The notes under the pieces: generated by a model
Seen by the model: only the letters and a program-made list of their open reading frames with translations
Database searches by the model: none
Told to the model about the DNA's origin: nothing
Part shown: positions 1-64,000 of the stretch, piece after piece
How the letters are laid out: each line of letters opens with the position of its first letter
How positions within the stretch are numbered: position 1 is the stretch's first letter
Translations under genes and position numbers: made by a program
Assembly: GCF_008245005.1 (NCBI RefSeq)
Contig: NZ_CP043427.1
Span: forward strand, 682,001-746,000
Direction of reading: 5' to 3'
DNA: 64,000 nt
Origin: Campylobacter sputorum subsp. sputorum
GTDB lineage: Bacteria; Campylobacterota; Campylobacteria; Campylobacterales; Campylobacteraceae

Positions 1-16
1 AAAAGTTTGTTTAAAT

Positions 17-757
17 TTATAAAATTTCAAACAGATATTCTTCTTTGTGTTTAATTTTTTTGATATCTATTAGTTGTAGGTTTTGGAAATTTATCTTACC
101 TAGCTCATTTAGATTTTGTAAATTTGCTATAGCAATTTGCCTTAGAGTTTCTCCTCTATAATGCTTTGCAAAATGGCTTACAACTTTGCCATTTTTTATA
201 AATTTAAATGTAATATAAGGTTGTTTTATAGTATAAAAATTTTCATAAAAACTAGCTCTAAGGTCTATTATTTCGCTATTTTCTAAAAATTTATCTATTG
301 ATGGTGAAAATTCTTCATTGTAAAATTTTTCAACTCTAAAATCTCCTATCTTTTCGCCTTGTTTTATTTTATAGTTTGGTATCTCATCTCCTAGTCTTAT
401 AAATCCAAATAAATTTGAAAAAACAAAGACATTATCATCTATATATTTTTGGCATTTTTTATCTAAATTTTTGTATCTTAATGCGTCGTAAGCAACACCA
501 CTATATCTTAAAACCGCTTTTATGACACCTTGTTTATAGATGTCATTTTTTAACTGATTTATATCATCAAGTTTTTTTAAACCAAACATTTTTGATAATT
601 TTTCATCACTAGCAGTATTTATAAATTCGCTATATTTGTCTATGACAAATTTTCTCTTATCAAAAAGTTCTTCAAATATAAAAGACTTTTTGCTTATAAA
701 TTTTTGTTTAGATAGTGTCGTTTTGGTTTCGCTTGGCGAAAACAGAATTTTTATCAT
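17..757 (-). CDS. yaaA: YaaA family peroxide-stress protein (UPF0246)
   Basis: The 246-residue protein opens MIKILFSPSETK, the conserved N-terminus of the YaaA/UPF0246 family, and keeps the family's late KHYRGETLRQIA block. In E. coli, YaaA limits damage from hydrogen peroxide by lowering free intracellular iron; that role is known from the family and is only inferred here. The ATG is preceded by AAAGGA at six bases, and a TATAAT-like -10 lies just upstream, so the gene seems to have its own promoter. It diverges from flgL, about 130 bp away. Length is close to the E. coli protein (about 258 residues). Nothing looks damaged. Confidence 0.88.
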   Translation of the reverse strand: MIKILFSPSETKTTLSKQKFISKKSFIFEELFDKRKFVIDKYSEFINTASDEKLSKMFGLKKLDDINQLKNDIYKQGVIKAVLRYSGVAYDALRYKNLDKKCQKYIDDNVFVFSNLFGFIRLGDEIPNYKIKQGEKIGDFRVEKFYNEEFSPSIDKFLENSEIIDLRASFYENFYTIKQPYITFKFIKNGKVVSHFAKHYRGETLRQIAIANLQNLNELGKINFQNLQLIDIKKIKHKEEYLFEIL

Positions 758-833
758 GGCTTGTCCTTTGAAGTTATTATATCAAAATAAATTTTTTAAA
801 ATTTATGTCGATATAAAAAATAGTGAAAATATT

Positions 834-851
834 TTGGAACTAAAATTGCTT
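834..851 (+). promoter_or_regulatory. RpoN (sigma-54) promoter of flgL
   Basis: TTGGAAC at 834-840 and TTGCTT at 846-851 give the GG-N10-GC spacing of a -24/-12 promoter and match the Campylobacter RpoN consensus almost base for base. It sits 35 bp before the flgL start. RpoN with FlgR drives the middle flagellar genes (rod, hook and hook-associated) in Campylobacter, so the context fits. Confidence 0.8.
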
Positions 852-885
852 AACTTATATTAAGTTGTATTTACAAGGATGAAAT

Positions 886-3012
886 ATGAGAATTACAAAT
901 CAATTAACAAATACAGAAGTGCTAAGAAACTATCAAAATAGCGCTAGTGCGATAAATAAATTTAACGCTAAATTAACAAGTGGTTTAGAGATACAAAATT
1001 CATACGATGATAGTAGTGTTTATGTTGATGGCGTTAGACTTGATTATGAAATTTCAACTATAGATCAAGTTTCTGAGGCAGCAAAAAAGGCCATTCATTA
1101 CTCAAAAAATTCAGATAAAGCTCTTCAGGAATTTGTAAAACAGCTAGAAAATTTTAAAGTAAAACTTATACAAGCTGGAAACGAATCACATTCTTCCACT
1201 TCGCTCGGTGCTTTAGCAGATGAGCTTCAAGGTATCAAAAATTTCCTTGTTGATATAGCAAATACATCAATAAATGGTCAGTATCTATTTTCAGGTTCAA
1301 GTGTAACAACAAAACCAATTGGTCAAAATAACGCATATATGGGAAATAATGAAGAGGTAAAAGCAGTTGTTGGCTCTCATACAACCCTAGCTTACAATAT
1401 ACCAGGAGAAACTATCTTTTATGGAACAGATAGTGATTATTCTAAACATATCACAACAAACATTAAACTTACTGATAAAAGCGACGATGAAAATATAAAA
1501 CATTTAACAGCAGACAGTAAAATAATGCATTTGATTGGAAAAGATTATAAAGTAGATAGGAAGCTAGAAACTGTCATGGATTTTACAGATAAAAATAAAT
1601 ATCAAAATACTGTTTTTTATCTTCAAGGTGTAAAGCCAAACAATGAGAGTTTTAATGCAAAATTTGAAATGACTTCAGATGCTAGTATGCAAGATTTGAT
1701 GGATAAGATAGGCGAAGAGTTTGGTAATACTAAAAATAACAAAGTAGTAGATGTTTATTTAAATAAAGATGGTCAGATAAATATTGTTGATTTGAAAAAG
1801 GGAAACCAAGCGATTGATTTTTATATGGTAGCAGCTACTCAGCAAAGTGATGATGTAAATGTTATACCGGCAGGAACTAGCGGAATAGCCGGTAATGCAA
1901 ACACATTAGAAGAATTAGAACAGTTAAAAAACGATCCTAAAAATCATCTTTTAATAACGGAGTTTATAACCAGTAATTATACAGATAGCACTGGGGCTAA
2001 AACAAATGCTTTTGATTACGATAAAGTTAGATTTCAAAATAACGGGAGCCATGTTACTGGAACTATATCTCAAACTTTAAACTCAGATAGTAGTTTTGCA
2101 AAAGATACAACCAAACTTAGTGAAGTTGCAGCAGGAGAGATGGTTGGTTCAAAGTTAGAAATGAAAGTTAGTTCAAAATCTGGTAAAGAATATACCATAA
2201 CACTTGATTTTACAGATAAAGATAATGCAAAGGTAAATTTTAAAGGAGATGGAATCGATAGTACAACTCCTATTTATCACGGAGAGTGGAAAAATAACAA
2301 ATTACCAAAAAATTTTGGAGATTTGCAAGGAATGCAAACTCCAGTAGAAGAAGTAACATTTAAACAACTAAACGACATTATAGCAATGGCTGTAAGTGAT
2401 AATATACCAGCTGATGGGGCTACATTTGATGAATACAATAAAGCTATAGATAATACAAAAGGTAGCGTTGAGGTTAGTATGGATTATAAGGGTAGAATTG
2501 ATATAAAAGATATGACAGATGCTACAAGTAAAATAAAATTAAGTTTGTATGACCCAAATGGTGGAAACTTTACAGCAGTTGGGACAACTACGAGGGGTCC
2601 AAATTTTACATTTTCAGCAAATAATGCAATTACGATAGATGAGCCAAGTAATGATATATTTAATGATTTAGATGAGATGATAAAGGCTGTTAGATTTGGT
2701 TATTATAGATCAGATACTAATAGTGATGATCCTAGAAATGCTGGAATTCAAGGAGCTTTAAAAAGGATAGATCATATAAGCGATCATGTTATAAAAAGTC
2801 AAACAAAACTGGGTTCTATGACAAACTCACTTGAAGCAACTCAAACTAGAGCTCAATTTATGAAAGTAAATGTTTCTGATATAAAAAATGAGCTAATAGG
2901 TGCTGATTATGCTGAAACATATATGAAAATGACACAACATATACTTTCTTATCAAGCAATGCTTCAAGCAAGTGCAAAGATACAACAACTTAGTTTGTTA
3001 AATTATATGTAA
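886..3012 (+). CDS. flgL: Flagellar hook-associated protein 3 (hook-filament junction)
   Basis: This 708-residue protein starts MRITNQLTNTEVLRNYQNS and ends in an amphipathic helix (QHILSYQAMLQASAKIQQLS), the paired N- and C-terminal flagellin-like helices that build the D0/D1 core of FlgL. The NGQYLFSGS motif near residue 130 is typical of FlgL and flagellins. The long, Thr/Asp-rich middle (about residues 190-620) is the surface-exposed, variable part; Campylobacter FlgL is much longer than the enteric protein of about 317 residues. FlgL joins the hook to the filament and is exported by the flagellar type III system. An RpoN promoter lies directly upstream and AAGGA precedes the ATG. ftsK follows after 39 bp without a clear terminator. 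Confidence 0.93.
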   Translation: MRITNQLTNTEVLRNYQNSASAINKFNAKLTSGLEIQNSYDDSSVYVDGVRLDYEISTIDQVSEAAKKAIHYSKNSDKALQEFVKQLENFKVKLIQAGNESHSSTSLGALADELQGIKNFLVDIANTSINGQYLFSGSSVTTKPIGQNNAYMGNNEEVKAVVGSHTTLAYNIPGETIFYGTDSDYSKHITTNIKLTDKSDDENIKHLTADSKIMHLIGKDYKVDRKLETVMDFTDKNKYQNTVFYLQGVKPNNESFNAKFEMTSDASMQDLMDKIGEEFGNTKNNKVVDVYLNKDGQINIVDLKKGNQAIDFYMVAATQQSDDVNVIPAGTSGIAGNANTLEELEQLKNDPKNHLLITEFITSNYTDSTGAKTNAFDYDKVRFQNNGSHVTGTISQTLNSDSSFAKDTTKLSEVAAGEMVGSKLEMKVSSKSGKEYTITLDFTDKDNAKVNFKGDGIDSTTPIYHGEWKNNKLPKNFGDLQGMQTPVEEVTFKQLNDIIAMAVSDNIPADGATFDEYNKAIDNTKGSVEVSMDYKGRIDIKDMTDATSKIKLSLYDPNGGNFTAVGTTTRGPNFTFSANNAITIDEPSNDIFNDLDEMIKAVRFGYYRSDTNSDDPRNAGIQGALKRIDHISDHVIKSQTKLGSMTNSLEATQTRAQFMKVNVSDIKNELIGADYAETYMKMTQHILSYQAMLQASAKIQQLSLLNYM

Positions 3013-3051
3013 TGAAAAATTTGTTATAATCCATCTTTTATTAAAAAAGGA

Positions 3052-5226
3052 TTGATTATTTTAAGAGAGAGTGTATTAACTTTTGTAGTTTGTTTTTTGA
3101 TATTTTTTGGCGTAGCTACGATATTGCCTGATTCTTCATTTGTTGGGATATTTGGCAATATCATCGGCAAATACAACTACAAACTTTTTGGGCTAATTTG
3201 TTATATATATCCGTTTTTACTTATAGTTCTTGCTATATATTTTCGTAAAAATTTCAAAGGATTTAATCTTAGATTTTTTGAACTTATTATAGGTATTTTG
3301 TTGCTATTTTTCTCATTTTTGCTTTTTCAAGGAAATTTTATAAAAGATCCATATAAAGTTGGTGTGATAGGCTATTACTCTATGCTTGGACTTAGGGATT
3401 TTGTTGGAACAATAGGCGGTGTGGTATTTAATATAATGATATTTATCATTTCGCTTGTGCTTATTTTTGAAGAAAATATAGTAGTGATATTTAAAAATGC
3501 TTTTATAGAGCCTGTAAAAGGCTTAAAACAAGATAACAAAACAAAATTAAAACAGCCACATATAAAGCAAAATAATAATAAAGAATGCGAGATTGTAAAT
3601 GAAGTTAAAAGCGATGATGAGTTTGTTTGTGTAGATGACACTAGTGAAATTTTAGATGAAAGCAGTTTAAAAGAAGAGGAGCAAACAGAAAAAGATTTAT
3701 CTCAAAAAGAAGAGAAAAAAACTTCAAAAACTATAAAAAATGTAGAACTTGTAAATGAAGTAGCTGAAAATAAAAAACTTCTTGATGAGCTTGAAAAAGG
3801 TAATGTGGAAAAACCAAATGATTTCTCTTTGCCTCCGCTTAGTTTTTTAAAAGATCCTCCTAAAAAAACACAAAGCATCAATGAAGCTGAAATCGATAGT
3901 AAAATTTCTGATCTTTTAGATAAATTAAAAAGATTTAAGATAGACGGAGATGTCGTTAGAACTTATAGTGGACCTGTTGTTACGACATTTGAATTTAAAC
4001 CAGCAGCACATATAAAAGTTAGCAAAATTTTAACGCTTCAAGATGATTTGGCAATGGCACTTAAAGCTAAAACTATTCGCATACAAGCTCCAATTCCTGG
4101 TAAAGATGTAGTTGGTATAGAAATTCCAAATGATAACATACAAACTATATATCTTAAAGAAATTTTACAAAGTGATATATTTAAAGATGCTTCTAGCCCT
4201 CTTACTATAGCACTTGGTAAAGATATAGTTGGAGATCCTTTTGTAACAGATCTTAAAAAATTACCACATCTTCTTATAGCTGGAACAACTGGAAGTGGAA
4301 AAAGTGTTGGTATAAATGCTATGCTTCTTAGTTTGCTGTATAGAAATAGCCCAAAAACTTTACGCCTTATAATGATAGATCCAAAGATGCTTGAATTTTC
4401 TATCTACAATGACATACCACATCTTTTAACACCTGTAATAACTCAAGCAAAACAGGCTATCACAGCTTTATCAAATTTGGTAAATGAGATGGAACGTAGG
4501 TATAAAATCATGAGCCATACAAGAACCAAAAATATAGAAAATTATAATGACAAGATTAAAAAAACAGGCGGAGAAATTTTTCCTTATATAGTGGTTATCA
4601 TAGACGAGCTTGCGGATTTGATGATGACAAGTGGAAAAGATGTAGAGTTTTATATAGGCAGACTTGCACAAATGGCAAGAGCAAGTGGAATTCATCTCAT
4701 AGTTGCAACACAAAGACCAAGTGTTGATGTAGTAACTGGACTTATAAAAGCAAATTTACCATCTCGTATAAGTTATAGAGTTGGTCAAAAAATAGATAGT
4801 AAAGTTATACTAGATCAAATGGGAGCTGAGAGTTTATTGGGTAGGGGCGATATGCTTTTTACTCCGCCATCAAGCACTGGACTTATAAGGCTTCATGCAC
4901 CTTTTGCCAGTGAAGAAGAGATAGAAAAAGTAGTTGAGTTTTTAAAAGAACAACAAGAAGTTGTTTATGATGATAAATTTCTAAAAGATAGTGATGATGA
5001 TTCTTCTGGACTAAGCGGTGGTTCTGGTGTGGTAGATGGTGAACTCGATGAGCTTTATGAAGAAGCAAAAAATATCGTTCTTAGTGAAGAAAAAACTTCT
5101 ATTAGTTATATACAAAGAAGACTTAGGATAGGTTACAATAGAGCTGCAACTATCATAGAACAACTTGAAAATATGGGTGTTTTAACAGCCCCAAATTCAA
5201 AAGGTCAAAGAGATATTATTAAATGA
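3052..5226 (+). CDS. ftsK: DNA translocase FtsK/SpoIIIE
   Basis: The product of 724 residues has four or so N-terminal membrane segments (residues 6-145), an acidic and lysine-rich linker (about 160-280), and the FtsK motor: Walker A GTTGSGKS near residue 410, Walker B IVVIIDELADLM near 515, and a C-terminal gamma winged-helix domain (about 660-724) that reads KOPS-like DNA signals. FtsK pumps chromosome ends through the closing septum. The only in-frame start before the first membrane helix is TTG at 3052, which touches the AAGGA at 3047-3051 with no spacer; this is unusual and the start is uncertain. A -10-like TATAAT (3025-3030) suggests a promoter in the short gap after flgL. Confidence 0.93.
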   Translation: MIILRESVLTFVVCFLIFFGVATILPDSSFVGIFGNIIGKYNYKLFGLICYIYPFLLIVLAIYFRKNFKGFNLRFFELIIGILLLFFSFLLFQGNFIKDPYKVGVIGYYSMLGLRDFVGTIGGVVFNIMIFIISLVLIFEENIVVIFKNAFIEPVKGLKQDNKTKLKQPHIKQNNNKECEIVNEVKSDDEFVCVDDTSEILDESSLKEEEQTEKDLSQKEEKKTSKTIKNVELVNEVAENKKLLDELEKGNVEKPNDFSLPPLSFLKDPPKKTQSINEAEIDSKISDLLDKLKRFKIDGDVVRTYSGPVVTTFEFKPAAHIKVSKILTLQDDLAMALKAKTIRIQAPIPGKDVVGIEIPNDNIQTIYLKEILQSDIFKDASSPLTIALGKDIVGDPFVTDLKKLPHLLIAGTTGSGKSVGINAMLLSLLYRNSPKTLRLIMIDPKMLEFSIYNDIPHLLTPVITQAKQAITALSNLVNEMERRYKIMSHTRTKNIENYNDKIKKTGGEIFPYIVVIIDELADLMMTSGKDVEFYIGRLAQMARASGIHLIVATQRPSVDVVTGLIKANLPSRISYRVGQKIDSKVILDQMGAESLLGRGDMLFTPPSSTGLIRLHAPFASEEEIEKVVEFLKEQQEVVYDDKFLKDSDDDSSGLSGGSGVVDGELDELYEEAKNIVLSEEKTSISYIQRRLRIGYNRAATIIEQLENMGVLTAPNSKGQRDIIK

Positions 5227-5333
5227 TAATTCTTAAAAAATAAATCTAATTTAAATATATCTATATTATATAAATTTAATTTTGTTAAAATTATAACTCC
5301 AAATTTATAAATTTTTATCATTAAAGGGTTAAA

Positions 5334-7244
5334 ATGAAAATAGGAGTTAAGCTAAATATCGCAATTGCTGGTATAGTTGTGTTGTGTATGTTTGCGTTTT
5401 CGGCGTATTATAAAAGTATAATATTTGAAAACAAAAAAGCAGATTTTCAAAATTCCATAGATACAACACTTGAACAAACAATAGGTATCTTAGATATATT
5501 TCACAAAAATAATCTATCATTAGCTAAGGGTATGTTTAATTCATTTAAATCTACTTTGGGAGAATTTGAATTAAATCCATCATTAACACTAAATGTTAAG
5601 GGTGTAAATGTCCCAGATATGCTTATGAATGATAAAAGTGTTATAGAAAATTTTGAAATAGTAGATAACTTTACAAAAGCATCATCAAGTGTTGCTACAA
5701 TTTTTGTATTAGACGATAATGGGGGGGGGTTCGTAAGGGTTACAACTTCTCTTAAAAACGAAAATGGTGAACGAGTTTATGGAACTAAACTAGACACAAA
5801 TACTCAAGCTTACAAGTCTTTAATGAATGGAGAAGATTACTTCGGTTTAGCCAATCTTTTTGGAAGAAATTATGTGGTTGGATATTCCCCTATCTACAAT
5901 ACAAATAAAAAAATTATCGGTGCAAGTTTTATAGGATTTGATTTTACTGATGGCTTAGAAACTATCAAAAAACATTTCATAAATTCAAAAGTAGCAAAAA
6001 CAGGACAATACGCCATAGAACGCAAAATGCCAAATGGCAATATAAAAAACATAGTAAATAGCTTTGAACCTAAAGACGGATATATATTTTCTAAACATAG
6101 ATTTGATGAATATTCTTGGGATATCACAGCATTTGCTCCTATTAGCGACTTTGAAGCTGATGTAAATGAGTTAAATTTTATATTTTATATAGCTATTTTA
6201 GTGGTTACTATTATCTTGATTATCGCTACAAGTTTGCTTAGTAAATTTGTAATAACAAATAACCTAAATGTATTATATAATCAAGCAAAAGAACTAAATA
6301 GTGATGATGGCGATTTAACTAAGAGGGTAAAAATATCATCAAAAGATGAGATAGGAAATGTTGCTCGTGAATTTAACGGCTTTATAGAAAAAGTTGGTGG
6401 TATTGTTGCGTCTATAAAAGATAGTTCATCAAAAAATTCAGACATTTGTAAGAATTTATCTAATATATCAAATGAAACAAAAACCGTAGTAGAGCTTAAC
6501 TCAAATTCACTAAACGAGAGTTCAAAATACATAAATCAAAGCTTAGATTCTATGAATGCAAATACGCAATCTATGAATGAAATTTCAAATAAATTTTTAG
6601 AATTAAACAAAGATGTTTCAAATATGAATACACTTATGAAGCAGTTTTCTAATGATATAAATTTGGTTTCTCAAAATGAAAATGAAGCAACGGCTAAATT
6701 TATAGAACTAAAAAATCAAGCAAATGAGATAAAACAAGTTTTAGAAATCATAAGTGATATTGCAGATCAAACAAATTTATTATCATTAAATGCAGCCATT
6801 GAAGCAGCTAGGGCTGGTGAAGCAGGAAGAGGATTTGCAGTGGTTGCCGATGAGGTTAGAAATTTAGCTGAAAATACCCAAGCTTCACTTGATAATATAA
6901 ATGAAAAAGTAAGTGCTGTTATAGCAAGCATAAATGAATCAAGTAAAACTATAGAGCAAAATAGCGCATCATTTGCTGGAGTTATGAGTAAATCGGAAAA
7001 TATCATAAATACAATCAACAATGTTTCAAATGAACTTAACATTACAATAAAAGAAAATGATGAGTTGGCTAAGAATTTTAAACTTTCTATCGATGGAATT
7101 TATAACGATATTTTAAAACTAAATGAAGTTGTAAAAAACAACGCAAAAACAGATATGGCTGTTGAAGATATGAATAGTCAAATAGATACTTTAAACAAGA
7201 TAAGCTCAAATTTAGATTCAAAACTTTCAACTTTCAAAGTTTAG
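5334..7244 (+). CDS. Methyl-accepting chemotaxis protein with periplasmic Cache-type sensor; phase-variable by G tract
   Basis: The 636-residue receptor has TM1 (about 7-27), a periplasmic sensor of some 255 residues with the FVRVTTS...ENGERVYGT signature of sCache domains, TM2 (about 287-307), a HAMP region (about 310-365), and a cytoplasmic signalling coiled coil with the conserved tip ([20 protein letters not shown], near 470). It would sense a small ligand outside the inner membrane and control CheA through CheW. The ligand cannot be named. A run of nine G at 5721-5729 encodes Gly130-132 just before FVRV. At nine G the frame is open; at eight or ten it meets a stop within a dozen codons, before TM2. 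AAAGGG precedes the ATG, and a strong terminator follows. Confidence 0.93.
5721..5729 (+). repeat. Poly-G tract (G9) inside the chemoreceptor gene
   Basis: Nine consecutive G in otherwise AT-rich coding sequence. G tracts of eight or more are the classic contingency (phase-variable) elements of Campylobacter. Loss of one G gives ...GGT TCG TAA; gain of one gives GTT CGT AAG GGT TAC AAC TTC TCT TAA. Both end the protein near residues 135-142, so the tract works as an on/off switch and the sequenced copy is ON. Confidence 0.9.
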
Positions 7245-7250
7245 TCTTTT

Positions 7251-7285
7251 TCTCATATTTGTAAATTTACAAATATGAGATTTTT
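7251..7285 (+). terminator. Rho-independent terminator after the chemoreceptor gene
   Basis: A perfect 30-base palindrome (7251-7280, arms of 15) is followed by five T (7281-7285). It begins seven bases after the stop codon and separates the receptor from ubiD. Confidence 0.85.
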
Positions 7286-7347
7286 AAATAATAATAAATT
7301 AAAGATTATGTGTTAAAATTGTGCCTAAAACTAAAAAAGGTATATTT

Positions 7348-9156
7348 ATGCAATACTGGATAGAAAAGTTCAAAAAAGCCGGTCTTTTAAAAGTTATAGA
7401 AGATAAAGTTGATATAGATAGAGAAATAGCCCATATTAGTTACTTAGAAGTAAAAAAAGATGATTCAAAAGCACTTTTATTTACAAACCCAGTTGATAAA
7501 AACGGTACTATTTTTCCACCAGTTCTTACAAATATATTTGGCAGTTTTGAAGCTTTGGAACTTATTTTGGGTAAAAGTCCAGATCAGATTGCTAGTGAGA
7601 TAAGTGATCTTTTAAAACCAAAAAAACCACAAGGTTTAATGGAGAAAATCCATTTTCTTTCTTACTTAATAAGCTTAAAAAATGTTTTTACAAAAAGATT
7701 AAAAGGTGAGGGAGAGTGCCAAAAGATAAAACATTTAGATGGTAAAGTGGATCTTTTTTCGCTTCCCATACTCAAAACTTGGGAACTTGATGGTGGACAT
7801 TTTATCACAATGGGTCAAGTTTATACAAAAACTCTAAATGGAGAAACTCAAAATTTAGGAATGTATCGTCTGCAGGTTTATGATAAAAATAGACTTGGAA
7901 TGCATTGGCAAATTCATAAAGATGGTGCAAATTTTTATAAAGAATATAAAAAAGCCGGAGTTAAAATGCCAGTAAGTGTTGCAATAGGAGGCGATCCTTT
8001 GTATATTTGGTGCGGACAAGCCCCGCTTCCAAAAGATATTTTTGAGCTTTTGCTTTATGGTTTTATAAGAAAAACACCTGCTAAATTAGTAAAAAGCTTA
8101 ACAAATGATATTTATATCCCACATGATGTTGATTATGTTATAGAAGGATTTGTAGATACTGAAAATTTTGAGTTAGAAGGACCATTTGGTGATCATACCG
8201 GATTTTATACGCCAGTTGAGCCATTTCCTGTTATGGAAGTAAGAGCTATAACTCATAAAGAAGATCCCATTTTTCACGCTACTGTTGTTGGTAAGCCACC
8301 TTTGGAAGATAAATATATGGGCTATGCAACAGAAAGGATATTTTTACCGCTTTTTAAAACCACAGCTCCAGAACTGATTGATTATAAAATGCCGGAAAAT
8401 GGAGTTTTTCATAACTTAATACTTGCTAAAATGAACTGCTTGTATCCAGCTCACGCTAAACAGATGATGCATACATTTTGGGGTGTTGGACAGATGAGTT
8501 TTGTAAAACACGCAATTTTTGTAGATGAAAAAGCACCAAAGCTAGAAAATTTTGGCGAACTTGCGAAGTATATTTTAAATCGCATAAGTTCAAAAAGTCT
8601 TATATTTAGTGAGGGAGTTTGCGACCAACTTGATCATGCTAGTCCAAACTCTTGTTTTGGCGGGAAATTAGCTATTGATGCAACTATAAATTTAAATCCA
8701 AACGGTGTAAATACTTTAAATGACAATGACCTTCTTGCTTTGTTTGCAAAGGAAGATGAAAATATTTTAAATTTAAAACAATATTTCACAGATACAAAAA
8801 ATCCTATATGTTTTATAAATTACAACAAAGTTGATGTTGTTAAAAAAAGCTTTGAAAAGCTAAATAAACTCAAAGAATATTTTAAAATTTTAATTTTTTT
8901 TGATGAAAATGCAAATATCCAAAATCTTTATATGAGTGTTTGGAGAGTTACAAACAATATAGACGCCCTAAGAGACATTTTTATAGATGGTGAGCAAATA
9001 TGCATAGATGCAACTTCAAAATCAAAAATCGATAACTATGAGAGAGCTTGGCCAAAAGAGACTAACTGCTCTAAAGATGTTATAGAAAATTTAATAAATA
9101 AAAATATCATAGAAGATGATAAAGAATTGTTTTATAAATTTGAAATTTTTGGGTAA
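7348..9156 (+). CDS. ubiD: UbiD-family decarboxylase, menaquinone biosynthesis type
   Basis: This is a long UbiD-family decarboxylase that needs prenylated FMN made by a UbiX partner. Family blocks such as GMYRLQVYDKNRLGMHWQ, VAIGGDP, EGPFGDHTGFYTP and GKPPLEDKYMGYATERIF are all present. In Campylobacter, which makes menaquinone by the futalosine route, this class is assigned to decarboxylation of a late naphthoate intermediate; that is known of the family, not shown here. The open frame extends to a GTG at 7321, but AAAAAAGG (about 7333-7340) sits at the right distance from the ATG at 7348, giving 602 residues starting MQYWIEKFKK. At about 600 residues it is longer than E. coli UbiD (497), as is usual for the menaquinone group. 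Confidence 0.85.
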   Translation: MQYWIEKFKKAGLLKVIEDKVDIDREIAHISYLEVKKDDSKALLFTNPVDKNGTIFPPVLTNIFGSFEALELILGKSPDQIASEISDLLKPKKPQGLMEKIHFLSYLISLKNVFTKRLKGEGECQKIKHLDGKVDLFSLPILKTWELDGGHFITMGQVYTKTLNGETQNLGMYRLQVYDKNRLGMHWQIHKDGANFYKEYKKAGVKMPVSVAIGGDPLYIWCGQAPLPKDIFELLLYGFIRKTPAKLVKSLTNDIYIPHDVDYVIEGFVDTENFELEGPFGDHTGFYTPVEPFPVMEVRAITHKEDPIFHATVVGKPPLEDKYMGYATERIFLPLFKTTAPELIDYKMPENGVFHNLILAKMNCLYPAHAKQMMHTFWGVGQMSFVKHAIFVDEKAPKLENFGELAKYILNRISSKSLIFSEGVCDQLDHASPNSCFGGKLAIDATINLNPNGVNTLNDNDLLALFAKEDENILNLKQYFTDTKNPICFINYNKVDVVKKSFEKLNKLKEYFKILIFFDENANIQNLYMSVWRVTNNIDALRDIFIDGEQICIDATSKSKIDNYERAWPKETNCSKDVIENLINKNIIEDDKELFYKFEIFG

Positions 9157-9191
9157 AACACGCCTAAAATAGTATTTGAATGATTTTTTTA

Positions 9192-9232
9192 ATGATTGAT
9201 ATCAATCATGGAATTAAAGAGTAATTTACTCT
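9192..9232. promoter_or_regulatory. Two perfect palindromes in the hcp promoter
   Basis: An 18-bp perfect palindrome (9192-9209, ATGATTGATATCAATCAT) is followed eight bases later by a second inverted repeat, AGAGTAA-T-TTACTCT (9218-9232). A -10-like TAAAAT (9232-9237) overlaps the end of the second and the hcp start is at 9266. Dyads of this kind are typical operators for dimeric regulators. The first contains TTGAT and ATCAA half-sites like those of CRP/FNR-family sites, but with no spacer instead of four bases, so the regulator cannot be named. Confidence 0.6.
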
Positions 9233-9265
9233 AAAATACCATCATAAGTTTTTAAAAAGGATATT

Positions 9266-10603
9266 ATGATGAGTAAAGAAAATTTAGAGATGTTTTGTCA
9301 TCAATGTGAGATGAGTGCACCCGGAGGATGTGGCTCAAAAGGTCAAAGCACGGGAACGTGTGGCAAAGATAGTACACTAGCAAATTTGCAAGATATGATG
9401 ATTTTTGGGCTAAAAGGTATGAGTGCTTATCGCCACCATGCAAACGAACTAGGATTTAGTACAAAAGAAGTTGATGATGTGATAGCTGATACACTTTATT
9501 TTACGCTTACAAACTCAAATTTTAACTTTGATGAGCATATCGCGCAAGTTTTAAAAGTTGGTGAAGCTGGTGTAAAAGTGATGGATATTTTAAGTAGTGC
9601 CCACACAACTACTTTTGGTATCCCAAGTCCTGTAAAAGTTACTCAAAACAAAGCTAGCGGTAAAGCAATTTTAGTTAGCGGACACAATCTTTTTGCGCTA
9701 AATGAGCTTTTAAAACAAACTGCAGGAAAAGGCATAAATATCTACACTCACTCAGAAATGCTCCCGGCACACGGATATCCAGAGCTTAGAAAATATAAAC
9801 ATTTAAAAGGAAATATTGGTAAATCATGGTTTGATCAAACTAAACTTTTTAATGAGTTTAAAGGTGCTATTTTAATGACAACAAACTGTATTGTGCCACT
9901 TAGAAGCAACTGTGAATATGCACATAGGCTTTTTGGATACTCTATAGCTGGAACAAATGGTGTTACACATATACAAAATGATGATTTTTCGCCTTTAATC
10001 AAAAAAGCTTTATCGCTTCCTGAAATAACTGGTTTTGATAGTGATGAATATGTTATAACAGGCGGACATTATAAAGCTATATTACCTATGGCAGGAGAAA
10101 TTTTAGAAGCTTTAAAAGATGGTAAAATTCGCCGCTTTTTTGTAATAGCAGGTTGTGATGCACCTGGAAAAGGAAGAGATTATTATAGAGAGCTTGCAAT
10201 ATCGCTTCCAAAAGACTGCATTATTTTAACTTCAAGTTGTGGAAAATTCCGTTTTAATGATATTGATTTTGGTGTGATTGAAGGAACAAACATTCCAAGA
10301 TATATTGACTTAGGACAATGTAATGATAGTAATGGTGCTGTTAAAATAGCACTTGCACTAAGCGAGGCAACTGGTATAGAGATAAATGATTTGCCAGTTT
10401 CAATAGTGCTAATGTGGATGGAGCAAAAAGCCGTGATAATTTTAATGGCACTTTTATATCTTGGTATAAAAAATGTCCATATAGGTCCATCTTTACCTGA
10501 GTTTTTTAACGATAAAATTTTAAATTTCTTGGTTGAAAAATTTAATATAACTTTAATAAGTAGCGACACTAAAACCGATTTAAAGAAATTTCTAAATGAG
10601 TAA
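9266..10603 (+). CDS. hcp: Hybrid-cluster protein (Hcp), short form
   Basis: The protein of 445 residues begins with a cysteine cluster (C-X2-C-X7-C-X9-C, residues about 10-32) for the N-terminal Fe-S cluster and keeps the ligands of the hybrid Fe-S-O cluster: Cys in TTNCIVPLR, IAGCDAPG and TSSCGKFRF, and Glu/Lys in MEQKA. Hcp reduces NO to N2O and was earlier called hydroxylamine reductase; in nitrite- or nitrate-respiring bacteria it protects against nitrosative stress. It is about 100 residues shorter than the E. coli type (550), as in the class that lacks part of the N-terminal helical domain. Two ATGs (9266, 9269) share the AAAAGG site; either may be used. It has its own promoter with two palindromes and a terminator, so it is a single-gene unit. 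Confidence 0.9.
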   Translation: MMSKENLEMFCHQCEMSAPGGCGSKGQSTGTCGKDSTLANLQDMMIFGLKGMSAYRHHANELGFSTKEVDDVIADTLYFTLTNSNFNFDEHIAQVLKVGEAGVKVMDILSSAHTTTFGIPSPVKVTQNKASGKAILVSGHNLFALNELLKQTAGKGINIYTHSEMLPAHGYPELRKYKHLKGNIGKSWFDQTKLFNEFKGAILMTTNCIVPLRSNCEYAHRLFGYSIAGTNGVTHIQNDDFSPLIKKALSLPEITGFDSDEYVITGGHYKAILPMAGEILEALKDGKIRRFFVIAGCDAPGKGRDYYRELAISLPKDCIILTSSCGKFRFNDIDFGVIEGTNIPRYIDLGQCNDSNGAVKIALALSEATGIEINDLPVSIVLMWMEQKAVIILMALLYLGIKNVHIGPSLPEFFNDKILNFLVEKFNITLISSDTKTDLKKFLNE

Positions 10604-10612
10604 AATTACTTT

Positions 10613-10640
10613 TGTGTGTGGTAAATCCACACACTTTATA
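10613..10640. terminator. Bidirectional terminator between hcp and the convergent unknown gene
   Basis: GTGTGTGG (10614-10621) pairs with CCACACAC (10627-10634) around a five-base loop, with TTTAT after it and CTTTT before it. It serves hcp and probably the convergent gene, whose stop codon (10636-10638) lies at its edge. Confidence 0.7.
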
Positions 10641-11733
10641 TAAGCCAAACTTTTAATTTGTGTGTTTTTATAGAATTTGGTATATTATCGCCAAAACATA
10701 TCTCATATAGTTCTTTTAAGCTTAATACATAAAAGTTCCCAAATTCTCTGTTTGTTTGAGCTTGAAGTTTTTTAGAGCAAGTATCAAAAAGATAAAAACT
10801 AATTTCATCATTTACTACCATAAAATCAGCACCATTATCTATTGCATCAAGCATTATATCCCCTGCTATATTATAAGCCATTTGTGGCTCCAAGCTTAAT
10901 ATATTTGATATATCTGGAAATTTATCCATATCAAAGTTTATATTTTTTGCACCTAGCATTTTTGTAAATTTAAAGATATCATCTTTTTTTTGCGAGTATA
11001 CTGCTATATTAAAATCATTAAGTTTATGTTTAAAATCTTTTTTCTCAGTCGATAAACACTCCTTTTCATTTTGATGTATGAAATTTGAGCTTGTAATATG
11101 TGGTGGTTTTATTTCGAGATATAACGATGATTCTTTTAGGCGTTGTTTTAGTGTATGTATGATATTTTCTACATTTAAAACATCGTTAAATATATATTTT
11201 GATATATCTATGTGATGATAAATTCCGTTTTCGCAATTGTTTATGATTTTTAAAAACTCTTTTTGTTTTTGTGGATATTTTTTTATCATTTCATTTACAA
11301 ATACAAATGCACTTTCTGCTATATAATCATCTTTATAAGCTCTTAATGGAGATGCATAGTATAGCCATTGCAAACTTTTATAAAATTCAAAATCTTCTTT
11401 GTCGCAAAATGGAGAAAATTTATCAAAATGAGCCATAAAATCATCATCATTTATTTTTAAATCTTTATAAACTCTAAGAGTGCTAAGTGGTTCTATGGTT
11501 ATGCTTTTTCCAAAATGACTTATAATGTTTTGAATATTTTCGTTTATATTTACACAGATATTTGAGATTTTTACATGAGTTGTATTATCAAATTCAAAGT
11601 AAGGATCTTGTTTTTTTATCTCTTCAAACATTTCTTTTAAAGTAGTAAAATATATGTCTTTAAATTCATAAGGCTTATAGTATCTTAATATATCTTTTTT
11701 AGCATCAAATCTAAACATATAAACTTCAATCAT
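10636..11733 (-). CDS. Conserved Campylobacter-type protein of unknown function (possibly DUF5644/HdrB-C-like)
   Basis: I do not recognise a proven function. The 365-residue protein has an N-terminal part (1-90) that could be a small alpha/beta, ferredoxin-like fold, a helical middle with a YKSLQWLYYASPLR block (about 123-136), and a C-terminal part (about 245-365) with IAVYSQKKDD...MLGAKNINFD...DNGADFMVVNDE...FDTCSKKL. From memory this layout resembles the epsilonproteobacterial proteins labelled DUF5644 with an HdrB-like C-terminal domain, which suggests a redox-related origin, but the Cys pairs of true HdrB (CCG motifs) are not seen. There is no signal peptide or membrane helix. AAGGA precedes the ATG. 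It converges on hcp and diverges from thiL. Confidence 0.6.
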   Translation of the reverse strand: MIEVYMFRFDAKKDILRYYKPYEFKDIYFTTLKEMFEEIKKQDPYFEFDNTTHVKISNICVNINENIQNIISHFGKSITIEPLSTLRVYKDLKINDDDFMAHFDKFSPFCDKEDFEFYKSLQWLYYASPLRAYKDDYIAESAFVFVNEMIKKYPQKQKEFLKIINNCENGIYHHIDISKYIFNDVLNVENIIHTLKQRLKESSLYLEIKPPHITSSNFIHQNEKECLSTEKKDFKHKLNDFNIAVYSQKKDDIFKFTKMLGAKNINFDMDKFPDISNILSLEPQMAYNIAGDIMLDAIDNGADFMVVNDEISFYLFDTCSKKLQAQTNREFGNFYVLSLKELYEICFGDNIPNSIKTHKLKVWLI

Positions 11734-11784
11734 ATTTATCCTTTTTTTATATGATTTTATTCAAATTTAACTTAAATTGATTTT

Positions 11785-12648
11785 ATGAAGCCATGTTTAA
11801 ATAATTTTTTTATAAAATATCAAACTATGGATAAAGAAAAATTTATAATATCTCATTTTAAAAGTAAATTTATAGGCGATGATTGTGCTGTTGTTGGGAA
11901 TTTAGTTTATGCCAAAGATTTGTTTTGCGAAAATTCACACTTTAAAAGAGGTTGGCTAAGTCATAAGGAAATTGCGTATAAATCAATGATTGTAAATATT
12001 TCTGATATCATAGTTATGAATGCTTTGCCAAAATATGCTTTAATAGGACTTAGTGTTCCCAAAAATATAAAAAAAGACGATATAAATGCTCTTTATGATG
12101 GATTTAACAAGGCTTGTAGGGAATTTAATATAGAGATAATAGGCGGAGATACGATAAGTAGTGATTTGCTTAGTATATCTGTAACCATGATAGGAGAGCT
12201 TATTTCAAAGCCAACTATGAGAAAAAATCTTAAAATAGGAGATATTTTGTGCTTTACGGGTAAGCTTGGATCATCTTTAAAATCCTTACAAATACTTCAA
12301 AGACTTGGAAAACCCAACTTTAAATCAAGATTTTTTAAGCCTATTTTAAGAGATAAGTTTTTTTATAAATCTAGTAAATTTATAAATGCAGCTATGGATA
12401 TAAGCGATGGTTTAAGTAGAGATTTAGAGCGTTTGGCTGATATAAATGGTGTAAATTTTAAATTTATTAAAAAACTTAGTAAATTTGAATTAAGAAGTGG
12501 CGAAGAGTATGAGATACTTTTTAGTGTAGAAAAAAGAAAATTAAATAGAGTTTTAAATGAGGCTAAAAAAGCTAGGATAAAAGTAACGCCATTTGCAAAA
12601 GTTATAAAAGGAAGATATAAAAGATATGGAAAAACAGAACATTTTTAA
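11785..12648 (+). CDS. thiL: Thiamine-monophosphate kinase
   Basis: ThiL phosphorylates thiamine monophosphate to thiamine diphosphate, the last step of cofactor synthesis. The family signatures are [10 protein letters not shown] (nucleotide/Mg site), the [17 protein letters not shown] stretch, [10 protein letters not shown] and the [11 protein letters not shown] motif. The frame starts at ATG 11785, but the protein that matches the family begins at the second ATG, 11827 ([15 protein letters not shown]), giving 273 residues. Neither ATG has a clear AGGA, and a TATAAAAT box lies about ten bases before the second, so a leaderless or nearly leaderless transcript is possible. The gene overlaps truD by 23 bp, pointing to a shared transcript. 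Confidence 0.88.
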
Positions 12649-13744
12649 TAAGATATATATATTGAATCATTCGCCTATAAATGCATATTTTTCTAAAAAT
12701 TCAAGCGATTTTGTTGTTAGAGAAGTGCCTCTTTATGAGTGGAGCGGTGATGGAGAACATCTCATAGTTGAAATTCAAAAAAAAGATCTTACAACTTATG
12801 ATGCTTTGCATTTATTGAGCGAAGTAAGTGGCGTAAAAATGCGAGATTTTGGTTATGCCGGATTAAAAGATAAAGAGGGGATGACAACTCAGTTTATATC
12901 AATGCCTAGAAAATTTGAAAAAACATTAGAAAATTTTTCGCATGAAAAGATGAAAGTATTAAGTTTAAATTGTCATAACAACAAGCTTAGAATAGGGCAT
13001 TTAAAAGGAAATAATTTTTTTATAAAACTAAAAAAAGTAAATCCAATAGAAGCACAAAAACTCTCAAATGCACTTACTACTCTTGATAAGATAGGTTTTG
13101 CAAATTATTTTGGTTATCAAAGATTTGGTAAATTTGGCGATAATGCAAACGAGGGCAGGGCGATATTAAGCGGAGAAAAAAAGATAAAAAATCCTAAAAT
13201 TTCAAAACTTATGATTTCGGCATATCAAAGCGATCTTTTTAATTCTTGGTTGTCTAAAAGAGTTGAAATTTCAAAATTTTGTTCCGAGTTTAGCCAAAAA
13301 GAGATTGCAGATATTTATAAATTTGATAAAGATGTTATTAAAAATTTAAAAAATCAAACCCAGTTTTATAAGCTTTTTGAGGGCGAAGTTTTAGGGCATT
13401 ATCCATTTGGTAAATGTTTTATTTGTGAGGATTTACAAAATGAGCTTGAAAGATTTGCTAAAAGAGATATAACGAGTATGGGGCTTATTTTTGGAGGTAA
13501 AACCATACAAGCCAAAGGTTTGGCAAAACACTTAGAAGATGAAATTTTTTATGAGACTACTAAATTTATGGATAAACTTAACGGAACAAGAAGATTTGCT
13601 TGGAGTTATCTTGATACTTTAGAATATAAATACAACGAAGATATGGCGCAATTTAGTTTAAGCTTTTATTTGCCAAAAGGTTCATACGCTACTGTTATTT
13701 TAGAAGAAATTCTTCATAGGGATATTTTTGATGATTGTTTGTAA
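12626..13744 (+). CDS. truD: tRNA pseudouridine(13) synthase TruD
   Basis: TruD changes U13 of tRNA-Glu to pseudouridine. The catalytic motif [14 protein letters not shown] (Asp near residue 80) and the NYFGYQRFG block near residue 165 are intact, and the 372-residue length fits the family. The start lies inside the end of thiL (23-bp overlap, different frame), which is the arrangement of a translationally coupled pair. No sign of damage. Confidence 0.93.
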
Positions 13745-13800
13745 AAATATTTATAAATTAAATGTATAATCGCCACAAATATAATTTTAAAGGATGAAAG

Positions 13801-14226
13801 ATGAAAAAGATATTTTGTATTTTAACATGCTTTTGTGTTTTAGGTTTTGCAAAAACAATACAAATTGATGTTACAAAAGTAATTCCTCTTTATGAAAAAC
13901 AAGCATCTAACCCAAATTGTGATACGAGCGGTTTTTCTGATGAAAATAATATTTTAGGAACTGTAATAGGCGGTGTAGCTGGTGGTGTTTTAGGCAATCA
14001 AATAGGCGGTGGAACAGGAAAAACAATAGCTACTATAGTAGGTGCTACGGCTGGCGGTTATGCCGGAAATAAAGTTCAGGGAAATATGAAATCAAAAAAT
14101 AATTGTGATAATGCAACGCAAAGAGAAGTTTTAACTGGATATAAAAATATCGGATATTATAATGGTAAAGAGTATTATGAAATTTCAAATAAAAAACTAA
14201 ATAGCATAACAATAGAAGTTAGATAA
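13801..14226 (+). CDS. Glycine-zipper 2TM domain envelope protein
   Basis: The 141-residue protein has a signal peptide (MKKIFCILTCFCVLGFAK), then a linker, then a glycine-rich hairpin (about 52-96) with GTVIGGVAGGVLGNQIGGGTG and IVGATAGGYAGNK, the pattern of the SlyB/17-kDa antigen glycine-zipper fold that inserts into or lies on a membrane. Cys near residue 40 and Cys near 100 flank the hairpin. There is no lipobox Cys at the cleavage site, so it is probably not a lipoprotein. AAAGGA precedes the ATG, and a TATAAT-like -10 lies in the gap after truD. The function is unknown beyond envelope association. Confidence 0.75.
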   Translation: MKKIFCILTCFCVLGFAKTIQIDVTKVIPLYEKQASNPNCDTSGFSDENNILGTVIGGVAGGVLGNQIGGGTGKTIATIVGATAGGYAGNKVQGNMKSKNNCDNATQREVLTGYKNIGYYNGKEYYEISNKKLNSITIEVR

Positions 14227-14309
14227 AATTATCCTGATTTTTATTTTCTTAATTAAGCATTAAAACAACAAGTGCTATAATAAAAAACTTTATCTATCGG
14301 GTAGTATTA

Positions 14310-14747
14310 ATGAAAATAAAAGAAATTTTTATAGCAAGTGATCATGCTGGGTTTGAGGCTAAAGAATATACTAAAAATTTACTCTTAAAACTTAGCTATA
14401 ATGTAGTTGATTTAGGATGTGATAATGCTGATGTAAGCGTGGATTATCCAGATTTTGCTAAACTTCTTAGTCTAAAAATAACAGATAGTGAAATTTATGG
14501 AGTTTTGATTTGTGGTAGTGGGATAGGAATTTCAATTGCCGCAAATAGACACAATCATATTAGGTGTGCATTATGTCACGACACTTATACTGCAAAACTT
14601 TCAAGACTTCATAATGATGCTAATGTTCTTGCTTTTGGCGGTAGAATTTTAGGCATTGGCGAGATAAAAGATATAGTTGAAACTTTCTTTTCTACCGAAT
14701 TTGAAGGTGGAAGACATCAACGCCGAATAGATAAGTTAAAGGTTTGA
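14310..14747 (+). CDS. rpiB: Ribose-5-phosphate isomerase B
   Basis: RpiB interconverts ribose 5-phosphate and ribulose 5-phosphate. The SDHAGFE motif near the N-terminus and the catalytic VLICGSGIGISIAANR block (Cys near residue 69) are present; the 145-residue length is typical. It opens a run of same-strand genes to ychF with small gaps or overlaps, and its stop codon precedes the next ATG by two bases. The pairing with apt gives a pentose/nucleotide theme. Confidence 0.92.
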   Translation: MKIKEIFIASDHAGFEAKEYTKNLLLKLSYNVVDLGCDNADVSVDYPDFAKLLSLKITDSEIYGVLICGSGIGISIAANRHNHIRCALCHDTYTAKLSRLHNDANVLAFGGRILGIGEIKDIVETFFSTEFEGGRHQRRIDKLKV

Positions 14748-14749
14748 TT

Positions 14750-15082
14750 ATGTTTACAAATTGGGTTGTTTTGACTTTTTTAATATGTGCTTGTATTTAT
14801 CTTTTTGTAAAGGCGTATTATTTTCGTTCACTTCTTAAAAAAGAATCTTCTATAAAAGATTTTATGAAAAGCAATATCGATGATACTGAACTTCTTATAA
14901 GAAAACTTCAGGTTCAGCTTCAACGTTCTTTGGGCAATATAGACATACTTACAGAAGAGTTAAATAAAGTAAAAGCAGATGTTGTTTCTCTAAGAACTAG
15001 AAATTCTCAATACCGCATAGAAAATGACAAATTAAGACACAGAATAAGAGAATTAGAAGGTAAAATAGAAGCATTATTATAA
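14750..15082 (+). CDS. Small membrane-anchored coiled-coil protein, unknown function
   Basis: The protein starts [25 protein letters not shown], a single membrane segment, and then forms a long charged helix (residues 25-110) with heptad-like [30 protein letters not shown] and [16 protein letters not shown]. This is a one-pass protein with a cytoplasmic coiled coil. ATG 14750 is preferred over the upstream TTG (14744) because AAAGG lies at proper spacing before it. It sits between rpiB and apt, an order also found in other Campylobacter. No function is known to me. Confidence 0.75.
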
Positions 15083-15092
15083 GGAAAAATTT

Positions 15093-15641
15093 ATGAAAGA
15101 TCTGGATAAAAAAAGCAAACAATATCTTCTTGATAGTATAAGAGATGTTAAGGATTTCCCAAAACCTGGAGTTGTTTTTAAAGATATTACTACACTATTA
15201 AACAATAAAGACGCATTTAATCTTTTGTTAGATCACTTAAGCAGTAGATATAATGATAAAAATATTGATTTTATAGCCGGCATAGAAAGTAGAGGCTTTA
15301 TCTTTGCTGCAGCACTTTGTGCAAGACTTAAAATAGGCTTTGTACCAATCAGAAAACCTAAAAAACTTCCCTATATGACTATCTCTCAAAAGTATTCATT
15401 GGAGTATGGTGTTGATGAGATAGAAATTCATGTTGATGCTTTTGGCGGGATAAAAAACGCAAGAGTATTGCTAATAGACGATCTTATAGCAACTGGTGGA
15501 ACAGCAAAAGCATCTGTTGATTTGATAAAACAAGCTGGCGGAAGTTGCATAGAAGCGTGCTTTTTGATAGATCTTCTTGATTTGGGCGGAAGCGAGGATT
15601 TAAAAAATATGGTTAATGTTTATAGCGTATTAGAGGTATAG
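15093..15641 (+). CDS. apt: Adenine phosphoribosyltransferase
   Basis: Apt salvages adenine to AMP using PRPP. The 182-residue protein carries the PRPP-binding motif [14 protein letters not shown] near residue 130 and the substrate-side [14 protein letters not shown] block near 65, both intact. AAGGA precedes the ATG, and the dedA gene follows two bases after the stop. Confidence 0.93.
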
Positions 15642-15643
15642 GT

Positions 15644-16255
15644 ATGGAGAATTATCTAAAAGAGATAATGCTAGAATATCATCAATATGCATATTTGATA
15701 CTATTTTTTTGGTGTATTTTAGAAGGAGAACTTGCCTTAATACTTGGTGGGATACTAGCTCATGAAGGACATGTAAATTTAGGTCTTGCTATTTTTATAG
15801 CAGGAATTGGTGGCTTTATGGGGGATCAAATTTATTTTTATATAGGAAGATACAATAAAAAATATATAACTAAAAAACTTCACTCTCAAAGGCGCAAATT
15901 TGCAGTTGCTCACTTACTTCTTCAAAAATATGGTTGGCCTGTGATTTTTTTACAAAGATATATGTATGGATTTAGAACTATTATACCTATGAGTATAGGC
16001 ATAACAAGATATAATGCAAAAAAATTTGCTTTTATAAATTTAATAAGTGCTTGGATTTGGGCAGCATTTACCATAACTTTAGCTTGGTATTTTGGTCAGC
16101 AAATTTGGGATATGGTAACATTTATAGAATCTAAGTGGTATTTTGCTGTTCCTATAATACTACTCATAGTCGTTGGTTTTTTTTACACTATGAAAAAAAT
16201 AGAAGCAAAAATTTTAAACGAAAGGAAGTATAGAAAAAATGCAATTTCAATTTGA
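15644..16255 (+). CDS. DedA family membrane protein
   Basis: A DedA/SNARE-associated (VTT-like) integral membrane protein of 203 residues, a family linked to lipid (undecaprenyl phosphate or phospholipid) movement across the inner membrane and to envelope health. It shows the family motifs: ILEGELALILGGILAHEG with an acidic pair in the first re-entrant region, GGFMGDQIYFYIGRY, and the FLQRYMYGFRTIIPMSIG arginine motif. About five hydrophobic stretches are visible. The end overlaps pepA by 17 bp. Confidence 0.85.
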   Translation: MENYLKEIMLEYHQYAYLILFFWCILEGELALILGGILAHEGHVNLGLAIFIAGIGGFMGDQIYFYIGRYNKKYITKKLHSQRRKFAVAHLLLQKYGWPVIFLQRYMYGFRTIIPMSIGITRYNAKKFAFINLISAWIWAAFTITLAWYFGQQIWDMVTFIESKWYFAVPIILLIVVGFFYTMKKIEAKILNERKYRKNAISI

Positions 16256-17690
16256 AAATAAAAGTATTACATCTATAAAAGCTGATATTGAAATTATTTT
16301 TATAATAGATAAAAACTTAAAACATAAATTTATACAAGATAATAATGAGTTTAAATTTTTTAATTATAAAGGCGATTCGGAGCTATTTTTAAATGACAAA
16401 AAAAGATTATATATAGGTCTTAAAAGTATTGAATATGATGAGTTAAGAGTGGCTTGTGCCAAAGCTTTTAATGTGCTTAAAAATTTAAATATAAAAAGTG
16501 CAAAAATAGCAATATATGCTAGTAAGTGCATAAAAATGAGCGTGCAAAGTATAGTTGAGGGGTTTGAACTATCAAGCCATACTTTTGATAAATATAAAAG
16601 CGATAAAAAAAGCGTTACTTTGAATAAAATTATTTTTTCCAATGATGAGTATAATGACAAAAAAATAACAAAAGATGAAGTTGAAGATGGTATTTCTCAT
16701 GGTCTTATAATGGCAAAAGCTGTAAATTTCACAAAAGATATAGTAAATGAAATCCCTGAAATTTACACCCCTATCAAAATGGCAGAAGATGCGAAAACTC
16801 TTGCAAAAACTTTAAAAAATGTTGAGTGCAATGTGTTTGATGAAAGCTTTTTGAAAAAAGAAAAAATGAATGCTTTTTTAGCGGTAAATCGCTCAAGCAC
16901 AAATCCTCCTCGTCTCATACATTTAATTTATAAACCAAAAAAACCTCTTAAAAGAATTATTTTTGTTGGTAAAGGTTTAACATATGATAGTGGAGGGCTT
17001 AGCTTAAAACCAAGTGATTATATGGTTACTATGAAGAGTGATAAAAGTGGTGCAGCTGCGACACTTGGGATTATAAAAGGTGCAAGTGAGCTTGAACTAC
17101 CATTTGAAATTCACGCTATTTTAGGTGCAACTGAAAATATGATAGGTGGAAATTCATTTAAGCCAGATGATGTCTTGATATCAAGAAGCGGTGTAAGCAT
17201 AGAAGTAAGAAATACCGATGCCGAGGGTAGGCTTGTTTTGGCTGATTGTCTTAGTTACGCTCAAGATTTTAAACCAGATATACTTATAGATATGGCTACA
17301 TTAACCGGAGCCTGCGTTGTTGGACTTGGGGAATATACTAGTGGAATTTTAGGCAACAACGATGAATTAAAGTATAAATTTAAAACACTTATAAAAAAAA
17401 GCGGAGAGCTTGCAACGGTGCTAGATTTTAATGCGTACCTAAGCGAGCTTATAAAAAGCAATATCGCAGATGTGAGTAATAACGCATCTAGTAGATATGG
17501 CGGATCAATCACTGCAGGACTATTTTTAGATAAATTTATAAAAGATGAGTATAAAGATAAGTGGATTCATCTTGATATTGCTGGACCTGCTTATGTTGAA
17601 AAAGCTTGGGGATACAATACTTTTGGTGCAAGTGGAGCTGGAGTTAGAATGAATCTGTATTTTATGCAAGAGTTGGCAAAGGAGATATAA
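16239..17690 (+). CDS. pepA: Leucyl aminopeptidase (M17)
   Basis: PepA is a hexameric, two-metal cytosolic aminopeptidase. The C-terminal catalytic domain has GKGLTYDSGGLSLKP, KSDKSGAAATLG and the M17 signature NTDAEGRL (about residue 327), with the metal-binding Lys, Asp and Glu in place; the N-terminal domain is weakly conserved as usual. The length of 483 fits. AAAGGA before the ATG lies inside the dedA end. The stop codon shares a base with the ychF start (TAATG). Confidence 0.93.
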   Translation: MQFQFENKSITSIKADIEIIFIIDKNLKHKFIQDNNEFKFFNYKGDSELFLNDKKRLYIGLKSIEYDELRVACAKAFNVLKNLNIKSAKIAIYASKCIKMSVQSIVEGFELSSHTFDKYKSDKKSVTLNKIIFSNDEYNDKKITKDEVEDGISHGLIMAKAVNFTKDIVNEIPEIYTPIKMAEDAKTLAKTLKNVECNVFDESFLKKEKMNAFLAVNRSSTNPPRLIHLIYKPKKPLKRIIFVGKGLTYDSGGLSLKPSDYMVTMKSDKSGAAATLGIIKGASELELPFEIHAILGATENMIGGNSFKPDDVLISRSGVSIEVRNTDAEGRLVLADCLSYAQDFKPDILIDMATLTGACVVGLGEYTSGILGNNDELKYKFKTLIKKSGELATVLDFNAYLSELIKSNIADVSNNASSRYGGSITAGLFLDKFIKDEYKDKWIHLDIAGPAYVEKAWGYNTFGASGAGVRMNLYFMQELAKEI

Positions 17691-18793
17691 TGGGACTTGG
17701 TGTTGGCATAGTAGGACTTCCAAATGTTGGAAAATCAACAACTTTCAATGCTCTTACAAAAGCACAAAATGCTGAGGCTGCAAACTATCCTTTTTGTACT
17801 ATTGAGCCAAATAAAGCCGTAGTTCCTGTGCCTGATTTTAGACTAAATGAACTTGCAAAGATAGTAAATCCAAATCGCATAGTTCATTCTATGGTGGAAT
17901 TTGTAGATATTGCCGGTCTTGTAAAGGGTGCAAGTAAAGGCGAGGGACTTGGTAATAAATTTCTTTCAAATATCAGAGAAGTTGAAGTTATATTGCATAT
18001 GTTAAGATGTTTTGAAAACGAAAATATCACTCATGTTGAAGGAAGCATAGATCCTATAAGAGATATTGGCATTATAGAAACAGAACTTATTTTAGCAGAT
18101 ATTGAACAACTTAGTAAAAAAATAACTAGATTAGAAAAAGACGCAAAAAGCGGTCAAAAAGGTGCAAAAGAATCTCTTGGTATAGCAAATGAACTGATAG
18201 AACATTTAAATAATGGAAAAAATGCATCGTCTTTTGATAAAAAAGATGATGAAGTTTTTATATCTTTAAATAAAGAGTTAAGACTTCTTTCCGGAAAAGA
18301 AGTTATTTATGTTGCAAATGTTGATGAAGATGCTATTGTAGAAGACAATAAATATGTAAAAAATGTTAGAGAATATGCTGCAAAAAGCGGTCATGAAGTT
18401 GTAAAAATTTGTTCTAAAATAGAAGAAGATATGATAGGACTTGAAGATGAAGAGGCTATTGAGTTTTTAGAATCAATTGGTGGCGAAATTAGTGGATTAA
18501 ATCAAATTATTAGAACAGCTTTTAGAAAATTAAATTTAATAAACTATTTTACAGCTGGAGTTCAAGAAGTTAGGGCTTGGACTATCACAAATGGTTGGAA
18601 GGCACCAAAAGCAGCCTCTGTTATACATAATGATTTTGAAAAAGGTTTTATAAAAGCCGAAGTTATAAGTTATGATGATTTTATCACTTATAAAGGCGAA
18701 AGTGGTGCAAAAGAGGCTGGAAAGTTAAGATTAGAGGGTAAAGAATATATAGTAGCCGATGGCGATGTAATGCACTTTAGATTTAATGTTTAG
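17690..18793 (+). CDS. ychF: Redox-regulated ATPase/GTPase YchF
   Basis: YchF is a universally conserved Obg-family P-loop protein that prefers ATP, binds ribosomes and affects oxidative-stress responses. The G1 motif GLPNVGKSTTFNAL is at residue 7, followed by the switch and DIAGLVKGASKGEGLGN block, the coiled-coil insertion (about 130-190) and the C-terminal TGS domain with FTAGVQEVRAWTI. It has 367 residues. The one-base overlap with pepA shows coupling, and a strong bidirectional terminator ends the operon. Confidence 0.95.
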   Translation: MGLGVGIVGLPNVGKSTTFNALTKAQNAEAANYPFCTIEPNKAVVPVPDFRLNELAKIVNPNRIVHSMVEFVDIAGLVKGASKGEGLGNKFLSNIREVEVILHMLRCFENENITHVEGSIDPIRDIGIIETELILADIEQLSKKITRLEKDAKSGQKGAKESLGIANELIEHLNNGKNASSFDKKDDEVFISLNKELRLLSGKEVIYVANVDEDAIVEDNKYVKNVREYAAKSGHEVVKICSKIEEDMIGLEDEEAIEFLESIGGEISGLNQIIRTAFRKLNLINYFTAGVQEVRAWTITNGWKAPKAASVIHNDFEKGFIKAEVISYDDFITYKGESGAKEAGKLRLEGKEYIVADGDVMHFRFNV

Positions 18794-18800
18794 ATTATTT

Positions 18801-18829
18801 TTTACCTTATGGATAATCCATAAGGTAAA
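18801..18829. terminator. Bidirectional terminator between ychF and pepD
   Basis: TACCTTATGGA (18803-18813) pairs perfectly with TCCATAAGGTA (18817-18827) around a TAA loop, with T runs on one side and A/T on the other, between two convergent stop codons. Confidence 0.85.
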
Positions 18830-18831
18830 TT

Positions 18832-20109
18832 TTATGCACCGATATCTTTTAATATATCTCTAACTGCTTTTTCTATAATATCAACCGATTTTAATTCTAC
18901 TTTTTCGTTTATGCTATGAGGATTAAATATATTTGGTCCTATGGAAGTTGCAAGCAAACTCTCATCTTTGCCTATAAAAACACCACATTCAAGACCAGCA
19001 TGAACTGCTGCAAATTTGGCATTTGGTGAGTATTTTTTAAGGGCTTTTAATACAATTTCACTAAATTCGTTTACTTGAGGATTCCAAGGCGTTGTTTGGT
19101 TTTGGGATTTAAAATCAAAACCAAAGCACTCACATAGAGTTTTTGTTTCAAATTTGCTATTTTCCAAGCCGTTTTTACTCATTGATCTTGCAAAAAACAA
19201 CACTTCAAATTTATCATCTTTTTCTTTTGCAGTTGATAAATTTATACTATCTCCTGGTATTTTTAACTCTTTATTATAACTTCTAACGCCTTGTGAAAAA
19301 AGCACAAGCATATTTAGTAACTCATCACTAAAATTATAAATTTCGCACTCTTGTTTTCCAATTAAATTTGCTTTTATATATTCTGGCGTGTTTTTTATCT
19401 CTGTATCAAAAACCGCTATTGCACTAGCATTTGCTGCAATTGAGTTTCTTCTTTCGCCACCATCAAATTTAGATATCTTTCCGTTATTTTCTTTTATAAA
19501 TTTAACTAGAAATTTTATTGCATTTGGTATGTTTTGGTCTATTTGTGTGCCACTATGACCGCCTGGAAAACCACTTAAATTAAGCTCATAAACAAATCCG
19601 TTGTAAGGTATTTTTTTGATAATTTTGTTTGCATACATATCCACGCTTCCTGCACAACCTATGGAAACTCTATCATCTTCTTCGCTATCAAGGTTTAAAA
19701 TTTTACCGCTTTTTATTTTATAGTTAAATTTAGCAGCTCCCCAAAGTCCAACTTCTTCATTGTTTGTAAAAATAACTTCTAAATTTTTAAACTCTTCCAT
19801 CATAACCATACTTATCGCAACACCGATTCCATTGTCTGCTCCTAAGCTTGAGTTTTTTGCACTTAAAAATCCATCTTTTTGCTCTAAAACTAAATTTGGT
19901 GCATCTCCAACACATACCATATCATAATGGCTTTGCAGACATATTTTTGGATCGCCTTTTATAGCATAAATGTTTCCAGCTTCATCAACTTTGGTCTCAA
20001 AACCACACTTCTCACAATGTTTTAACAAATATTCTTTTAATTCATCTGTTTGAAAACTAGCGTGTGGAATCGCACAAATTTCTTTAAAATAATCCATAAC
20101 TTTTTTCAT
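18832..20109 (-). CDS. pepD: Aminoacyl-histidine dipeptidase (PepD-like, M20)
   Basis: A cytosolic metallopeptidase of the M20 family that cleaves Xaa-His and other dipeptides. Metal-ligand motifs are LQSHYDMV (His near 79), LGADNGIGVA (Asp) and NNEEVGLWG (Glu); the FPGGHSGTQI block marks the dimerisation domain, and a late HAGLECG holds another His. At 425 residues it is shorter than E. coli PepD (485). An AGGAGG-like site precedes the ATG. It is transcribed after nth with a ten-base gap. Confidence 0.88.
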   Translation of the reverse strand: MKKVMDYFKEICAIPHASFQTDELKEYLLKHCEKCGFETKVDEAGNIYAIKGDPKICLQSHYDMVCVGDAPNLVLEQKDGFLSAKNSSLGADNGIGVAISMVMMEEFKNLEVIFTNNEEVGLWGAAKFNYKIKSGKILNLDSEEDDRVSIGCAGSVDMYANKIIKKIPYNGFVYELNLSGFPGGHSGTQIDQNIPNAIKFLVKFIKENNGKISKFDGGERRNSIAANASAIAVFDTEIKNTPEYIKANLIGKQECEIYNFSDELLNMLVLFSQGVRSYNKELKIPGDSINLSTAKEKDDKFEVLFFARSMSKNGLENSKFETKTLCECFGFDFKSQNQTTPWNPQVNEFSEIVLKALKKYSPNAKFAAVHAGLECGVFIGKDESLLATSIGPNIFNPHSINEKVELKSVDIIEKAVRDILKDIGA

Positions 20110-20119
20110 TACTTCCTCC

Positions 20120-20749
20120 TTAAATGTTTTTATCTTTACTTTTGCAAATATCGTTTAAAATGCATTTATCACATTGCGGTTTTATGGCTTTACAAACATA
20201 TCTTCCAAAAAGCACCATAGCTTGATGAAGTTTATTAAGATCAGTTTTAAATAATCTTGTAAGATCAAGTTCTGTGTTTTGTGGGGTTTTTGCCTTGCTT
20301 AAATTTAGTCTATGAGCAACCCTAAAAACATGCGTATCAACAGCCATTACATTTTCATTTTGCCACTCAAGCAATACAACATGTGCTGTTTTTTGTCCAA
20401 CACCCTCTAAACTCATTAAGTCTTTTTCGTTTAATGGAATTTCTGAGTTAAAATTTTCAACCACATTTTTTGCCATTTTTATTAAATTTGAAGCTTTGTT
20501 GTTAAAAAAACTACATGAATTTATGATTGTTTTAAGACTATTTAAATTTGCTTTTGAAAGCGATATGACATCTGGATAATTTTCAAACAAACTAGGAGTT
20601 ATTAAATTTACCCTTTTATCAGTGCATTGTGCCGAGAGCATAACGCATACTATGAGTTCATAAAGGTTATTAAATTTAAGTTCGCTTTTTGCATCTTTAT
20701 AATTTTCTATAAGACGAGATTTTATTGTTAAAATATCTTTTTTATTCAT
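20120..20749 (-). CDS. nth: Endonuclease III
   Basis: A base-excision DNA glycosylase/AP lyase for oxidised pyrimidines. The helix-hairpin-helix LEGVGQKTAHVVL carries the catalytic Lys, the catalytic Asp lies in VDTHVFRVAHRL, and the C-terminal [4Fe-4S] loop is C-X6-C-X2-C-X5-C. Length 209 is normal. It is upstream of pepD on the same strand and diverges from peb4. Confidence 0.94.
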   Translation of the reverse strand: MNKKDILTIKSRLIENYKDAKSELKFNNLYELIVCVMLSAQCTDKRVNLITPSLFENYPDVISLSKANLNSLKTIINSCSFFNNKASNLIKMAKNVVENFNSEIPLNEKDLMSLEGVGQKTAHVVLLEWQNENVMAVDTHVFRVAHRLNLSKAKTPQNTELDLTRLFKTDLNKLHQAMVLFGRYVCKAIKPQCDKCILNDICKSKDKNI

Positions 20750-20875
20750 AAATTTAAGTTTATCTAAATATTGATTAATTTTGTTTAAAAAAATTAAGTT
20801 TTATTTATAAATGATAAATTTGTTTTATGATATAATTAAAAATGTTTATTTAAAACAAAAAATAAAGGAAAATTT

Positions 20876-21688
20876 ATGAAAAAATTAGTTTTTACAACAC
20901 TTAGTTTAGCTACGGCTATTAGTTTAAATGCAGCAGTTTTAGCAACTGTTAATGGTCAAGATATTACATCTGAAGAACTTGAGGCAATCCCTGGTATACA
21001 ATTAAATAAAATGTCACCAGAGCATAAAAAACAACTTATTGATCAAGCAATAGAATATAAACTTATAGTAGATGATGCTAAAAAAACCGGTATTCAAAAA
21101 GAGCCTGAATATACAAAATCTTTAAAAAATTTAGAAGAAAAAGTAATGGCTGATATTTATATGAAAAAGATTTTTGATGGTATAAAAGTTAGTGACGCAG
21201 ATATTAAAAAATTTTATGATACAAACAAAGATAGACTTTTTAAAAGACCTGGACAATCAAAAGCTAAACATATATTATTTGCCCTAGATAATGAAAAAGG
21301 AGCAAAAGACGCTATAAAATCATTACAAGCATTTAAAGGTAAAGATTTAGAAAATAAATTTGCAGAGCTTGCTAAAGAAAAATCAATAGATGGTGGAAGT
21401 GCAAGACAAGGCGGAGAGCTTGGTTGGTTTGAGAAATCAAAGATGGTAAAACCTTTTGCTGATGCTGTAGAAAGTCTTAAAAAAGGCGAACTTACTAAAA
21501 ATCCAGTAAAATCACAATTTGGTTATCATGTTATATTAAAAGAAGATGAAAGACCAGAAGGAACAATACCTTATAATGATGTAAAAGATGAAATAGAAAA
21601 TTCGCTTAAATTACAACAATTCAAAGGCAAAATGCAAGGTAAGATTCAAGATTTAAAACAAAAAGCAAAAATAACTTATTCTAAATAA
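20876..21688 (+). CDS. cbf2: PEB4-type periplasmic peptidyl-prolyl isomerase/chaperone
   Basis: The 270-residue protein has a signal peptide (KKLVFTTLSLATAISLNAA), a SurA-like N-terminal helical domain (LATVNGQDITSEEL...), and a parvulin domain (about 125-225: KAKHILFA, GGELGWFEKSKMV, FGYHVI). It matches Campylobacter PEB4/Cbf2, a major antigen that helps fold outer-membrane proteins. A -10 TATAAT at 20831-20836 and an AAAGGA site serve it. fba follows after 11 bp, the same order as in C. jejuni. Confidence 0.9.
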   Translation: MKKLVFTTLSLATAISLNAAVLATVNGQDITSEELEAIPGIQLNKMSPEHKKQLIDQAIEYKLIVDDAKKTGIQKEPEYTKSLKNLEEKVMADIYMKKIFDGIKVSDADIKKFYDTNKDRLFKRPGQSKAKHILFALDNEKGAKDAIKSLQAFKGKDLENKFAELAKEKSIDGGSARQGGELGWFEKSKMVKPFADAVESLKKGELTKNPVKSQFGYHVILKEDERPEGTIPYNDVKDEIENSLKLQQFKGKMQGKIQDLKQKAKITYSK

Positions 21689-21699
21689 AAGGCGATAAA

Positions 21700-22764
21700 A
21701 TGGGCGTTTTAGATATAGTAAAACCAGGTGTGTTATTTGGTAATGATGTTGTTAAACTATATGATTATGCTAAAGAAAATGGCTTTGCGATTCCTGCTGT
21801 AAATGTGGTTGGTAGCAACTCTATAAATGCGGTTTTAGAAACAGCTAAGAAAGTTAATTCGCCCGTTATTATCCAATTTTCAAATGGAGGGGCTAGTTTT
21901 TATGCAGGAAAAGGGTGTCCAAATGCCAGTGTGATAGGCGGGATTGCAGGAGCAAAACATGTTCATATTTTATCTGAGCATTATGGGATTCCAGTTATTT
22001 TGCATACAGATCATGCTGCAAGAAAACTACTTCCTTGGATAGATGGTTTAGTTGAGGCAAATAAAATATATTTTTCTAGGCATAAAAAACCACTTTTTAG
22101 CTCTCATATGCTTGATTTAAGCGAAGAAAGTTTAGATGAAAATTTAACAACTTGTGAAGAATATTTTAAAATTTTTAAAGAACTTGGTGTTGCAATAGAA
22201 ATTGAACTTGGAGTAACTGGTGGCGAAGAAGATGGTGTTGATAATACTAGCGTTGACAATGCACTTTTATATACACAGCCAAAAGATGTAGCTTTGGCGT
22301 ATGAAAGACTTTCTAAGGTAGGAGATGCTTTTAGTATAGCTGCTAGTTTTGGTAATGTTCATGGTGTTTATAAACCGGGAAATGTTGTTTTAAGACCTGA
22401 GATTTTATCTAATTCTCAAAAATATCTAAAAGAAAAATTAAATTTAAAAGATGACAAACCTGTTAAATTTGTTTTTCATGGTGGAAGCGGAAGTGAGATA
22501 AGAGACATAAAAGACGCTGTAAGATATGGCGTTGTTAAAATGAATATAGACACAGATACTCAGTGGGCATTTTGGGATGGCGTAAGAGAATACGAACTTG
22601 AAAATAGAGCTTATTTACAAGGTCAAATCGGCAATCCAGATGGCGAAGATAAGCCAAATAAAAAATATTACGATCCTAGAAAATGGCTAAGATGTGCCGA
22701 AGAAAGCGTTATAAAAAGACTTAGTGTGGCTTACGAAAATTTAAATTGTGTCAATAAAAATTAA
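21700..22764 (+). CDS. fba: Fructose-bisphosphate aldolase, class II
   Basis: A zinc-dependent class II aldolase of 354 residues that splits or forms fructose 1,6-bisphosphate; in Campylobacter it serves mainly gluconeogenesis. Zn ligands appear in LHTDHAARK (His), SFGNVHGVY (His) and FHGGSGSE (His), and the phosphate-site NIDTDTQWAF motif is present. AAGG precedes the ATG. No anomaly. Confidence 0.95.
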   Translation: MGVLDIVKPGVLFGNDVVKLYDYAKENGFAIPAVNVVGSNSINAVLETAKKVNSPVIIQFSNGGASFYAGKGCPNASVIGGIAGAKHVHILSEHYGIPVILHTDHAARKLLPWIDGLVEANKIYFSRHKKPLFSSHMLDLSEESLDENLTTCEEYFKIFKELGVAIEIELGVTGGEEDGVDNTSVDNALLYTQPKDVALAYERLSKVGDAFSIAASFGNVHGVYKPGNVVLRPEILSNSQKYLKEKLNLKDDKPVKFVFHGGSGSEIRDIKDAVRYGVVKMNIDTDTQWAFWDGVREYELENRAYLQGQIGNPDGEDKPNKKYYDPRKWLRCAEESVIKRLSVAYENLNCVNKN

Positions 22765-22773
22765 GGTAATTCT

Positions 22774-24111
22774 ATGGATTTGAAAAATGATGCATTTTCC
22801 GAGTTAAATTTAAGTGAAATTCAGGCTAGTCAAACTAGATTGGTTTATTTTAAAATTATAGTTTTGCCTACGATTTTTTATATTGTTTTTTTATTAGGAT
22901 ATTTTAAATACATAAATTTTGAAGTTGGTTTGCATACTGTAATTATGATGGGTGTTATTTATATTGTATCTTTGATTTTTGCAAGACATAGCGCAGAACT
23001 TGGATGCAGTATTTTCGAACATCAACTTGATGAATTTAAAAAAGATTTAAGAAAATACATCATAAAAAATTTACTTACAATAGCTGGTGAAAAAAGATCA
23101 AATGCCGGTTTTGATGAATTTGTAGAAAACCATTCAAGACATGCAAGAAATGAGCATTTTGCATCTGTTGGAGCAGTTGTTTTTCCAATGCTTGGAATTC
23201 TTGGGACATTTATTAGTATTGCTATTTCTATGCCAAAATTTGAAACTGAGAATTTTGGTAATTTAGAAATAGAAATTTCAGGGCTTCTTAGCGGTGTTGG
23301 AACTGCATTTTATATATCTATTTATGGTATTTTCCTTGCATTATGGTGGTTGTTTTTTGAAAAATATGGTATGAGTAGATTTGAGAAAATTATAAATAGG
23401 CTTAGAAACGATACAAGCGGATTTTTTTGGACAAAAGAAGATATAGAACAGAGATATCTAAGTGAGAGTTTAAAACATTTTGATAAAATAGGGGTTATTT
23501 TCGGTTATGTTGCAAATCAAGAGTTTTTTAATGAATTAAATAATTCTGTTGAGAAAAAATTTGAAACATTTAAAAATATTCTTCTTACAGAAGAAAAAGC
23601 GGTCAAACTTAGCTCAGAACATATAAAACATACTTCAGATATGCTTCTTCGCTCGCAAAGAGATCAAAAAGATATAGTAAAAGTTCACGCAGAAATGCTA
23701 AACATACTTCATGCATTTAGTTCAAATCTCAAAGAATTACAACTTGATTTTTCTAAACAATATACTAGATTGCACGATCTTTCCGAAGATAGATTGAGCA
23801 AGATAGAAAAAATCATATCTACTTTTGAAGAAAATATTTATAAATTTAATCTTTCATTAAATAAATTTAGCGAAAACATTTTAGATAAGCAAAAGATATC
23901 TATGGAAGGTTTTCAAAAGAGCATTTTTGAGGGAATGAAATCTTTTAAAGAAGTTTTTGAGAAAGAAAATTCTGATATTTATGATACAAATAGTCAAGAG
24001 ATGATTGGCGAATATAAGAAAAATGTTGATAAATTAGATGAAGAGGTTAATAAAGTTCTAGATAAAATTAACAAATTAGATGAAGATATGTCCCAAGAAA
24101 GTAGTAAATGA
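22774..24111 (+). CDS. MotA/TolQ/ExbB-like proton-channel protein with long cytoplasmic tail
   Basis: The protein of 445 residues has two N-terminal membrane segments (about 26-70), a charged cytoplasmic part, then two more (about 128-148, VGAVVFPMLGILGTFISIAI, and 178-205, LSGVGTAFYISIYGIFLALWW) that match the MotA/TolQ/ExbB core. Residues from about 225 to the end form a long helical, coiled-coil tail (LTEEKAVKLSSEHIKHTSDM ... KLDEEVNKVLDKINKLDEDM). The stop overlaps the start of the OmpA-like gene by four bases, so both are made together. The pair should form an ion-driven motor in the inner membrane. The layout recalls ZorA of Zorya systems, but the homologues downstream of fba in other Campylobacter suggest a core gene. 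Its job is unknown. Confidence 0.82.
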   Translation: MDLKNDAFSELNLSEIQASQTRLVYFKIIVLPTIFYIVFLLGYFKYINFEVGLHTVIMMGVIYIVSLIFARHSAELGCSIFEHQLDEFKKDLRKYIIKNLLTIAGEKRSNAGFDEFVENHSRHARNEHFASVGAVVFPMLGILGTFISIAISMPKFETENFGNLEIEISGLLSGVGTAFYISIYGIFLALWWLFFEKYGMSRFEKIINRLRNDTSGFFWTKEDIEQRYLSESLKHFDKIGVIFGYVANQEFFNELNNSVEKKFETFKNILLTEEKAVKLSSEHIKHTSDMLLRSQRDQKDIVKVHAEMLNILHAFSSNLKELQLDFSKQYTRLHDLSEDRLSKIEKIISTFEENIYKFNLSLNKFSENILDKQKISMEGFQKSIFEGMKSFKEVFEKENSDIYDTNSQEMIGEYKKNVDKLDEEVNKVLDKINKLDEDMSQESSK

Positions 24112-25136
24112 AAGTAAAAAACTCTCATAATGATACAAATAGTAATTTTTGGATAGCTTATGCTGATTTGATGGCTGGATTACTTTTTGTATTTATTCTT
24201 GTTTTGGGGGCTATTTTTATTAGATATTTCTTTGCAAAACAGGATTTAAGCGTTCTTAAACAAAATTTAATTTTAAAAGAACAAAAGTTAGAACTTAGCA
24301 ATAAAGAGCTTGAAAAAAAACAGAAAATTCTTAGCGATGTATTGCAAAATTTAAATGCGGCACAAGACCAAAATAAACAACTAGAAATTTTAAACGAGTG
24401 GATTAGTGCAAGACTTATTGATTTAGAATCAAATGCTACTAAACTTGAAAGCTCAAATTTGACATTTAAGCAAGAATTACAAGATGCAAACCTAACACTT
24501 AATGATCTTAACTCAACTGTAATTATGCTTCAAAATGAGATTTCAAATTTACAAAGTGTTATTGCCGATAAGGATGTTAAATATAATGAGCTTTATAGCG
24601 ATTTTAATGTTACAAAACAAAAAGTAAAAAGTTTAAGCGGCATAAGAGTAAAAGTTATAGAAACTTTGCAAAAAGAGCTTGGAAATGACATTAAAATAGA
24701 CAAAAATAGTGGAGCTATATCTCTTCCATCATCAGTACTTTTTGATGTGGCTTCATGGAATCTTAAAGAAGATTCAAAAGAGTATTTAAAAAATACATTG
24801 CAAAAATATCTTAATGTTTTGCTCAGTGATGAAATTCGTCCAAATATCGATCAAATTATGATAGAAGGGCATACAGATAGTGATGGTGGCTATCTTTACA
24901 ATCTTGATTTATCTCAAAAAAGAGCTTATGAGGTTATGAAATTTATATACACTTGGAATAATGACAAGAATTTACAAAAATATCTTGTAGCAAGTGGAAG
25001 AAGTTTTTTAGATACAATTAAAAAAGATGGAGTGGAAGATAAAGCTGCTTCAAGAAGAATAGAAATAAAATTTTCCATCTCAAACAAAGAAGCTATGGAA
25101 GAGATAGAGAAATTTTTGGAGCTTAAAAATAACTAG
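24108..25136 (+). CDS. MotB/OmpA-like peptidoglycan-binding partner of the proton-channel protein
   Basis: A 342-residue protein with one membrane segment (about 14-40, FWIAYADLMAGLLFVFILVL) holding an Asp at residue 20 in the position of the proton-carrying Asp of MotB, a long periplasmic coiled coil (about 45-185), and an OmpA-like domain (about 205-335) with MIEGHTDSDGGYLYNLDLSQ and RRIEIKF for peptidoglycan. It would be the anchored half of the ion-driven complex encoded with the upstream gene (ATGA overlap). It resembles ZorB/MotB more than the outer-membrane OmpA, because it lacks a beta-barrel. Substrate or role unknown. Confidence 0.83.
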   Translation: MKVKNSHNDTNSNFWIAYADLMAGLLFVFILVLGAIFIRYFFAKQDLSVLKQNLILKEQKLELSNKELEKKQKILSDVLQNLNAAQDQNKQLEILNEWISARLIDLESNATKLESSNLTFKQELQDANLTLNDLNSTVIMLQNEISNLQSVIADKDVKYNELYSDFNVTKQKVKSLSGIRVKVIETLQKELGNDIKIDKNSGAISLPSSVLFDVASWNLKEDSKEYLKNTLQKYLNVLLSDEIRPNIDQIMIEGHTDSDGGYLYNLDLSQKRAYEVMKFIYTWNNDKNLQKYLVASGRSFLDTIKKDGVEDKAASRRIEIKFSISNKEAMEEIEKFLELKNN

Positions 25137-25983
25137 AATTGATAAAATTTCTTTTAGAAATATTGATTTTTTCATTTTAAGAGATGATTTGATTGATGGC
25201 GATTTTAATGGAAATAAAGCTAGAAAGTTAGAGTATTTTTTACATTGTGACATTAGTAAATTTGATAAAATAGTAAGCTATGGTTCAAATCAGTCAAATG
25301 CAATGTATAGCATAAGTGTTTTTGCAAAAAGACATAATTTAGATTTTATTTATGTATGCGATCATATCGGCAACAAACTAAAAGAAAATCCCGTTGGAAA
25401 CTTTAAATTTGCCATTGAAAATGGTATGAAATATTTTGTGGATAAAGATAGAGAAAATTTTGCAAAAAATTTAGTTGATACAAAAACACTTTTTATAAAA
25501 GAGGGTGTAGCCCAAAAAGAAGCTGAATTTGGCTTTATAAAACAAGCCGAGTTTATAGATAATTTTTCTAAAAAACAAAACATTAAATTTGATATTTTTC
25601 TACCAAGCGGAACTGGTGCAAGTGCAGCGTATCTATCAAAAAATATAAAATTTAATGTTTTTACCACACCTTGCGTTGGCGATACAAATTATTTAAAAGA
25701 GCAAATTTATGAACTTGATCCAAGCTCTAAGGTTCAAATTTTAAATCCTCCTAAAAAATATACTTTTGGAGATATCAAAAAAGAACTTTATGAAATTTAC
25801 AAAGAGTTGCTTGATGAAACAAAAATAGAATTTGATTTAATTTATGATCCGGTTGGATTTTTAACTCTTTTTTCAAATTTGGATAAATTTAAAAATCCAA
25901 TTCTTTATATACATCAAGGTGGAATTATAGGCAATATAAGCCAACTGGAGCGTTATAAGTATAAAGGTATTTCAAATTTATAG
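25129..25983 (+). CDS. PLP-dependent enzyme of the ACC deaminase/D-cysteine desulfhydrase family; start codon unclear
   Basis: The sequence matches PLP fold-type II enzymes: ISFRNIDFFILRDDLI then DGDFNGNKARKL, where the Lys of GNKARK is the expected PLP Lys, followed by SYGSNQSNAMYSI and a PSGTGASAAYLS phosphate loop. The family motif before GNKARK lies upstream of the first canonical start (TTG 25189), which would leave only about ten residues before the Lys. Reading back, the frame stays open to a TAG at 25105 with no ATG, GTG or TTG; GGAG at 25118-25121 is well spaced for an ATA at 25129, and an ATT lies at 25138. I place the start at 25129 tentatively. It follows the ompA-like gene with an eight-base overlap. 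Substrate not known. Confidence 0.7.
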   Translation: MTRIDKISFRNIDFFILRDDLIDGDFNGNKARKLEYFLHCDISKFDKIVSYGSNQSNAMYSISVFAKRHNLDFIYVCDHIGNKLKENPVGNFKFAIENGMKYFVDKDRENFAKNLVDTKTLFIKEGVAQKEAEFGFIKQAEFIDNFSKKQNIKFDIFLPSGTGASAAYLSKNIKFNVFTTPCVGDTNYLKEQIYELDPSSKVQILNPPKKYTFGDIKKELYEIYKELLDETKIEFDLIYDPVGFLTLFSNLDKFKNPILYIHQGGIIGNISQLERYKYKGISNL

Positions 25984-26009
25984 TATAATTATTACAAAAA
26001 GGACTTATT

Positions 26010-27299
26010 ATGAAAATACTAAAATCAACAGATAAAAACTTTCAAAGTGAGTTTGACAAATTAGTTCATAGATCAGATAACGATATGAGCAGTGTTATAC
26101 CAGTTGTTAAAGACATAATAGATGATATAAAAAAAAGAGGCGATGAGGCTTTAGTAGAACAGATTGCTAAATTTGACAAATGGGATGCTACAAATGCTCT
26201 AAAAATTTCGAATGATGAAATGAAAAACGCATATAATTCTTTAGATGAGAATTTAAAAAAAGCATTAAAAATTGCATATGATAGGATAAAATCTTATCAT
26301 GAAAAACAGATTGAAAAAACTTGGCTTAGTTTTGAAGAAAATGGCACAATTTTGGGTCAAAAAGTTACACCAGTTGATAGGGCTGGGCTTTATATACCTG
26401 GCGGAAAAGCGGCGTATCCTAGTTCGCTTTTAATGAATGCAATTCCTGCAATAGTTGCTGGAGTAAAAGAGATAACCATTTGCACTCCTGCTGTAAATGG
26501 CAGTGTAAATAACTTGCTTTTAGCTACTATGTATCTACTTGGCATTAAAAATGCATATAAAGTTGGCGGTGCTTCGGCAATTGGGGCTATGGCGTATGGA
26601 ACACAAAGTATAAAAAAAGTAGATGTTATAACAGGTCCTGGAAATATATATGTAGCAACTGCTAAAAAACTTGTTTTTGGGGATGTAAATATTGATATGA
26701 TTGCAGGACCAAGTGAGATAGGCGTTTTAGCTGATAATAGTGCAAATTACAAACATATAGCTATTGATTTGCTTTCCCAGGCTGAACACGATGAGATAGC
26801 AAGTAGTTTTCTTATAACTGATGATGAGAAATTTGCAAATTTAATCAAAGATGAAATAAATACCGTTTTACCAACATTGCAAAGAGAAAAAATTGCAAGA
26901 GTTAGCATAGAAAATAAAGCTGCTATAATCGTTGCAAAAGATATGTGCGAAGCTGTTTTTCTTATGAATGAATTAGCAGTTGAACACCTTGAGATAGCAA
27001 CTGATAATGCATTTGATTATTTACATAAGATAAAACACGCTGGAGCTATATTTTTAGGGCACAATACGCCCGAAGCAATGGGTGATTATTTAGCAGGACC
27101 AAATCATACTTTGCCAACTGGAGGGAGTGCCAGATTTTTTTCTCCACTTAGTGTGAGTAATTTTGTTAAGAAAAGCTCAATCATATCAATTAGTAAAAAT
27201 GGTATAGATGAATTAAGTGAAGCCTGTATGGTTCTTGCAGAAGCTGAGGGACTTGGAGCTCATAAAAAATCAGTAGAATTAAGATTTAATAAACAATAA
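26010..27299 (+). CDS. hisD: Histidinol dehydrogenase
   Basis: HisD carries out the last two oxidations of histidine synthesis, histidinol to histidine, with NAD and zinc. The 429-residue protein shows RAGLYIPGGKAAYPSS, TGPGNIYVATAKK, GPSEIGVLAD and the late PNHTLPTGGSARFFSPL signature, with catalytic Glu/His in the AVEHLEI stretch. AAAAGGA precedes the ATG. It is not next to other his genes here. Confidence 0.95.
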   Translation: MKILKSTDKNFQSEFDKLVHRSDNDMSSVIPVVKDIIDDIKKRGDEALVEQIAKFDKWDATNALKISNDEMKNAYNSLDENLKKALKIAYDRIKSYHEKQIEKTWLSFEENGTILGQKVTPVDRAGLYIPGGKAAYPSSLLMNAIPAIVAGVKEITICTPAVNGSVNNLLLATMYLLGIKNAYKVGGASAIGAMAYGTQSIKKVDVITGPGNIYVATAKKLVFGDVNIDMIAGPSEIGVLADNSANYKHIAIDLLSQAEHDEIASSFLITDDEKFANLIKDEINTVLPTLQREKIARVSIENKAAIIVAKDMCEAVFLMNELAVEHLEIATDNAFDYLHKIKHAGAIFLGHNTPEAMGDYLAGPNHTLPTGGSARFFSPLSVSNFVKKSSIISISKNGIDELSEACMVLAEAEGLGAHKKSVELRFNKQ

Positions 27300-27349
27300 G
27301 TTTATTTAATTGTGGTATAATTATCAAAAATGCAAACAAAGGAGATGTT

Positions 27350-28108
27350 ATGCAGATAAATAGTTTAAATACAAACTCGGCAAACGGAAATTACTATTTA
27401 AATCAAGCTCAAAACAATGCAAACAAAGCATTAGAAGCTGTAGTTGCTAATAGGGCTATTTCTAGCACAGATGGTGCTAGTATGAGCATAGCTGACTCAC
27501 TTAGAACCCAGAGTTCATCAATAGAGCAGGGTGTTGCAAATGCAAATGATGCCATAGGGATACTTCAAATTGCAGATGGTGCTTTAAGCAATATCACTAA
27601 AAGTGCCGATAGGATAAATGAGCTTTCAGTTTCTATGAATAGTGCTGCTTTAAATAGCGACCAAAAGAAAATGATTCAAAATGAAGCAAATGCTTTAGTT
27701 AATTCTATGAAAGATGCTGTTTCTAGTGCAAGTTTTAATGGTAAAAATGTTTTTAGTGGAAGCATGGAATTTGTTACTGGTAATGGAAATGCAAGTATAT
27801 CTTTAAATGCACCAAGTTTTGGCACAATAGATGTAAATAATCAGCAAAGCATTCAAGATTTTATGAGTAGTATAAACTCTCTTAGAAGTGATATTGGTTC
27901 AGCACAAAATGGTATAATGAGTGGTGTAAATGTAGCTATGAATACAAATGTAAATATTCAAGCAAGCGAAAGCAACCTGCAAAATAATGATATAGCTAAA
28001 AATGTAAATGATTTTAATCAGGCTAATTTGCTTATAAACTCAGGAGCTTATGCTTCAGCATTTAATTTGCAAAATGCACAAAATCAAATAGCAAATTTGC
28101 TTAGATAA
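27350..28108 (+). CDS. flaC: FlaC-type secreted short flagellin
   Basis: A 252-residue flagellin-like protein with only the conserved ends: an N-terminal helix (NYYLNQAQNNANKALEAV...GASMSIADSLRTQSSS...DAIGILQIADGALS) and a C-terminal helix (NDIAKNVNDFNQANLLINSG...QNQIANLL), and almost no variable middle. This fits C. jejuni FlaC (about 249 residues), which leaves the cell through the flagellar exporter and is not a main filament protein. AAAGGAG lies before the ATG and a sigma-70-like TATAAT (27316-27321) upstream; no sigma-28 box was seen. Confidence 0.88.
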   Translation: MQINSLNTNSANGNYYLNQAQNNANKALEAVVANRAISSTDGASMSIADSLRTQSSSIEQGVANANDAIGILQIADGALSNITKSADRINELSVSMNSAALNSDQKKMIQNEANALVNSMKDAVSSASFNGKNVFSGSMEFVTGNGNASISLNAPSFGTIDVNNQQSIQDFMSSINSLRSDIGSAQNGIMSGVNVAMNTNVNIQASESNLQNNDIAKNVNDFNQANLLINSGAYASAFNLQNAQNQIANLLR

Positions 28109-28118
28109 ATAAAATTAT

Positions 28119-28147
28119 AAAACCTAACTTGTAGCAAGTTAGGTTTT
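28119..28147. terminator. Bidirectional terminator between flaC and the GGDEF gene
   Basis: AACCTAACTTG (28121-28131) pairs with CAAGTTAGGTT (28135-28145) around a TAG loop, flanked by A and T runs. It lies between two convergent genes and touches the stop codon of the minus-strand one. Confidence 0.87.
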
Positions 28148-29352
28148 TATCTTACACAATTCTTTCCATTATTTTTAGCCTCATACATTTTTATATCTGC
28201 TATTTTTATTAAATCTTGAAAAGATTTTATGTTATCTTCACTGCTAGCAACTCCTAAACTAGCACTGCTTTGCCAATAAACTTTTTTTGAGTTTCTTGTT
28301 CCAACCATTATCTTCATATTTTTTATAATTGAAAGAAGATGTTTTGCTAATGTTAATGCGCCACTTTTATTTGTATATGGACAGATTATCAAAAATTCAT
28401 CACCGCCAAGTCTACAAACTATATCATCGGTTCTTATATTGTCTTTTAATGTTTTTGAAAGAGCTATTAATACCTTATCACCTATATTATGTCCAAATTC
28501 ATCATTTACGCATTTAAAATTATCAGCATCGATCATAATAACACTTAATGGATTATTATCATTTATTTCTTCATACAATTTTTTTATTACTTCCATTCCA
28601 AAGCGTCTATTTTTTAACTCTGTAAGTTGATCTGTTTGTGAAAGGTATTCTAATTTTATATTTTTATCTACAAGTTCTTTTGTTTTTTCTTTTACTTTTT
28701 CTTCAAGATTATTTTTAAGTTCTGTAAGCTCTTGATTTCTATCTGTTAAAATACTAAAAAGAGTTGTTAGTGAGTGAACCAGGGGCTCAGTTTTATTATC
28801 TATATCTTTCATAAGTTTTTCATAAGCTTCATCTGGCGTTAAGCCATCTTTTATCATATGATATTGTGCTCCAAATATTTTATCTTGACCAAGTATATGA
28901 AACGCAAGCCAATTAATCAAAAAATCTAAAAGAGCTTTTGCATTCATAAGCATATTTTCTTCATTTATAGATGAAGCTAATTCCTTAACTGTATATATAA
29001 ATGTGTTATGATTTTTTTTATGATTTGAGAAAAAATCTTTATTTATTTTAACTTTCTTCATAAGTTTTTCTTCATCATTAAAGTGGTAAATGGTGTAGTC
29101 GATAACTTCTTGCAAGAAAAAATTCATATCTTTAAAATCAAGTGTTGATAAATTTATGTGTTCTGCTATATTATTTATCAAATCAACTAGATGTTTATGT
29201 TGTTTATCTACTATATCAATACCGGTTTCAAAAGTTTCATTCCAAACAAACATTTTTATTTTAGGTTTATTGGGTAAGTCCACAATCTTTTTATCTACTG
29301 ATGATATAGCCATAACTAAACTTTCTATATAAATTTCTGTTAATTCTATCAT
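28147..29352 (-). CDS. Bacteriohemerythrin-GGDEF diguanylate cyclase
   Basis: The 401-residue protein joins a hemerythrin domain (about 35-165) to a GGDEF domain (about 240-400). The hemerythrin ligands are visible: FETGIDIVDKQHKHLV (His), YHFNDEEKLM (His, Glu), NHKKNH (His) and WLAFHILGQD (His, Asp). A short coiled coil (200-235) links to the cyclase, which has an intact CRLGGDEFLI active site and a DADNFKCVND metal site. No EAL domain or signal peptide, so it is cytoplasmic. Hemerythrin binds O2 at a di-iron centre, so the likely role is oxygen or redox control of c-di-GMP; this is inferred. c-di-GMP enzymes are few in Campylobacter. Confidence 0.9.
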   Translation of the reverse strand: MIELTEIYIESLVMAISSVDKKIVDLPNKPKIKMFVWNETFETGIDIVDKQHKHLVDLINNIAEHINLSTLDFKDMNFFLQEVIDYTIYHFNDEEKLMKKVKINKDFFSNHKKNHNTFIYTVKELASSINEENMLMNAKALLDFLINWLAFHILGQDKIFGAQYHMIKDGLTPDEAYEKLMKDIDNKTEPLVHSLTTLFSILTDRNQELTELKNNLEEKVKEKTKELVDKNIKLEYLSQTDQLTELKNRRFGMEVIKKLYEEINDNNPLSVIMIDADNFKCVNDEFGHNIGDKVLIALSKTLKDNIRTDDIVCRLGGDEFLIICPYTNKSGALTLAKHLLSIIKNMKIMVGTRNSKKVYWQSSASLGVASSEDNIKSFQDLIKIADIKMYEAKNNGKNCVR

Positions 29353-29467
29353 AAATTTGCAAATAAATTTGTTATATTTTAATTTTGTTTATAAATCTAT
29401 ATTTTTTGTTAATAAAATGTAGATTTTTGTATCAATTTTATTAACATATAAAAATTTTGTATTTTTC

Positions 29468-29496
29468 TTGACAAAATATCAATATTTGTATATAAT
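29468..29496 (+). promoter_or_regulatory. Promoter of the tRNA cluster
   Basis: TTGACA (29468-29473), 17-base spacer, TATAAT (29491-29496): consensus sigma-70 promoter, 21 bases before the first tRNA. A full -35 box is rare in Campylobacter and suits a stable-RNA operon. Confidence 0.88.
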
Positions 29497-29517
29497 ACAA
29501 TTTCGTTTTTTTAAAAA

Positions 29518-29597
29518 GTCTTGCTAGCTCAGTCGGTAGAGCATCTCACTTTTAATTAATGAGGGGGCCGTTGGTTCGAATCCAACGCAGGACACCA
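29518..29597 (+). tRNA. tRNA-Lys(TTT)-like gene with a 4-nt insertion in the anticodon loop
   Basis: Acceptor GTCTTGC/GCAGGAC, D arm, T arm (GTTGG-TTCGAAT-CCAAC) and CCA are normal, and the sequence equals the second Lys gene at 29883 except for four extra bases (TTAA) in the anticodon arm. The stem TCTCA/TGAGG then encloses 11 bases (CTTTTAATTAA) instead of seven. Total 80 nt versus 76. A loop of 11 should not decode normally, so this is probably a defective or unusual tRNA copy, though it is first in the operon and right behind the strong promoter. A search program may miss it or call it a pseudogene. Confidence 0.8.
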
Positions 29598-29626
29598 TTT
29601 ATATAAAGTGCGTTACTTTGTGATTT

Positions 29627-29702
29627 GACCCTTTCGTCTAGTGGCTCAGGACATTACAATCTCTTTGTAATAACGTAAGTTCAAATCTTGCAAGGGTCGC
29701 CA
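29627..29702 (+). tRNA. tRNA-Glu-like gene with CTC anticodon and T37
   Basis: Acceptor GACCCTT/AAGGGTC, a three-pair D stem (GTC/GAC), four-base variable loop and encoded CCA match the tRNA-Glu layout. The anticodon stem is TTACA/TGTAA and the loop ATCTCTT, which puts CTC at 34-36 and T at 37. Bacteria normally have tRNA-Glu(TTC) with a purine at 37, so both the anticodon and position 37 are abnormal; the T stem also has a G-T pair. It may be a decayed copy, or a real GAG-reading isoacceptor. Confidence 0.72.
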
Positions 29703-29705
29703 TTT

Positions 29706-29781
29706 GGTCGCTTAGCTCAGTTGGTAGAGCGCCACCCTTACAAGGTGGATGTCATAAGTTCGAGTCTTATAGCGACCACCA
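29706..29781 (+). tRNA. tRNA-Val(TAC)
   Basis: Full cloverleaf: acceptor GGTCGCT/AGCGACC, anticodon arm CCACC-CTTACAA-GGTGG with TAC, T loop TTCGAGT, CCA encoded. 76 nt. Four bases after the Glu-like gene. Confidence 0.95.
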
Positions 29782-29797
29782 TATCATTATATTAGGT

Positions 29798-29874
29798 GCA
29801 GCGGTAGTTCAGCTGGTTAGAATGCCGCCCTGTCACGGCGGAGGTCGCGAGTTCGAGCCTCGTCCGCTGCGCCA
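29798..29874 (+). tRNA. tRNA-Asp(GTC)
   Basis: Acceptor GCAGCGG/CCGCTGC, anticodon loop CTGTCAC giving GTC, T arm and CCA present. 77 nt. Normal. Confidence 0.96.
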
Positions 29875-29882
29875 CTTCTTTT

Positions 29883-29958
29883 GTCTTGCTAGCTCAGTCG
29901 GTAGAGCATCTCACTTTTAATGAGGGGGCCGTTGGTTCGAATCCAACGCAGGACACCA
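29883..29958 (+). tRNA. tRNA-Lys(TTT)
   Basis: Normal cloverleaf with anticodon arm TCTCA-CTTTTAA-TGAGG and CCA, 76 nt. Apart from the four-base insertion it is identical to the first gene of the cluster, so one copy arose recently from the other or they are kept alike by gene conversion. Confidence 0.95.
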
Positions 29959-30049
29959 TTATTTTATATTAGTTTATAAATTACTTTTTTATGTTATTAT
30001 AATAAATAATAATATATTTTTTCGATACATTGCAAATTAAGGATAAATA

Positions 30050-30282
30050 ATGTTAACTTTATTATTTTTAATAGTTTTGATAATTATTTATGTTCGTTTT
30101 CATTATAAAATTTATAAAAGTTTTTTAGTTCAGTATATACAAAAAATGGTTTTTTGTATTATTTGAATGATGTTTCAAATGGATATATAGATATAAAAAG
30201 ATATATAGACAATGATAATAAAATTCTTGTTATAGGAGCTGTTTTTATTATTATTGCTATTTGTCTATTTTTAGGATATTAA
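30050..30282 (+). pseudogene. Small two-helix membrane protein broken by a one-base deletion
   Basis: After AAGGA, an ATG at 30050 opens a hydrophobic helix (MLTLLFLIVLIIIYVRFHYK) that runs out after 38 codons. A second frame continues as FLYYLNDVSNGYIDIKRYID and a C-terminal helix (KILVIGAVFIIIAICLFLGY). Adding one A to the six-A run at 30141-30146 joins them into one protein of about 78 residues (helix, polar loop with YIQKNGFLYYLND, helix). The loss of a base in a homopolymer explains the break; it could also be an assembly error. No function known. Confidence 0.65.
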
Positions 30283-30550
30283 AATCATTATAAAATTTAA
30301 TATTTTACTTATTAATTTGATAATTAATTAAATTTGTAATATTGCTAACTTATTAAGTTCTGTGATAATATATAGTTTAGTATTTTATAAAAGTTTTAGT
30401 AAAAAAGTTAAATAATCATATAAACTTTGATATAAACTTTTTTTAAGCATAAAAAGGCTTAAAACTAGATTAATCCAGTATTTGCATGATTTTTAAATGT
30501 GTGAGAATTCAGGGGTTTTGTTATTTTTTAGATGATGATTTTTCGAATAA

Positions 30551-30911
30551 TGGTGGAGATGTGCGGGATCGAACCGCAGTCCAAAAATAAACACTCAAGG
30601 CATCTACATGTTTAGCAAAAGTGAAATTTTCATTTAAAAGAGCTCACTTTCCAAAACTTTCTTTTAAACTAAGACAAAAAATTCGCACAAATGTTTGTCA
30701 GACATTTGAACTACACTATTTAAAATTACTCGCTTTTGTGCCTAAATAGTATCAGCACAATGCAAGGCTCAACTGAACCTACGCAGCTTTAGCGTAAGCA
30801 GGAGCGAATTTAACGTTATTTGCGTTTAAATTTAGTTTGGATTTTATACGCTATATCCAAAGCGACATGCAACCATGGGCAATCTACTCCTGTCGAAGCC
30901 AAGTCATCCCC
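30551..30911 (-). ncRNA. ssrA: Transfer-messenger RNA (tmRNA)
   Basis: The 361-nt gene has tRNA-Ala-like ends: 5' GGGGATG with 3' CATCTCC and CCA, plus the conserved 5' tract ATGACTTGGCTTCGACAGGAG and the T arm GCGGTTCGATCCCGC. The tag frame is at 30779-30823: resume codon GCA and tag (A)NNVKFAPAYAKAA then TAG. tmRNA with SmpB frees stalled ribosomes and marks the peptides for proteolysis. Confidence 0.96.
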
Positions 30912-30925
30912 ATAAAATTTCGCAA

Positions 30926-30954
30926 AATATACTATAAAAATCTTTAAATGTCAA
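30926..30954 (-). promoter_or_regulatory. Promoter of ssrA
   Basis: On the minus strand, TTGACA (30949-30954), 17 bases, TATATT (30926-30931), 15 bases before the tmRNA 5' end. The -35 lies in the last codons of the Hpt gene, so the tmRNA promoter is embedded in the upstream gene. Confidence 0.8.
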
Positions 30955-31351
30955 GCTTTTGTGGTATTGCTATTATTTTTGGATTTAAAATACTAAAATA
31001 CTCTTTGTCATTATTTATATCATTTGAAAAAGAGGTAAATTGATCGCTTACTAAAAGTAGCCAATCTGTAAATTCTATATTTGCCGGACCTTTTAGTATT
31101 CTTGCTTCTTCCATGACATCTTCGCATATTTCTGCTAATTTAGTTATAGTATCTAGTCTCATATAAGAAGCTGATGATTTAATGTTGTGAAAAATTCTAA
31201 ATAGCTCATTTACGCTATCTTTATATAAATCTTCTCTTTCTAGATTGATAATCAAAGGTTCCATAAGTTCACACATCAGACCGTAATGAGATAAAAATTC
31301 TTCCACTAAATCACTATCGTAGTCTATTTCTATGGTTTTTAATATTCCCAC
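30944..31351 (-). CDS. Histidine phosphotransfer (Hpt) domain protein
   Basis: A stand-alone 135-residue, mostly helical protein with the Hpt motif FRIFHNIKSSASYMRL (His near residue 55; usual form FHxxKGxxxxxG, here with Ser for Gly). It would pass phosphate between a sensor kinase and a response regulator, or act as a regulator of such a chain. Upstream is AAGGAG and ATG at 31351. No kinase lies next to it, so its partners are unknown. Its end overlaps the ssrA promoter. Confidence 0.75.
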   Translation of the reverse strand: MGILKTIEIDYDSDLVEEFLSHYGLMCELMEPLIINLEREDLYKDSVNELFRIFHNIKSSASYMRLDTITKLAEICEDVMEEARILKGPANIEFTDWLLLVSDQFTSFSNDINNDKEYFSILNPKIIAIPQKLDI

Positions 31352-31517
31352 TTTTTACTCCTTGGAGTCTTGATTAAGTTTTTAGTGTATCATTATTATG
31401 ATAAAATGTTACCTTATATTATTTTAAATTTTATATAAAAATATATGTTAGTATATCACAAAATTATCATATTTAGGAATTTATCTTCAAAATTATTAAT
31501 AAATTTAAGGAAAATAG

Positions 31518-32591
31518 TTGCAAATTTTAAAAAAAATATTTTATGAGATAAACAATTTATTTAAAATCAATCAAACAGATCGTCCTTGGCATATGCCTCT
31601 TAGTACGGCGATATCAACCTCAGGACCACTTTTTATAGGTGCTATATCTGGACATATGGCACAAGCTACTGTAGCTTCTTTGGCAGGTCTTGTATTTTTA
31701 TACACATTAAAAACTCCTATTCATCATAGAATGGTAGTTCTTATGGCTTGTAGTTTTGGTATGATTGTGTCTTTTGTATTTGGTAGTTTTTCTCACATTA
31801 ATCCATCATTGCTTCCACTTATTTTGGGCATAATAACTACTATAACAACAATGATAGTAAGATTTTATAAATTACCAACTCCTGGAAATTTCTTTTTTAT
31901 GATGATAGCTACACTTGCAGCTTTTATGCCATTTAAAACAGAAGCTTTGATACAAATTAGTGGTTATTTTATGCTCGGAACAATTTGGGCGTGTTTTGTA
32001 TCATTTTTATATGGATTAAGCACTGTTAAATTTATAAAACCAGAGCCAATACCTAAAATTGAATACGATGGGTTTGATGATGTCGTATTAGATTCTGTTA
32101 TACTTGGAGTATTTGTAAGTCTTAGTGTATTTTTAGCTGATTTTATAGGTTTTGATAAACCTTATTGGGTGCCTATTTCAACTTTAGCTATACTTCAAGG
32201 AATGACATTAAAAAGTAAATGGACAAGGCAGATACACAGGATTTTGGGGACTTGTTTAGGTATAATTTTGACATATTTTTTGTTATCTGTGTATTTAAAT
32301 AGTTATGAAATAGCTATTCTTATAGCTGTTTTAACTTTTTTAATAGAATTTAGCGTAGTGAGAAATTATGGGATTGCTGCTATTTTTATCACACCGCTTA
32401 CTGTTTATATGGCCGAGATAAATGGCGTAATAAGTGGCAATGCAACTGATTTGATAGTAACTAGACTTGAAGATATAATATTTGGTAGTTTTGTAGGTTT
32501 TATAGGCGGAGTTTGTCTTCATAGTATAAAATTTAGAAATATAGTTAAATTTATAGTTTTGTTTTTATCAAAAAATAGAATTAATGATTAG
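31518..32591 (+). CDS. FUSC-like integral membrane protein
   Basis: A 357-residue protein with about ten membrane segments in two sets: 30-165 and 185-345, separated by a short polar link (KPEPIPKIEYDGFDD). The second half holds the PYWVPISTLAILQGMTLKSKWTRQIHRILGTCLG stretch typical of the FUSC/YccS/AaeB family, whose members include exporters of aromatic acids and fusaric acid. The large cytoplasmic domains of those exporters are absent. The start is TTG 31518, chosen because AAGG (31507-31510) is properly spaced; no ATG fits. Substrate unknown. Alone on its transcript between hpt (divergent) and panB. Confidence 0.72.
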   Translation: MQILKKIFYEINNLFKINQTDRPWHMPLSTAISTSGPLFIGAISGHMAQATVASLAGLVFLYTLKTPIHHRMVVLMACSFGMIVSFVFGSFSHINPSLLPLILGIITTITTMIVRFYKLPTPGNFFFMMIATLAAFMPFKTEALIQISGYFMLGTIWACFVSFLYGLSTVKFIKPEPIPKIEYDGFDDVVLDSVILGVFVSLSVFLADFIGFDKPYWVPISTLAILQGMTLKSKWTRQIHRILGTCLGIILTYFLLSVYLNSYEIAILIAVLTFLIEFSVVRNYGIAAIFITPLTVYMAEINGVISGNATDLIVTRLEDIIFGSFVGFIGGVCLHSIKFRNIVKFIVLFLSKNRIND

Positions 32592-32658
32592 GTTATTTCA
32601 GTGCTATTATAGTTATTTTTTGATAAAATAATTTTGAATAATTTATCGTGGAGAAAAT

Positions 32659-33453
32659 GTGAAAAAACTTAGTATAGCTGATATTGTTTCTAAAAAAAAC
32701 AGAGAAAAAATAGTAATGATAACTGCTTATGATGCACTTTTTGCAAGATTGTTTGACGAATTTGCTGATATGATTTTGATTGGCGATAGTTTAAATATGA
32801 GTTTTAAAGGCGAAAATGACACTATTAATGCAACGGTAGATGAAATGATTTATCATACAAAAGCTGTAAAAAATGGTGCTAAAAATAGTTTTATAGTTAC
32901 TGATATGCCATTTGGTAGTACAACAAATGTAAAACAAACTGTGAAAAATGCCATTAGAATGTATAAGGAAGCATCTTGTGATGCCGTAAAAATAGAAGGC
33001 GGCAAAAATATATCAGAACATATAAAAGCACTTTGTGATAATGGTATAAGTGTAGTAGGGCATATAGGACTTATGCCTCAAAAAGTTAGATTAGAAGGCG
33101 GTTATAAGATAAAAGGGCGAGGCGAAAATGGGCTAAACGCTCTTTTAGATGATGCTTTTGCTATATGTGAAGCCGGTGTTTTTTGTTTTGTCTTGGAGGG
33201 AACTTTAAGTAGCGTTGCGGCTGAAATTTCAAAACAAGTCCCAGTTCCTGTAATAGGTATAGGAAGCGGTTTGCATGTTGATGGGCAGGTTTTAGCGTGG
33301 TCTGATATGCTTGGTTTATTTGAAGAGTTTAAACCAAAATTTGTAAAGCAGTATTTAAATGGTGCGACTTTAGTTAAACAAGCTGTTAAATCATACAAAG
33401 ATGAAGTGAAAAATTCGCTTTTTCCAAGTGAAAATTTTGAATATAATAAATAA
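32659..33453 (+). CDS. panB: 3-methyl-2-oxobutanoate hydroxymethyltransferase
   Basis: PanB makes ketopantoate from alpha-ketoisovalerate and methylene-tetrahydrofolate for pantothenate and CoA. The 264-residue protein has ITAYDALFARLFDEF, LIGDSLNM, VTDMPFGS, GHIGLMPQ and the catalytic Glu in FVLEGT. It begins with GTG 32659 behind GGAG (32649-32652). The sel1 gene starts ten bases after its stop. panC and panD are not in the window. Confidence 0.94.
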   Translation: MKKLSIADIVSKKNREKIVMITAYDALFARLFDEFADMILIGDSLNMSFKGENDTINATVDEMIYHTKAVKNGAKNSFIVTDMPFGSTTNVKQTVKNAIRMYKEASCDAVKIEGGKNISEHIKALCDNGISVVGHIGLMPQKVRLEGGYKIKGRGENGLNALLDDAFAICEAGVFCFVLEGTLSSVAAEISKQVPVPVIGIGSGLHVDGQVLAWSDMLGLFEEFKPKFVKQYLNGATLVKQAVKSYKDEVKNSLFPSENFEYNK

Positions 33454-33463
33454 AGGAAATATT

Positions 33464-34159
33464 ATGAAAATCAGTATTATCGTAAGTTTGTTTTTAATGT
33501 TTGCAATTGATTTGGTTGCTTTTGATGGTTTAAAAAATCAAAATGAATTTGATAAAGCTTACGAATACTACAATAAGGGCAAATTTAAAGAAGCACATGA
33601 TATTTGGAGTAAATTATGTGATAACAAAGATGCACAAAGTTGCACAAATTTAGGCTTTATTTTTGATAATGATGATTTGGGTTATAAAAAAGATGAGAAA
33701 AAGGCTATGAGTTTATATAAAAAAGCTTGTGATTTAAATGATACTTTGGGTTGTAAAAATTTAGCTATATCTCAATATAAAGGTGGTAAATCTAGCAAAG
33801 ATGATTTAGCGCAAGCCTTAAAAAATTTTGAAAAAGCTTGTGAATTAGGAGATGGTTATTCTTGTACGAGTGCGGGTTTTCAGTATGAAAATGCACAAGG
33901 AGTTACACAAAGTCTTAACAAAGCTTATGAATATTATGAAAAAGGTTGTAAGCTGTTAAATGCTATGGGATGTACAAATGTTGGCGGAATGTATGCTAAT
34001 GGCTTTAGCGTAAAAAGAGATTTTACAAAAGCAATAGAGTATTTTAAAAAAGGTTGTGAATTAGGTCATAAACAAGGTTGTAAATACGAAAAAGAACTTT
34101 CCGGGGATGATTTTTTAAAAAATCATATAAAAAATAGAAGAGATAAATGGATAGAATAG
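33464..34159 (+). CDS. Secreted Sel1-repeat cysteine-rich protein (Hcp-like of Helicobacter type)
   Basis: The 231-residue protein has a signal peptide ([20 protein letters not shown]) and five Sel1-like helical repeats, each with a C-X7-C pair (for example [27 protein letters not shown]), the disulfide pattern of Helicobacter cysteine-rich proteins. These are periplasmic or secreted solenoids that bind proteins or peptides; their roles are mostly unknown. ATG 33464 is chosen over 33428 because AAAGGA sits between them. It overlaps ruvB by 13 bp. Confidence 0.83.
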
Positions 34160-35160
34160 TAGAGATAGAAAAAACAACTTTTGAAAGCGAATATGAGAGC
34201 TCTCTTAGACCAACTTCTTTTGATAATTATGTCGGTCAAGAAAAAATAAAAGGAAATTTAAAAGTTTTTATAAAAGCAGCTCAAAAAAGAGAAGAATCTT
34301 TAGATCATGTGCTTTTTTATGGTCCTCCTGGTTTAGGTAAAACTACTCTTGCTTGTATAATAGCAAATGAAATGAACTCAAATATAAAAATGGTTTCTGC
34401 TCCTACTATAGAAAAAAGCGGAGATTTGGCTGCAATTCTTACAAATTTGCAGTTAGGCGATGTGCTTTTTATTGATGAAATTCATCGGTTGTCTCCTGCA
34501 ATAGAAGAAATTTTATATCCAGCAATGGAGGATTTTAGACTTGATATCATTATAGGCTCAGGTCCTGCTGCTCAAACTATAAAAATAGATATACCAAAAT
34601 TTACTCTCATAGGAGCAACAACTCGAGCTGGAATGATATCTGCTCCTCTTAGAGATAGGTTTGGTATGGATTTTAGGTTGCAGTTTTATAAAGATAGTGA
34701 GCTTTGCAAAATCATACAAAGTGCTTCTTTGAAATTAGATAAAATATGTGATGAAAAAGCTGCTCTTGAAATAGCAAAAAGATCTCGCGGTACACCTAGA
34801 ATAGCCTTGAGATTGTTAAAGCGTATTAGGGATTTTGCTGAGGTTAATCATGAAGATGAAATAACTGAAAGTAGAGCAAAAGAAGCCCTTAATGCCCTTG
34901 GTATAAACGATATTGGTTTTGATGAAAAAGATATTAAATATTTAAATGTCTTAGCTTCATCCAATAAACCAATAGGTCTTGGCACTATATCAGCGGCGCT
35001 TAGTGAAGATGAAAGAACGGTCGAAGATGTTATAGAACCATATTTGTTAGCAAATGGATATATACAAAGAACTGCAAAAGGTAGGATAGCTAGTGCAAAA
35101 ACTCTATCTTTTTTTGGCATAAAACATATACAAGGTCTTTTTGATGAAAACAACAAATAA
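34147..35160 (+). CDS. ruvB: Holliday junction branch migration helicase RuvB
   Basis: RuvB is the AAA+ motor that, with RuvA, moves Holliday junctions. Walker [12 protein letters not shown] (near residue 58), Walker [11 protein letters not shown], sensor 1 GATTRAG, the arginine-finger SAPLRDRFG region and the C-terminal winged helix ([16 protein letters not shown]) are present. 337 residues, normal. Overlaps with both neighbours suggest translational coupling. Confidence 0.97.
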
Positions 35161-36187
35161 TAAATTTTTTATAGCAATTATACTATTTGTATCTTGCTGT
35201 GTGTTGTATCTTTTTAAGTCATTTTTGCTCACTATAGCTATAGGTGTTTTGATGGCTGTTTCTACTGCTAGTTTGGAACAAAAGATTATAAAAATAACAA
35301 ATGGAAAAAAGATCATTTCGGCTATTCTTATAACAATATTATTGTGTGTATTTTTCTTAGTTCCGCTTATTTATGCTGTTATTTCTTTAGCAAAACACGC
35401 TAGTGAGATAGATATGAATAATATTTCGGCTATTATAGAAAATATTAAAAATTTTAGTTCTAATTTGCCGGATAGTTTTTCTTTTTTAGAGCCAAGAATA
35501 AAGGCATTCATTTCTAGTATAGACATAAAAGCACTAATTAGTAAATCTATAGATTATATAGGTATTATAGGCAAATCTAGTGCAAATTTCGTTATAGATA
35601 TGGGACTTATTGTTGTATTTTACTTTTTTGCAAATTTATACGGTCCTTTTTTGATTAAATTTATAAAAGATATAATGCCAATGGAAAAAAATGATTTGGA
35701 TTTTATATTTTCAGAGCTTGCCAATACAATGAGTGTTGTTATATATTCAACTATCATCAATGTTGTTTTACAAGGCTCACTTTTTGCGATAATTTCTAGT
35801 GTATATGGTTATAATCCGCTGCTTACTGGCGTTTTGTTTGCATTTGCTTCACTCATACCAGTAGTTGGTGGTGCACTTGTTTATGTCCCTATTACTATTT
35901 TTGAAATGACTCAAGGTAATTTGGTTGGCGGTATTGTTATATTGGTTTATAGTATTGTTGTTATATCAACAATAGCAGATAACTTTATAAAACCTCTAAT
36001 AATAGCTTTTATAAACAAAAAAATGGTAGAAAAACCTGCAAATATAAATGAATTGCTGATATTTTTCTCTATGTTTGCAGGAATATCAACTTTTGGATTT
36101 TGGGGAATCATATTAGGACCTGCAATTGTTACTTTTTTCCTATCAACACTAAAACTATATATGATATTAAACGATAAAGAAGTTTGA
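35144..36187 (+). CDS. AI-2E family transporter (TqsA/YhhT-like)
   Basis: A 347-residue polytopic membrane protein with about eight hydrophobic segments and the family features: an N-terminal pair of helices, a helical soluble insertion (about 85-140), and the C-terminal [34 protein letters not shown] and [14 protein letters not shown]-like blocks. Members export autoinducer-2 or act as Na/H exchangers; the substrate is not readable from sequence. The start is ATG 35144, inside the end of ruvB (17-bp overlap). Confidence 0.82.
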
Positions 36188-36189
36188 TA

Positions 36190-36275
36190 TGGTGCGATCA
36201 GCGAGATTTGAACTCGCACACACGGAGTGCACTACCCCCTCAAGATAGCGTGTCTACCAATTCCACCATGATCGC
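36190..36275 (-). tRNA. tRNA-Leu(GAG)
   Basis: Acceptor GCGATCA/TGATCGC, D arm GTGG..AATTGGTAGAC, anticodon arm CTATC-TTGAGGG-GGTAG with GAG, a long class II variable arm, T loop TTCAAAT, and encoded CCA. 86 nt. It lies two bases from the end of the AI-2E gene, on the other strand. Confidence 0.94.
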
Positions 36276-36287
36276 ACAAAATAGATT

Positions 36288-36307
36288 TTCCCGCAAATTT
36301 GCGGGAA
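36288..36307. terminator. Hairpin after atpE (possible terminator)
   Basis: TTCCCGCAAA (36288-36297) pairs with TTTGCGGGAA (36298-36307), GC-rich for this genome, seven bases after the atpE stop codon. There is no clean T run next to it, so it may be an end-protecting hairpin or a weak terminator before tRNA-Leu. Confidence 0.5.
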
Positions 36308-36314
36308 GTAAATA

Positions 36315-36617
36315 CTAGCCTAGTAGCGGGTTAGCATAAAGGATTATAAGTGCAACAACCAAAGCATAAATAACTTGTGCTTCAATCATCGCAAGAGCAA
36401 TAAACATAGTTGTTGTTAATTTACCGCCAATTCCTGGGTTTCTAGCTGTTCCAGAAATGGTAGCAGCAGCTGTATTTCCCATACCTATAGCACCACCTAA
36501 AGCAGCGATACCTAAGCCTAAGCCAGCAGCTAAAACAGAATATGATCTAATCATCTCGCCATCAGCTGCAAATGCAAAACCAGTTAATGCAACAAGTAGA
36601 AAAACTATCTTTTTCAT
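36315..36617 (-). CDS. atpE: ATP synthase F0 subunit c
   Basis: The c-ring subunit: a short signal-like leader (MKKIVFLLVALTGFAFA) and two membrane helices joined by the polar loop GTARNPGIGG. The proton-carrying carboxylate is Glu in ALAMIEAQVIYAL. 100 residues. The ATG at 36617 follows GGAGG at good spacing, so the 13 extra codons upstream in the open frame are not used. As usual in Campylobacter, it stands apart from the main atp operon. Confidence 0.92.
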   Translation of the reverse strand: MKKIVFLLVALTGFAFAADGEMIRSYSVLAAGLGLGIAALGGAIGMGNTAAATISGTARNPGIGGKLTTTMFIALAMIEAQVIYALVVALIILYANPLLG

Positions 36618-36659
36618 ACTATACCTCCATAAAAAGCTAAAGTTAGTTCGGATCATTAC

Positions 36660-37809
36660 CCCTACTTAAAACTTCGCAAGTTTTAATTCTATACAATATT
36701 TCCTTTTGTTTTGATTAATTATATTAATATTACCAGTGTAAAAGCTGATTTATAAAGCTTTTATTGTGCTCTTTTCAAATTTTATATTAAAATAAATATG
36801 ATTTTTGTATTATTAATTATGAAAACCAATAGTGATAAATGGACAAAAAAGATATAGCCTTGGAAATAATAAATAAATGTTATTGGAAAAATACAACACT
36901 TACGCCAGAAATACTATATATAAAAAATTAATAACAAATATTATATTTGATGCTATTTTTCAAAATTTAACTTTTATGATAAGAGATTTATCTTTATTGG
37001 GGCAATAGAGTAAAAGAAAAGCAATTAAAACTCAAAGAGAGATTTTAATTATAGATATTTAAAAAATGTCTTGATTTCTTGATAAATTTTATATATTGAT
37101 AGCTCATATTAAATAAGGAGTAGAAATTGGAGTTTTTAAATTTATATAAACTTAATAAATTTACTTGCTAAAAGTCAAATTTGACTATATATAGCTAGTG
37201 GAACTGCATTAAAGGAATTTATAATTAGATGAATATAGATTTTCTGATAAACTGGTTGATAGTTATAGCAGAGATAAAGAAGATATTATTTTGATATCTA
37301 TGTTATTTAAAAATTATGATATGGATTTACTTAAACACTATGAAAATTTACGGCTTAAAAATACAACTACTTTAGAGGAGATTTGCTTAAATATGATGGT
37401 TTTTATCTCTTTATATTTCCATGTTAGATAAATATAAATTATCCATAAAATCAAATAAAATTTTTGAAGATTTCAAACAAAATTCATAAACTTCAAATTA
37501 AGATAATACTAAATATTAAATAAAAAATCAAAATATCAATAAACTAAATTATAAAATGTTAAGTTGTAAATAATTTAATTAAAAATAAAAATAATTTTAA
37601 AGCGATATGTTTTTTGGTTTTATTTTTTAGTATACTACTTTTTGTAACATATTTTTAATTATTTAACTATTGTAATGTTTTTTCTATTGTTTTTATAAAT
37701 AAAAATAAAAAAATGCTTATTTATTAGATTTGTAAAAAACTTTAAAAATAACATATAGCTTAAATAAAAAGCTTAAGTTGTTTTGAATTAATATTTACGC
37801 TTTGTAAAT
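36660..37809. other. Gene-poor, very AT-rich stretch with decayed coding fragments
   Basis: About 1.15 kb without an intact gene. Two short readable pieces stand out: 36839-36931 on the plus strand (30 codons, MDKKDIALEIINKCYWKN then TPEILYIKN) and 37225-37431 (see its own entry). Stops are dense in all frames between them, and T/A runs are common from 37500 on. This looks like remnants of lost genes next to the XRE pseudogene. No IS ends, tRNA-proximal repeat or integrase was recognised. Confidence 0.6.
37225..37431 (+). pseudogene. Coding fragment without a start, unknown protein
   Basis: Sixty-eight sense codons (LDEYRFSDKLVDSYSRDK, EDIILISMLFKNYDMDLLKH, YENLRLKNTTTLEEICLN...) read like real protein, but a TAA stands directly before the first codon and no start or ribosome site fits. 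In a neighbouring frame just upstream, ASGTALKEFI precedes it. A shifted gene is likely. The GTAL..EF text loosely recalls nucleotidyltransferase-type toxins (AbiEii-like), but that is too weak for a call. Confidence 0.4.
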
Positions 37810-38052
37810 TTGCATAATATAACAACAGAAAAAGAAAATGAAGAATTTTTTAAAAATATAGCAAATAATGTAAAAAAGAAAAGAATTGAAAAAGGTTTTA
37901 GCTAACTTGAAACTGCTTTAAGCATAGGTCAAGCATCAAGTGGCTTTTATGCAAACATGGAAAATAATGCACACTCAAAAAGATTTAATCTTCTTCATCT
38001 TTTAAAACTTTCAAAGCTTTTTAAGTGCGATATAAGAGAATTTTTTGAATGA
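37810..38052 (+). pseudogene. XRE-family helix-turn-helix regulator with a nonsense mutation
   Basis: Read through one stop, the frame gives ENEEFFKNIANNVKKKRIEK-GFS-stop-LETALSIGQASSGFYANMEN and then FNLLHLLKLSKLFKCDIREFFE, a short XRE/Cro-type HTH protein. The TAA at 37903-37905 takes the place where the family usually has Gln (KGFSQLxTA), so one C-to-T change (CAA to TAA) explains it. The start is unclear (TTG 37810 is the first option). The end overlaps nothing; dat lies five bases away on the other strand. Confidence 0.72.
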
Positions 38053-38056
38053 ATTT

Positions 38057-38923
38057 TTACATTACTCCGGCTTCTTCTTTTAATGCTTGTGCGTAAATTT
38101 CTCTTAATTTTATAGTATATTTACCTGTTTTTCCATCATTTATAAGCTTATCGTCAGCTTTTATAACAGGTAATAATATAATCGTAGCAGCACTTATAAA
38201 CACTTCATCTGCTTCATATACTTCTTGCATAGTGAAATTCCTTTCTTCTACACTAAGTCCTATATTTTTTGCTATGTTGATTATTTTGGCTCTTCTTATA
38301 CCAGGTAAAATTTCATTTGAAAGTGCTTTTGTTATAAGAGTATCGTTTTTGATGATAAAAGCACTTGAACTAGAGCATTCTGTAACATGTCCGTTTTCAG
38401 TCATAAAGCATTCATAAACTCCGGCTTTATGTGCAAGTTCTTTTGCTATACACTGACCAAGTAGCGAGATTGATTTGATATTTCTTTTTTTCCATCTTAT
38501 ATCAGGAACACTTATCGTTTCTATGCCGGTTTTAGTTAATTCATTTTCTAAAACATTTGCTTTAAAGATATAAGCCATTACTGTCGGTTTTAAATTTTTA
38601 ACAAAATAAAATTCTCTTTGTGCTACGCCTCTTGTGATTTGTATGTATATTCCACCTTCTTGTATATTATTTTTTTCTATAAGTTGTTTTAATACACTAT
38701 CTTCAAATTCATCTTTTGTATAAGGAAGTTTTAATTCTATTGATTTCATAGAATTTTCAAATCTTTCCCAAAAAGCCGCTTTATCTACTAGTTTAGAATT
38801 TACTATCGGAACTACTTCATAAACCCCATCGCCAAATATAAAACCTCTATCAAAAACGCTAATTTTAGCTTCATTTTTATCCACAAATTCGCCATTTAAA
38901 AAAACTATATTTTCACTAAACAT
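38057..38923 (-). CDS. dat: D-amino-acid transaminase (class IV aminotransferase)
   Basis: A fold-type IV PLP enzyme of 288 residues. DRGFIFGDGVYEVVP, the catalytic Lys150 in DIRWKKRNIKSISLLG, and TECSSSSAFII match D-amino-acid transaminases of the Bacillus type, more so than IlvE. It would make D-glutamate or D-alanine from keto acids for the cell wall. IlvE-like activity cannot be ruled out. AAGGATAATC precedes the ATG. It faces the XRE pseudogene. Confidence 0.82.
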   Translation of the reverse strand: MFSENIVFLNGEFVDKNEAKISVFDRGFIFGDGVYEVVPIVNSKLVDKAAFWERFENSMKSIELKLPYTKDEFEDSVLKQLIEKNNIQEGGIYIQITRGVAQREFYFVKNLKPTVMAYIFKANVLENELTKTGIETISVPDIRWKKRNIKSISLLGQCIAKELAHKAGVYECFMTENGHVTECSSSSAFIIKNDTLITKALSNEILPGIRRAKIINIAKNIGLSVEERNFTMQEVYEADEVFISAATIILLPVIKADDKLINDGKTGKYTIKLREIYAQALKEEAGVM

Positions 38924-39033
38924 TGATTATCCTTTTTGTTTTTTTATCATTGTATCAAATTTTAAACTATTTGTTACGATTTTTTTGCTATAGTTTTAGC
39001 GTAGTATCAAAATTTAATAAGGCTTTATAAAAA

Positions 39034-39525
39034 ATGTTTAGCAAAATCAAAACTTTTATATTAAAAAATGTTTTTTTAGTATCTAAAAAACCAGTTCTTT
39101 TTTTGGATCTTTTAGAGGCAAATTCTTTATACAACGAAAATATGCTCATAGATCCATCAAAGCTAAATTTTAGATTTAAATATACATCATTGTATGGTTT
39201 GTTTGCACTTTTTACTATCTTTGTGTTACTTTTTGTTACTTTACTAATGCATAAATTTTTTACAACTTTAAATTTTCATTTACTTATAATAATTGTAGTT
39301 ATTAGCACGATTGGTATGGTTTTTTGTTTTGATGTGTTTAAAATTTGGGCTAGAAAAAATATAAGTTTGGTTCTTATAAAAAAAGCTTGGGAAAATCATT
39401 TTCCATTTTTTCCATATGAAAAATATTCTAAAAAAGTAGAAGAAATTTATAATAACGCACTAAAAGAAGAAATTCAAAGAAGAGATATGCAAAAATATGT
39501 TATGAGTAAGATTTCCAAATCTTGA
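39034..39525 (+). CDS. Conserved membrane protein, unknown function
   Basis: A 163-residue protein with two membrane helices (about 52-76 and 82-104) between an N-terminal polar part (FLDLLEANSLYNENMLIDPS) and a C-terminal charged helix (EEIYNNALKEEIQRRDMQKY). No signal peptide and no recognised domain. It ends two bases from the convergent ftsL. No function is known to me. Confidence 0.65.
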   Translation: MFSKIKTFILKNVFLVSKKPVLFLDLLEANSLYNENMLIDPSKLNFRFKYTSLYGLFALFTIFVLLFVTLLMHKFFTTLNFHLLIIIVVISTIGMVFCFDVFKIWARKNISLVLIKKAWENHFPFFPYEKYSKKVEEIYNNALKEEIQRRDMQKYVMSKISKS

Positions 39526-39527
39526 TT

Positions 39528-39833
39528 TTATGGTATTGATAGCGGGTTTAATATCTGATTTTTAAATTTAATTGCTTGCAGGGTTGAGTTAAGTTCTCTA
39601 TTTTCTTCTTTTAAAACTTCTATTTTGCTGTTTATCTCTGATATGTCTCTGCTTATATAATAAACTTTATTTGTTATGCCTATTTTCATTAAAAATATCA
39701 ATAATAAAACAAACATCCCAAGAATAACTATAATAAAATCTTTAAAATTTATGCCATTTTGCTGTAAATTTGATATCCTATTTGCTTCTAATAGAGTTTG
39801 TTTATCTTGGATATTGTCATTTTTGTCGTTCAT
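39528..39833 (-). CDS. ftsL: Cell-division protein FtsL (putative)
   Basis: A 101-residue bitopic protein: an N-terminal cytoplasmic tail (about 1-30), one membrane helix (FIIVILGMFVLLLIFLM) and a periplasmic coiled coil (SRDISEINSKIEVLKEENRELNS). Size, topology and position directly after rsmH (17-bp overlap) fit FtsL, part of the FtsQLB division complex. FtsL is poorly conserved in sequence, so context carries much of the call. Confidence 0.72.
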   Translation of the reverse strand: MNDKNDNIQDKQTLLEANRISNLQQNGINFKDFIIVILGMFVLLLIFLMKIGITNKVYYISRDISEINSKIEVLKEENRELNSTLQAIKFKNQILNPLSIP

Positions 39834-40764
39834 TTTTTCCTCTGTTTATATAAAACACTCTTAATTTTGCACTAGAACTACGAGAATTTTCTTTTAACTC
39901 ATTGTGTGACGCCACTATTGGTTTTTTGTTTAGCAAGTATCCAATGTTGTGATTATTTCCGCATTCACATTTTAAAACAAATTCTGGACAAATACAGCTT
40001 TTTGACCATTGCTTAAATTTGTTTTTAACTATCCTATCTTCTAGTGAATGAAATGTTATTATAGCCAAAAAACACTCATTTATGTTACTTTTTTCAATGT
40101 TATTTAGTAAATTTTCTAGTTCATCGAGTTCTTTATTTACCTCTATTCTTATGGCTTGAAAAACCAAAATAGCGGTGTCTATATTTCTGCCTTTAATCTT
40201 AAATTTATTTACTAAATTTGCTAAATTTTTTGCTGAGGTTATATTTGAAATTTTTCTTTGATTGATTATAGCTTGAGCAATTTTTCTTGCGTTATTAAGT
40301 TCTCCAAATTTATATAAAATATCACTTAAATCTTCGAAAGAATACGAATTTACAACATCATAAGCACTCATACTTAAATCACTATCCATTCTCATATCTA
40401 AAATATCACTATTTAATCCAAAACCTCTTGAATTTTTATCAAGTTGTAATGATGAAACGCCAATATCTGCCAAAATTCCTTTAACATTATGTATATCGTC
40501 TTGCTTAATATAATTTAGTATATTTGAGTATGTATCTTTATGTATATCAACTCTATGTTTGTATGGCTCAAGTCTATTTAGTGAGAAATTTATAGCTTCT
40601 ATGTCTCGATCACAAGCAATAATCTTTATATCTTTGCAAGTTTTAAGTAAAGCCTCGCTGTGTCCGCCATATCCAAGTGTGCAGTCTAAAATAATACCGT
40701 TTTTAATGTTAGAAAAAAAAGATAAAATTTCATCTTTTAAAACAGGAATATGAGGAATTTTCAA
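39817..40764 (-). CDS. rsmH: 16S rRNA (cytosine(1402)-N(4))-methyltransferase
   Basis: RsmH (MraW) methylates C1402 in the decoding centre. The 315-residue protein begins IPHIPVLKDEIL, has the SAM site LDCTLGYGGHSEALL, the DIGVSSLQLD motif and the late ITFHSLEDRIVKNKF block. It overlaps ftsL, the usual mraW-ftsL pair, here away from a full dcw cluster. No anomaly. Confidence 0.95.
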   Translation of the reverse strand: MKIPHIPVLKDEILSFFSNIKNGIILDCTLGYGGHSEALLKTCKDIKIIACDRDIEAINFSLNRLEPYKHRVDIHKDTYSNILNYIKQDDIHNVKGILADIGVSSLQLDKNSRGFGLNSDILDMRMDSDLSMSAYDVVNSYSFEDLSDILYKFGELNNARKIAQAIINQRKISNITSAKNLANLVNKFKIKGRNIDTAILVFQAIRIEVNKELDELENLLNNIEKSNINECFLAIITFHSLEDRIVKNKFKQWSKSCICPEFVLKCECGNNHNIGYLLNKKPIVASHNELKENSRSSSAKLRVFYINRGKNERQK

Positions 40765-40830
40765 ATTTAAAACCTAAATAAGTAAAATAAATGTAGTATA
40801 ATATCAAATTAAAGTTAAATAAGGTTAAAA

Positions 40831-41400
40831 ATGTATTTTGATTACTATTTAGAAGAAATTCAAAAAATGTCGCTTTCTATGTTTAGAAAAGGTTTTTTAG
40901 GGATTTTCCATGGTTCAATTTCTGCAAGATTAGAGCAAGATAAATTTATAATAAATAAAAAAAATGCAGTTTTTGATAGTTTGCGAAAAGATGATTTGAT
41001 TATTTTAACATCACAAAAAGACTATAGATGGAATGAAGCAAGTATTGATAGTTATACTCACTACAATATATATAAAAACATTTATGAGGCAAAATATGTA
41101 TGTTATGCAATGCCGCCAAATGTAATAGCTTATAGTTTAAATAATAGTGCTATAGTCCCAAAAGATTACTATGGTGCTATAAATTTTAATAACATTGAAA
41201 TTTACGATCCAAAGCAGTTTGATGATTGGTATGAAAGAGCTAGCATTGAAATTTATAGATATATGATAGAAAAAAATACAAATGTCATAGTTATAAAAGG
41301 TTATGGAATATTTTGCTATGGCAGGACTATATATGAGCTTGCAAAAAATATAGCAGTACTTGAAAATAGTTGTAAGTTATTAAATTTAAGTAAAATTTAA
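40831..41400 (+). CDS. Class II aldolase/adducin-like protein lacking metal ligands
   Basis: The 189-residue protein keeps the class II aldolase fold signature: GIFHGSISARLEQDKFIIN..., DLIIL, a helix, then the strand-loop positions of the metal site. The His-X-His of true enzymes (VHTHS) is replaced by YAM in YVCYAMPPNVIAYS, and the later His (NHG) by Tyr in VIKGYGIFCYG. Without these Zn ligands it is unlikely to be an aldolase; a binding or structural role is inferred. AAGG lies before the ATG. It diverges from rsmH and is followed by ppiD. Confidence 0.72.
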   Translation: MYFDYYLEEIQKMSLSMFRKGFLGIFHGSISARLEQDKFIINKKNAVFDSLRKDDLIILTSQKDYRWNEASIDSYTHYNIYKNIYEAKYVCYAMPPNVIAYSLNNSAIVPKDYYGAINFNNIEIYDPKQFDDWYERASIEIYRYMIEKNTNVIVIKGYGIFCYGRTIYELAKNIAVLENSCKLLNLSKI

Positions 41401-41531
41401 CTAACTTTCTTGTTAGTAAAAAAGTTTAAATATTTTAAAATATAATGCCGAATTTAAGCTTTTTTAAACACTAAATTATATAAAATATTGAATTGATTAT
41501 TTGTATTTGTTAGTAAAGGGAAAAATTTATT

Positions 41532-42986
41532 ATGATAACATGGATGCAAAAAAATAAGAAATATCTGGTTGTTACTATATGGATAAGTACTATAGCTTTT
41601 GTTGGTGCTGGTTTTGTTGGTTGGGGTGCTTATGATTTTAATTCAGATAGATCAAAATCTGTTGCAAAAGTAGGTCATAGAACTGTTAGTATAGAAGAAT
41701 TTCAACAAAGGTATTCTAATTTTTACAATTATTATAACAATATGTTTGATGGGAAATTTACAAAAGAACAAGCAGAGCAGATGGGTCTTGACAACATTGC
41801 TTTGCAAAATTTAATACAAGAAAGTTTGCTTTTAAATTATGCTGATGATATAGGTATAAGAGTGAGCGAAAAAGATATAGCTAATAGTATAATAAAAGAT
41901 GTAAATTTTCAAAAAGATGGTGTTTTTGATAGATCTCTTTACGAGAATATACTTAAAACAAATGGTATTAAACCAGCAAAATTTGAAGAGAGTTTAAAAA
42001 AGACAATATTATTGCAAAAACTATTTAATGCATTAAATATCCCATCATCAAAAGATGATATTGAAATGTTAGCTTCTTCTTTTTTTATGCAAGATAGGGT
42101 GGCTATAGATGTTGTAACGCCAGATAAAAATGTTAGCATAAATGAAGAAGGACTTAAAAAAACTTGGGAAGAAAATAAAAATAAATTTCAAACAGAGAAA
42201 AGTTATGAGCTCAAAGCTCTTTATATTCCTAGTATAAATGTTGATTTAAATGAAACTGAACTACTTGCATTCTATGATGAAAATAGAGGAAACTATAGAG
42301 ATATTAATGATAAAATATTAGAGTATAAAGAAGTGAAAGATAGTGTTAAACAAGATTACAATATGAAAGAAACTAGAAAAATAGCTCTAGAAAAATATGT
42401 TGAGTTTAAAAAAGATACAAATATTGCTAATCAAAACTTACTTGTAAAAGAAAGTAATGCAACTTTTCCTGTTGTAGAGTTAGAAAATGCAAAAGCTAAC
42501 GATATATTAAAACCATTTGAATATGATAATGGTTATTTAATAGCTAAAGTTGAAAAAGTAAATTTGCCAAAGCCTAAAACTTATGAAGATGCAAGAAACG
42601 ATACTATGGATATATACATGGCAAAAATAACAAAGAAAAGTTTAGAAGATAAAGCAAAAAAATCTTTAGAGAATTTTTCTGGAAAAGATATTGGTTTTAT
42701 AAGTAGAGATACGAAAAAAAGTTTTGATAATATTACTGAGAGTGAGTTTCAAATTTTTGTTTCACAGTTATTTGAACAAACTAACAAAAAAGGTTATATT
42801 CTTTTAGATAAAAAAGCTATAGTATACGAAATTTTGGAACAAAATTTGCTTAACAATAACAAGTTAGTTGAGTATAAAGATATGCTAACACAAAGTTCAA
42901 ATAGTTTGATAAATGATGAGTTAAATTCAGATCTTGTAAGCTCGTTGTTAAAACGTTATAAAATTGAACAATATTATAAAAGGTAG
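41532..42986 (+). CDS. ppiD: PpiD-like periplasmic folding factor (SurA-N domain)
   Basis: A membrane-anchored periplasmic chaperone/PPIase of 484 residues. It has a short cytoplasmic start, one membrane helix (LVVTIWISTIAFVGAGFVGW), then a SurA-like N-terminal domain (VAKVGHRTVSIEEFQQRY...) and a degenerate parvulin region (about 225-330) with a KPFEYDNGYLIAKVE end. PpiD helps fold exported proteins near SecYEG. A GGGAAAAATTT ribosome-site region precedes the ATG. ftsA follows six bases after. Confidence 0.83.
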   Translation: MITWMQKNKKYLVVTIWISTIAFVGAGFVGWGAYDFNSDRSKSVAKVGHRTVSIEEFQQRYSNFYNYYNNMFDGKFTKEQAEQMGLDNIALQNLIQESLLLNYADDIGIRVSEKDIANSIIKDVNFQKDGVFDRSLYENILKTNGIKPAKFEESLKKTILLQKLFNALNIPSSKDDIEMLASSFFMQDRVAIDVVTPDKNVSINEEGLKKTWEENKNKFQTEKSYELKALYIPSINVDLNETELLAFYDENRGNYRDINDKILEYKEVKDSVKQDYNMKETRKIALEKYVEFKKDTNIANQNLLVKESNATFPVVELENAKANDILKPFEYDNGYLIAKVEKVNLPKPKTYEDARNDTMDIYMAKITKKSLEDKAKKSLENFSGKDIGFISRDTKKSFDNITESEFQIFVSQLFEQTNKKGYILLDKKAIVYEILEQNLLNNNKLVEYKDMLTQSSNSLINDELNSDLVSSLLKRYKIEQYYKR

Positions 42987-42992
42987 TATATT

Positions 42993-44465
42993 ATGACGAT
43001 ATTAGGGCTAGATATTGGCTCAGTTCATATAAGAGCTGTTAGTGCCGAGTTAAACAGTGATAATGAACTAAAAATTACAGGCATTGGCAAAGCACCTTCT
43101 GAGGGCATAAAAAAAGGTGTAATAACAAACATAGAGCTAGCCTCAAAGTCTATCAAACAAGCTTACGAACAAGCATCTTTGATATCTGGTGCACAGTGTG
43201 ATAAGGTTGTGGTTTCTGTTAGTGGTGCTTATGTAAAAAGCGTAGATAGTGTTGGTGTTATAACAATAAGCAATACAAAAAGTGATAAAAATGAAAAAAA
43301 TAACGCAAATGGTTCAAATATAGGTATAAATCAAATAAGTAGAGCCATTAAAACAGCTATGTATAATGCTACAATTCCTCCAAATTATGAGAAATTACAT
43401 GTTTTGCCATATAATTTTAAAGTTGAAGAACAAAATGATATAGAAGATCCACTTGGTATGTGTGGATCTAGATTGGAAGTTTCAACGCATATAATTTTAG
43501 TTCAAGTTGGAACTCTTGCAAATCTTAAAAAAGTTATAGAAAATGCGGGAATTGCTGTTGATAATATAGTATTATCTGGTTATGCATCTTCAATAGCAAC
43601 TTTAAATAAAGATGAAAAAGAACTTGGTGCAGTTCTTATAGATATGGGCGGTGCAACTTGTAATATGGTTATTCATTCTGGAAATTCAATAAGATCAAAT
43701 GAATTTTTGAGTGTTGGTTCTGTAAATATTACAACAGATCTTTCCGTGGCTCTTCATACGCCTATGGTAAATGCTGAAAATGTTAAACTAAAATATAGAG
43801 ATTTAAAACTTCAAGGAAGTGATATTATAGAGCTTCCAGTTCTTGCAAATGAACAATCAATGCATGAAGTTTCTTTAAATGTTATTGAAAAAGTTATTTA
43901 TGCAAGAGCTGAAGAAACCTTAATGATACTTGCCAAAATGCTTGAAAAAACAAATTTGAAAAATCTTGCAAGTGCTGGAATTGTATTAACTGGTGGTATG
44001 ACAAAATTAGACGGAATTTATGAACTTGCTTGTGCTGTGTTTAATAATATGCCTGTTAGAATGGCAAAACCAAGAGAGCTTTCTGGATTAGTTGAAGTTT
44101 TAAGAGATCCTGAAAATTCTTGTGCCATTGGTTTATGTATGTATGGAGCTGGTCAATTTACGCCATATGAGATAGATTCAAATGGAAATATGAGATATAA
44201 AGGTGAATTTAATGCGTCTTTAAATAACGCAAAGAGTTCAAAATTTGATATTTCAAATTTTGAATATGAAAATAACAACAACGATTTTTCTAAATTTACT
44301 AAAGATAATGATAAAAATGAAAATGAAATTAAAAACATAAAAGAAGACAAAAGCGGTGTTTTAAGCGGTTTAAAAAAAGGACATCCGGACATAGGCTTAC
44401 CAAAAGAAGAGATGGAACTTAACATATTTGCTAAAATTTGGCAAAAACTTGGACAAATTTTTTAG
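42993..44465 (+). CDS. ftsA: Cell-division protein FtsA
   Basis: An actin-like ATPase that links FtsZ to the membrane. Phosphate-1 LGLDIGSVHIRAV, the 1C subdomain stretch GVITNIELASKSIKQAYE, phosphate-2 LIDMGGATCNMVIHSG and the adenosine motif GIVLTGGMTKLDGI are present. The last residues (NIFAKIWQKLGQIF) form the amphipathic membrane helix. At 490 residues it is longer than E. coli FtsA because of a low-complexity Asn/Asp/Lys-rich linker (about 405-455). The gene stops 13 bp before ftsZ. Confidence 0.95.
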   Translation: MTILGLDIGSVHIRAVSAELNSDNELKITGIGKAPSEGIKKGVITNIELASKSIKQAYEQASLISGAQCDKVVVSVSGAYVKSVDSVGVITISNTKSDKNEKNNANGSNIGINQISRAIKTAMYNATIPPNYEKLHVLPYNFKVEEQNDIEDPLGMCGSRLEVSTHIILVQVGTLANLKKVIENAGIAVDNIVLSGYASSIATLNKDEKELGAVLIDMGGATCNMVIHSGNSIRSNEFLSVGSVNITTDLSVALHTPMVNAENVKLKYRDLKLQGSDIIELPVLANEQSMHEVSLNVIEKVIYARAEETLMILAKMLEKTNLKNLASAGIVLTGGMTKLDGIYELACAVFNNMPVRMAKPRELSGLVEVLRDPENSCAIGLCMYGAGQFTPYEIDSNGNMRYKGEFNASLNNAKSSKFDISNFEYENNNNDFSKFTKDNDKNENEIKNIKEDKSGVLSGLKKGHPDIGLPKEEMELNIFAKIWQKLGQIF

Positions 44466-44478
44466 AGGAGAATTACAT

Positions 44479-45600
44479 ATGGGCAATTTTACTGTTGAAG
44501 AAAATAAAAAAACATACGGAGCTAAGATTAAGGTTATAGGTGTTGGCGGCGGCGGCGGTAATATGATAAATCATATTATAAGAGAGGGGGCAAATGTAGA
44601 GCAAGTTGATTTAATAGTTGCAAATACTGATGCACAAGCTTTAGATGGATCATTTGCTAAAACTAAAATTCAACTTGGAGAAAAGCTTACAAGAGGTCTT
44701 GGTGCTGGAATGACTCCAGATGTTGGAAAAAATTCGGCCGAAGAAAGTAGAGATGAGATAAAAAGTGCATTAGAATATTCTGATATAGTTTTTATAGCAG
44801 CTGGTTTTGGTGGAGGAACTGGAACTGGTGCAGCTCCTATAATAGCAAGTATTGCCCAAGAAATCAATGCATTAACCATAGGTGTTGTAACAACTCCATT
44901 TCCTTTTGAGGGCAAAAAGCGTAAAACAATAGCTTTAAATGGTATTGAAGAATTTAAAAAAGAGTGTAATTCCGTTATTATCATACCAAATGAAAAACTA
45001 CTTGGATTGGTTGATAAAAAAGCTAGTTTAAAAGATTGCTTTAAAATGGTTGATAGTGTTTTAGCTAAAGCTGTTTGTGGTATGTATTCTGTTATATTAG
45101 AACATGGTGAAAGTGATGTAAATGTTGACTTTGCAGATGTTAGAAAAGTTATGTCAAATAGAGGATTAGCCATCATTGGTGTTGGTGTTAGCGATGGAGA
45201 AGATGCCGCAAATGAAGCTATAAAAGAAGCCATATCATCTCCTCTTTTAGATAATTCATCTATAGATGGTGCAGTTGGCGTTCTTGTGCATTTTAAAATT
45301 GGTCCACAATGCTCACTTTTTGAGATAACTGCTGCAATGAATTTGGTTCATGAAGCTGCTGATGAAGATGCTATAATTATATTTGGAACAACAACTGATT
45401 CAAATGTAGTAGATAATAAAGTTGAAGTTACTATAATAGCAACTGGTTTTAAAGGTAAAAACGAAGAATTAAAACCATCTGAAGCTGAAATTAAAAAACC
45501 AGAAAGTTTGCTAAGATTAAAAGTTAGTGGCGGATATGATGAATTTGATATAGCTCAAGATTTAGATAGACCTGCCTATACTAGATATAATATGGATTAA
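44479..45600 (+). CDS. ftsZ: Cell-division GTPase FtsZ
   Basis: The tubulin-like ring protein. GVGGGGGNMINHI, the tubulin signature GFGGGTGTGAAP and the T7 loop region NVDFADVRKVMSNRG are intact; the C-terminal tail ends near YDEFDIAQDLDRPAY. ATG 44479 is chosen because AGAGGAG (44464-44470) precedes it, giving 373 residues; the upstream in-frame ATG (44428) lies inside ftsA. Followed by a terminator. Confidence 0.97.
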   Translation: MGNFTVEENKKTYGAKIKVIGVGGGGGNMINHIIREGANVEQVDLIVANTDAQALDGSFAKTKIQLGEKLTRGLGAGMTPDVGKNSAEESRDEIKSALEYSDIVFIAAGFGGGTGTGAAPIIASIAQEINALTIGVVTTPFPFEGKKRKTIALNGIEEFKKECNSVIIIPNEKLLGLVDKKASLKDCFKMVDSVLAKAVCGMYSVILEHGESDVNVDFADVRKVMSNRGLAIIGVGVSDGEDAANEAIKEAISSPLLDNSSIDGAVGVLVHFKIGPQCSLFEITAAMNLVHEAADEDAIIIFGTTTDSNVVDNKVEVTIIATGFKGKNEELKPSEAEIKKPESLLRLKVSGGYDEFDIAQDLDRPAYTRYNMD

Positions 45601-45620
45601 ATTCTTTTAACTCTCCTCTT

Positions 45621-45655
45621 ATAAAATATCATGGTTCATTGCTATGATATTTTAT
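45621..45655 (+). terminator. Terminator after ftsZ
   Basis: ATAAAATATCAT (45621-45632) pairs perfectly with ATGATATTTTAT (45644-45655) around an 11-base loop, 20 bases after the ftsZ stop, in a T-rich setting. AT-rich stem, so moderate strength. Confidence 0.7.
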
Positions 45656-46077
45656 ATTATAAAAAACATAATATTTTTTTATTATTTAAATTTGTTAGTT
45701 AAATTATGAATGATAAATTATTAGTTTTATAAAAAATTTATGAAATTTAAGTCAAATTCCATAAATAAAATTCTCAATAAATTTAAAATTGATAAATTTT
45801 ATTGTGAAATTATTTTGTATGAGATAGTTATATGAAGTATTAGCATTATTTGGTATCGAGAACTATTGCGACAAAGTAAAGATTATTTTATTTAAAAAGT
45901 ATTTTTTTAAATAAAAATTATTATATACTAATAAATATTTATTTTATATATTTATCAATAATTATAAAAATTGGCTTTTTCATATCTATTATAAATGATA
46001 AAATAGAATTTAGAAATATTGATATAAAGATTATAATTTAATTTGGCGATTTAGATTAATCACCAAATATTAAAATT
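45656..46077. other. Non-coding AT-rich gap between ftsZ and the accessory block
   Basis: About 420 bp with no open frame of note, no hairpin with a T run, and no recognised RNA. It marks the border between the core division genes and the accessory C4-dicarboxylate/lar region. Confidence 0.5.
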
Positions 46078-47348
46078 TTATAGAATAGAAAAGACTAGTG
46101 ACGCAATAAATAGTATGAATAATCCAAAAATCATATTGGGTCTTTGAAATTTATTTGCTGTTTTTAAATCAGAATTTGGAATAACTGGTATAACAGTAGC
46201 AAGTGCAGCTACAGGACCTCCAGTTAGATAATATTGTGTCATAGCACTACCGCCGGCAGCCATAACTGCAAGTCCTAATGGTGTAGTAGTATCTAAAGCA
46301 AGTGCTGCTTGTAAAAATGGTATATTTATAGCAACTGATGCAGCGTTGCTTTGTGTTACAAAACCAGCAAGAGCGGATACTAAAAGCATACTTTGAAGTG
46401 AGGCGTAAGTTAACATAGGTGTAAAAATTTCACCTATTAAATTAGCTAATCCTATTTTGTCTATAACTCCACTCATAAATAAAAATCCTATTGTTGCAAC
46501 AAGGGGTGTTGCTATTTTGCTAACACCTTCTAACATATCTTTTTCACCTTTTTTAAAAGTCAATATAGATAGTAAAATTGTAATTATTGCACTTGTTATA
46601 CCGACTATAAATACTGGAAAGCCAGCTATAAATCCCATAAAAAGTATTACAAAAGGTAAAAAAGCTTTATATTATTTGAACTGTTTTAAAATTCTTTTGC
46701 AATTTTTTTCTTATCTTCATCTGAAATAAAAATTCCATCCCGTTTTTGTTGTCTTTTTTGTCTTATAAAAGCACAAGCAAAAACACAAAGACTAATTATA
46801 GTTCCTATAACATTTATCATACCAAATCCGATATTAGATACAGCAACTACTGCAACTTGTGTTGGATGTGTAAAACCACCATAGTTACCTAAAATTCCAG
46901 CATGACCATGAATCCCAGCAGATTTATTTGGATCTACGCCAAGTTTTGTAGAGGCTGTTCCTGTAATTACGGCAGTTATTGCTGGCTGTGTAAATCCAGT
47001 CAGCATACCTATAACACCAGCCGAGATTCCACCTGCAGTCGCTACACCAGCACCACCACCTAATTTATTACCAAGTCTAACTATACTAAAAATTATAACA
47101 TCCATAAAACCGCTTGCTTGCATAACACCTATAAACATTAAAATACCAGTCATATCAGCTATAACTGGATTTAAACTACTATTAATCAGTGATGTTAGAG
47201 AAACAACATCTTTTGCACCAGTAATAGGAAAACCAGCTACTATTGCACTAATCGCAGATCCAACTATTGCTGTTGTGTATAGTGGAGTTTTTCCGCTAAT
47301 CATCAATAAAAGTGTGAAAATCATAACACATTGTGCTGCAACTAACAT
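46078..47348 (-). pseudogene. Polytopic permease (ion-transporter superfamily), broken in the middle
   Basis: The N-terminal part (46686-47348, 220 residues) and C-terminal part (46078-46638, 186 residues) make one 12-helix-like transporter of about 420 residues. Between them the first frame stops (KKIAKEF-stop) and the second frame, read upstream of its first ATG, gives AFLPFVILFMGFIAGFPVF, clearly an interrupted membrane helix, with a TAA three codons before. The internal ATG has no ribosome site, so independent synthesis of the second half is unlikely. Both a frameshift and a stop are needed, so it is probably a true pseudogene. Motifs (GGISAGVIGMLTGFTQPAIT; AGFVTQSNAASVAINIPF; GGPVAALATVIP) suggest an organic-anion carrier. 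It diverges from asparaginase. Confidence 0.65.
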
Positions 47349-47490
47349 TTTTACTCCTTTGAAATGTACTTTAAATATTTGGCATTATACAATAAAATTT
47401 TAAAAATTATATATAATATTTAATATATTATATAAAAAATAATAAAATATGTTACAATACAAAAAAATATTAAAACTAAAGGAGAAAAAA

Positions 47491-48480
47491 ATGATTAAGC
47501 CTAAAATTTCAATAGGTGCATTAGGCGGAACAATTTGTATGAGTTCAAATGGAAATAATAATGGTGCAATACCTACTTTTGGTGCAGATGACTTAGTAAA
47601 TGTCATTCCATCATTAAAACAAATAGCACAAATACATGCCAAAACCATTCTTTCTTTACCAAGCGGAAGTTTAAAAATCAAGCATTTATTGGAGATTTTT
47701 AAATGGGCAAAAGAACAAATTAAAAGTGGTGCAAATGGAGTTATTATAACGCAAGGAACAGATACTATTGAAGAAAGTGCATTTTTCTTAAATTTAATAT
47801 GGGATGAAGAAATTCCATTAATCATAACTGGGGCAATGAGAAATCCAGATAATATTAGTCCAGATGGAGCAGGAAATATATATGCTAGTGTTCTTACTGC
47901 TTTAAGCGAAGAAAGTAAAAATAGGGGTGTATTAGTTGTATTAAATGATACTATCCATAGTGCAAAATGGGTTCATAAAAGTAATACTTTTTCTATACAA
48001 ACATTTATATCTATAAATGCAGGAATTCAAGGTGTTGTAGTAGAAAATTGCGTAAAATATATAACTCATGCTGGTAATAGAAAAATTTATAAATTTAATG
48101 ATTCTATCTTTCCAAAAATAGAAATTATTACAAGTTGTATAGACAATGATGCACGAACAATTAGGTTATTAACTGATGCTAAGTTCGATGGAATTATTAT
48201 AAATGGAGTTGGTGCCGGACATGTATCTTATGATATGTCAGATATAATAAAGGATATAAATTTACCGATAGTAATAGCATCAAGAGCAGAAACTGGGATT
48301 TGTGCTACAAAAACATATGGGTATAAAGGTTCAGAAATTGATTTGATAAATCAAGGTTGTATTATGTCTGGATGGCTATCTGCAATAAAGGCTAGATTGT
48401 TGCTTATGGTTTTAATTTCAAATAAAATGGATTTAAAAGAAATAAAAGATGAATTTGAAAATTTTAATAATTTAATATAA
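47491..48480 (+). CDS. L-asparaginase
   Basis: The 329-residue enzyme hydrolyses asparagine to aspartate and ammonia. The first catalytic Thr is in IGALGGTICMSS and the second in TQGTDTIEESAFF; the VVLNDTIHSA block also fits. ATG 47491 follows AAAGGAG (47478-47484); the open frame reaches 47449 but that start lacks a site. There is no signal peptide from 47491, so it should be cytosolic, unlike the periplasmic AnsB of some strains. Aspartate made here can be turned to fumarate, which links it to the dcuB and fumarase genes of this block. Confidence 0.88.
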   Translation: MIKPKISIGALGGTICMSSNGNNNGAIPTFGADDLVNVIPSLKQIAQIHAKTILSLPSGSLKIKHLLEIFKWAKEQIKSGANGVIITQGTDTIEESAFFLNLIWDEEIPLIITGAMRNPDNISPDGAGNIYASVLTALSEESKNRGVLVVLNDTIHSAKWVHKSNTFSIQTFISINAGIQGVVVENCVKYITHAGNRKIYKFNDSIFPKIEIITSCIDNDARTIRLLTDAKFDGIIINGVGAGHVSYDMSDIIKDINLPIVIASRAETGICATKTYGYKGSEIDLINQGCIMSGWLSAIKARLLLMVLISNKMDLKEIKDEFENFNNLI

Positions 48481-48511
48481 GTATTTTATATTTTCATTAT
48501 ATATAGTATAA

Positions 48512-48557
48512 TTTCGCTATACAAAATATAATTAGGATGTGTGTATGTATAGCGAAA
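48512..48557. promoter_or_regulatory. 12-bp inverted repeat around the ribosome site and start of the GntR gene
   Basis: TTTCGCTATACA (48512-48523) and TGTATAGCGAAA (48546-48557) are perfect reverse complements. The 22 bases between them contain AGGA (48534-48537) and the first base of the ATG at 48545. The repeat could be two half-sites of an operator about 34 bp apart, through which the regulator represses itself, or an mRNA hairpin that hides the start. A shorter dyad, TATAG-N10-CTATA, overlaps the left arm (48502-48521). Confidence 0.6.
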
Positions 48558-49201
48558 GACCCAGAACAACTACTGATTTTATAGTTGATAATTTAAGTAA
48601 AGATATTTTAAGTGGAAAAATAAAAACAGGAGATAGGCTTAGACAAAATGAAATTTCTCAAAAATTTAGCGTAAGTGCAACTCCAGTAAGAGAAGCTTTA
48701 AAAATTTTAGCAGCAAAAGGATTTATAAATTTTGATCCATATAAAGGTGCAATAGTAAAAGAGTTATGTTACAAAGATGCTAATGATATTTATGAACTTA
48801 GAATTTTGTTAGAAGAAAAAATTATGAAAGATGCTTTTAAAAGTTATGATGAAAAAAATTTCAAAAAAGCTATAGATATACAATCTGAGATTGAAAAGTG
48901 TTCTGACTTAAACAAATGGGCAATACTAAATGCTGAATTTCATAAATGTTTTTGGGAAAATCAATCTGGAAGAAGAATTTTTAGTATTGTTGAAGATTTA
49001 ATGACTTCATCAATACCATATGTTTCTTTATCATTATCATACAACAATAAGCATATAAGTATATCAAATAATGAGCATAAAAAAATCATCCAAGCTTACA
49101 AAAATAAAGATTTAGAAAAATTACTTTATGAGTCAATATCTCACACAAGAAAAACAAAAGAAATACTTTTTGAAGCTATAAAAAATACATCAAAAATATG
49201 A
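48545..49201 (+). CDS. GntR-family transcriptional regulator, FCD (FadR/VanR-like) type
   Basis: A 218-residue regulator with an N-terminal winged helix (TTTDFIVDNLSKDILSGKIK, then SVSATPVREALKILAAKGFI) and a C-terminal all-helical FCD domain (ELRILLEEKIM ... NAEFHKCFW ... NNEHKKIIQAYKNKD ... SHTRKTKEI). The His and Asp residues typical of the metal/ligand pocket are present (NAEFH, NEH, SHTR). FCD regulators usually answer to organic acids. Position between asparaginase and lar/dcuB/fum makes these its probable targets. AGGA is seven bases before ATG 48545; the GTG six bases upstream is less likely. Confidence 0.87.
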   Translation: MYSERPRTTTDFIVDNLSKDILSGKIKTGDRLRQNEISQKFSVSATPVREALKILAAKGFINFDPYKGAIVKELCYKDANDIYELRILLEEKIMKDAFKSYDEKNFKKAIDIQSEIEKCSDLNKWAILNAEFHKCFWENQSGRRIFSIVEDLMTSSIPYVSLSLSYNNKHISISNNEHKKIIQAYKNKDLEKLLYESISHTRKTKEILFEAIKNTSKI

Positions 49202-49295
49202 TTTAAATTATTTAATTATATTAGCAATAAATTTCAATTAATAAGATAAATATACTAATTAATTTTTATTGTGTTTCTTATTTTTTATTATAAAT

Positions 49296-50036
49296 TTACA
49301 TATGATTGATTATGCTTGCATTATATGCAGCGCCAAAACCATTATCTATATTTACAACGCTGATTCCATTTGAGCAACTATTTAGCATTGATAACAAAGC
49401 AGAAATTCCTCTAAAATTCGCTCCATAACCAACACTTGTAGGAACTGCTATTATGGGAGAATTAACAAGTCCCGCAATAACACTTGGCAAAGCCCCTTCC
49501 ATTCCAGCTACAACTATTAAAACTTTTGCTTTTTGTATCTCATCAAGTTTTAGAAAAAGTCTGTTGATTCCAGCAACTCCAACATCTATGATTTTTATGG
49601 CTTTATTTCCTAGAAAAATCGCTGTTTCATAGGCTTCTTCAACTACAAAACTATCAGATGCCCCTGCTGAAACTATTGCTATATAGCTCTTTGTTTGTTT
49701 TATTTCTTTGTTTATGATAGTTATTATTTTGCCTCTGTCATTAAATTTAATATTTTTATGATGATTTTTTAGTTCATTAAAAACCTCAACATTACTTCTT
49801 GTTATTAATATATTTTCATCGTTCATATTTTTTGTTATTGCTAAAATTTCATCCTTAGTTTTTTGAGCCCCATAAATAATTTCAGAATTACCATTTCTGA
49901 GCACTCTTTGTTTATCTATTTTGGCGCAACCAATATCATGAAATGGGTAATTTTTAAGAATTTTTATCACTTCATCACTGCTTATATTATCATTTTTTAT
50001 ATCGTTTATTAATTTTAATATTTTTTCTTTATTCAA
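49296..50036 (-). CDS. larB: Nickel-pincer cofactor synthesis protein LarB
   Basis: LarB carboxylates and hydrolyses nicotinic acid adenine dinucleotide to pyridinium-3,5-biscarboxylate mononucleotide, the first step to the NPN cofactor. The AIR-carboxylase-like C-terminal half shows SAGASDSFVVEEAYETA, IIDVGVAGINRLF, VAGMEGALPSVIAGL and PTSVGYGANFRG, as in the family. 246 residues. It is the last gene of larA-larC-larE-larB, with a four-base overlap with larE. Confidence 0.92.
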   Translation of the reverse strand: MNKEKILKLINDIKNDNISSDEVIKILKNYPFHDIGCAKIDKQRVLRNGNSEIIYGAQKTKDEILAITKNMNDENILITRSNVEVFNELKNHHKNIKFNDRGKIITIINKEIKQTKSYIAIVSAGASDSFVVEEAYETAIFLGNKAIKIIDVGVAGINRLFLKLDEIQKAKVLIVVAGMEGALPSVIAGLVNSPIIAVPTSVGYGANFRGISALLSMLNSCSNGISVVNIDNGFGAAYNASIINHM

Positions 50037-50815
50037 AATAATATTTCTCCTCTCATACCTTTTAAATCAAGCAAAATTTGACCATTTTCTATAAAATTAT
50101 TTATCGATTTAATTATATTTTTAAAATTTCTATCTTGTATAAACACAGCCATTTGATTATATGGCATTTCAATTTTTATATCTTTCCCATCAAACCTAGC
50201 TCTTACTTCTTTATATCCACTTTTTTTAAGTAAATTTTCAATATTTTCAATTGAATTTATCTCTATTGTGCTAAATTTATAATCGTGTGGCATTCTTGTT
50301 AAAAGACATGGTGATGATGGTTTGTTGTAAGTTTCTAAATTTAGTATTTTAGAAAATTCTCTTATTTCTAATTTACTAAACTCTTTTAATGGCGATAAAA
50401 TTCCAAGCTCTTTTATGACTTTCAAGCCCGGTCTATATTCGTTTAAATCATCCTTGTTTGTGCCATCTGCTATATTGGAAAAACCAAGCTCACAAGCTTT
50501 GTTTAGCAGTGTTAAGAAAATCTCTTTTTTGCACAAATAACATCTATTTTTAGGATTATTTTCTATACTTTTTATATTTTTTATTTTTACAATTTTGTGA
50601 TTAATTTTATATTTTTTTGCAAAATTAATGGCTTCGTTTATTTCTCTACGTGACATATACATAGTATCAATGGTTATAGCTAGAAATTTTTTTCCAAGCA
50701 GATCGCTTGCTACTTTTGATAAAAACGAACTATCAACTCCGCCTGAAAAAGCGACTATTAAATTTTCTAAATTTGAGATATTTTGTTTAAGATTTTCTAA
50801 TTTTTCTATATTCAT
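50033..50815 (-). CDS. larE: ATP-dependent sacrificial sulfur transferase LarE
   Basis: LarE thiolates the pyridinium biscarboxylate cofactor. The PP-loop SGGVDSS (residues 23-29) adenylates the substrate. Cys91 and Cys94 (RCYLCKKE) and Cys169 (SSPCLLTRMP) are present; Cys169 is at the position of the sulfur-donating Cys176 of the Lactobacillus enzyme, and the additional Cys pair could matter for a Fe-S form. 260 residues. It overlaps larC by 29 bp. Confidence 0.93.
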   Translation of the reverse strand: MNIEKLENLKQNISNLENLIVAFSGGVDSSFLSKVASDLLGKKFLAITIDTMYMSRREINEAINFAKKYKINHKIVKIKNIKSIENNPKNRCYLCKKEIFLTLLNKACELGFSNIADGTNKDDLNEYRPGLKVIKELGILSPLKEFSKLEIREFSKILNLETYNKPSSPCLLTRMPHDYKFSTIEINSIENIENLLKKSGYKEVRARFDGKDIKIEMPYNQMAVFIQDRNFKNIIKSINNFIENGQILLDLKGMRGEILF

Positions 50816-51959
50816 TTAGAATTTCTTCTTTGATTTTACTTATTGGAACATTGTGGTTTATGGCTGCTTTTTTGCAATCATCAAATTCCGGTTTTATTCT
50901 ATAATTTTTTTCATCTATTTTTGATACTTTAATATTAATTTTCCCATATTTTGTAGAAATTTGTAAAATTTCTCTTTTTAATTCAGTTTTTTTTATCTGA
51001 TACTCTCTGGTTCCTATAGATGAGGTATGATTAAATATAATATCTTTTAATTTTTTCACATCTTTATTGTTGCATAGCACGGAAAGTTTAAAGCCAATTC
51101 TTCCTTTTTTCATAAAAATGGCGTTACTAAAAACATCCAAAGCACCGCCATTTAAAAGTTTTTCATATACATATGAAAAATCTTCTCCACTCATATCATC
51201 AACATTTGTTTCTATTATAGTTTGATAAATTTGATTTGTATCTTTTTTACACAGCATTATTCTTAATAAATTTGGGAAATTTAAATCCTTTTTTCCAGCA
51301 CCATATCCTATTTTTTGAATTTCAAAATTTTGTATTTGATTAAAATTTTTAACCAAAGACTTTATTATAGCAGCACCAGTTGGAGTTGTGAGTTCAAAAT
51401 TTGTTTTTCCTAAACTTATTGGAATATTTTTTAATATTTCACAAGTTGCAGGAGCTGGTGCGTTTAAAACCCCATGTTCGCATTGTATAACTCCACCACC
51501 AAGTTCTATATGAGAACTATAAATTTCATCAACTTGTAATTGTTCCAAACATATTCCACAAGCGACTATATCAACTATTGAATCTATTGCTCCTATTTCA
51601 TGAAAATGAATATCTTCTAAATTCATATTATGAACTTTTGCCTCAGCACCTGCTATAATCTTAAAAATATCAATGGATTTTTCTTTTACAAAATCAGATA
51701 AAGATGAGTTTAGTATTATGTTTTTTATCTCTCTAAAAGTTCTTGGATTTGTATACTGCTTGGTGCAAATAACATCAAATTTAGTTGCACTTATGTCGCA
51801 TTTAATCACTTTTTTGTGTGATATTTTAAACTCATCATTCAAATTTAGCTTTGAAAGTTCATTTTGTAAAATTTCAAAGCTAACGCCAAGTTCAAGCATA
51901 GCACCAACATTCATATCCCCACTTATGCCAGAATTACAATCGTAGTATAAAATATTCAT
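50787..51959 (-). CDS. larC: Nickel-pincer cofactor metal-insertase LarC
   Basis: LarC inserts nickel into the pincer cofactor using CTP. It starts MNILYYDCNSGISGDMNVGA, has the conserved HFHEIGAIDSIVDIVA motif and the ETNVDDMSGEDFSYVYEKL block. It is one uninterrupted frame of 390 residues, while the Lactobacillus gene is split and needs a programmed shift. Four-base overlap with larA. Confidence 0.93.
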   Translation of the reverse strand: MNILYYDCNSGISGDMNVGAMLELGVSFEILQNELSKLNLNDEFKISHKKVIKCDISATKFDVICTKQYTNPRTFREIKNIILNSSLSDFVKEKSIDIFKIIAGAEAKVHNMNLEDIHFHEIGAIDSIVDIVACGICLEQLQVDEIYSSHIELGGGVIQCEHGVLNAPAPATCEILKNIPISLGKTNFELTTPTGAAIIKSLVKNFNQIQNFEIQKIGYGAGKKDLNFPNLLRIMLCKKDTNQIYQTIIETNVDDMSGEDFSYVYEKLLNGGALDVFSNAIFMKKGRIGFKLSVLCNNKDVKKLKDIIFNHTSSIGTREYQIKKTELKREILQISTKYGKINIKVSKIDEKNYRIKPEFDDCKKAAINHNVPISKIKEEILNEYRKIRKS

Positions 51960-53206
51960 ATTTTAGGAACAGTCATAGAGCCAGCTGGCAAAATTATAAC
52001 CTTGGCATCATTCCCAAGTTCTTTAAAAGCGTCGTTCATAGCTTTTTGTAAGTTGTGATATGGTTTAAAATGGACTGATTTCATCTCTTCATCACTCAAA
52101 TCGGTAATAGCCCAAGTTTTTGCATATAGTGAAATTTCTGCCATTTTAGCAGCTTTATGGTATCCAAGCTTGTATTCTTGTTTTATTTTTTCTAGTACTT
52201 TTTGCGCAGTTGGTTGTGAAGCCATCAAATCAAAAAATGGTTTAGGTCCAATTCCGGTTCTGCATTTTGCTACTGTTATTAATATACCACCATCTTTAAC
52301 GGCCAATTTTCCATTATCCATAGCTTTTTGAGATTGATATAAATCAACATCCATTGGATATGGTGCCACAGATATTACAATATCTGCTTTTTGTGGTATA
52401 TTTACACAAAAAACCTCATCTGCTTTTTTTATACAATCATAAAATGAATCGTTTAAATCTCCAGTGCTGACATAATAAATTTCATGTTCTCTATCTAAAA
52501 CGCTCATTATTGCAAAAATATCTATATTTTTTAAAACTTTCATCGCATCAACCATATCTTCATGGACTGGATTTCCATCAAGTTTTAAAGCTTTTGCATC
52601 ATGACTAAGAGCCAATTTATGATTTTGTGTTATTGTTTCATATGACGCAGTTCCAGGCAAAAATGATTTTCTTCCGCCTGTGTATCCTGCAAAATAATGT
52701 GGTTCAACAGAGCCTATTACTATAACTTTTTTTGCATTTGCTACTATTTCGTTTAAATACATTTGAGTTTTATTTTTTGATTCACCTAAATATACCATTT
52801 TATCTAATTTTGCATTATGGCTGTGAATTTCGTTTTTTTGTTTTAACTCTTTATAAATTTCTTTTGAAAAAATCATTTCATATTCGTCTTCGGTTGGATC
52901 TCTGTGGCAGCCATTTGCTATTATAAATACTTTATTTTTATTTTTGATTTTTGGATAAATTTGACTTAGTATTTTAGCTGTTGGAGTTGGTCTTGTTCCA
53001 TCGTTTACTATAATAACAATTTTATCTTTTGTATCTATAAAATTATCAAATGATTTTTGATTTAATGGATTTTTTAAGCCATTGTTTATAGCTTCATTTT
53101 CATCAAATTTATCAACTAAGTTTGGTTCATATATTCCTATTAAATTTTGTTCGTTTATATTTAAATCTAATTTTTCATATTTTCCATAGTTTATAAAAAT
53201 ATTCAT
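51956..53206 (-). CDS. larA: Nickel-dependent 2-hydroxyacid racemase, LarA family (lactate racemase-like)
   Basis: LarA uses a Ni-pincer nucleotide bound to a Lys to invert 2-hydroxyacids. The key residues are all present: DGTRPTP (Asp69, Arg72), His101 in GCHRDP, His170, Lys180 and His196 in EPHYFAGYTGGRKSFLPG and QNHKLA. The spacings 170/180/196 equal 174/184/200 of the Lactobacillus enzyme, so it should be active. 416 residues. AAGGGA precedes the ATG. The family also includes enzymes for other 2-hydroxyacids. Because dcuB and a class I fumarase/tartrate dehydratase are transcribed divergently next door, malate or tartrate is a plausible substrate (inference). Confidence 0.9.
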   Translation of the reverse strand: MNIFINYGKYEKLDLNINEQNLIGIYEPNLVDKFDENEAINNGLKNPLNQKSFDNFIDTKDKIVIIVNDGTRPTPTAKILSQIYPKIKNKNKVFIIANGCHRDPTEDEYEMIFSKEIYKELKQKNEIHSHNAKLDKMVYLGESKNKTQMYLNEIVANAKKVIVIGSVEPHYFAGYTGGRKSFLPGTASYETITQNHKLALSHDAKALKLDGNPVHEDMVDAMKVLKNIDIFAIMSVLDREHEIYYVSTGDLNDSFYDCIKKADEVFCVNIPQKADIVISVAPYPMDVDLYQSQKAMDNGKLAVKDGGILITVAKCRTGIGPKPFFDLMASQPTAQKVLEKIKQEYKLGYHKAAKMAEISLYAKTWAITDLSDEEMKSVHFKPYHNLQKAMNDAFKELGNDAKVIILPAGSMTVPKI

Positions 53207-53442
53207 ATTGTCCCTTAAATTTAAATTTTATTTAGCTATAATTATCTTATTATTTTGCTTTAAAAACACTTAATATATTTTGTTTTAATACGATAATTTA
53301 TTTCATAAAATATAGTTTAATTAAATATAATATAATTTTATTATAAATAAATTGTATTATTTTATAAATTTAAAGATTTTTTTAATTTATAAAATGATAG
53401 AATAATTATGAAATATTTTATAATAAATAGGGAGCGAATATT

Positions 53443-54826
53443 ATGTTGTCTAGCTTAGGAGAAAGCGCACAATTTATAATACAATTAATTGTTGTGCTTG
53501 GTTGTTTATTTTTATGGTGCCAAAAAGGGTGGTATGGCACTTGGTATTTTAGGTGGTATTGGATTAATAATACTTGTTTTTGGGTTTAACTTGCAACCAG
53601 GAAAGCCTGCTACTGATGTTATTCTTACGATATTGGCTGTAGTTGTAGCAAGTGCTACATTGCAAGCAAGCGGTGGGCTTGATGTTATGTTGCAGATTTC
53701 TGAAAAAGTTTTGAGAAATAATCCAAAACATATATGTATTCTAGCTCCTGTTATTGGCTGGATTCTTACTATACTATGCGGAACAGGACATACTGTTTAT
53801 ACATTGCTACCAATTATATACGATATCGCTATTAAAAGTGGTGTTAGACCAGAAAGACCATTAGCTGCTACAACAGTTTCATCGCAATTAGCTGTTATAG
53901 CAAGCCCTGTTTCTGTTGTAGGTGTTTCTATGGTTACTATTATTTTAAATCGTGGCGTAATAATTGATGGATTTACTAGTTATGTTGATTTAATAAAACT
54001 CACCATACCAGCTACTTTAATAGGTGTTTTTGCAATAGGCTTTTGGTCAATGTTTAGAGGAAAAGATTTAGATAAAGATGAAGAATTTCAAGAAAAAATT
54101 AAGAATTCTGATCTTAAAAAATATATTTATGGTGAAACTGCTACTGTTTTAGATAAAAAACTTCCAACAATAAATTGGGTTTGTATGTGGATATTTCTAG
54201 CTGCAATTGCAATTGTTGCACTTGTAGGATATTTTGATGAACTTCGCCCTGCATGGCCTAATGCAAAAGGTGTTATGAAACCACTTGGAATGACTCCTGT
54301 TATACAAATTTTTATGCTTTTAGCAGCGGCCATTATAATGATAGTTTCAGGAATTAAATCATCTAAGATTTCAAAAAATGAGATTTTTCAAAGCGGTATG
54401 ATAGCATTAGTTGCTATATATGGAATTTCATGGATGGCTGATACTATGTTTAAAGCTCATATGGATCTTTTGACGGCAACTTTAGGTGAGTGGCTAAAGG
54501 CTTTCCCATGGGCTTATATTATCATTGGTATTTTAATTAGTAAATTTCTAAACTCTCAAGCAGCATCAGTTGCTACATTTGTTCCACTTGCTTTAAGTAT
54601 AGGAGTTGATCCTGGTATTGTTATTGCGTTTGCTGCGGCTAATTATGGTTATTACATACTTCCAACATATCCAAGCGATCTTGCTGCTATTCAGTTTGAT
54701 AGGAGTGGAACAACAAAAATAGGAAAATATGTTATCAATCATAGTTTTATTCTTCCAGGATTAATAGGAGTATTTACTGCGTGTGTTGCTGGCTATGTTT
54801 TAGCTAAAATGTATGGTTATCTTTAA
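53443..54826 (+). pseudogene. dcuB: Anaerobic C4-dicarboxylate transporter DcuB, frameshifted near the N-terminus
   Basis: From codon 24 on the protein matches DcuB closely ([57 protein letters not shown]). DcuB exchanges fumarate, malate or aspartate for succinate during fumarate respiration. The proper start is ATG 53443 behind AGGGAG, giving [20 protein letters not shown] then CLFL, which aligns with IQLIIILICLFYGARKGG of E. coli; but the frame changes at a run of five T (53509-53513). With four T the gene would be intact (about 461 residues). As it stands, translation from ATG 53443 ends early. A TTG at 53489 could give a slightly short protein without a clear ribosome site. Confidence 0.85.
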
Positions 54827-54831
54827 TATTG

Positions 54832-54862
54832 AAAAGTCATGATAGTTTTTATCGTGACTTTT
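54832..54862 (+). terminator. Hairpin between dcuB and the fumarase genes
   Basis: AAAAGTCATGATA (54832-54844) pairs with TATCGTGACTTTT (54850-54862), one G-T pair, loop GTTTT. It starts six bases after the dcuB stop, and its 3' arm ends in four T. It should end or reduce transcription into the fumarase genes, which start 22 bases later. Confidence 0.65.
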
Positions 54863-54883
54863 GATTTAAAAGAAAGGAAAAAT

Positions 54884-55729
54884 ATGAAAGTAGTTAAATA
54901 TAATGACATTGTAGAAAATGTTGCAAAGTTATGCAAAGAAGCTTGCTGTATCGTTACACCTGATATGAAAGAAGCTTTTTTAAAGGCAAAAGAGAGTGAA
55001 AAATCTCCTCTTGGAAAAAGTATAATAGAAAAAATTATACAAAATTCTGAAATTTCGGCTAACACTGGCGTTGCTTTGTGTCAAGATACTGGAATGAGTG
55101 TTGTATTTTTAGAAATTGGTCAAGATGTAAAAGTTGAGGGCGGATATATCGAAGATGCTATAAATGAAGGCGTTTCAAAAGGATATATTGATGGTTATCT
55201 TAGAAAATCGGTTGTAAATGATCCTTTATTTGAAAGAAAAAATACAGGTAATAACACCCCTGCTATTATCCACACAAGGATAGTTAAAGGCGATGTTTTT
55301 AAAATAAAATTAGCACCGAAAGGTTTTGGAAGTGAGAATAAAAGTGTGCTTAAAATGCTTGTCCCTGCTGATGGTATAGAGGGTGTTAAAAAAGTATTTT
55401 TAGAAGCTGTTAAACTAGCAGGTCCAAATGCCTGTCCTCCTATGGTAATAGGTGTAGGAATTGGTGGAACTATGGAAAAAGCTGCACTTTTAGCTAAATT
55501 TGCAGCTGCAAGATCTGTTGATAGTAAAAATAGTGATGAAAGATATGCTAAATTTGAAGAAGAGCTTTTAGAGCTTGCTAACAAAACAGGTGTTGGACCT
55601 CAAGGACTTGGTGGTACAACTACGGCTTTAAAAGTAAATGTAGAATGGTATCCAACTCATATAGCTGGTCTTCCTGTGGCTATAAATATAAATTGTCATG
55701 CAGCAAGACATGCTGAATTTGAATTGTAA
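54884..55729 (+). CDS. Class I fumarate hydratase/L-tartrate dehydratase, alpha subunit
   Basis: The N-terminal half of a two-subunit Fe-S hydro-lyase, 281 residues. Cys in VALCQDTGMS, GPNACPPMVIGVGIGG and ININCHAARHAE are the expected three cluster ligands. Two-subunit members act either as fumarase or as L(+)-tartrate dehydratase (TtdA/TtdB of E. coli are about 303 and 201 residues); sequence alone does not decide for me. ATG 54884 follows AAAGGA; the frame from 54839 runs through the hairpin and is not used. C. jejuni relies on class II FumC, so this pair is an addition. Confidence 0.87.
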   Translation: MKVVKYNDIVENVAKLCKEACCIVTPDMKEAFLKAKESEKSPLGKSIIEKIIQNSEISANTGVALCQDTGMSVVFLEIGQDVKVEGGYIEDAINEGVSKGYIDGYLRKSVVNDPLFERKNTGNNTPAIIHTRIVKGDVFKIKLAPKGFGSENKSVLKMLVPADGIEGVKKVFLEAVKLAGPNACPPMVIGVGIGGTMEKAALLAKFAAARSVDSKNSDERYAKFEEELLELANKTGVGPQGLGGTTTALKVNVEWYPTHIAGLPVAININCHAARHAEFEL

Positions 55730-55739
55730 GGAGATTATT

Positions 55740-56297
55740 ATGTCAGATGTAAAAAGAATAACCGCACCTTTTGATAAAGATGTTGTAAAAACCTTAAAAG
55801 CTGGAGATAATGTTCTTATAAGCGGTTATATTATAGCTGCAAGGGATGCTGCTCACAAAGCATTAACAGAAGCTTTGGCAAGGGGTGAAAAACTTCCGCT
55901 TGATTTTAAAAATCAAGTGATTTACTATGTTGGGCCAACGCCAGCAATTCCTGGAAATGCGATAGGTTCAGCAGGACCAACAACAAGCGGTAGAATGGAT
56001 AAATATACTCCTACTATGCTAGATTTAGGCGTTAGTGGCATGATAGGAAAAGGCTATAGAAGTGATGCAGTGGTTGAGAGTATGAAAAAAAATTGCGTGG
56101 TTTATATGGTTGCAATTGGTGGAACTGGTGCGTTAATTAGTCAAAGTATTAAAAAATATGAAGTTTTAGCCTATCCCGAACTTGGACCAGAGGCGGTTGC
56201 AAGGCTTGAAGTTGTAGATTTTCCAGCTATTGTTGCAATTGATTGCGATGGAAATGATTTTTATAAACAGGGTCAAGCACCATTTAAACAAATTTAA
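55740..56297 (+). CDS. Class I fumarate hydratase/L-tartrate dehydratase, beta subunit
   Basis: The C-terminal half of the class I hydro-lyase, 185 residues, with YVGPTPAIPGNAIGSAGPTTSGRMD and MIGKGYRS as in the family. Start ATG 55740 behind AAGGAG, ten bases after the alpha subunit; the longer open frame (55698) lies inside the alpha gene. The stop overlaps the convergent lnt by four bases. Confidence 0.87.
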   Translation: MSDVKRITAPFDKDVVKTLKAGDNVLISGYIIAARDAAHKALTEALARGEKLPLDFKNQVIYYVGPTPAIPGNAIGSAGPTTSGRMDKYTPTMLDLGVSGMIGKGYRSDAVVESMKKNCVVYMVAIGGTGALISQSIKKYEVLAYPELGPEAVARLEVVDFPAIVAIDCDGNDFYKQGQAPFKQI

Positions 56298-57601
56298 TTA
56301 TTATTCAAAGCATCTAAAAGCTCATTTATCCAGAGCTTTTTAGGTGCGATTATTTCGCTTTTGCTTCCATTTGCACTATGATATATAGTTGTGTTATTTT
56401 TTGTTGCATAATATTTTATTATTAAATGTTGAAGCATTGGTTGAATTGATGGAGTAAACCAAGCATTATTACTTATTGCTATTATAAAATTTGGGGATTT
56501 TTCATAGGTTTCGCTTCTTGTTGCTTCATAACATATTGCGTTGCGTATTTTTACGCCATTTATATCGTAATCACTATAGTTATTTGCTTTGCTAAAATCC
56601 ATTGCTCCATTAAAAAAAATTTTGTTAATAGGCTCTTTGATAAATTTTGGAAGAGGTATTTCTTCTCCAAATGGAACCAAAATAAATTTATCATATCTTG
56701 AAAATTCTCCATTTTTAAAAACATAAGTTGAGTTGTATGATTTTTGATTTTCGTATGCTAAAGCCCCAGTGATTATTGTAATATTATGCGATCTTTCTTT
56801 TAGAAGTTTTAGCAAATTTGGCTCTAAATTTAAAAACAAAGGAAAAGCATTTTCTGGTAAAACTACTACATCTTTTTTTTCTATCATAGCTTTATCTATC
56901 AAAACTATATTTTCATTTATAATATTTTGTGCGTGAGTTTTTTCCCATTTTATATCTTGACTTACATCTGTTTGAGTGAGTTTTATATCAAATGGTAGAA
57001 ATTTAGACTCATTTTGTGTAAATTGCAAGCCAAAAATGAGTAAAAATGGAGCTATAAATTTAAGCTTTTTAAATTTTATAAATATAATTATGCTTAGCAA
57101 AATCACACCAAGTCCTCTTATACTTGGATCAAAAATACCTTCAACTAGCATAACTTCAAAATTTAACCAATCAAAACCAAGTGGGTGAATAAATTTGATT
57201 ATTAATAATAAAATAGCTCTTATAAATAAATTTGAAAAAGATCCTATAAATAAAAATATAAGTGCATAAACTATAGAAATTCCAAATATCTCAAGTGGTA
57301 TAAAAAAACCAAAATCATAATAAATCAAGCTAAAGCTAATCCAATAAAACCATAAAATCCCAACCCATAATCCAGTTTGAAAAAATACCTCTTTTTTGCT
57401 TTTTAAAAGTAGATAAAATCCTAAAATAAATAAAAATGGACTGATAAAATTTGCAAAAATATTGTCAAAATATGCTAAAAATATTAAATTTGATATAAGA
57501 ATTGCATTAACAAAGCCTTTTATTATAATTTTAGTGTTAAAATATGTTCTTAAAAAAAATTTTACAAAGGAAAAAAATGAATAACGAATTTTTTGCTTCA
57601 T
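56294..57601 (-). CDS. lnt: Apolipoprotein N-acyltransferase
   Basis: Lnt adds the third acyl chain to lipoproteins. The 435-residue protein has six or so N-terminal membrane segments and a periplasmic nitrilase domain with the triad Glu (VVLPENAFPLF), Lys (YDKFILVPFGEEIPLP) and Cys (RNAICYEATRSE). The ATG at 57601 is supported by AGAGG at six bases, so lnt and yajC overlap head to head by 25 bp, each start lying in the other gene. Somewhat shorter than E. coli Lnt (512). Confidence 0.87.
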   Translation of the reverse strand: MKQKIRYSFFSFVKFFLRTYFNTKIIIKGFVNAILISNLIFLAYFDNIFANFISPFLFILGFYLLLKSKKEVFFQTGLWVGILWFYWISFSLIYYDFGFFIPLEIFGISIVYALIFLFIGSFSNLFIRAILLLIIKFIHPLGFDWLNFEVMLVEGIFDPSIRGLGVILLSIIIFIKFKKLKFIAPFLLIFGLQFTQNESKFLPFDIKLTQTDVSQDIKWEKTHAQNIINENIVLIDKAMIEKKDVVVLPENAFPLFLNLEPNLLKLLKERSHNITIITGALAYENQKSYNSTYVFKNGEFSRYDKFILVPFGEEIPLPKFIKEPINKIFFNGAMDFSKANNYSDYDINGVKIRNAICYEATRSETYEKSPNFIIAISNNAWFTPSIQPMLQHLIIKYYATKNNTTIYHSANGSKSEIIAPKKLWINELLDALNNN

Positions 57602-57843
57602 TGTTACCTCTTATCGTGCTTTTTGCGATATTTTATTTTTTGGTTATAAGACCTCAACAAAAACAAGCTAAGGCACATAAAGCCATGATAGAATCGCTAT
57701 CTAAAGGCGATAAAATCATAACAAATGGTGGATTTGTTTGTGAAGTTGTAAAACCAGAAGATGATTTTATCAAAGTTAAACTTAATGATGATGTAATTGT
57801 TAGACTTGATAGAGCTTTTGTTGCAAAGAAATTAGATGCGTAG
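57577..57843 (+). CDS. yajC: Preprotein translocase subunit YajC
   Basis: An 88-residue protein with one membrane helix (LLPLIVLFAIFYFLVI) followed by RPQQKQAKAHKAM and the small beta domain KGDKIITNGGFVCEV. YajC joins SecDF. ATG 57577 has AAAGG (57566-57570) in front. It overlaps secD by eight bases and lnt (opposite strand) by 25. Confidence 0.94.
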   Translation: MNNEFFASLLPLIVLFAIFYFLVIRPQQKQAKAHKAMIESLSKGDKIITNGGFVCEVVKPEDDFIKVKLNDDVIVRLDRAFVAKKLDA

Positions 57844-59500
57844 TCCTAGCGGTTCTAAGTCAAAAATAACATATAGACTAATTATTTTTACTATAGCAAC
57901 TATTTTTAGCCTATTTTTTTGTATGCCAACATTTTTAAGTTCTTATGTAGATGATAATAAAACAGCAAATTCTTCTATATTAAATTTTTTAACAACTGGA
58001 CCAAAAATAAATCTTGGGTTAGATCTTAAAGGCGGTTTATATATGCTTCTTGGTGTTGATACAAACGAGACAATAAACTCTAAAATGAAGTCTATTGCTT
58101 CTAGTGTAAATTATTATTTGACAAAAGAAGAAATTTTAGTAGATAAATTTAAGATGAATGAAGATAATTTGTATTTTTCTATCATAGATGAGCAAGAGCA
58201 AGTTAAAATAGATACTATGCTTAAAAGTATAAAAGGTCTTGATATAAAAAAAGGAAGTAAGGATTATACTATAAATTTAACCGAAGAAGAAAAAGCTGCA
58301 ACTGCTAAATTTGCTATAGATCAAGCTGTTGAAACCATAAGAAATAGACTTGATATGTTTGGTCTTGCTGAGCCAACTGTTGCAAAACAGGGCGAAGAGA
58401 AAATTCTTGTTGAGCTTCCTGGTATAAAAACAGCCCAAGATGAAGAAAGAGCAAGAGAACTTATAGCAAAATCGGCTCACTTACAGCTTATGGCTCTTGA
58501 TGAAAAAAGGCAAAATTTAGCTCAAAGTATAACTCAAAAAGACGCAAGAGCTTATGGCGATATAGTTTTAAGTGATGTTAAAAATGAACAATTTAAATAT
58601 CTCATAAAAGAAATTCCTATACTTGATGGATCTATGCTTATAGATGCAAAAGTTGCTTTTGATCAAAGAAATAATATGCCTATAATAAATTTTACATTAA
58701 ATTCTGAAGGTGCTAGAATATTTGGCGATTTTACTGGTGCTAATGTTGGAAATAGACTTGCCATAGTGCTTGATAATAAAGTCTATTCAGCTCCTGTTAT
58801 AAATGAAAGAATAGGTGGCGGTAGTGGTCAAATAAGCGGAAGATTTAGTGTTGAAGAGGCAAATGACTTAGCAATTGCACTAAGAAGCGGTGCTCTTCTT
58901 GCTCCTGTGCATGTTCTTGAAAAAAGAAGTATAGGACCAAGCTTAGGTCAAGATAGTATAGATAAAGCTATGGTAGCTCTTTATGGTGCTTCTATATTAG
59001 TTATATTATTTATGGCATGGTATTATATGATAGCTGGTATTTTTGCAAATATAGCTCTTATTACAAATATTTTACTACTTATTGCCACTATGTCATTTTT
59101 TGGAGCAACTCTAACTCTTCCTGGTATGGCAGGAATTGTCTTAACAGTTGGTATGGCAGTAGATGCGAATGTTATAATAAATGAAAGAATAAGAGAGATG
59201 TTTCAAGCAGGTGCCAGTGTGCGATTAGCTATAGAAAAAGGTTATGAAAATGCTATGAGTGCGATTATAGATTCTAACCTAACAACTCTTATAACAAGTG
59301 CAGCTCTTTATGCTTATGGAACCGGACCTATTAAAGGATTTGCAGTTACTATGAGTATAGGTATATTAGCTTCTATGCTAACAGCTATTTTAGGAACTCA
59401 TGGTATGTTTGAGTTTTTTGTAAATAAAATTGAAAAAAGTGGAAATTTAAAACTATGGTTTGGCTATAAAGTAAGAAAGGTAGAAAATGCAAATATTTGA
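57836..59500 (+). CDS. secD: Protein translocase subunit SecD
   Basis: SecD uses the proton gradient to pull proteins out of SecYEG. The 554-residue protein has TM1 (about 12-35), the DLKGGLYMLLGVD motif, the large periplasmic P1 domain, and five C-terminal membrane segments with GMAVDANVIINERIREM. It overlaps yajC and secF, one operon. Confidence 0.95.
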   Translation: MRSPSGSKSKITYRLIIFTIATIFSLFFCMPTFLSSYVDDNKTANSSILNFLTTGPKINLGLDLKGGLYMLLGVDTNETINSKMKSIASSVNYYLTKEEILVDKFKMNEDNLYFSIIDEQEQVKIDTMLKSIKGLDIKKGSKDYTINLTEEEKAATAKFAIDQAVETIRNRLDMFGLAEPTVAKQGEEKILVELPGIKTAQDEERARELIAKSAHLQLMALDEKRQNLAQSITQKDARAYGDIVLSDVKNEQFKYLIKEIPILDGSMLIDAKVAFDQRNNMPIINFTLNSEGARIFGDFTGANVGNRLAIVLDNKVYSAPVINERIGGGSGQISGRFSVEEANDLAIALRSGALLAPVHVLEKRSIGPSLGQDSIDKAMVALYGASILVILFMAWYYMIAGIFANIALITNILLLIATMSFFGATLTLPGMAGIVLTVGMAVDANVIINERIREMFQAGASVRLAIEKGYENAMSAIIDSNLTTLITSAALYAYGTGPIKGFAVTMSIGILASMLTAILGTHGMFEFFVNKIEKSGNLKLWFGYKVRKVENANI

Positions 59501-60458
59501 TAAAGGCAAAATTTATGACTTTATGTCATATAGATACTATTCTTTGGCTATTTCATTTTTACTCATTATTGCTTCTGTATTTTTTATGACAACAAAAGGT
59601 TTTAATTATGGTATAGATTTTTCAGGCGGAACTCTTATACAAGTAAAGTATGATTCACCTGCACCGATATCTAAAATAAGAGAGAAATTTGATACTATAG
59701 AATCTTTAAAAGGTGCTAGTGTGACAGAATTTGGTTCAAAAGAAGAAATAACTATAAGATATTCTGGCTCAAGTAGTTCCATAGGAGAAGATCCAGCTGC
59801 AGCTATGTCTGAATTACTAAAAGATACTGGAAATTTTGAGATAAGAAGAGTTGATATAGTTGGACCAAAAGTTGGAGATGAGCTAAGAAAAAGCGGTATA
59901 ATGGCTCTAAGTATATCACTTATTTTAATTTTAATATATCTAGCTTTTAGATTTGAGTGGAAATTTGCTCTTGCTGCTATAGTTGGAGAATTTCATGATG
60001 TTATTATTACTCTTGGCGTTATATCTTTTTTTGAAATAGATGTAAATTTAGATATATTAGCAGCTGTTTTAACTATAATTGGCTATTCTCTTAATGATAC
60101 TATTATTGTTTTTGATAGAATAAGAGAGGGTATAAAAGAAAGTAAAAGCACTGATATATTTTATATTATTAATGAATCTGTTTCAAAAACTTTATCAAGA
60201 ACTATTCTTACATCATTTACTACATTTATAAGTGTTTTTGTATTGTATCTTTTTGGTGGAGATATGATACATGGATTTTCTTTTGTTGTTTTAATTGGAG
60301 TTATAGCCGGAACACTAAGCTCTGTTTTTGTAGCTGCACAAGCTCTTATGTGGTTTAAATTTAGTGTTATTGATTATAGAAATTTTTTAGATCAAAAACT
60401 AAAAAAGAAAAAAGAAAAAGAAAGAATGCGGGCATTATATGAAAAAGGCACTATATAA
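59487..60458 (+). CDS. secF: Protein translocase subunit SecF
   Basis: The partner of SecD, 323 residues, with TM1, the FNYGIDFSGGTLIQVKY motif, periplasmic domain and a membrane core with GYSLNDTIIVFDRIRE. It starts 14 bases before the end of secD. The C-terminus is strongly basic (KLKKKKEKERMR). Confidence 0.95.
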   Translation: MQIFDKGKIYDFMSYRYYSLAISFLLIIASVFFMTTKGFNYGIDFSGGTLIQVKYDSPAPISKIREKFDTIESLKGASVTEFGSKEEITIRYSGSSSSIGEDPAAAMSELLKDTGNFEIRRVDIVGPKVGDELRKSGIMALSISLILILIYLAFRFEWKFALAAIVGEFHDVIITLGVISFFEIDVNLDILAAVLTIIGYSLNDTIIVFDRIREGIKESKSTDIFYIINESVSKTLSRTILTSFTTFISVFVLYLFGGDMIHGFSFVVLIGVIAGTLSSVFVAAQALMWFKFSVIDYRNFLDQKLKKKKEKERMRALYEKGTI

Positions 60459-60467
60459 GGAGATATT

Positions 60468-60806
60468 ATGAATTGGGGCAGAGTAATATTTATATTTTTT
60501 TCGCTAATGTCATTAACCACAACAGCTGGTTTTTTGTATGATCAAAATGAGATTGCACTATTTATTGCTGCTAGCGTAAACTTAATTTCTACTCTTTTAA
60601 AAACTGGTATTAAAAGCGATCTTTCAACAGAGCTTTTTGCAAGCTCTTTAGTTGCAGATTTGCACTTGATACCTGCTTTTACTGTTATACAAGTAAGTGG
60701 AAATATGACAGTAGTTTATTCTTTAGTTATAGGTGCTGCAATAGCAAATGTGTTTTCGTTGATGCTTGTTTTGGTTGAATCTCAAAAAGTCATAGACGAA
60801 TTTTAG
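60468..60806 (+). CDS. Small integral membrane protein, unknown (DUF6394-like)
   Basis: A 112-residue protein with three hydrophobic segments (about 5-25, 28-46 and 80-104) and a conserved-looking [27 protein letters not shown] stretch. From memory similar proteins in Campylobacter and Helicobacter are called DUF6394. It lies between secF and leuS in one operon with short gaps; no function is known. Confidence 0.7.
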
Positions 60807-60814
60807 GAGATATT

Positions 60815-63271
60815 ATGGCTTACGATTTTAAAAATATTGAGAAAAAATGGCAGAAAATTTGGCGAGAAAACAATGAATTTGAACCAAAAGATGATTATAC
60901 GCTGCCAAAAAAATATATTTTAAGTATGTTTCCATATCCAAGTGGACGCATTCATATGGGGCATGTTAGAAACTACTCAATTGGAGATGCATTAGCAAGG
61001 TATTATAGAAAAAAATCTTTTAATGTTTTGCACCCAATAGGATTTGATAGCTTTGGAATGCCTGCTGAAAATGCTGCTATTAAACATAATATTCATCCAA
61101 AAGCTTGGACTTATGAAAATATTGATTATATGATAAAAGAATTAGATAGTTTAGGTTTTAGTTTTTCTAAAAAAAGACTTCTTGCTACTTCGGATCCGCT
61201 TTATACAAAATGGGAACAAGAATTTTTCATTAAAATGTATGAAAAAGGATTAATTTACCGCAAAAGTTCAGTTGTGAATTGGTGTGAAAATGATCAAACT
61301 GTTTTAGCAAATGAACAGGTAGAAGATGGTAAATGTTGGCGTTGTGGTCATGAAGTTGTGCAAAAACAGATGCCAGGGTATTATTTAAAGATAACATCTT
61401 ATGCTAATGAGCTTTTAGAAGATTTGAAAAAATTAAAAGATCATTGGCCAAATCAAGTTATAACTATGCAAGAAAATTGGATAGGAAAAAGCGATGGTTT
61501 GAAATTTAAATTTGAGTTTGATAAAGAGAGTAAAGAACTCCTTGATGGTATTGATGGTTTTAGTGTTTTTACAACAAGACCAGATACTATTTATGGTATG
61601 AGCTATACAGCTCTTGCACCAGAGCATGAAGTTGTAAAGAAACTTTTAGATAAAAATATCTTAGATGAAAATAGTGTTAAAAAGATTAAAAATATACTAA
61701 ATCAAAGTCCAAAAGATAGACAAGCTAGTGATAAAGATGGTTTGTTTTTAGGTCTTCATGTTATTCATCCGCTTACAAAAAAGAAAATTCCAGTATGGAT
61801 GGCAAATTTTGTTTTAATAGAGTATGGAGATGGTGCTGTTATGGCTGTCCCAGCTCACGATGAAAGAGATTATGAATTTGCTACTAAATTTAATCTCAAA
61901 ATAACTCAAAGCATAGCTTTAAAAGATAGCAAAGATAAATATAATGGAGAGTTTTTAGATATAAAAAATGGTGGAGTGCTTGTAAATTCTGATGAATACA
62001 ATGGCATGGATAATGAGCTCGCAAAAGATGCTATCATAATTAAATTTGAGGATATGGGTATAGGAGAAAAAGTTACAAATTATAAATTAAGAGATTGGGG
62101 TGTGAGCCGCCAAAGATATTGGGGTGCACCTATTCCTATGATACATTGTGATTATTGTGGTTTAGTGCCAGAGAGCTTAGAAAATCTTCCAGTTACCTTG
62201 CCCGATGATGTAGAAATAACAGGAGAGGGTAATCCTCTTGATAAACACCCAACTTGGAAAAATTGCATTTGTCCAAAATGTGGCAAAAAAGCCACAAGAG
62301 AAACAGACACTCTTGATACATTTTTTGAGAGTAGTTGGTATTTTGGGCGTTTTGCAAGTGATGAAAAGACTTGGAAAAATGCGGCTTTTGATAAAAAAAG
62401 CGTAGATTATTGGATGAGTGTTGATGAGTATATTGGTGGAATAGAACATGCGATTTTACATCTTTTATATGCTAGATTTTTTCAAAAAGCTTTAAGAGAT
62501 TTGGGGTATTTAAAGGATGATGAACCTTTTGCTAATTTGCTAACTCAAGGAATGGTATTAAAAGATGGTGCCAAAATGAGTAAAAGTAAAGGAAATGTTG
62601 TAGATCCAGATGATATTATCGAGAAATACGGTGCAGATACTGCTAGACTTTTTATACTTTTTGCTGCTCCTCCTGTAAAAGAGCTTGAGTGGAATGATAG
62701 TGCTGTTGAGGGTGCTTATAAATTTATAACAAGACTTGTAGATAGATCTAAAAATGTTATTAAAACTACTTCTATACCTAAATTTGATCACTCAAAATTA
62801 ACAAAAGAGCAAAAATACGCAAGATTAAAAGTTTATGAAGCACTTAAAAAATCTTATGATGTTTATAATTCAAGTTTTGCTTTTAATACACTAATTGCTG
62901 CTTGTATGGAAGCTATGAATGCATTAAACGCACAAGATAACGATGAAATTTTAACTGAAGGTTATTTTATTTTATTAAATTTATTAGAGCCAATTATTCC
63001 ACATATTTCAAACGAGCTTAGTGAAGAACTATTTAAAAGAGAGAACTTTAAAGAACTTGTTATGTGTGAAGAGGTTTTTGTGCAAGATACTTTAAATTTG
63101 GGTGTTAGTGTAAATGGAAAAATAAGGGCTCAAATAGAAGTTAAAACAAGTGCAACCCAAGATGAAATTTTAAGTATCGCAAAAAACTCAGTTTCAAAAT
63201 GGTTAGAAGGAAAAACCATCATAAAAGAAATTTATGTAAAACAAAAGCTTGTAAATTTGGTAATAAAATAA
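60815..63271 (+). CDS. leuS: Leucyl-tRNA synthetase
   Basis: A class I synthetase of 818 residues. The HIGH motif is [10 protein letters not shown] (about residue 47) and KMSKS lies in [11 protein letters not shown] (about 588); the CP1 editing domain (about 225-415) holds the [11 protein letters not shown] motif, and a zinc-type CDYCG/CPKCGKK pair is present. It is preceded by AGGAG. No anomaly. Confidence 0.97.
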
Positions 63272-63280
63272 GGAAATTAT

Positions 63281-63814
63281 ATGAGACATATTTTTTTTAT
63301 CTTTATCTGTTTTTTTATAACTTCTTGTGGATATCAACCAATTTCAAAAATAAGCACTGATTTGCTTGGAGAAAATGTATTTGTAGATGTCATCATTAGT
63401 AAGATTGATCCAAAAAATAGTGTTTATATAAAAGATAGTGTAAGAGAAGGAGTTGTAAATAGGCTTCATAAAAATTTGGCTGAAAATGAAGAAAACGCTG
63501 ATTCAAAAATTTATGTCTCTATAAGATCCATAAAATTTTCACCTTTAATGTATGATCAATACGGCTATGTTACAACATATAAAGCAAATTTAACACTAAA
63601 TTATAAAACTTATTTTAAAGATGGGAGTGTATCTAATATAACAACAAGCGGTGAATATGATTTCAAAATAAGTGGAAAAATTAAAAATACCCGTTTTACT
63701 GATAGTATTATAAGTGATACTGAGAGATATAATGCTATTAAAAACTCATCAAGTGAATCTTTTGATGAGTATATTTCTAAACTTGCAATTAGGGCATATA
63801 ACAATGTCAACTAA
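63281..63814 (+). CDS. lptE: LPS-assembly lipoprotein LptE
   Basis: The 177-residue lipoprotein has a short signal peptide with lipobox FITSC (Cys16) followed by GYQPIS, the usual LptE start. LptE plugs the LptD barrel in the outer membrane. The gene order leuS-lptE is the Campylobacter one, which supports the call since LptE is poorly conserved. Overlaps the next gene by 11 bp. Confidence 0.82.
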   Translation: MRHIFFIFICFFITSCGYQPISKISTDLLGENVFVDVIISKIDPKNSVYIKDSVREGVVNRLHKNLAENEENADSKIYVSIRSIKFSPLMYDQYGYVTTYKANLTLNYKTYFKDGSVSNITTSGEYDFKISGKIKNTRFTDSIISDTERYNAIKNSSSESFDEYISKLAIRAYNNVN

Positions 63815-64000
63815 ATTAAGTGAAATCATAAAAGAATCTCTTCTTGAGATGAAAAGCAAGCATTTACTTTTAACGCCAGATAACTATGCTCAAGTTTTTT
63901 GCGAAGTATCCACAAGATATGGGGTATCAACAAAAGATTGTCAAAAATTAAAAAAATATATAGAAAAGCTTGGCGATCAGTATAGTTTAGAAGTAAAAAG
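63804..64000 (+). CDS. Conserved protein of unknown function, N-terminal part only (runs off the window)
   Basis: ATG 63804 opens MSTKLSEIIKESLLEMKSKH, LLLTPDNYAQVFCEVSTRYG, VSTKDCQKLKKYIEKLGDQ and the frame is open to the window end (65 codons seen). In C. jejuni the gene after lptE encodes a protein of unknown function before folC, and this is probably its counterpart. Helical, no signal peptide. The rest is outside the window. Confidence 0.7.
   Translation, partial: MSTKLSEIIKESLLEMKSKHLLLTPDNYAQVFCEVSTRYGVSTKDCQKLKKYIEKLGDQYSLEVK

Follow-up and report, generated by a model that had tools for sequence, protein, structure and literature searches.

In the 64,000-nucleotide stretch of the Campylobacter sputorum subsp. 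sputorum genome that was analysed (contig NZ_CP043427.1, positions 682,001 to 746,000; hereafter the window), larA, larC, larE and larB follow one another in that order on the minus strand. All four frames are open in the ORF analysis and overlap by 4 (larA/larC), 29 (larC/larE) and 4 bases (larE/larB), larC being a single unbroken frame with both the LarC1 and LarC2 domains. This tight operon is divergent from a Dcu-family gene (dcu') and the two subunits of a class I hydro-lyase, and has asparaginase-family and GntR/FCD genes on its far side. Coordinates and profile matches thus agree with the layout given in an earlier note on this DNA. The features are the following (NPN, nickel-pincer nucleotide).

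45625..54700 (right edge approximate, in the 3' end of dcu'), no strand: putative acquired segment between ftsZ and fumAB, from comparison with the sister genome G001
46078..46638, minus: membrane transporter gene, C-terminal piece; 82-83% identical to the C part of the single-frame, 432-435 aa genes of loci L042 and L043
46686..47348, minus: membrane transporter gene, N-terminal piece; 82-85% identical to the N part of the L042 and L043 genes
47491..48480, plus: asparaginase-family gene; TIGR00520, 226 bits, under the cut-off of 314
48545..49201, plus: GntR-family regulator with an FCD domain; PF00392, 54.7 bits, and PF07729, 42.6 bits, both over cut-off
49296..50036, minus: larB, NPN cofactor biosynthesis; NF033503, 270 bits (cut-off 175)
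50033..50815, minus: larE, NPN biosynthesis sulfur transferase; TIGR00268, 271 bits (cut-off 150)
50787..51959, minus: larC, nickel insertion; PF01969, 462 bits; TIGR00299 and NF052512, over cut-off
51956..53206, minus: larA homologue, predicted NPN-dependent malate (C4-hydroxy-dicarboxylate) racemase; Lar_N, NCBIfam, PDB and signature residues
53207..53442, no strand: larA-dcu' divergent intergenic region between the opposed genes, 236 bases, AT-rich
53443..54826, plus: dcu', Dcu-family C4-dicarboxylate transporter; PRK12489, 630 bits (cut-off 396)
54884..55729, plus: class I fumarase alpha subunit; PRK06246, 399 bits (cut-off 276)
55740..56297, plus: class I fumarase beta subunit; PRK06842, 265 bits (cut-off 238)

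Promoter-like sites were not in excess over 45600-56400 (76 found vs 71.5 expected from shuffles), and the larA-dcu spacers of 11 loci, compared by eye, shared no motif beyond likely ribosome-binding sites.

A replaced dcu gene beside a native fumarase

The sister genome G001, which is devoid of lar, has ftsZ-dcu-fumAB-lnt at this locus, 92-100% identical to the window except for dcu (63%). Homology between the two ends at 45624 and, in bins of 100 bases, dcu' is 54-79% identical to its G001 counterpart from 53.5 to ~54.7 kb, identity reaching at least 86% from 54.9 kb on. The dcu gene adjoining larA in G072, in turn, is 91% identical to dcu', compared with 63% for the native G001 gene. On these alignments, the acquired segment can be placed at ~45.62-54.7 kb and comprises the lar-dcu' side only, fumAB being native, and dcu' is best seen as having come with lar and replaced the native dcu gene. 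The fumarase had previously been counted as part of an accessory block, a view that had to be abandoned since fumAB is present at 92% identity in the lar-less sister genome (92% for the beta subunit as well); its inclusion in a mobile block was rejected on the same grounds. GC content did not mark the block as acquired (27.9%; flanks, 28.1 and 30.3%).

Although dcu' clearly belongs to the Dcu family (PF03605, 427 bits for a cut-off of 27; TIGR00770, 513 for a cut-off of 331), its first 23 codons, counted from the ATG at 53443, are in a different frame from the remainder. The membrane-transporter gene at 46078-47348 (minus strand) is likewise in two pieces, neither of which matched Pfam; L042, L043 and L047 have it as an unbroken frame of 427-435 aa, the L042 gene giving a weak match to CitMHS (E 1e-4, under cut-off). 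That it might be a natural two-subunit transporter was rejected because of the single frame in these three relatives. Both breaks may reflect decay or sequencing error. They contrast with the 47 of 49 matched core proteins that are single full-length matches and, together with the truncated larA found in G024, G030, G035 and G047, they would be in keeping with an island under decay, with lar, dcu' and the membrane gene on their way out and currently without function in this strain. This is unlikely, however, as the four lar genes and the GntR and asparaginase genes are open, the catalytic residues of LarA are kept, and the breaks could be sequencing errors.

The hydro-lyase subunits score below the cut-offs of the tartrate dehydratase models (alpha, PRK08230, 165 bits vs 365; beta, PRK08228, 86 bits vs 264). 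PRK06842, which the beta subunit passes, is named 'Fe-S-containing hydro-lyase', a name not specific to fumarase. The alpha subunit is the only PF05681 match in the genome, in which fumAB is the only fumarase detected and no match to a TtdA-type hydro-lyase was found. By these profiles the enzyme is classified as a class I two-subunit fumarase, not as an L(+)-tartrate dehydratase. Genes for fumarate reductases are also found in this genome, FrdA (1209 bits) and MfrA (1187 bits) both being over cut-off.

The LarA pocket and its candidate substrates

LarA has both expected domains (Lar_N, 196.2 bits for a Pfam cut-off of 23.3; LarA_C, 87.3 for a cut-off of 25). Alignment confirmed the earlier observation that all its catalytic residues (Asp69, His101, His170 and Lys294) are present, and the NPN-binding Arg72, Lys180 and His196 are kept as well, the roles being those of the equivalent residues in LarA (PMC7583248). 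The best PDB relative is Mar2 (7.3e-67) and the best NCBIfam model is that of the LarAH6 malate racemase (377 bits, under the cut-off of 500), followed by lower scores against the Ni_dep_LarA lactate racemase model NF033504 (285 bits, cut-off 460) and the LarAH5 equivalog (273 bits, cut-off 462). LarA thus reaches the cut-off of none of the NCBIfam LarA equivalogs matched, which places it outside those groups, and it is filed neither as LarAH5 nor as LarAH6. A second LarA in G077 (L028), used as a control, passes the lactate racemase model with 591 bits.

That LarA works like a malate racemase is a prediction standing on pocket residues and gene context. His350 and Lys351 align with His350 and Lys351 of Mar2, and Gln293 precedes the catalytic Lys; His or Gln followed by Lys at the positions of Trp358 and Thr359 of LarA is the mark of malate racemases (PMC11770544). 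His-Lys at these positions is found in every one of the 30 rows (29 of them different) of the clade to which the window's LarA belongs, as is Tyr-Phe after the second catalytic His, while the catalytic Lys is kept in 29/30. In the five lactate-type rows, His-Lys is replaced by Trp-Thr/Glu and Tyr-Phe by Phe-Phe. In the tree, the window's LarA falls outside the lactate racemases, and Mar2, the sole assayed malate racemase included, is a long branch of unsure placement outside the 30-row clade. The tree check proposed earlier therefore went against grouping with lactate racemases. A lactate racemase feeding lactate dehydrogenases, next to dcu and fumarase by accident, would account for the superfamily, the lar gene set and the score of 285 bits; yet this score is under cut-off, the pocket is unlike that of all five lactate-type rows and the dcu/fumarase neighbourhood recurs in unrelated lineages, making this scenario highly improbable. 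The malate-type signature, Mar2 as nearest solved relative and LarAH6 as best NCBIfam model all argue that LarA is not a lactate racemase.

NPN malate racemases (Mar1/LarAH5, Mar2/LarAH6 and LarAH62) belong to the same fold family, the direct comparison of residues being with Mar2 only. LarA shares with Mar2 the catalytic and NPN-binding residues, the Gln before the catalytic Lys and the His-Lys of the C-terminal domain, but Mar2 has Tyr-Lys after the second catalytic His where the window's separate clade has Tyr-Phe. Unlike these racemases, LarA also comes with a transporter and hydro-lyase gene context. Its clade includes proteins from Levilactobacillus and other Lactobacillaceae (~60-63% identity), which are probably orthologues of Lactobacillus zymae LarAH4, likened here by description. 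For LarAH group 4, as for groups 5 and 6, a GHK motif is reported (PMC7583248). After denaturation and renaturation LarAH4 was inactive (Table 1 of PMC7583248), and so gives no substrate; in the literature consulted on the LarA superfamily, no demonstrated activity was found for any member of the clade.

Another C4 or C5 hydroxy acid might be the substrate. The Tyr-Phe loop is the one listed for 2-hydroxyglutarate racemases (PMC11770544), a group that has Thr where the window's LarA has Lys351; profile searches, however, recognised no gene of the block as acting on 2-hydroxyglutarate. 2-Hydroxysuccinamate (beta-malamate), which would be paired with an asparaginase-type amidase, has been named as a candidate substrate (PMC7583248), and the asparaginase-family gene, 66-67% identical to its counterparts in L042, L043 and L044, is under the family cut-off. 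Its GntR partner is enriched with larA: in a family sample of 153 genomes (24 larA+, 129 larA-), an orthologue is found in eight, i.e. 7/24 larA+ vs 1/129 larA-. Against this, Lys351 would fit a second carboxylate rather than an amide and 17 of the 24 larA+ genomes have no GntR orthologue of the asparaginase cassette. The orthologue in G018 is far from larA, and asparaginase-GntR is a cassette separable from lar. Racemisation of such other acids thus seems very unlikely.

Modular linkage in relatives and a proposed role in fumarate respiration

In the same family sample, 15 of the 24 larA+ genomes have dcu near larA; among the other nine, the contigs of G058 and G061 are too short for a verdict. 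As to the larA-dcuB-fum linkage for which the earlier note suggested a scan, window-type fumAB beside lar is found in 2/24 only. In 12/24, larA has ttdA and ttdB, both full-length and free of inner stops, no more than ~10 kb away, and a TtdA-type second hydro-lyase is found in 19/24 larA+ vs 0/129 larA- genomes (Fisher p 5e-20, kinship ignored). The L033 pair passes both L(+)-tartrate dehydratase equivalogs (526 bits, cut-off 365; 360 bits, cut-off 264). In genus g30, all 12 sampled larA+ genomes have transporter-fumA-fumB-larA-larC-larE-larB, with TtdT-like DASS transporters in 8/12 loci; in the three genomes tested, the alpha subunit passes the fumarase model and the beta subunit PRK06842. 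Lactobacillaceae loci carry the same LarA clade, with a class II fumarase and a fumarate-reductase-like FAD gene nearby in 6/10 loci and a DASS transporter in 6/10. None of the tested C4 genes was found in the flanking DNA examined for 61 of 80 named LarA loci. Several lineages thus join the clade to C4 transporters and hydro-lyases, contrary to the absence of linkage that would have spoken against the earlier proposal, and this linkage is real but modular.

These counts bear on a tartrate epimerase, an alternative role for the clade in Campylobacter. It would convert D- or meso-tartrate to L-tartrate, the substrate of TtdAB, whose product oxaloacetate would be carried on through malate and fumarate to succinate; the window's copy would be a remnant or act on malate by default. 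The distribution and proximity of ttdAB are what would be expected, and known malate racemases do epimerise tartrate (PMC11770544). Nevertheless, this genome has no TtdA-type match, the same clade goes with fumarases in genus g30 and in Lactobacillaceae, and the two tartrate reactions of LarAH62 proceed at ~0.6 and 1.7% of its malate kcat/KM (PMC11770544), so that we consider it rather unlikely. The original idea that LarA racemises malate or tartrate is hence retained for C4-hydroxy-dicarboxylates (signature, tree and linkage), the tartrate dehydratase being found in relatives and not in this genome. Tartrate C2-epimerisation is likely a side activity of LarA, with a possible physiological role in ttdAB+ relatives.

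Our preferred reading, to which we give a probability of about two in three, is a horizontally acquired NPN malate racemase operon beside a native fumarase, channelling D-malate into fumarate respiration. The genes present, the signature residues, the linkage seen in relatives and the dcu replacement at this locus are read directly; substrate, direction, transport and regulation are what we infer. LarB, LarE and LarC would make the NPN cofactor, to be bound by LarA. D- or DL-malate would be taken up by a Dcu exchanger, and LarA would take the hydride from malate C2 and return it to the opposite face, yielding L-malate, with Lys351 holding the second carboxylate. Hydride removal and return at C2 is the established LarA mechanism. 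FumAB would then dehydrate L-malate to fumarate, the fumarate reductases would form succinate and the latter would exit via a Dcu exchanger.

Known systems offer partial parallels. E. coli ttdA-ttdB-ttdT also combines a class I two-subunit hydro-lyase with a C4 exchanger, and relatives have true ttdAB beside lar or, in genus g30, a TtdT-like DASS, but no racemase is found among 10 features around the E. coli genes and the window's hydro-lyase is a predicted fumarase. In Sulfurospirillum multivorans, SMUL_1679-1681 comprise fumarase subunits next to a transporter for C4-dicarboxylates; according to the main text of PMC7755780, from which the word racemase is absent, they are more abundant on fumarate than on PCE. 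No description of a lar-dcu-fumAB unit was found in titles and abstract openings, nor any literature on malate racemase or nickel-pincer in Campylobacter. Malate racemase and fumarase are mentioned together in a review on purple bacteria.

A broader proposal, which is conceivable if doubtful, is that of a modular Campylobacterota unit, in which one NPN-racemase clade would combine with hydro-lyases and exchangers that can each be swapped, fumarase for L-tartrate dehydratase and Dcu for a TtdT-like DASS, opening all malate and tartrate stereoisomers to fumarate respiration. LarA would then be a true tartrate epimerase in ttdAB+ species, to our knowledge the first with such a physiological role.

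NPN malate racemases have been called the largest group of the superfamily (PMC11770544). With a conserved unit in which one LarA clade is tied to fumarate respiration through hydro-lyases and C4 exchangers, their natural role can be tested, both in relatives of Campylobacter and in Sulfurospirillum from the environment. The dcu replacement illustrates how a core gene cluster can take up such a unit. Synthetic food acid is a source of D-malate. If the proposed role is true, both mirror forms of malate, a common plant and food acid, would be usable in anaerobic respiration, which would suggest a possible fate in the gut for tartrate and for D-malate from food.

Gene content of the block and the class of its LarA

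Re-examination of the window confirmed the coordinates and gene list of the earlier note, in which lar, dcuB, a two-subunit fumarase/tartrate dehydratase, asparaginase and a GntR regulator had been joined into one accessory block with a LarA proposed to racemise malate or tartrate.

53206-49296, - strand: larA, larC, larE and larB, in this order, overlapping by 4, 29 and 4 bases
53443-54826, divergent from larA: Dcu-family transporter gene (dcu')
54884-55729, after dcu': class I hydro-lyase alpha subunit
55740-56297, after the alpha subunit: class I hydro-lyase beta subunit
On the other side of lar from dcu': GntR/FCD regulator, asparaginase-family gene and membrane gene split in two

In profile scoring LarB, LarE and LarC pass their NCBIfam equivalog cut-offs, larC is a single unbroken frame, and the asparaginase-family gene, with 226 bits, stays under its family cut-off of 314. 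Two frame breaks had been missed: dcu' changes frame after its first 23 codons, and the membrane gene, which three relatives have as a single frame of 427-435 aa, is split. Among the frames of at least 100 aa in the sister genome (G001), 49/63 match the window at >75% identity, and 47 of these matches are single and full-length (of the remaining two, one runs off the window end and the other has a split or overlapping start). The core genes of the window are thus mostly whole, and the breaks in dcu' and the membrane gene therefore stem either from sequencing errors or from a block that has begun to decay.

The closest solved relative of the window LarA is the malate racemase Mar2, ahead of lactate racemases, and the best NCBIfam score was obtained with the LarAH6 malate racemase model (377 bits), followed by LarAH10 (296), lactate racemase (285) and LarAH5 (273). 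All four scores are below cut-off, which places the protein outside these equivalogs. A control, the second LarA of a family member (G077), passes the lactate racemase model with 591 bits for a cut-off of 460. A tree, proposed in the earlier note as a check on the substrate, was built from 39 LarA rows (38 different), 14 rows from a second search of already sampled genomes having been left out beforehand. It sets the window LarA apart from five lactate-type proteins (support 100/98), inside a 30-row clade (support 97/98) that includes Campylobacterota, Lactobacillaceae, Desulfobacter, WOR-3 and archaea, with Mar2 as a long branch of unsure position outside this clade. In the alignment, all 30 clade rows have Tyr-Phe after the second catalytic His, Gln before the catalytic Lys position and His-Lys at the positions of LarA Trp358/Thr359, the catalytic Lys itself being kept in 29/30 (His in L205). 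The corresponding residues of the lactate-type rows are Phe-Phe, Val and Trp-Thr/Glu. The mark described for malate racemases is H/Q and K, the Lys being thought to hold the second carboxylate (PMC11770544). A similar motif is described for group 4 (Lactobacillus zymae), whose protein was inactive after renaturation (PMC7583248). The Lactobacillaceae members of the window's clade suggest that it corresponds to group 4.

Origin of the block

No larA match was found in G001, the other genome of the genus examined, where the order at the corresponding place is ftsA-ftsZ-dcu-fumA-fumB-lnt-yajC-secD and the genes are 92-100% identical to those of the window, except dcu (63%). DNA homology between the two ends at 45624 and restarts within dcu. 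Between 53.5 and about 54.7 kb, along dcu, identity is 54-79% to G001 and 80-94% to another genome of the family, G072, and past about 54.7 kb this pattern flips. G072 has the same divergent arrangement, with a larA 82-83% and a dcu 91% identical to those of the window. The content of the G001 locus, the switch in identity along dcu and the likeness to G072 together argue that a segment with lar and dcu' displaced the native dcu, in one or more steps, and that fumAB remained. GC content gives no mark of acquisition (27.9% in the block, 28.1 and 30.3% in the flanks). The window has a second variable spot at 36720-37804, where about 1.1 kb is without DNA match to G001 (about 2.7 kb there).

Distribution of lar and its partners

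A match to the window LarA was found in 24/153 genomes of the Campylobacter family, in which 27 larA places were examined, mostly with +/-10 kb of DNA; L057 and L058, where G077 and G076 have a second LarA of 30% identity, are left out of these counts. Of the larA-dcuB-fum linkage that the earlier note had proposed to scan for, dcu is near larA in 15/24 larA-positive genomes (the contigs of G058 and G061 being too short to judge), and window-type fumAB in 2/24 (G000, the window genome, and G072). Full-length ttdA and ttdB (L(+)-tartrate dehydratase genes) without internal stop lie near larA in 12/24; the L033 pair passes both tartrate dehydratase equivalogs, and the other eleven were assigned by 76-85% identity to it. 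Broken ones included, a TtdA-type gene occurs in 19/24 larA-positive versus 0/129 larA-negative genomes (Fisher p 5e-20, without correction for kinship), larA-unlinked ones being mostly assigned by PF05681 (alpha-subunit family) score alone. The cassette of GntR, asparaginase-family and membrane genes forms a module distinct from lar: GntR orthologues (>=50% identity) are present in 8/153 genomes, seven of them larA-positive.

Several relatives have lar-linked Dcu proteins of 555-559 aa, such as L033:7465-9144 (-). These include an insert of some 95 residues, absent from dcu' and without a match to any Pfam family in the L033 copy. In G055, the single full-length PF05681 match is TtdA-type and a further match is short and interrupted by four stop codons (G055:C1:151664-152011), so the fumarase alpha of this genome may have been lost. 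The second LarA copies are at L028:1249-2505 (-) (G077) and in L058 (G076), and the 20 kb around that of G077 (L057) gave no match to larB, larC or larE. Genus g3 has a duplicate of lar that is mobile and decaying: in L038, L048, L051-L054 and L056, second or truncated lar copies, some with a cut larA, adjoin transposase genes that fall into a single cluster (the L053 copy being of ISL3 type by Pfam), and in L038, L048, L051, L052 and L054 ttdA is followed by only a ttdB remnant. The LarA pairs L010/L026 (G033) and L027/L018 (G052) are identical at 374/376 and 375/376 positions after about residue 40 and at only 29/38 before it, a pattern suggestive of gene conversion between the copies in each genome.

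Across the phylum sample, LarA matches were found in 33/397 genomes and 6/68 genera, and 13 further loci were examined. The 12 of genus g30 all read transporter-fumA-fumB-larA-larC-larE-larB in one direction, the transporter being a TtdT-like DASS protein in 8/12 and Dcu in 4/12 (in two pieces in G335); in G269 lar stands alone. In the three g30 loci scored (L214, L217, L226), alpha reaches 357-360 bits for fumarate hydratase (cut-off 276) and 194-198 for tartrate dehydratase (365), and beta 263-269 for PRK06842 (238) and 109-111 for tartrate dehydratase beta (264). Among named Sulfurospirillum loci, L098 has the fumAB-lar order, so g30 may be Sulfurospirillum; in L100 and L101 lar is near the contig end. 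Of the best 80 of at least 562 named candidates encoding a LarA relative, 19 have one of the C4 genes tested and 61, some being short contigs, have none. Of ten Lactobacillaceae loci, six combine a class II fumarase with a fumarate-reductase-like FAD gene (Pfam run on these genes in two loci, L104 and L106), and six have a DASS transporter.

A possible route into fumarate respiration

Of the window's hydro-lyase subunits, alpha is over the cut-off for fumarate hydratase and beta over that for an 'Fe-S-containing hydro-lyase', and neither passes the tartrate dehydratase models. Alpha is the sole PF05681 match in its genome, and the sole FumC/AspA-type match, located upstream of a further Dcu gene, scores as an aspartate ammonia-lyase (over the subfamily cut-off; 654 of 681 bits for the aspA equivalog, 486 of 665 for fumC_II), which on these profile matches leaves FumAB as the only fumarase found. 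Flavoproteins of fumarate reductase (1209 bits) and 8-methylmenaquinol:fumarate reductase (1187 bits) are also encoded, both over cut-off. The same genome has aspA, dcu and an amino-acid racemase in a row (L174:6660-10196, about 1521.7-1525.2 kb); the latter is over the cut-off for cysteate racemase (CuyB), with 211 bits against 190, and another racemase therefore adjoins a Dcu gene.

In the proposed working, a Dcu exchanger would import D-malate or DL-malate, LarA would invert D-malate, FumAB would convert malate to fumarate, and the fumarate reductases would yield succinate for export. We infer the LarA substrate from pocket and context; the steps downstream of LarA draw on what is established for the biochemistry of these families. 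The case for a role in tartrate use is strongest where ttdAB is present, and ttdAB is absent from the window genome.

Malate racemases of the LarA superfamily are an already known enzyme type. In the literature searched, neither demonstrated activity for the window's LarA clade nor a Campylobacter malate racemase was found; tartrate dehydratase is mentioned for C. gracilis and C. concisus in papers whose main texts did not yield the word racemase (PMC4574385, PMC7059363). Neither the activity of this clade nor its modular unit is described in that literature. For Sulfurospirillum multivorans, two units, asparaginase-dcuA-aspA and fumarase-transporter, are reported as more abundant on fumarate than on PCE (PMC7755780), which fits a scheme in which the lar-dcu-fum and asparaginase-GntR modules would both feed fumarate respiration.
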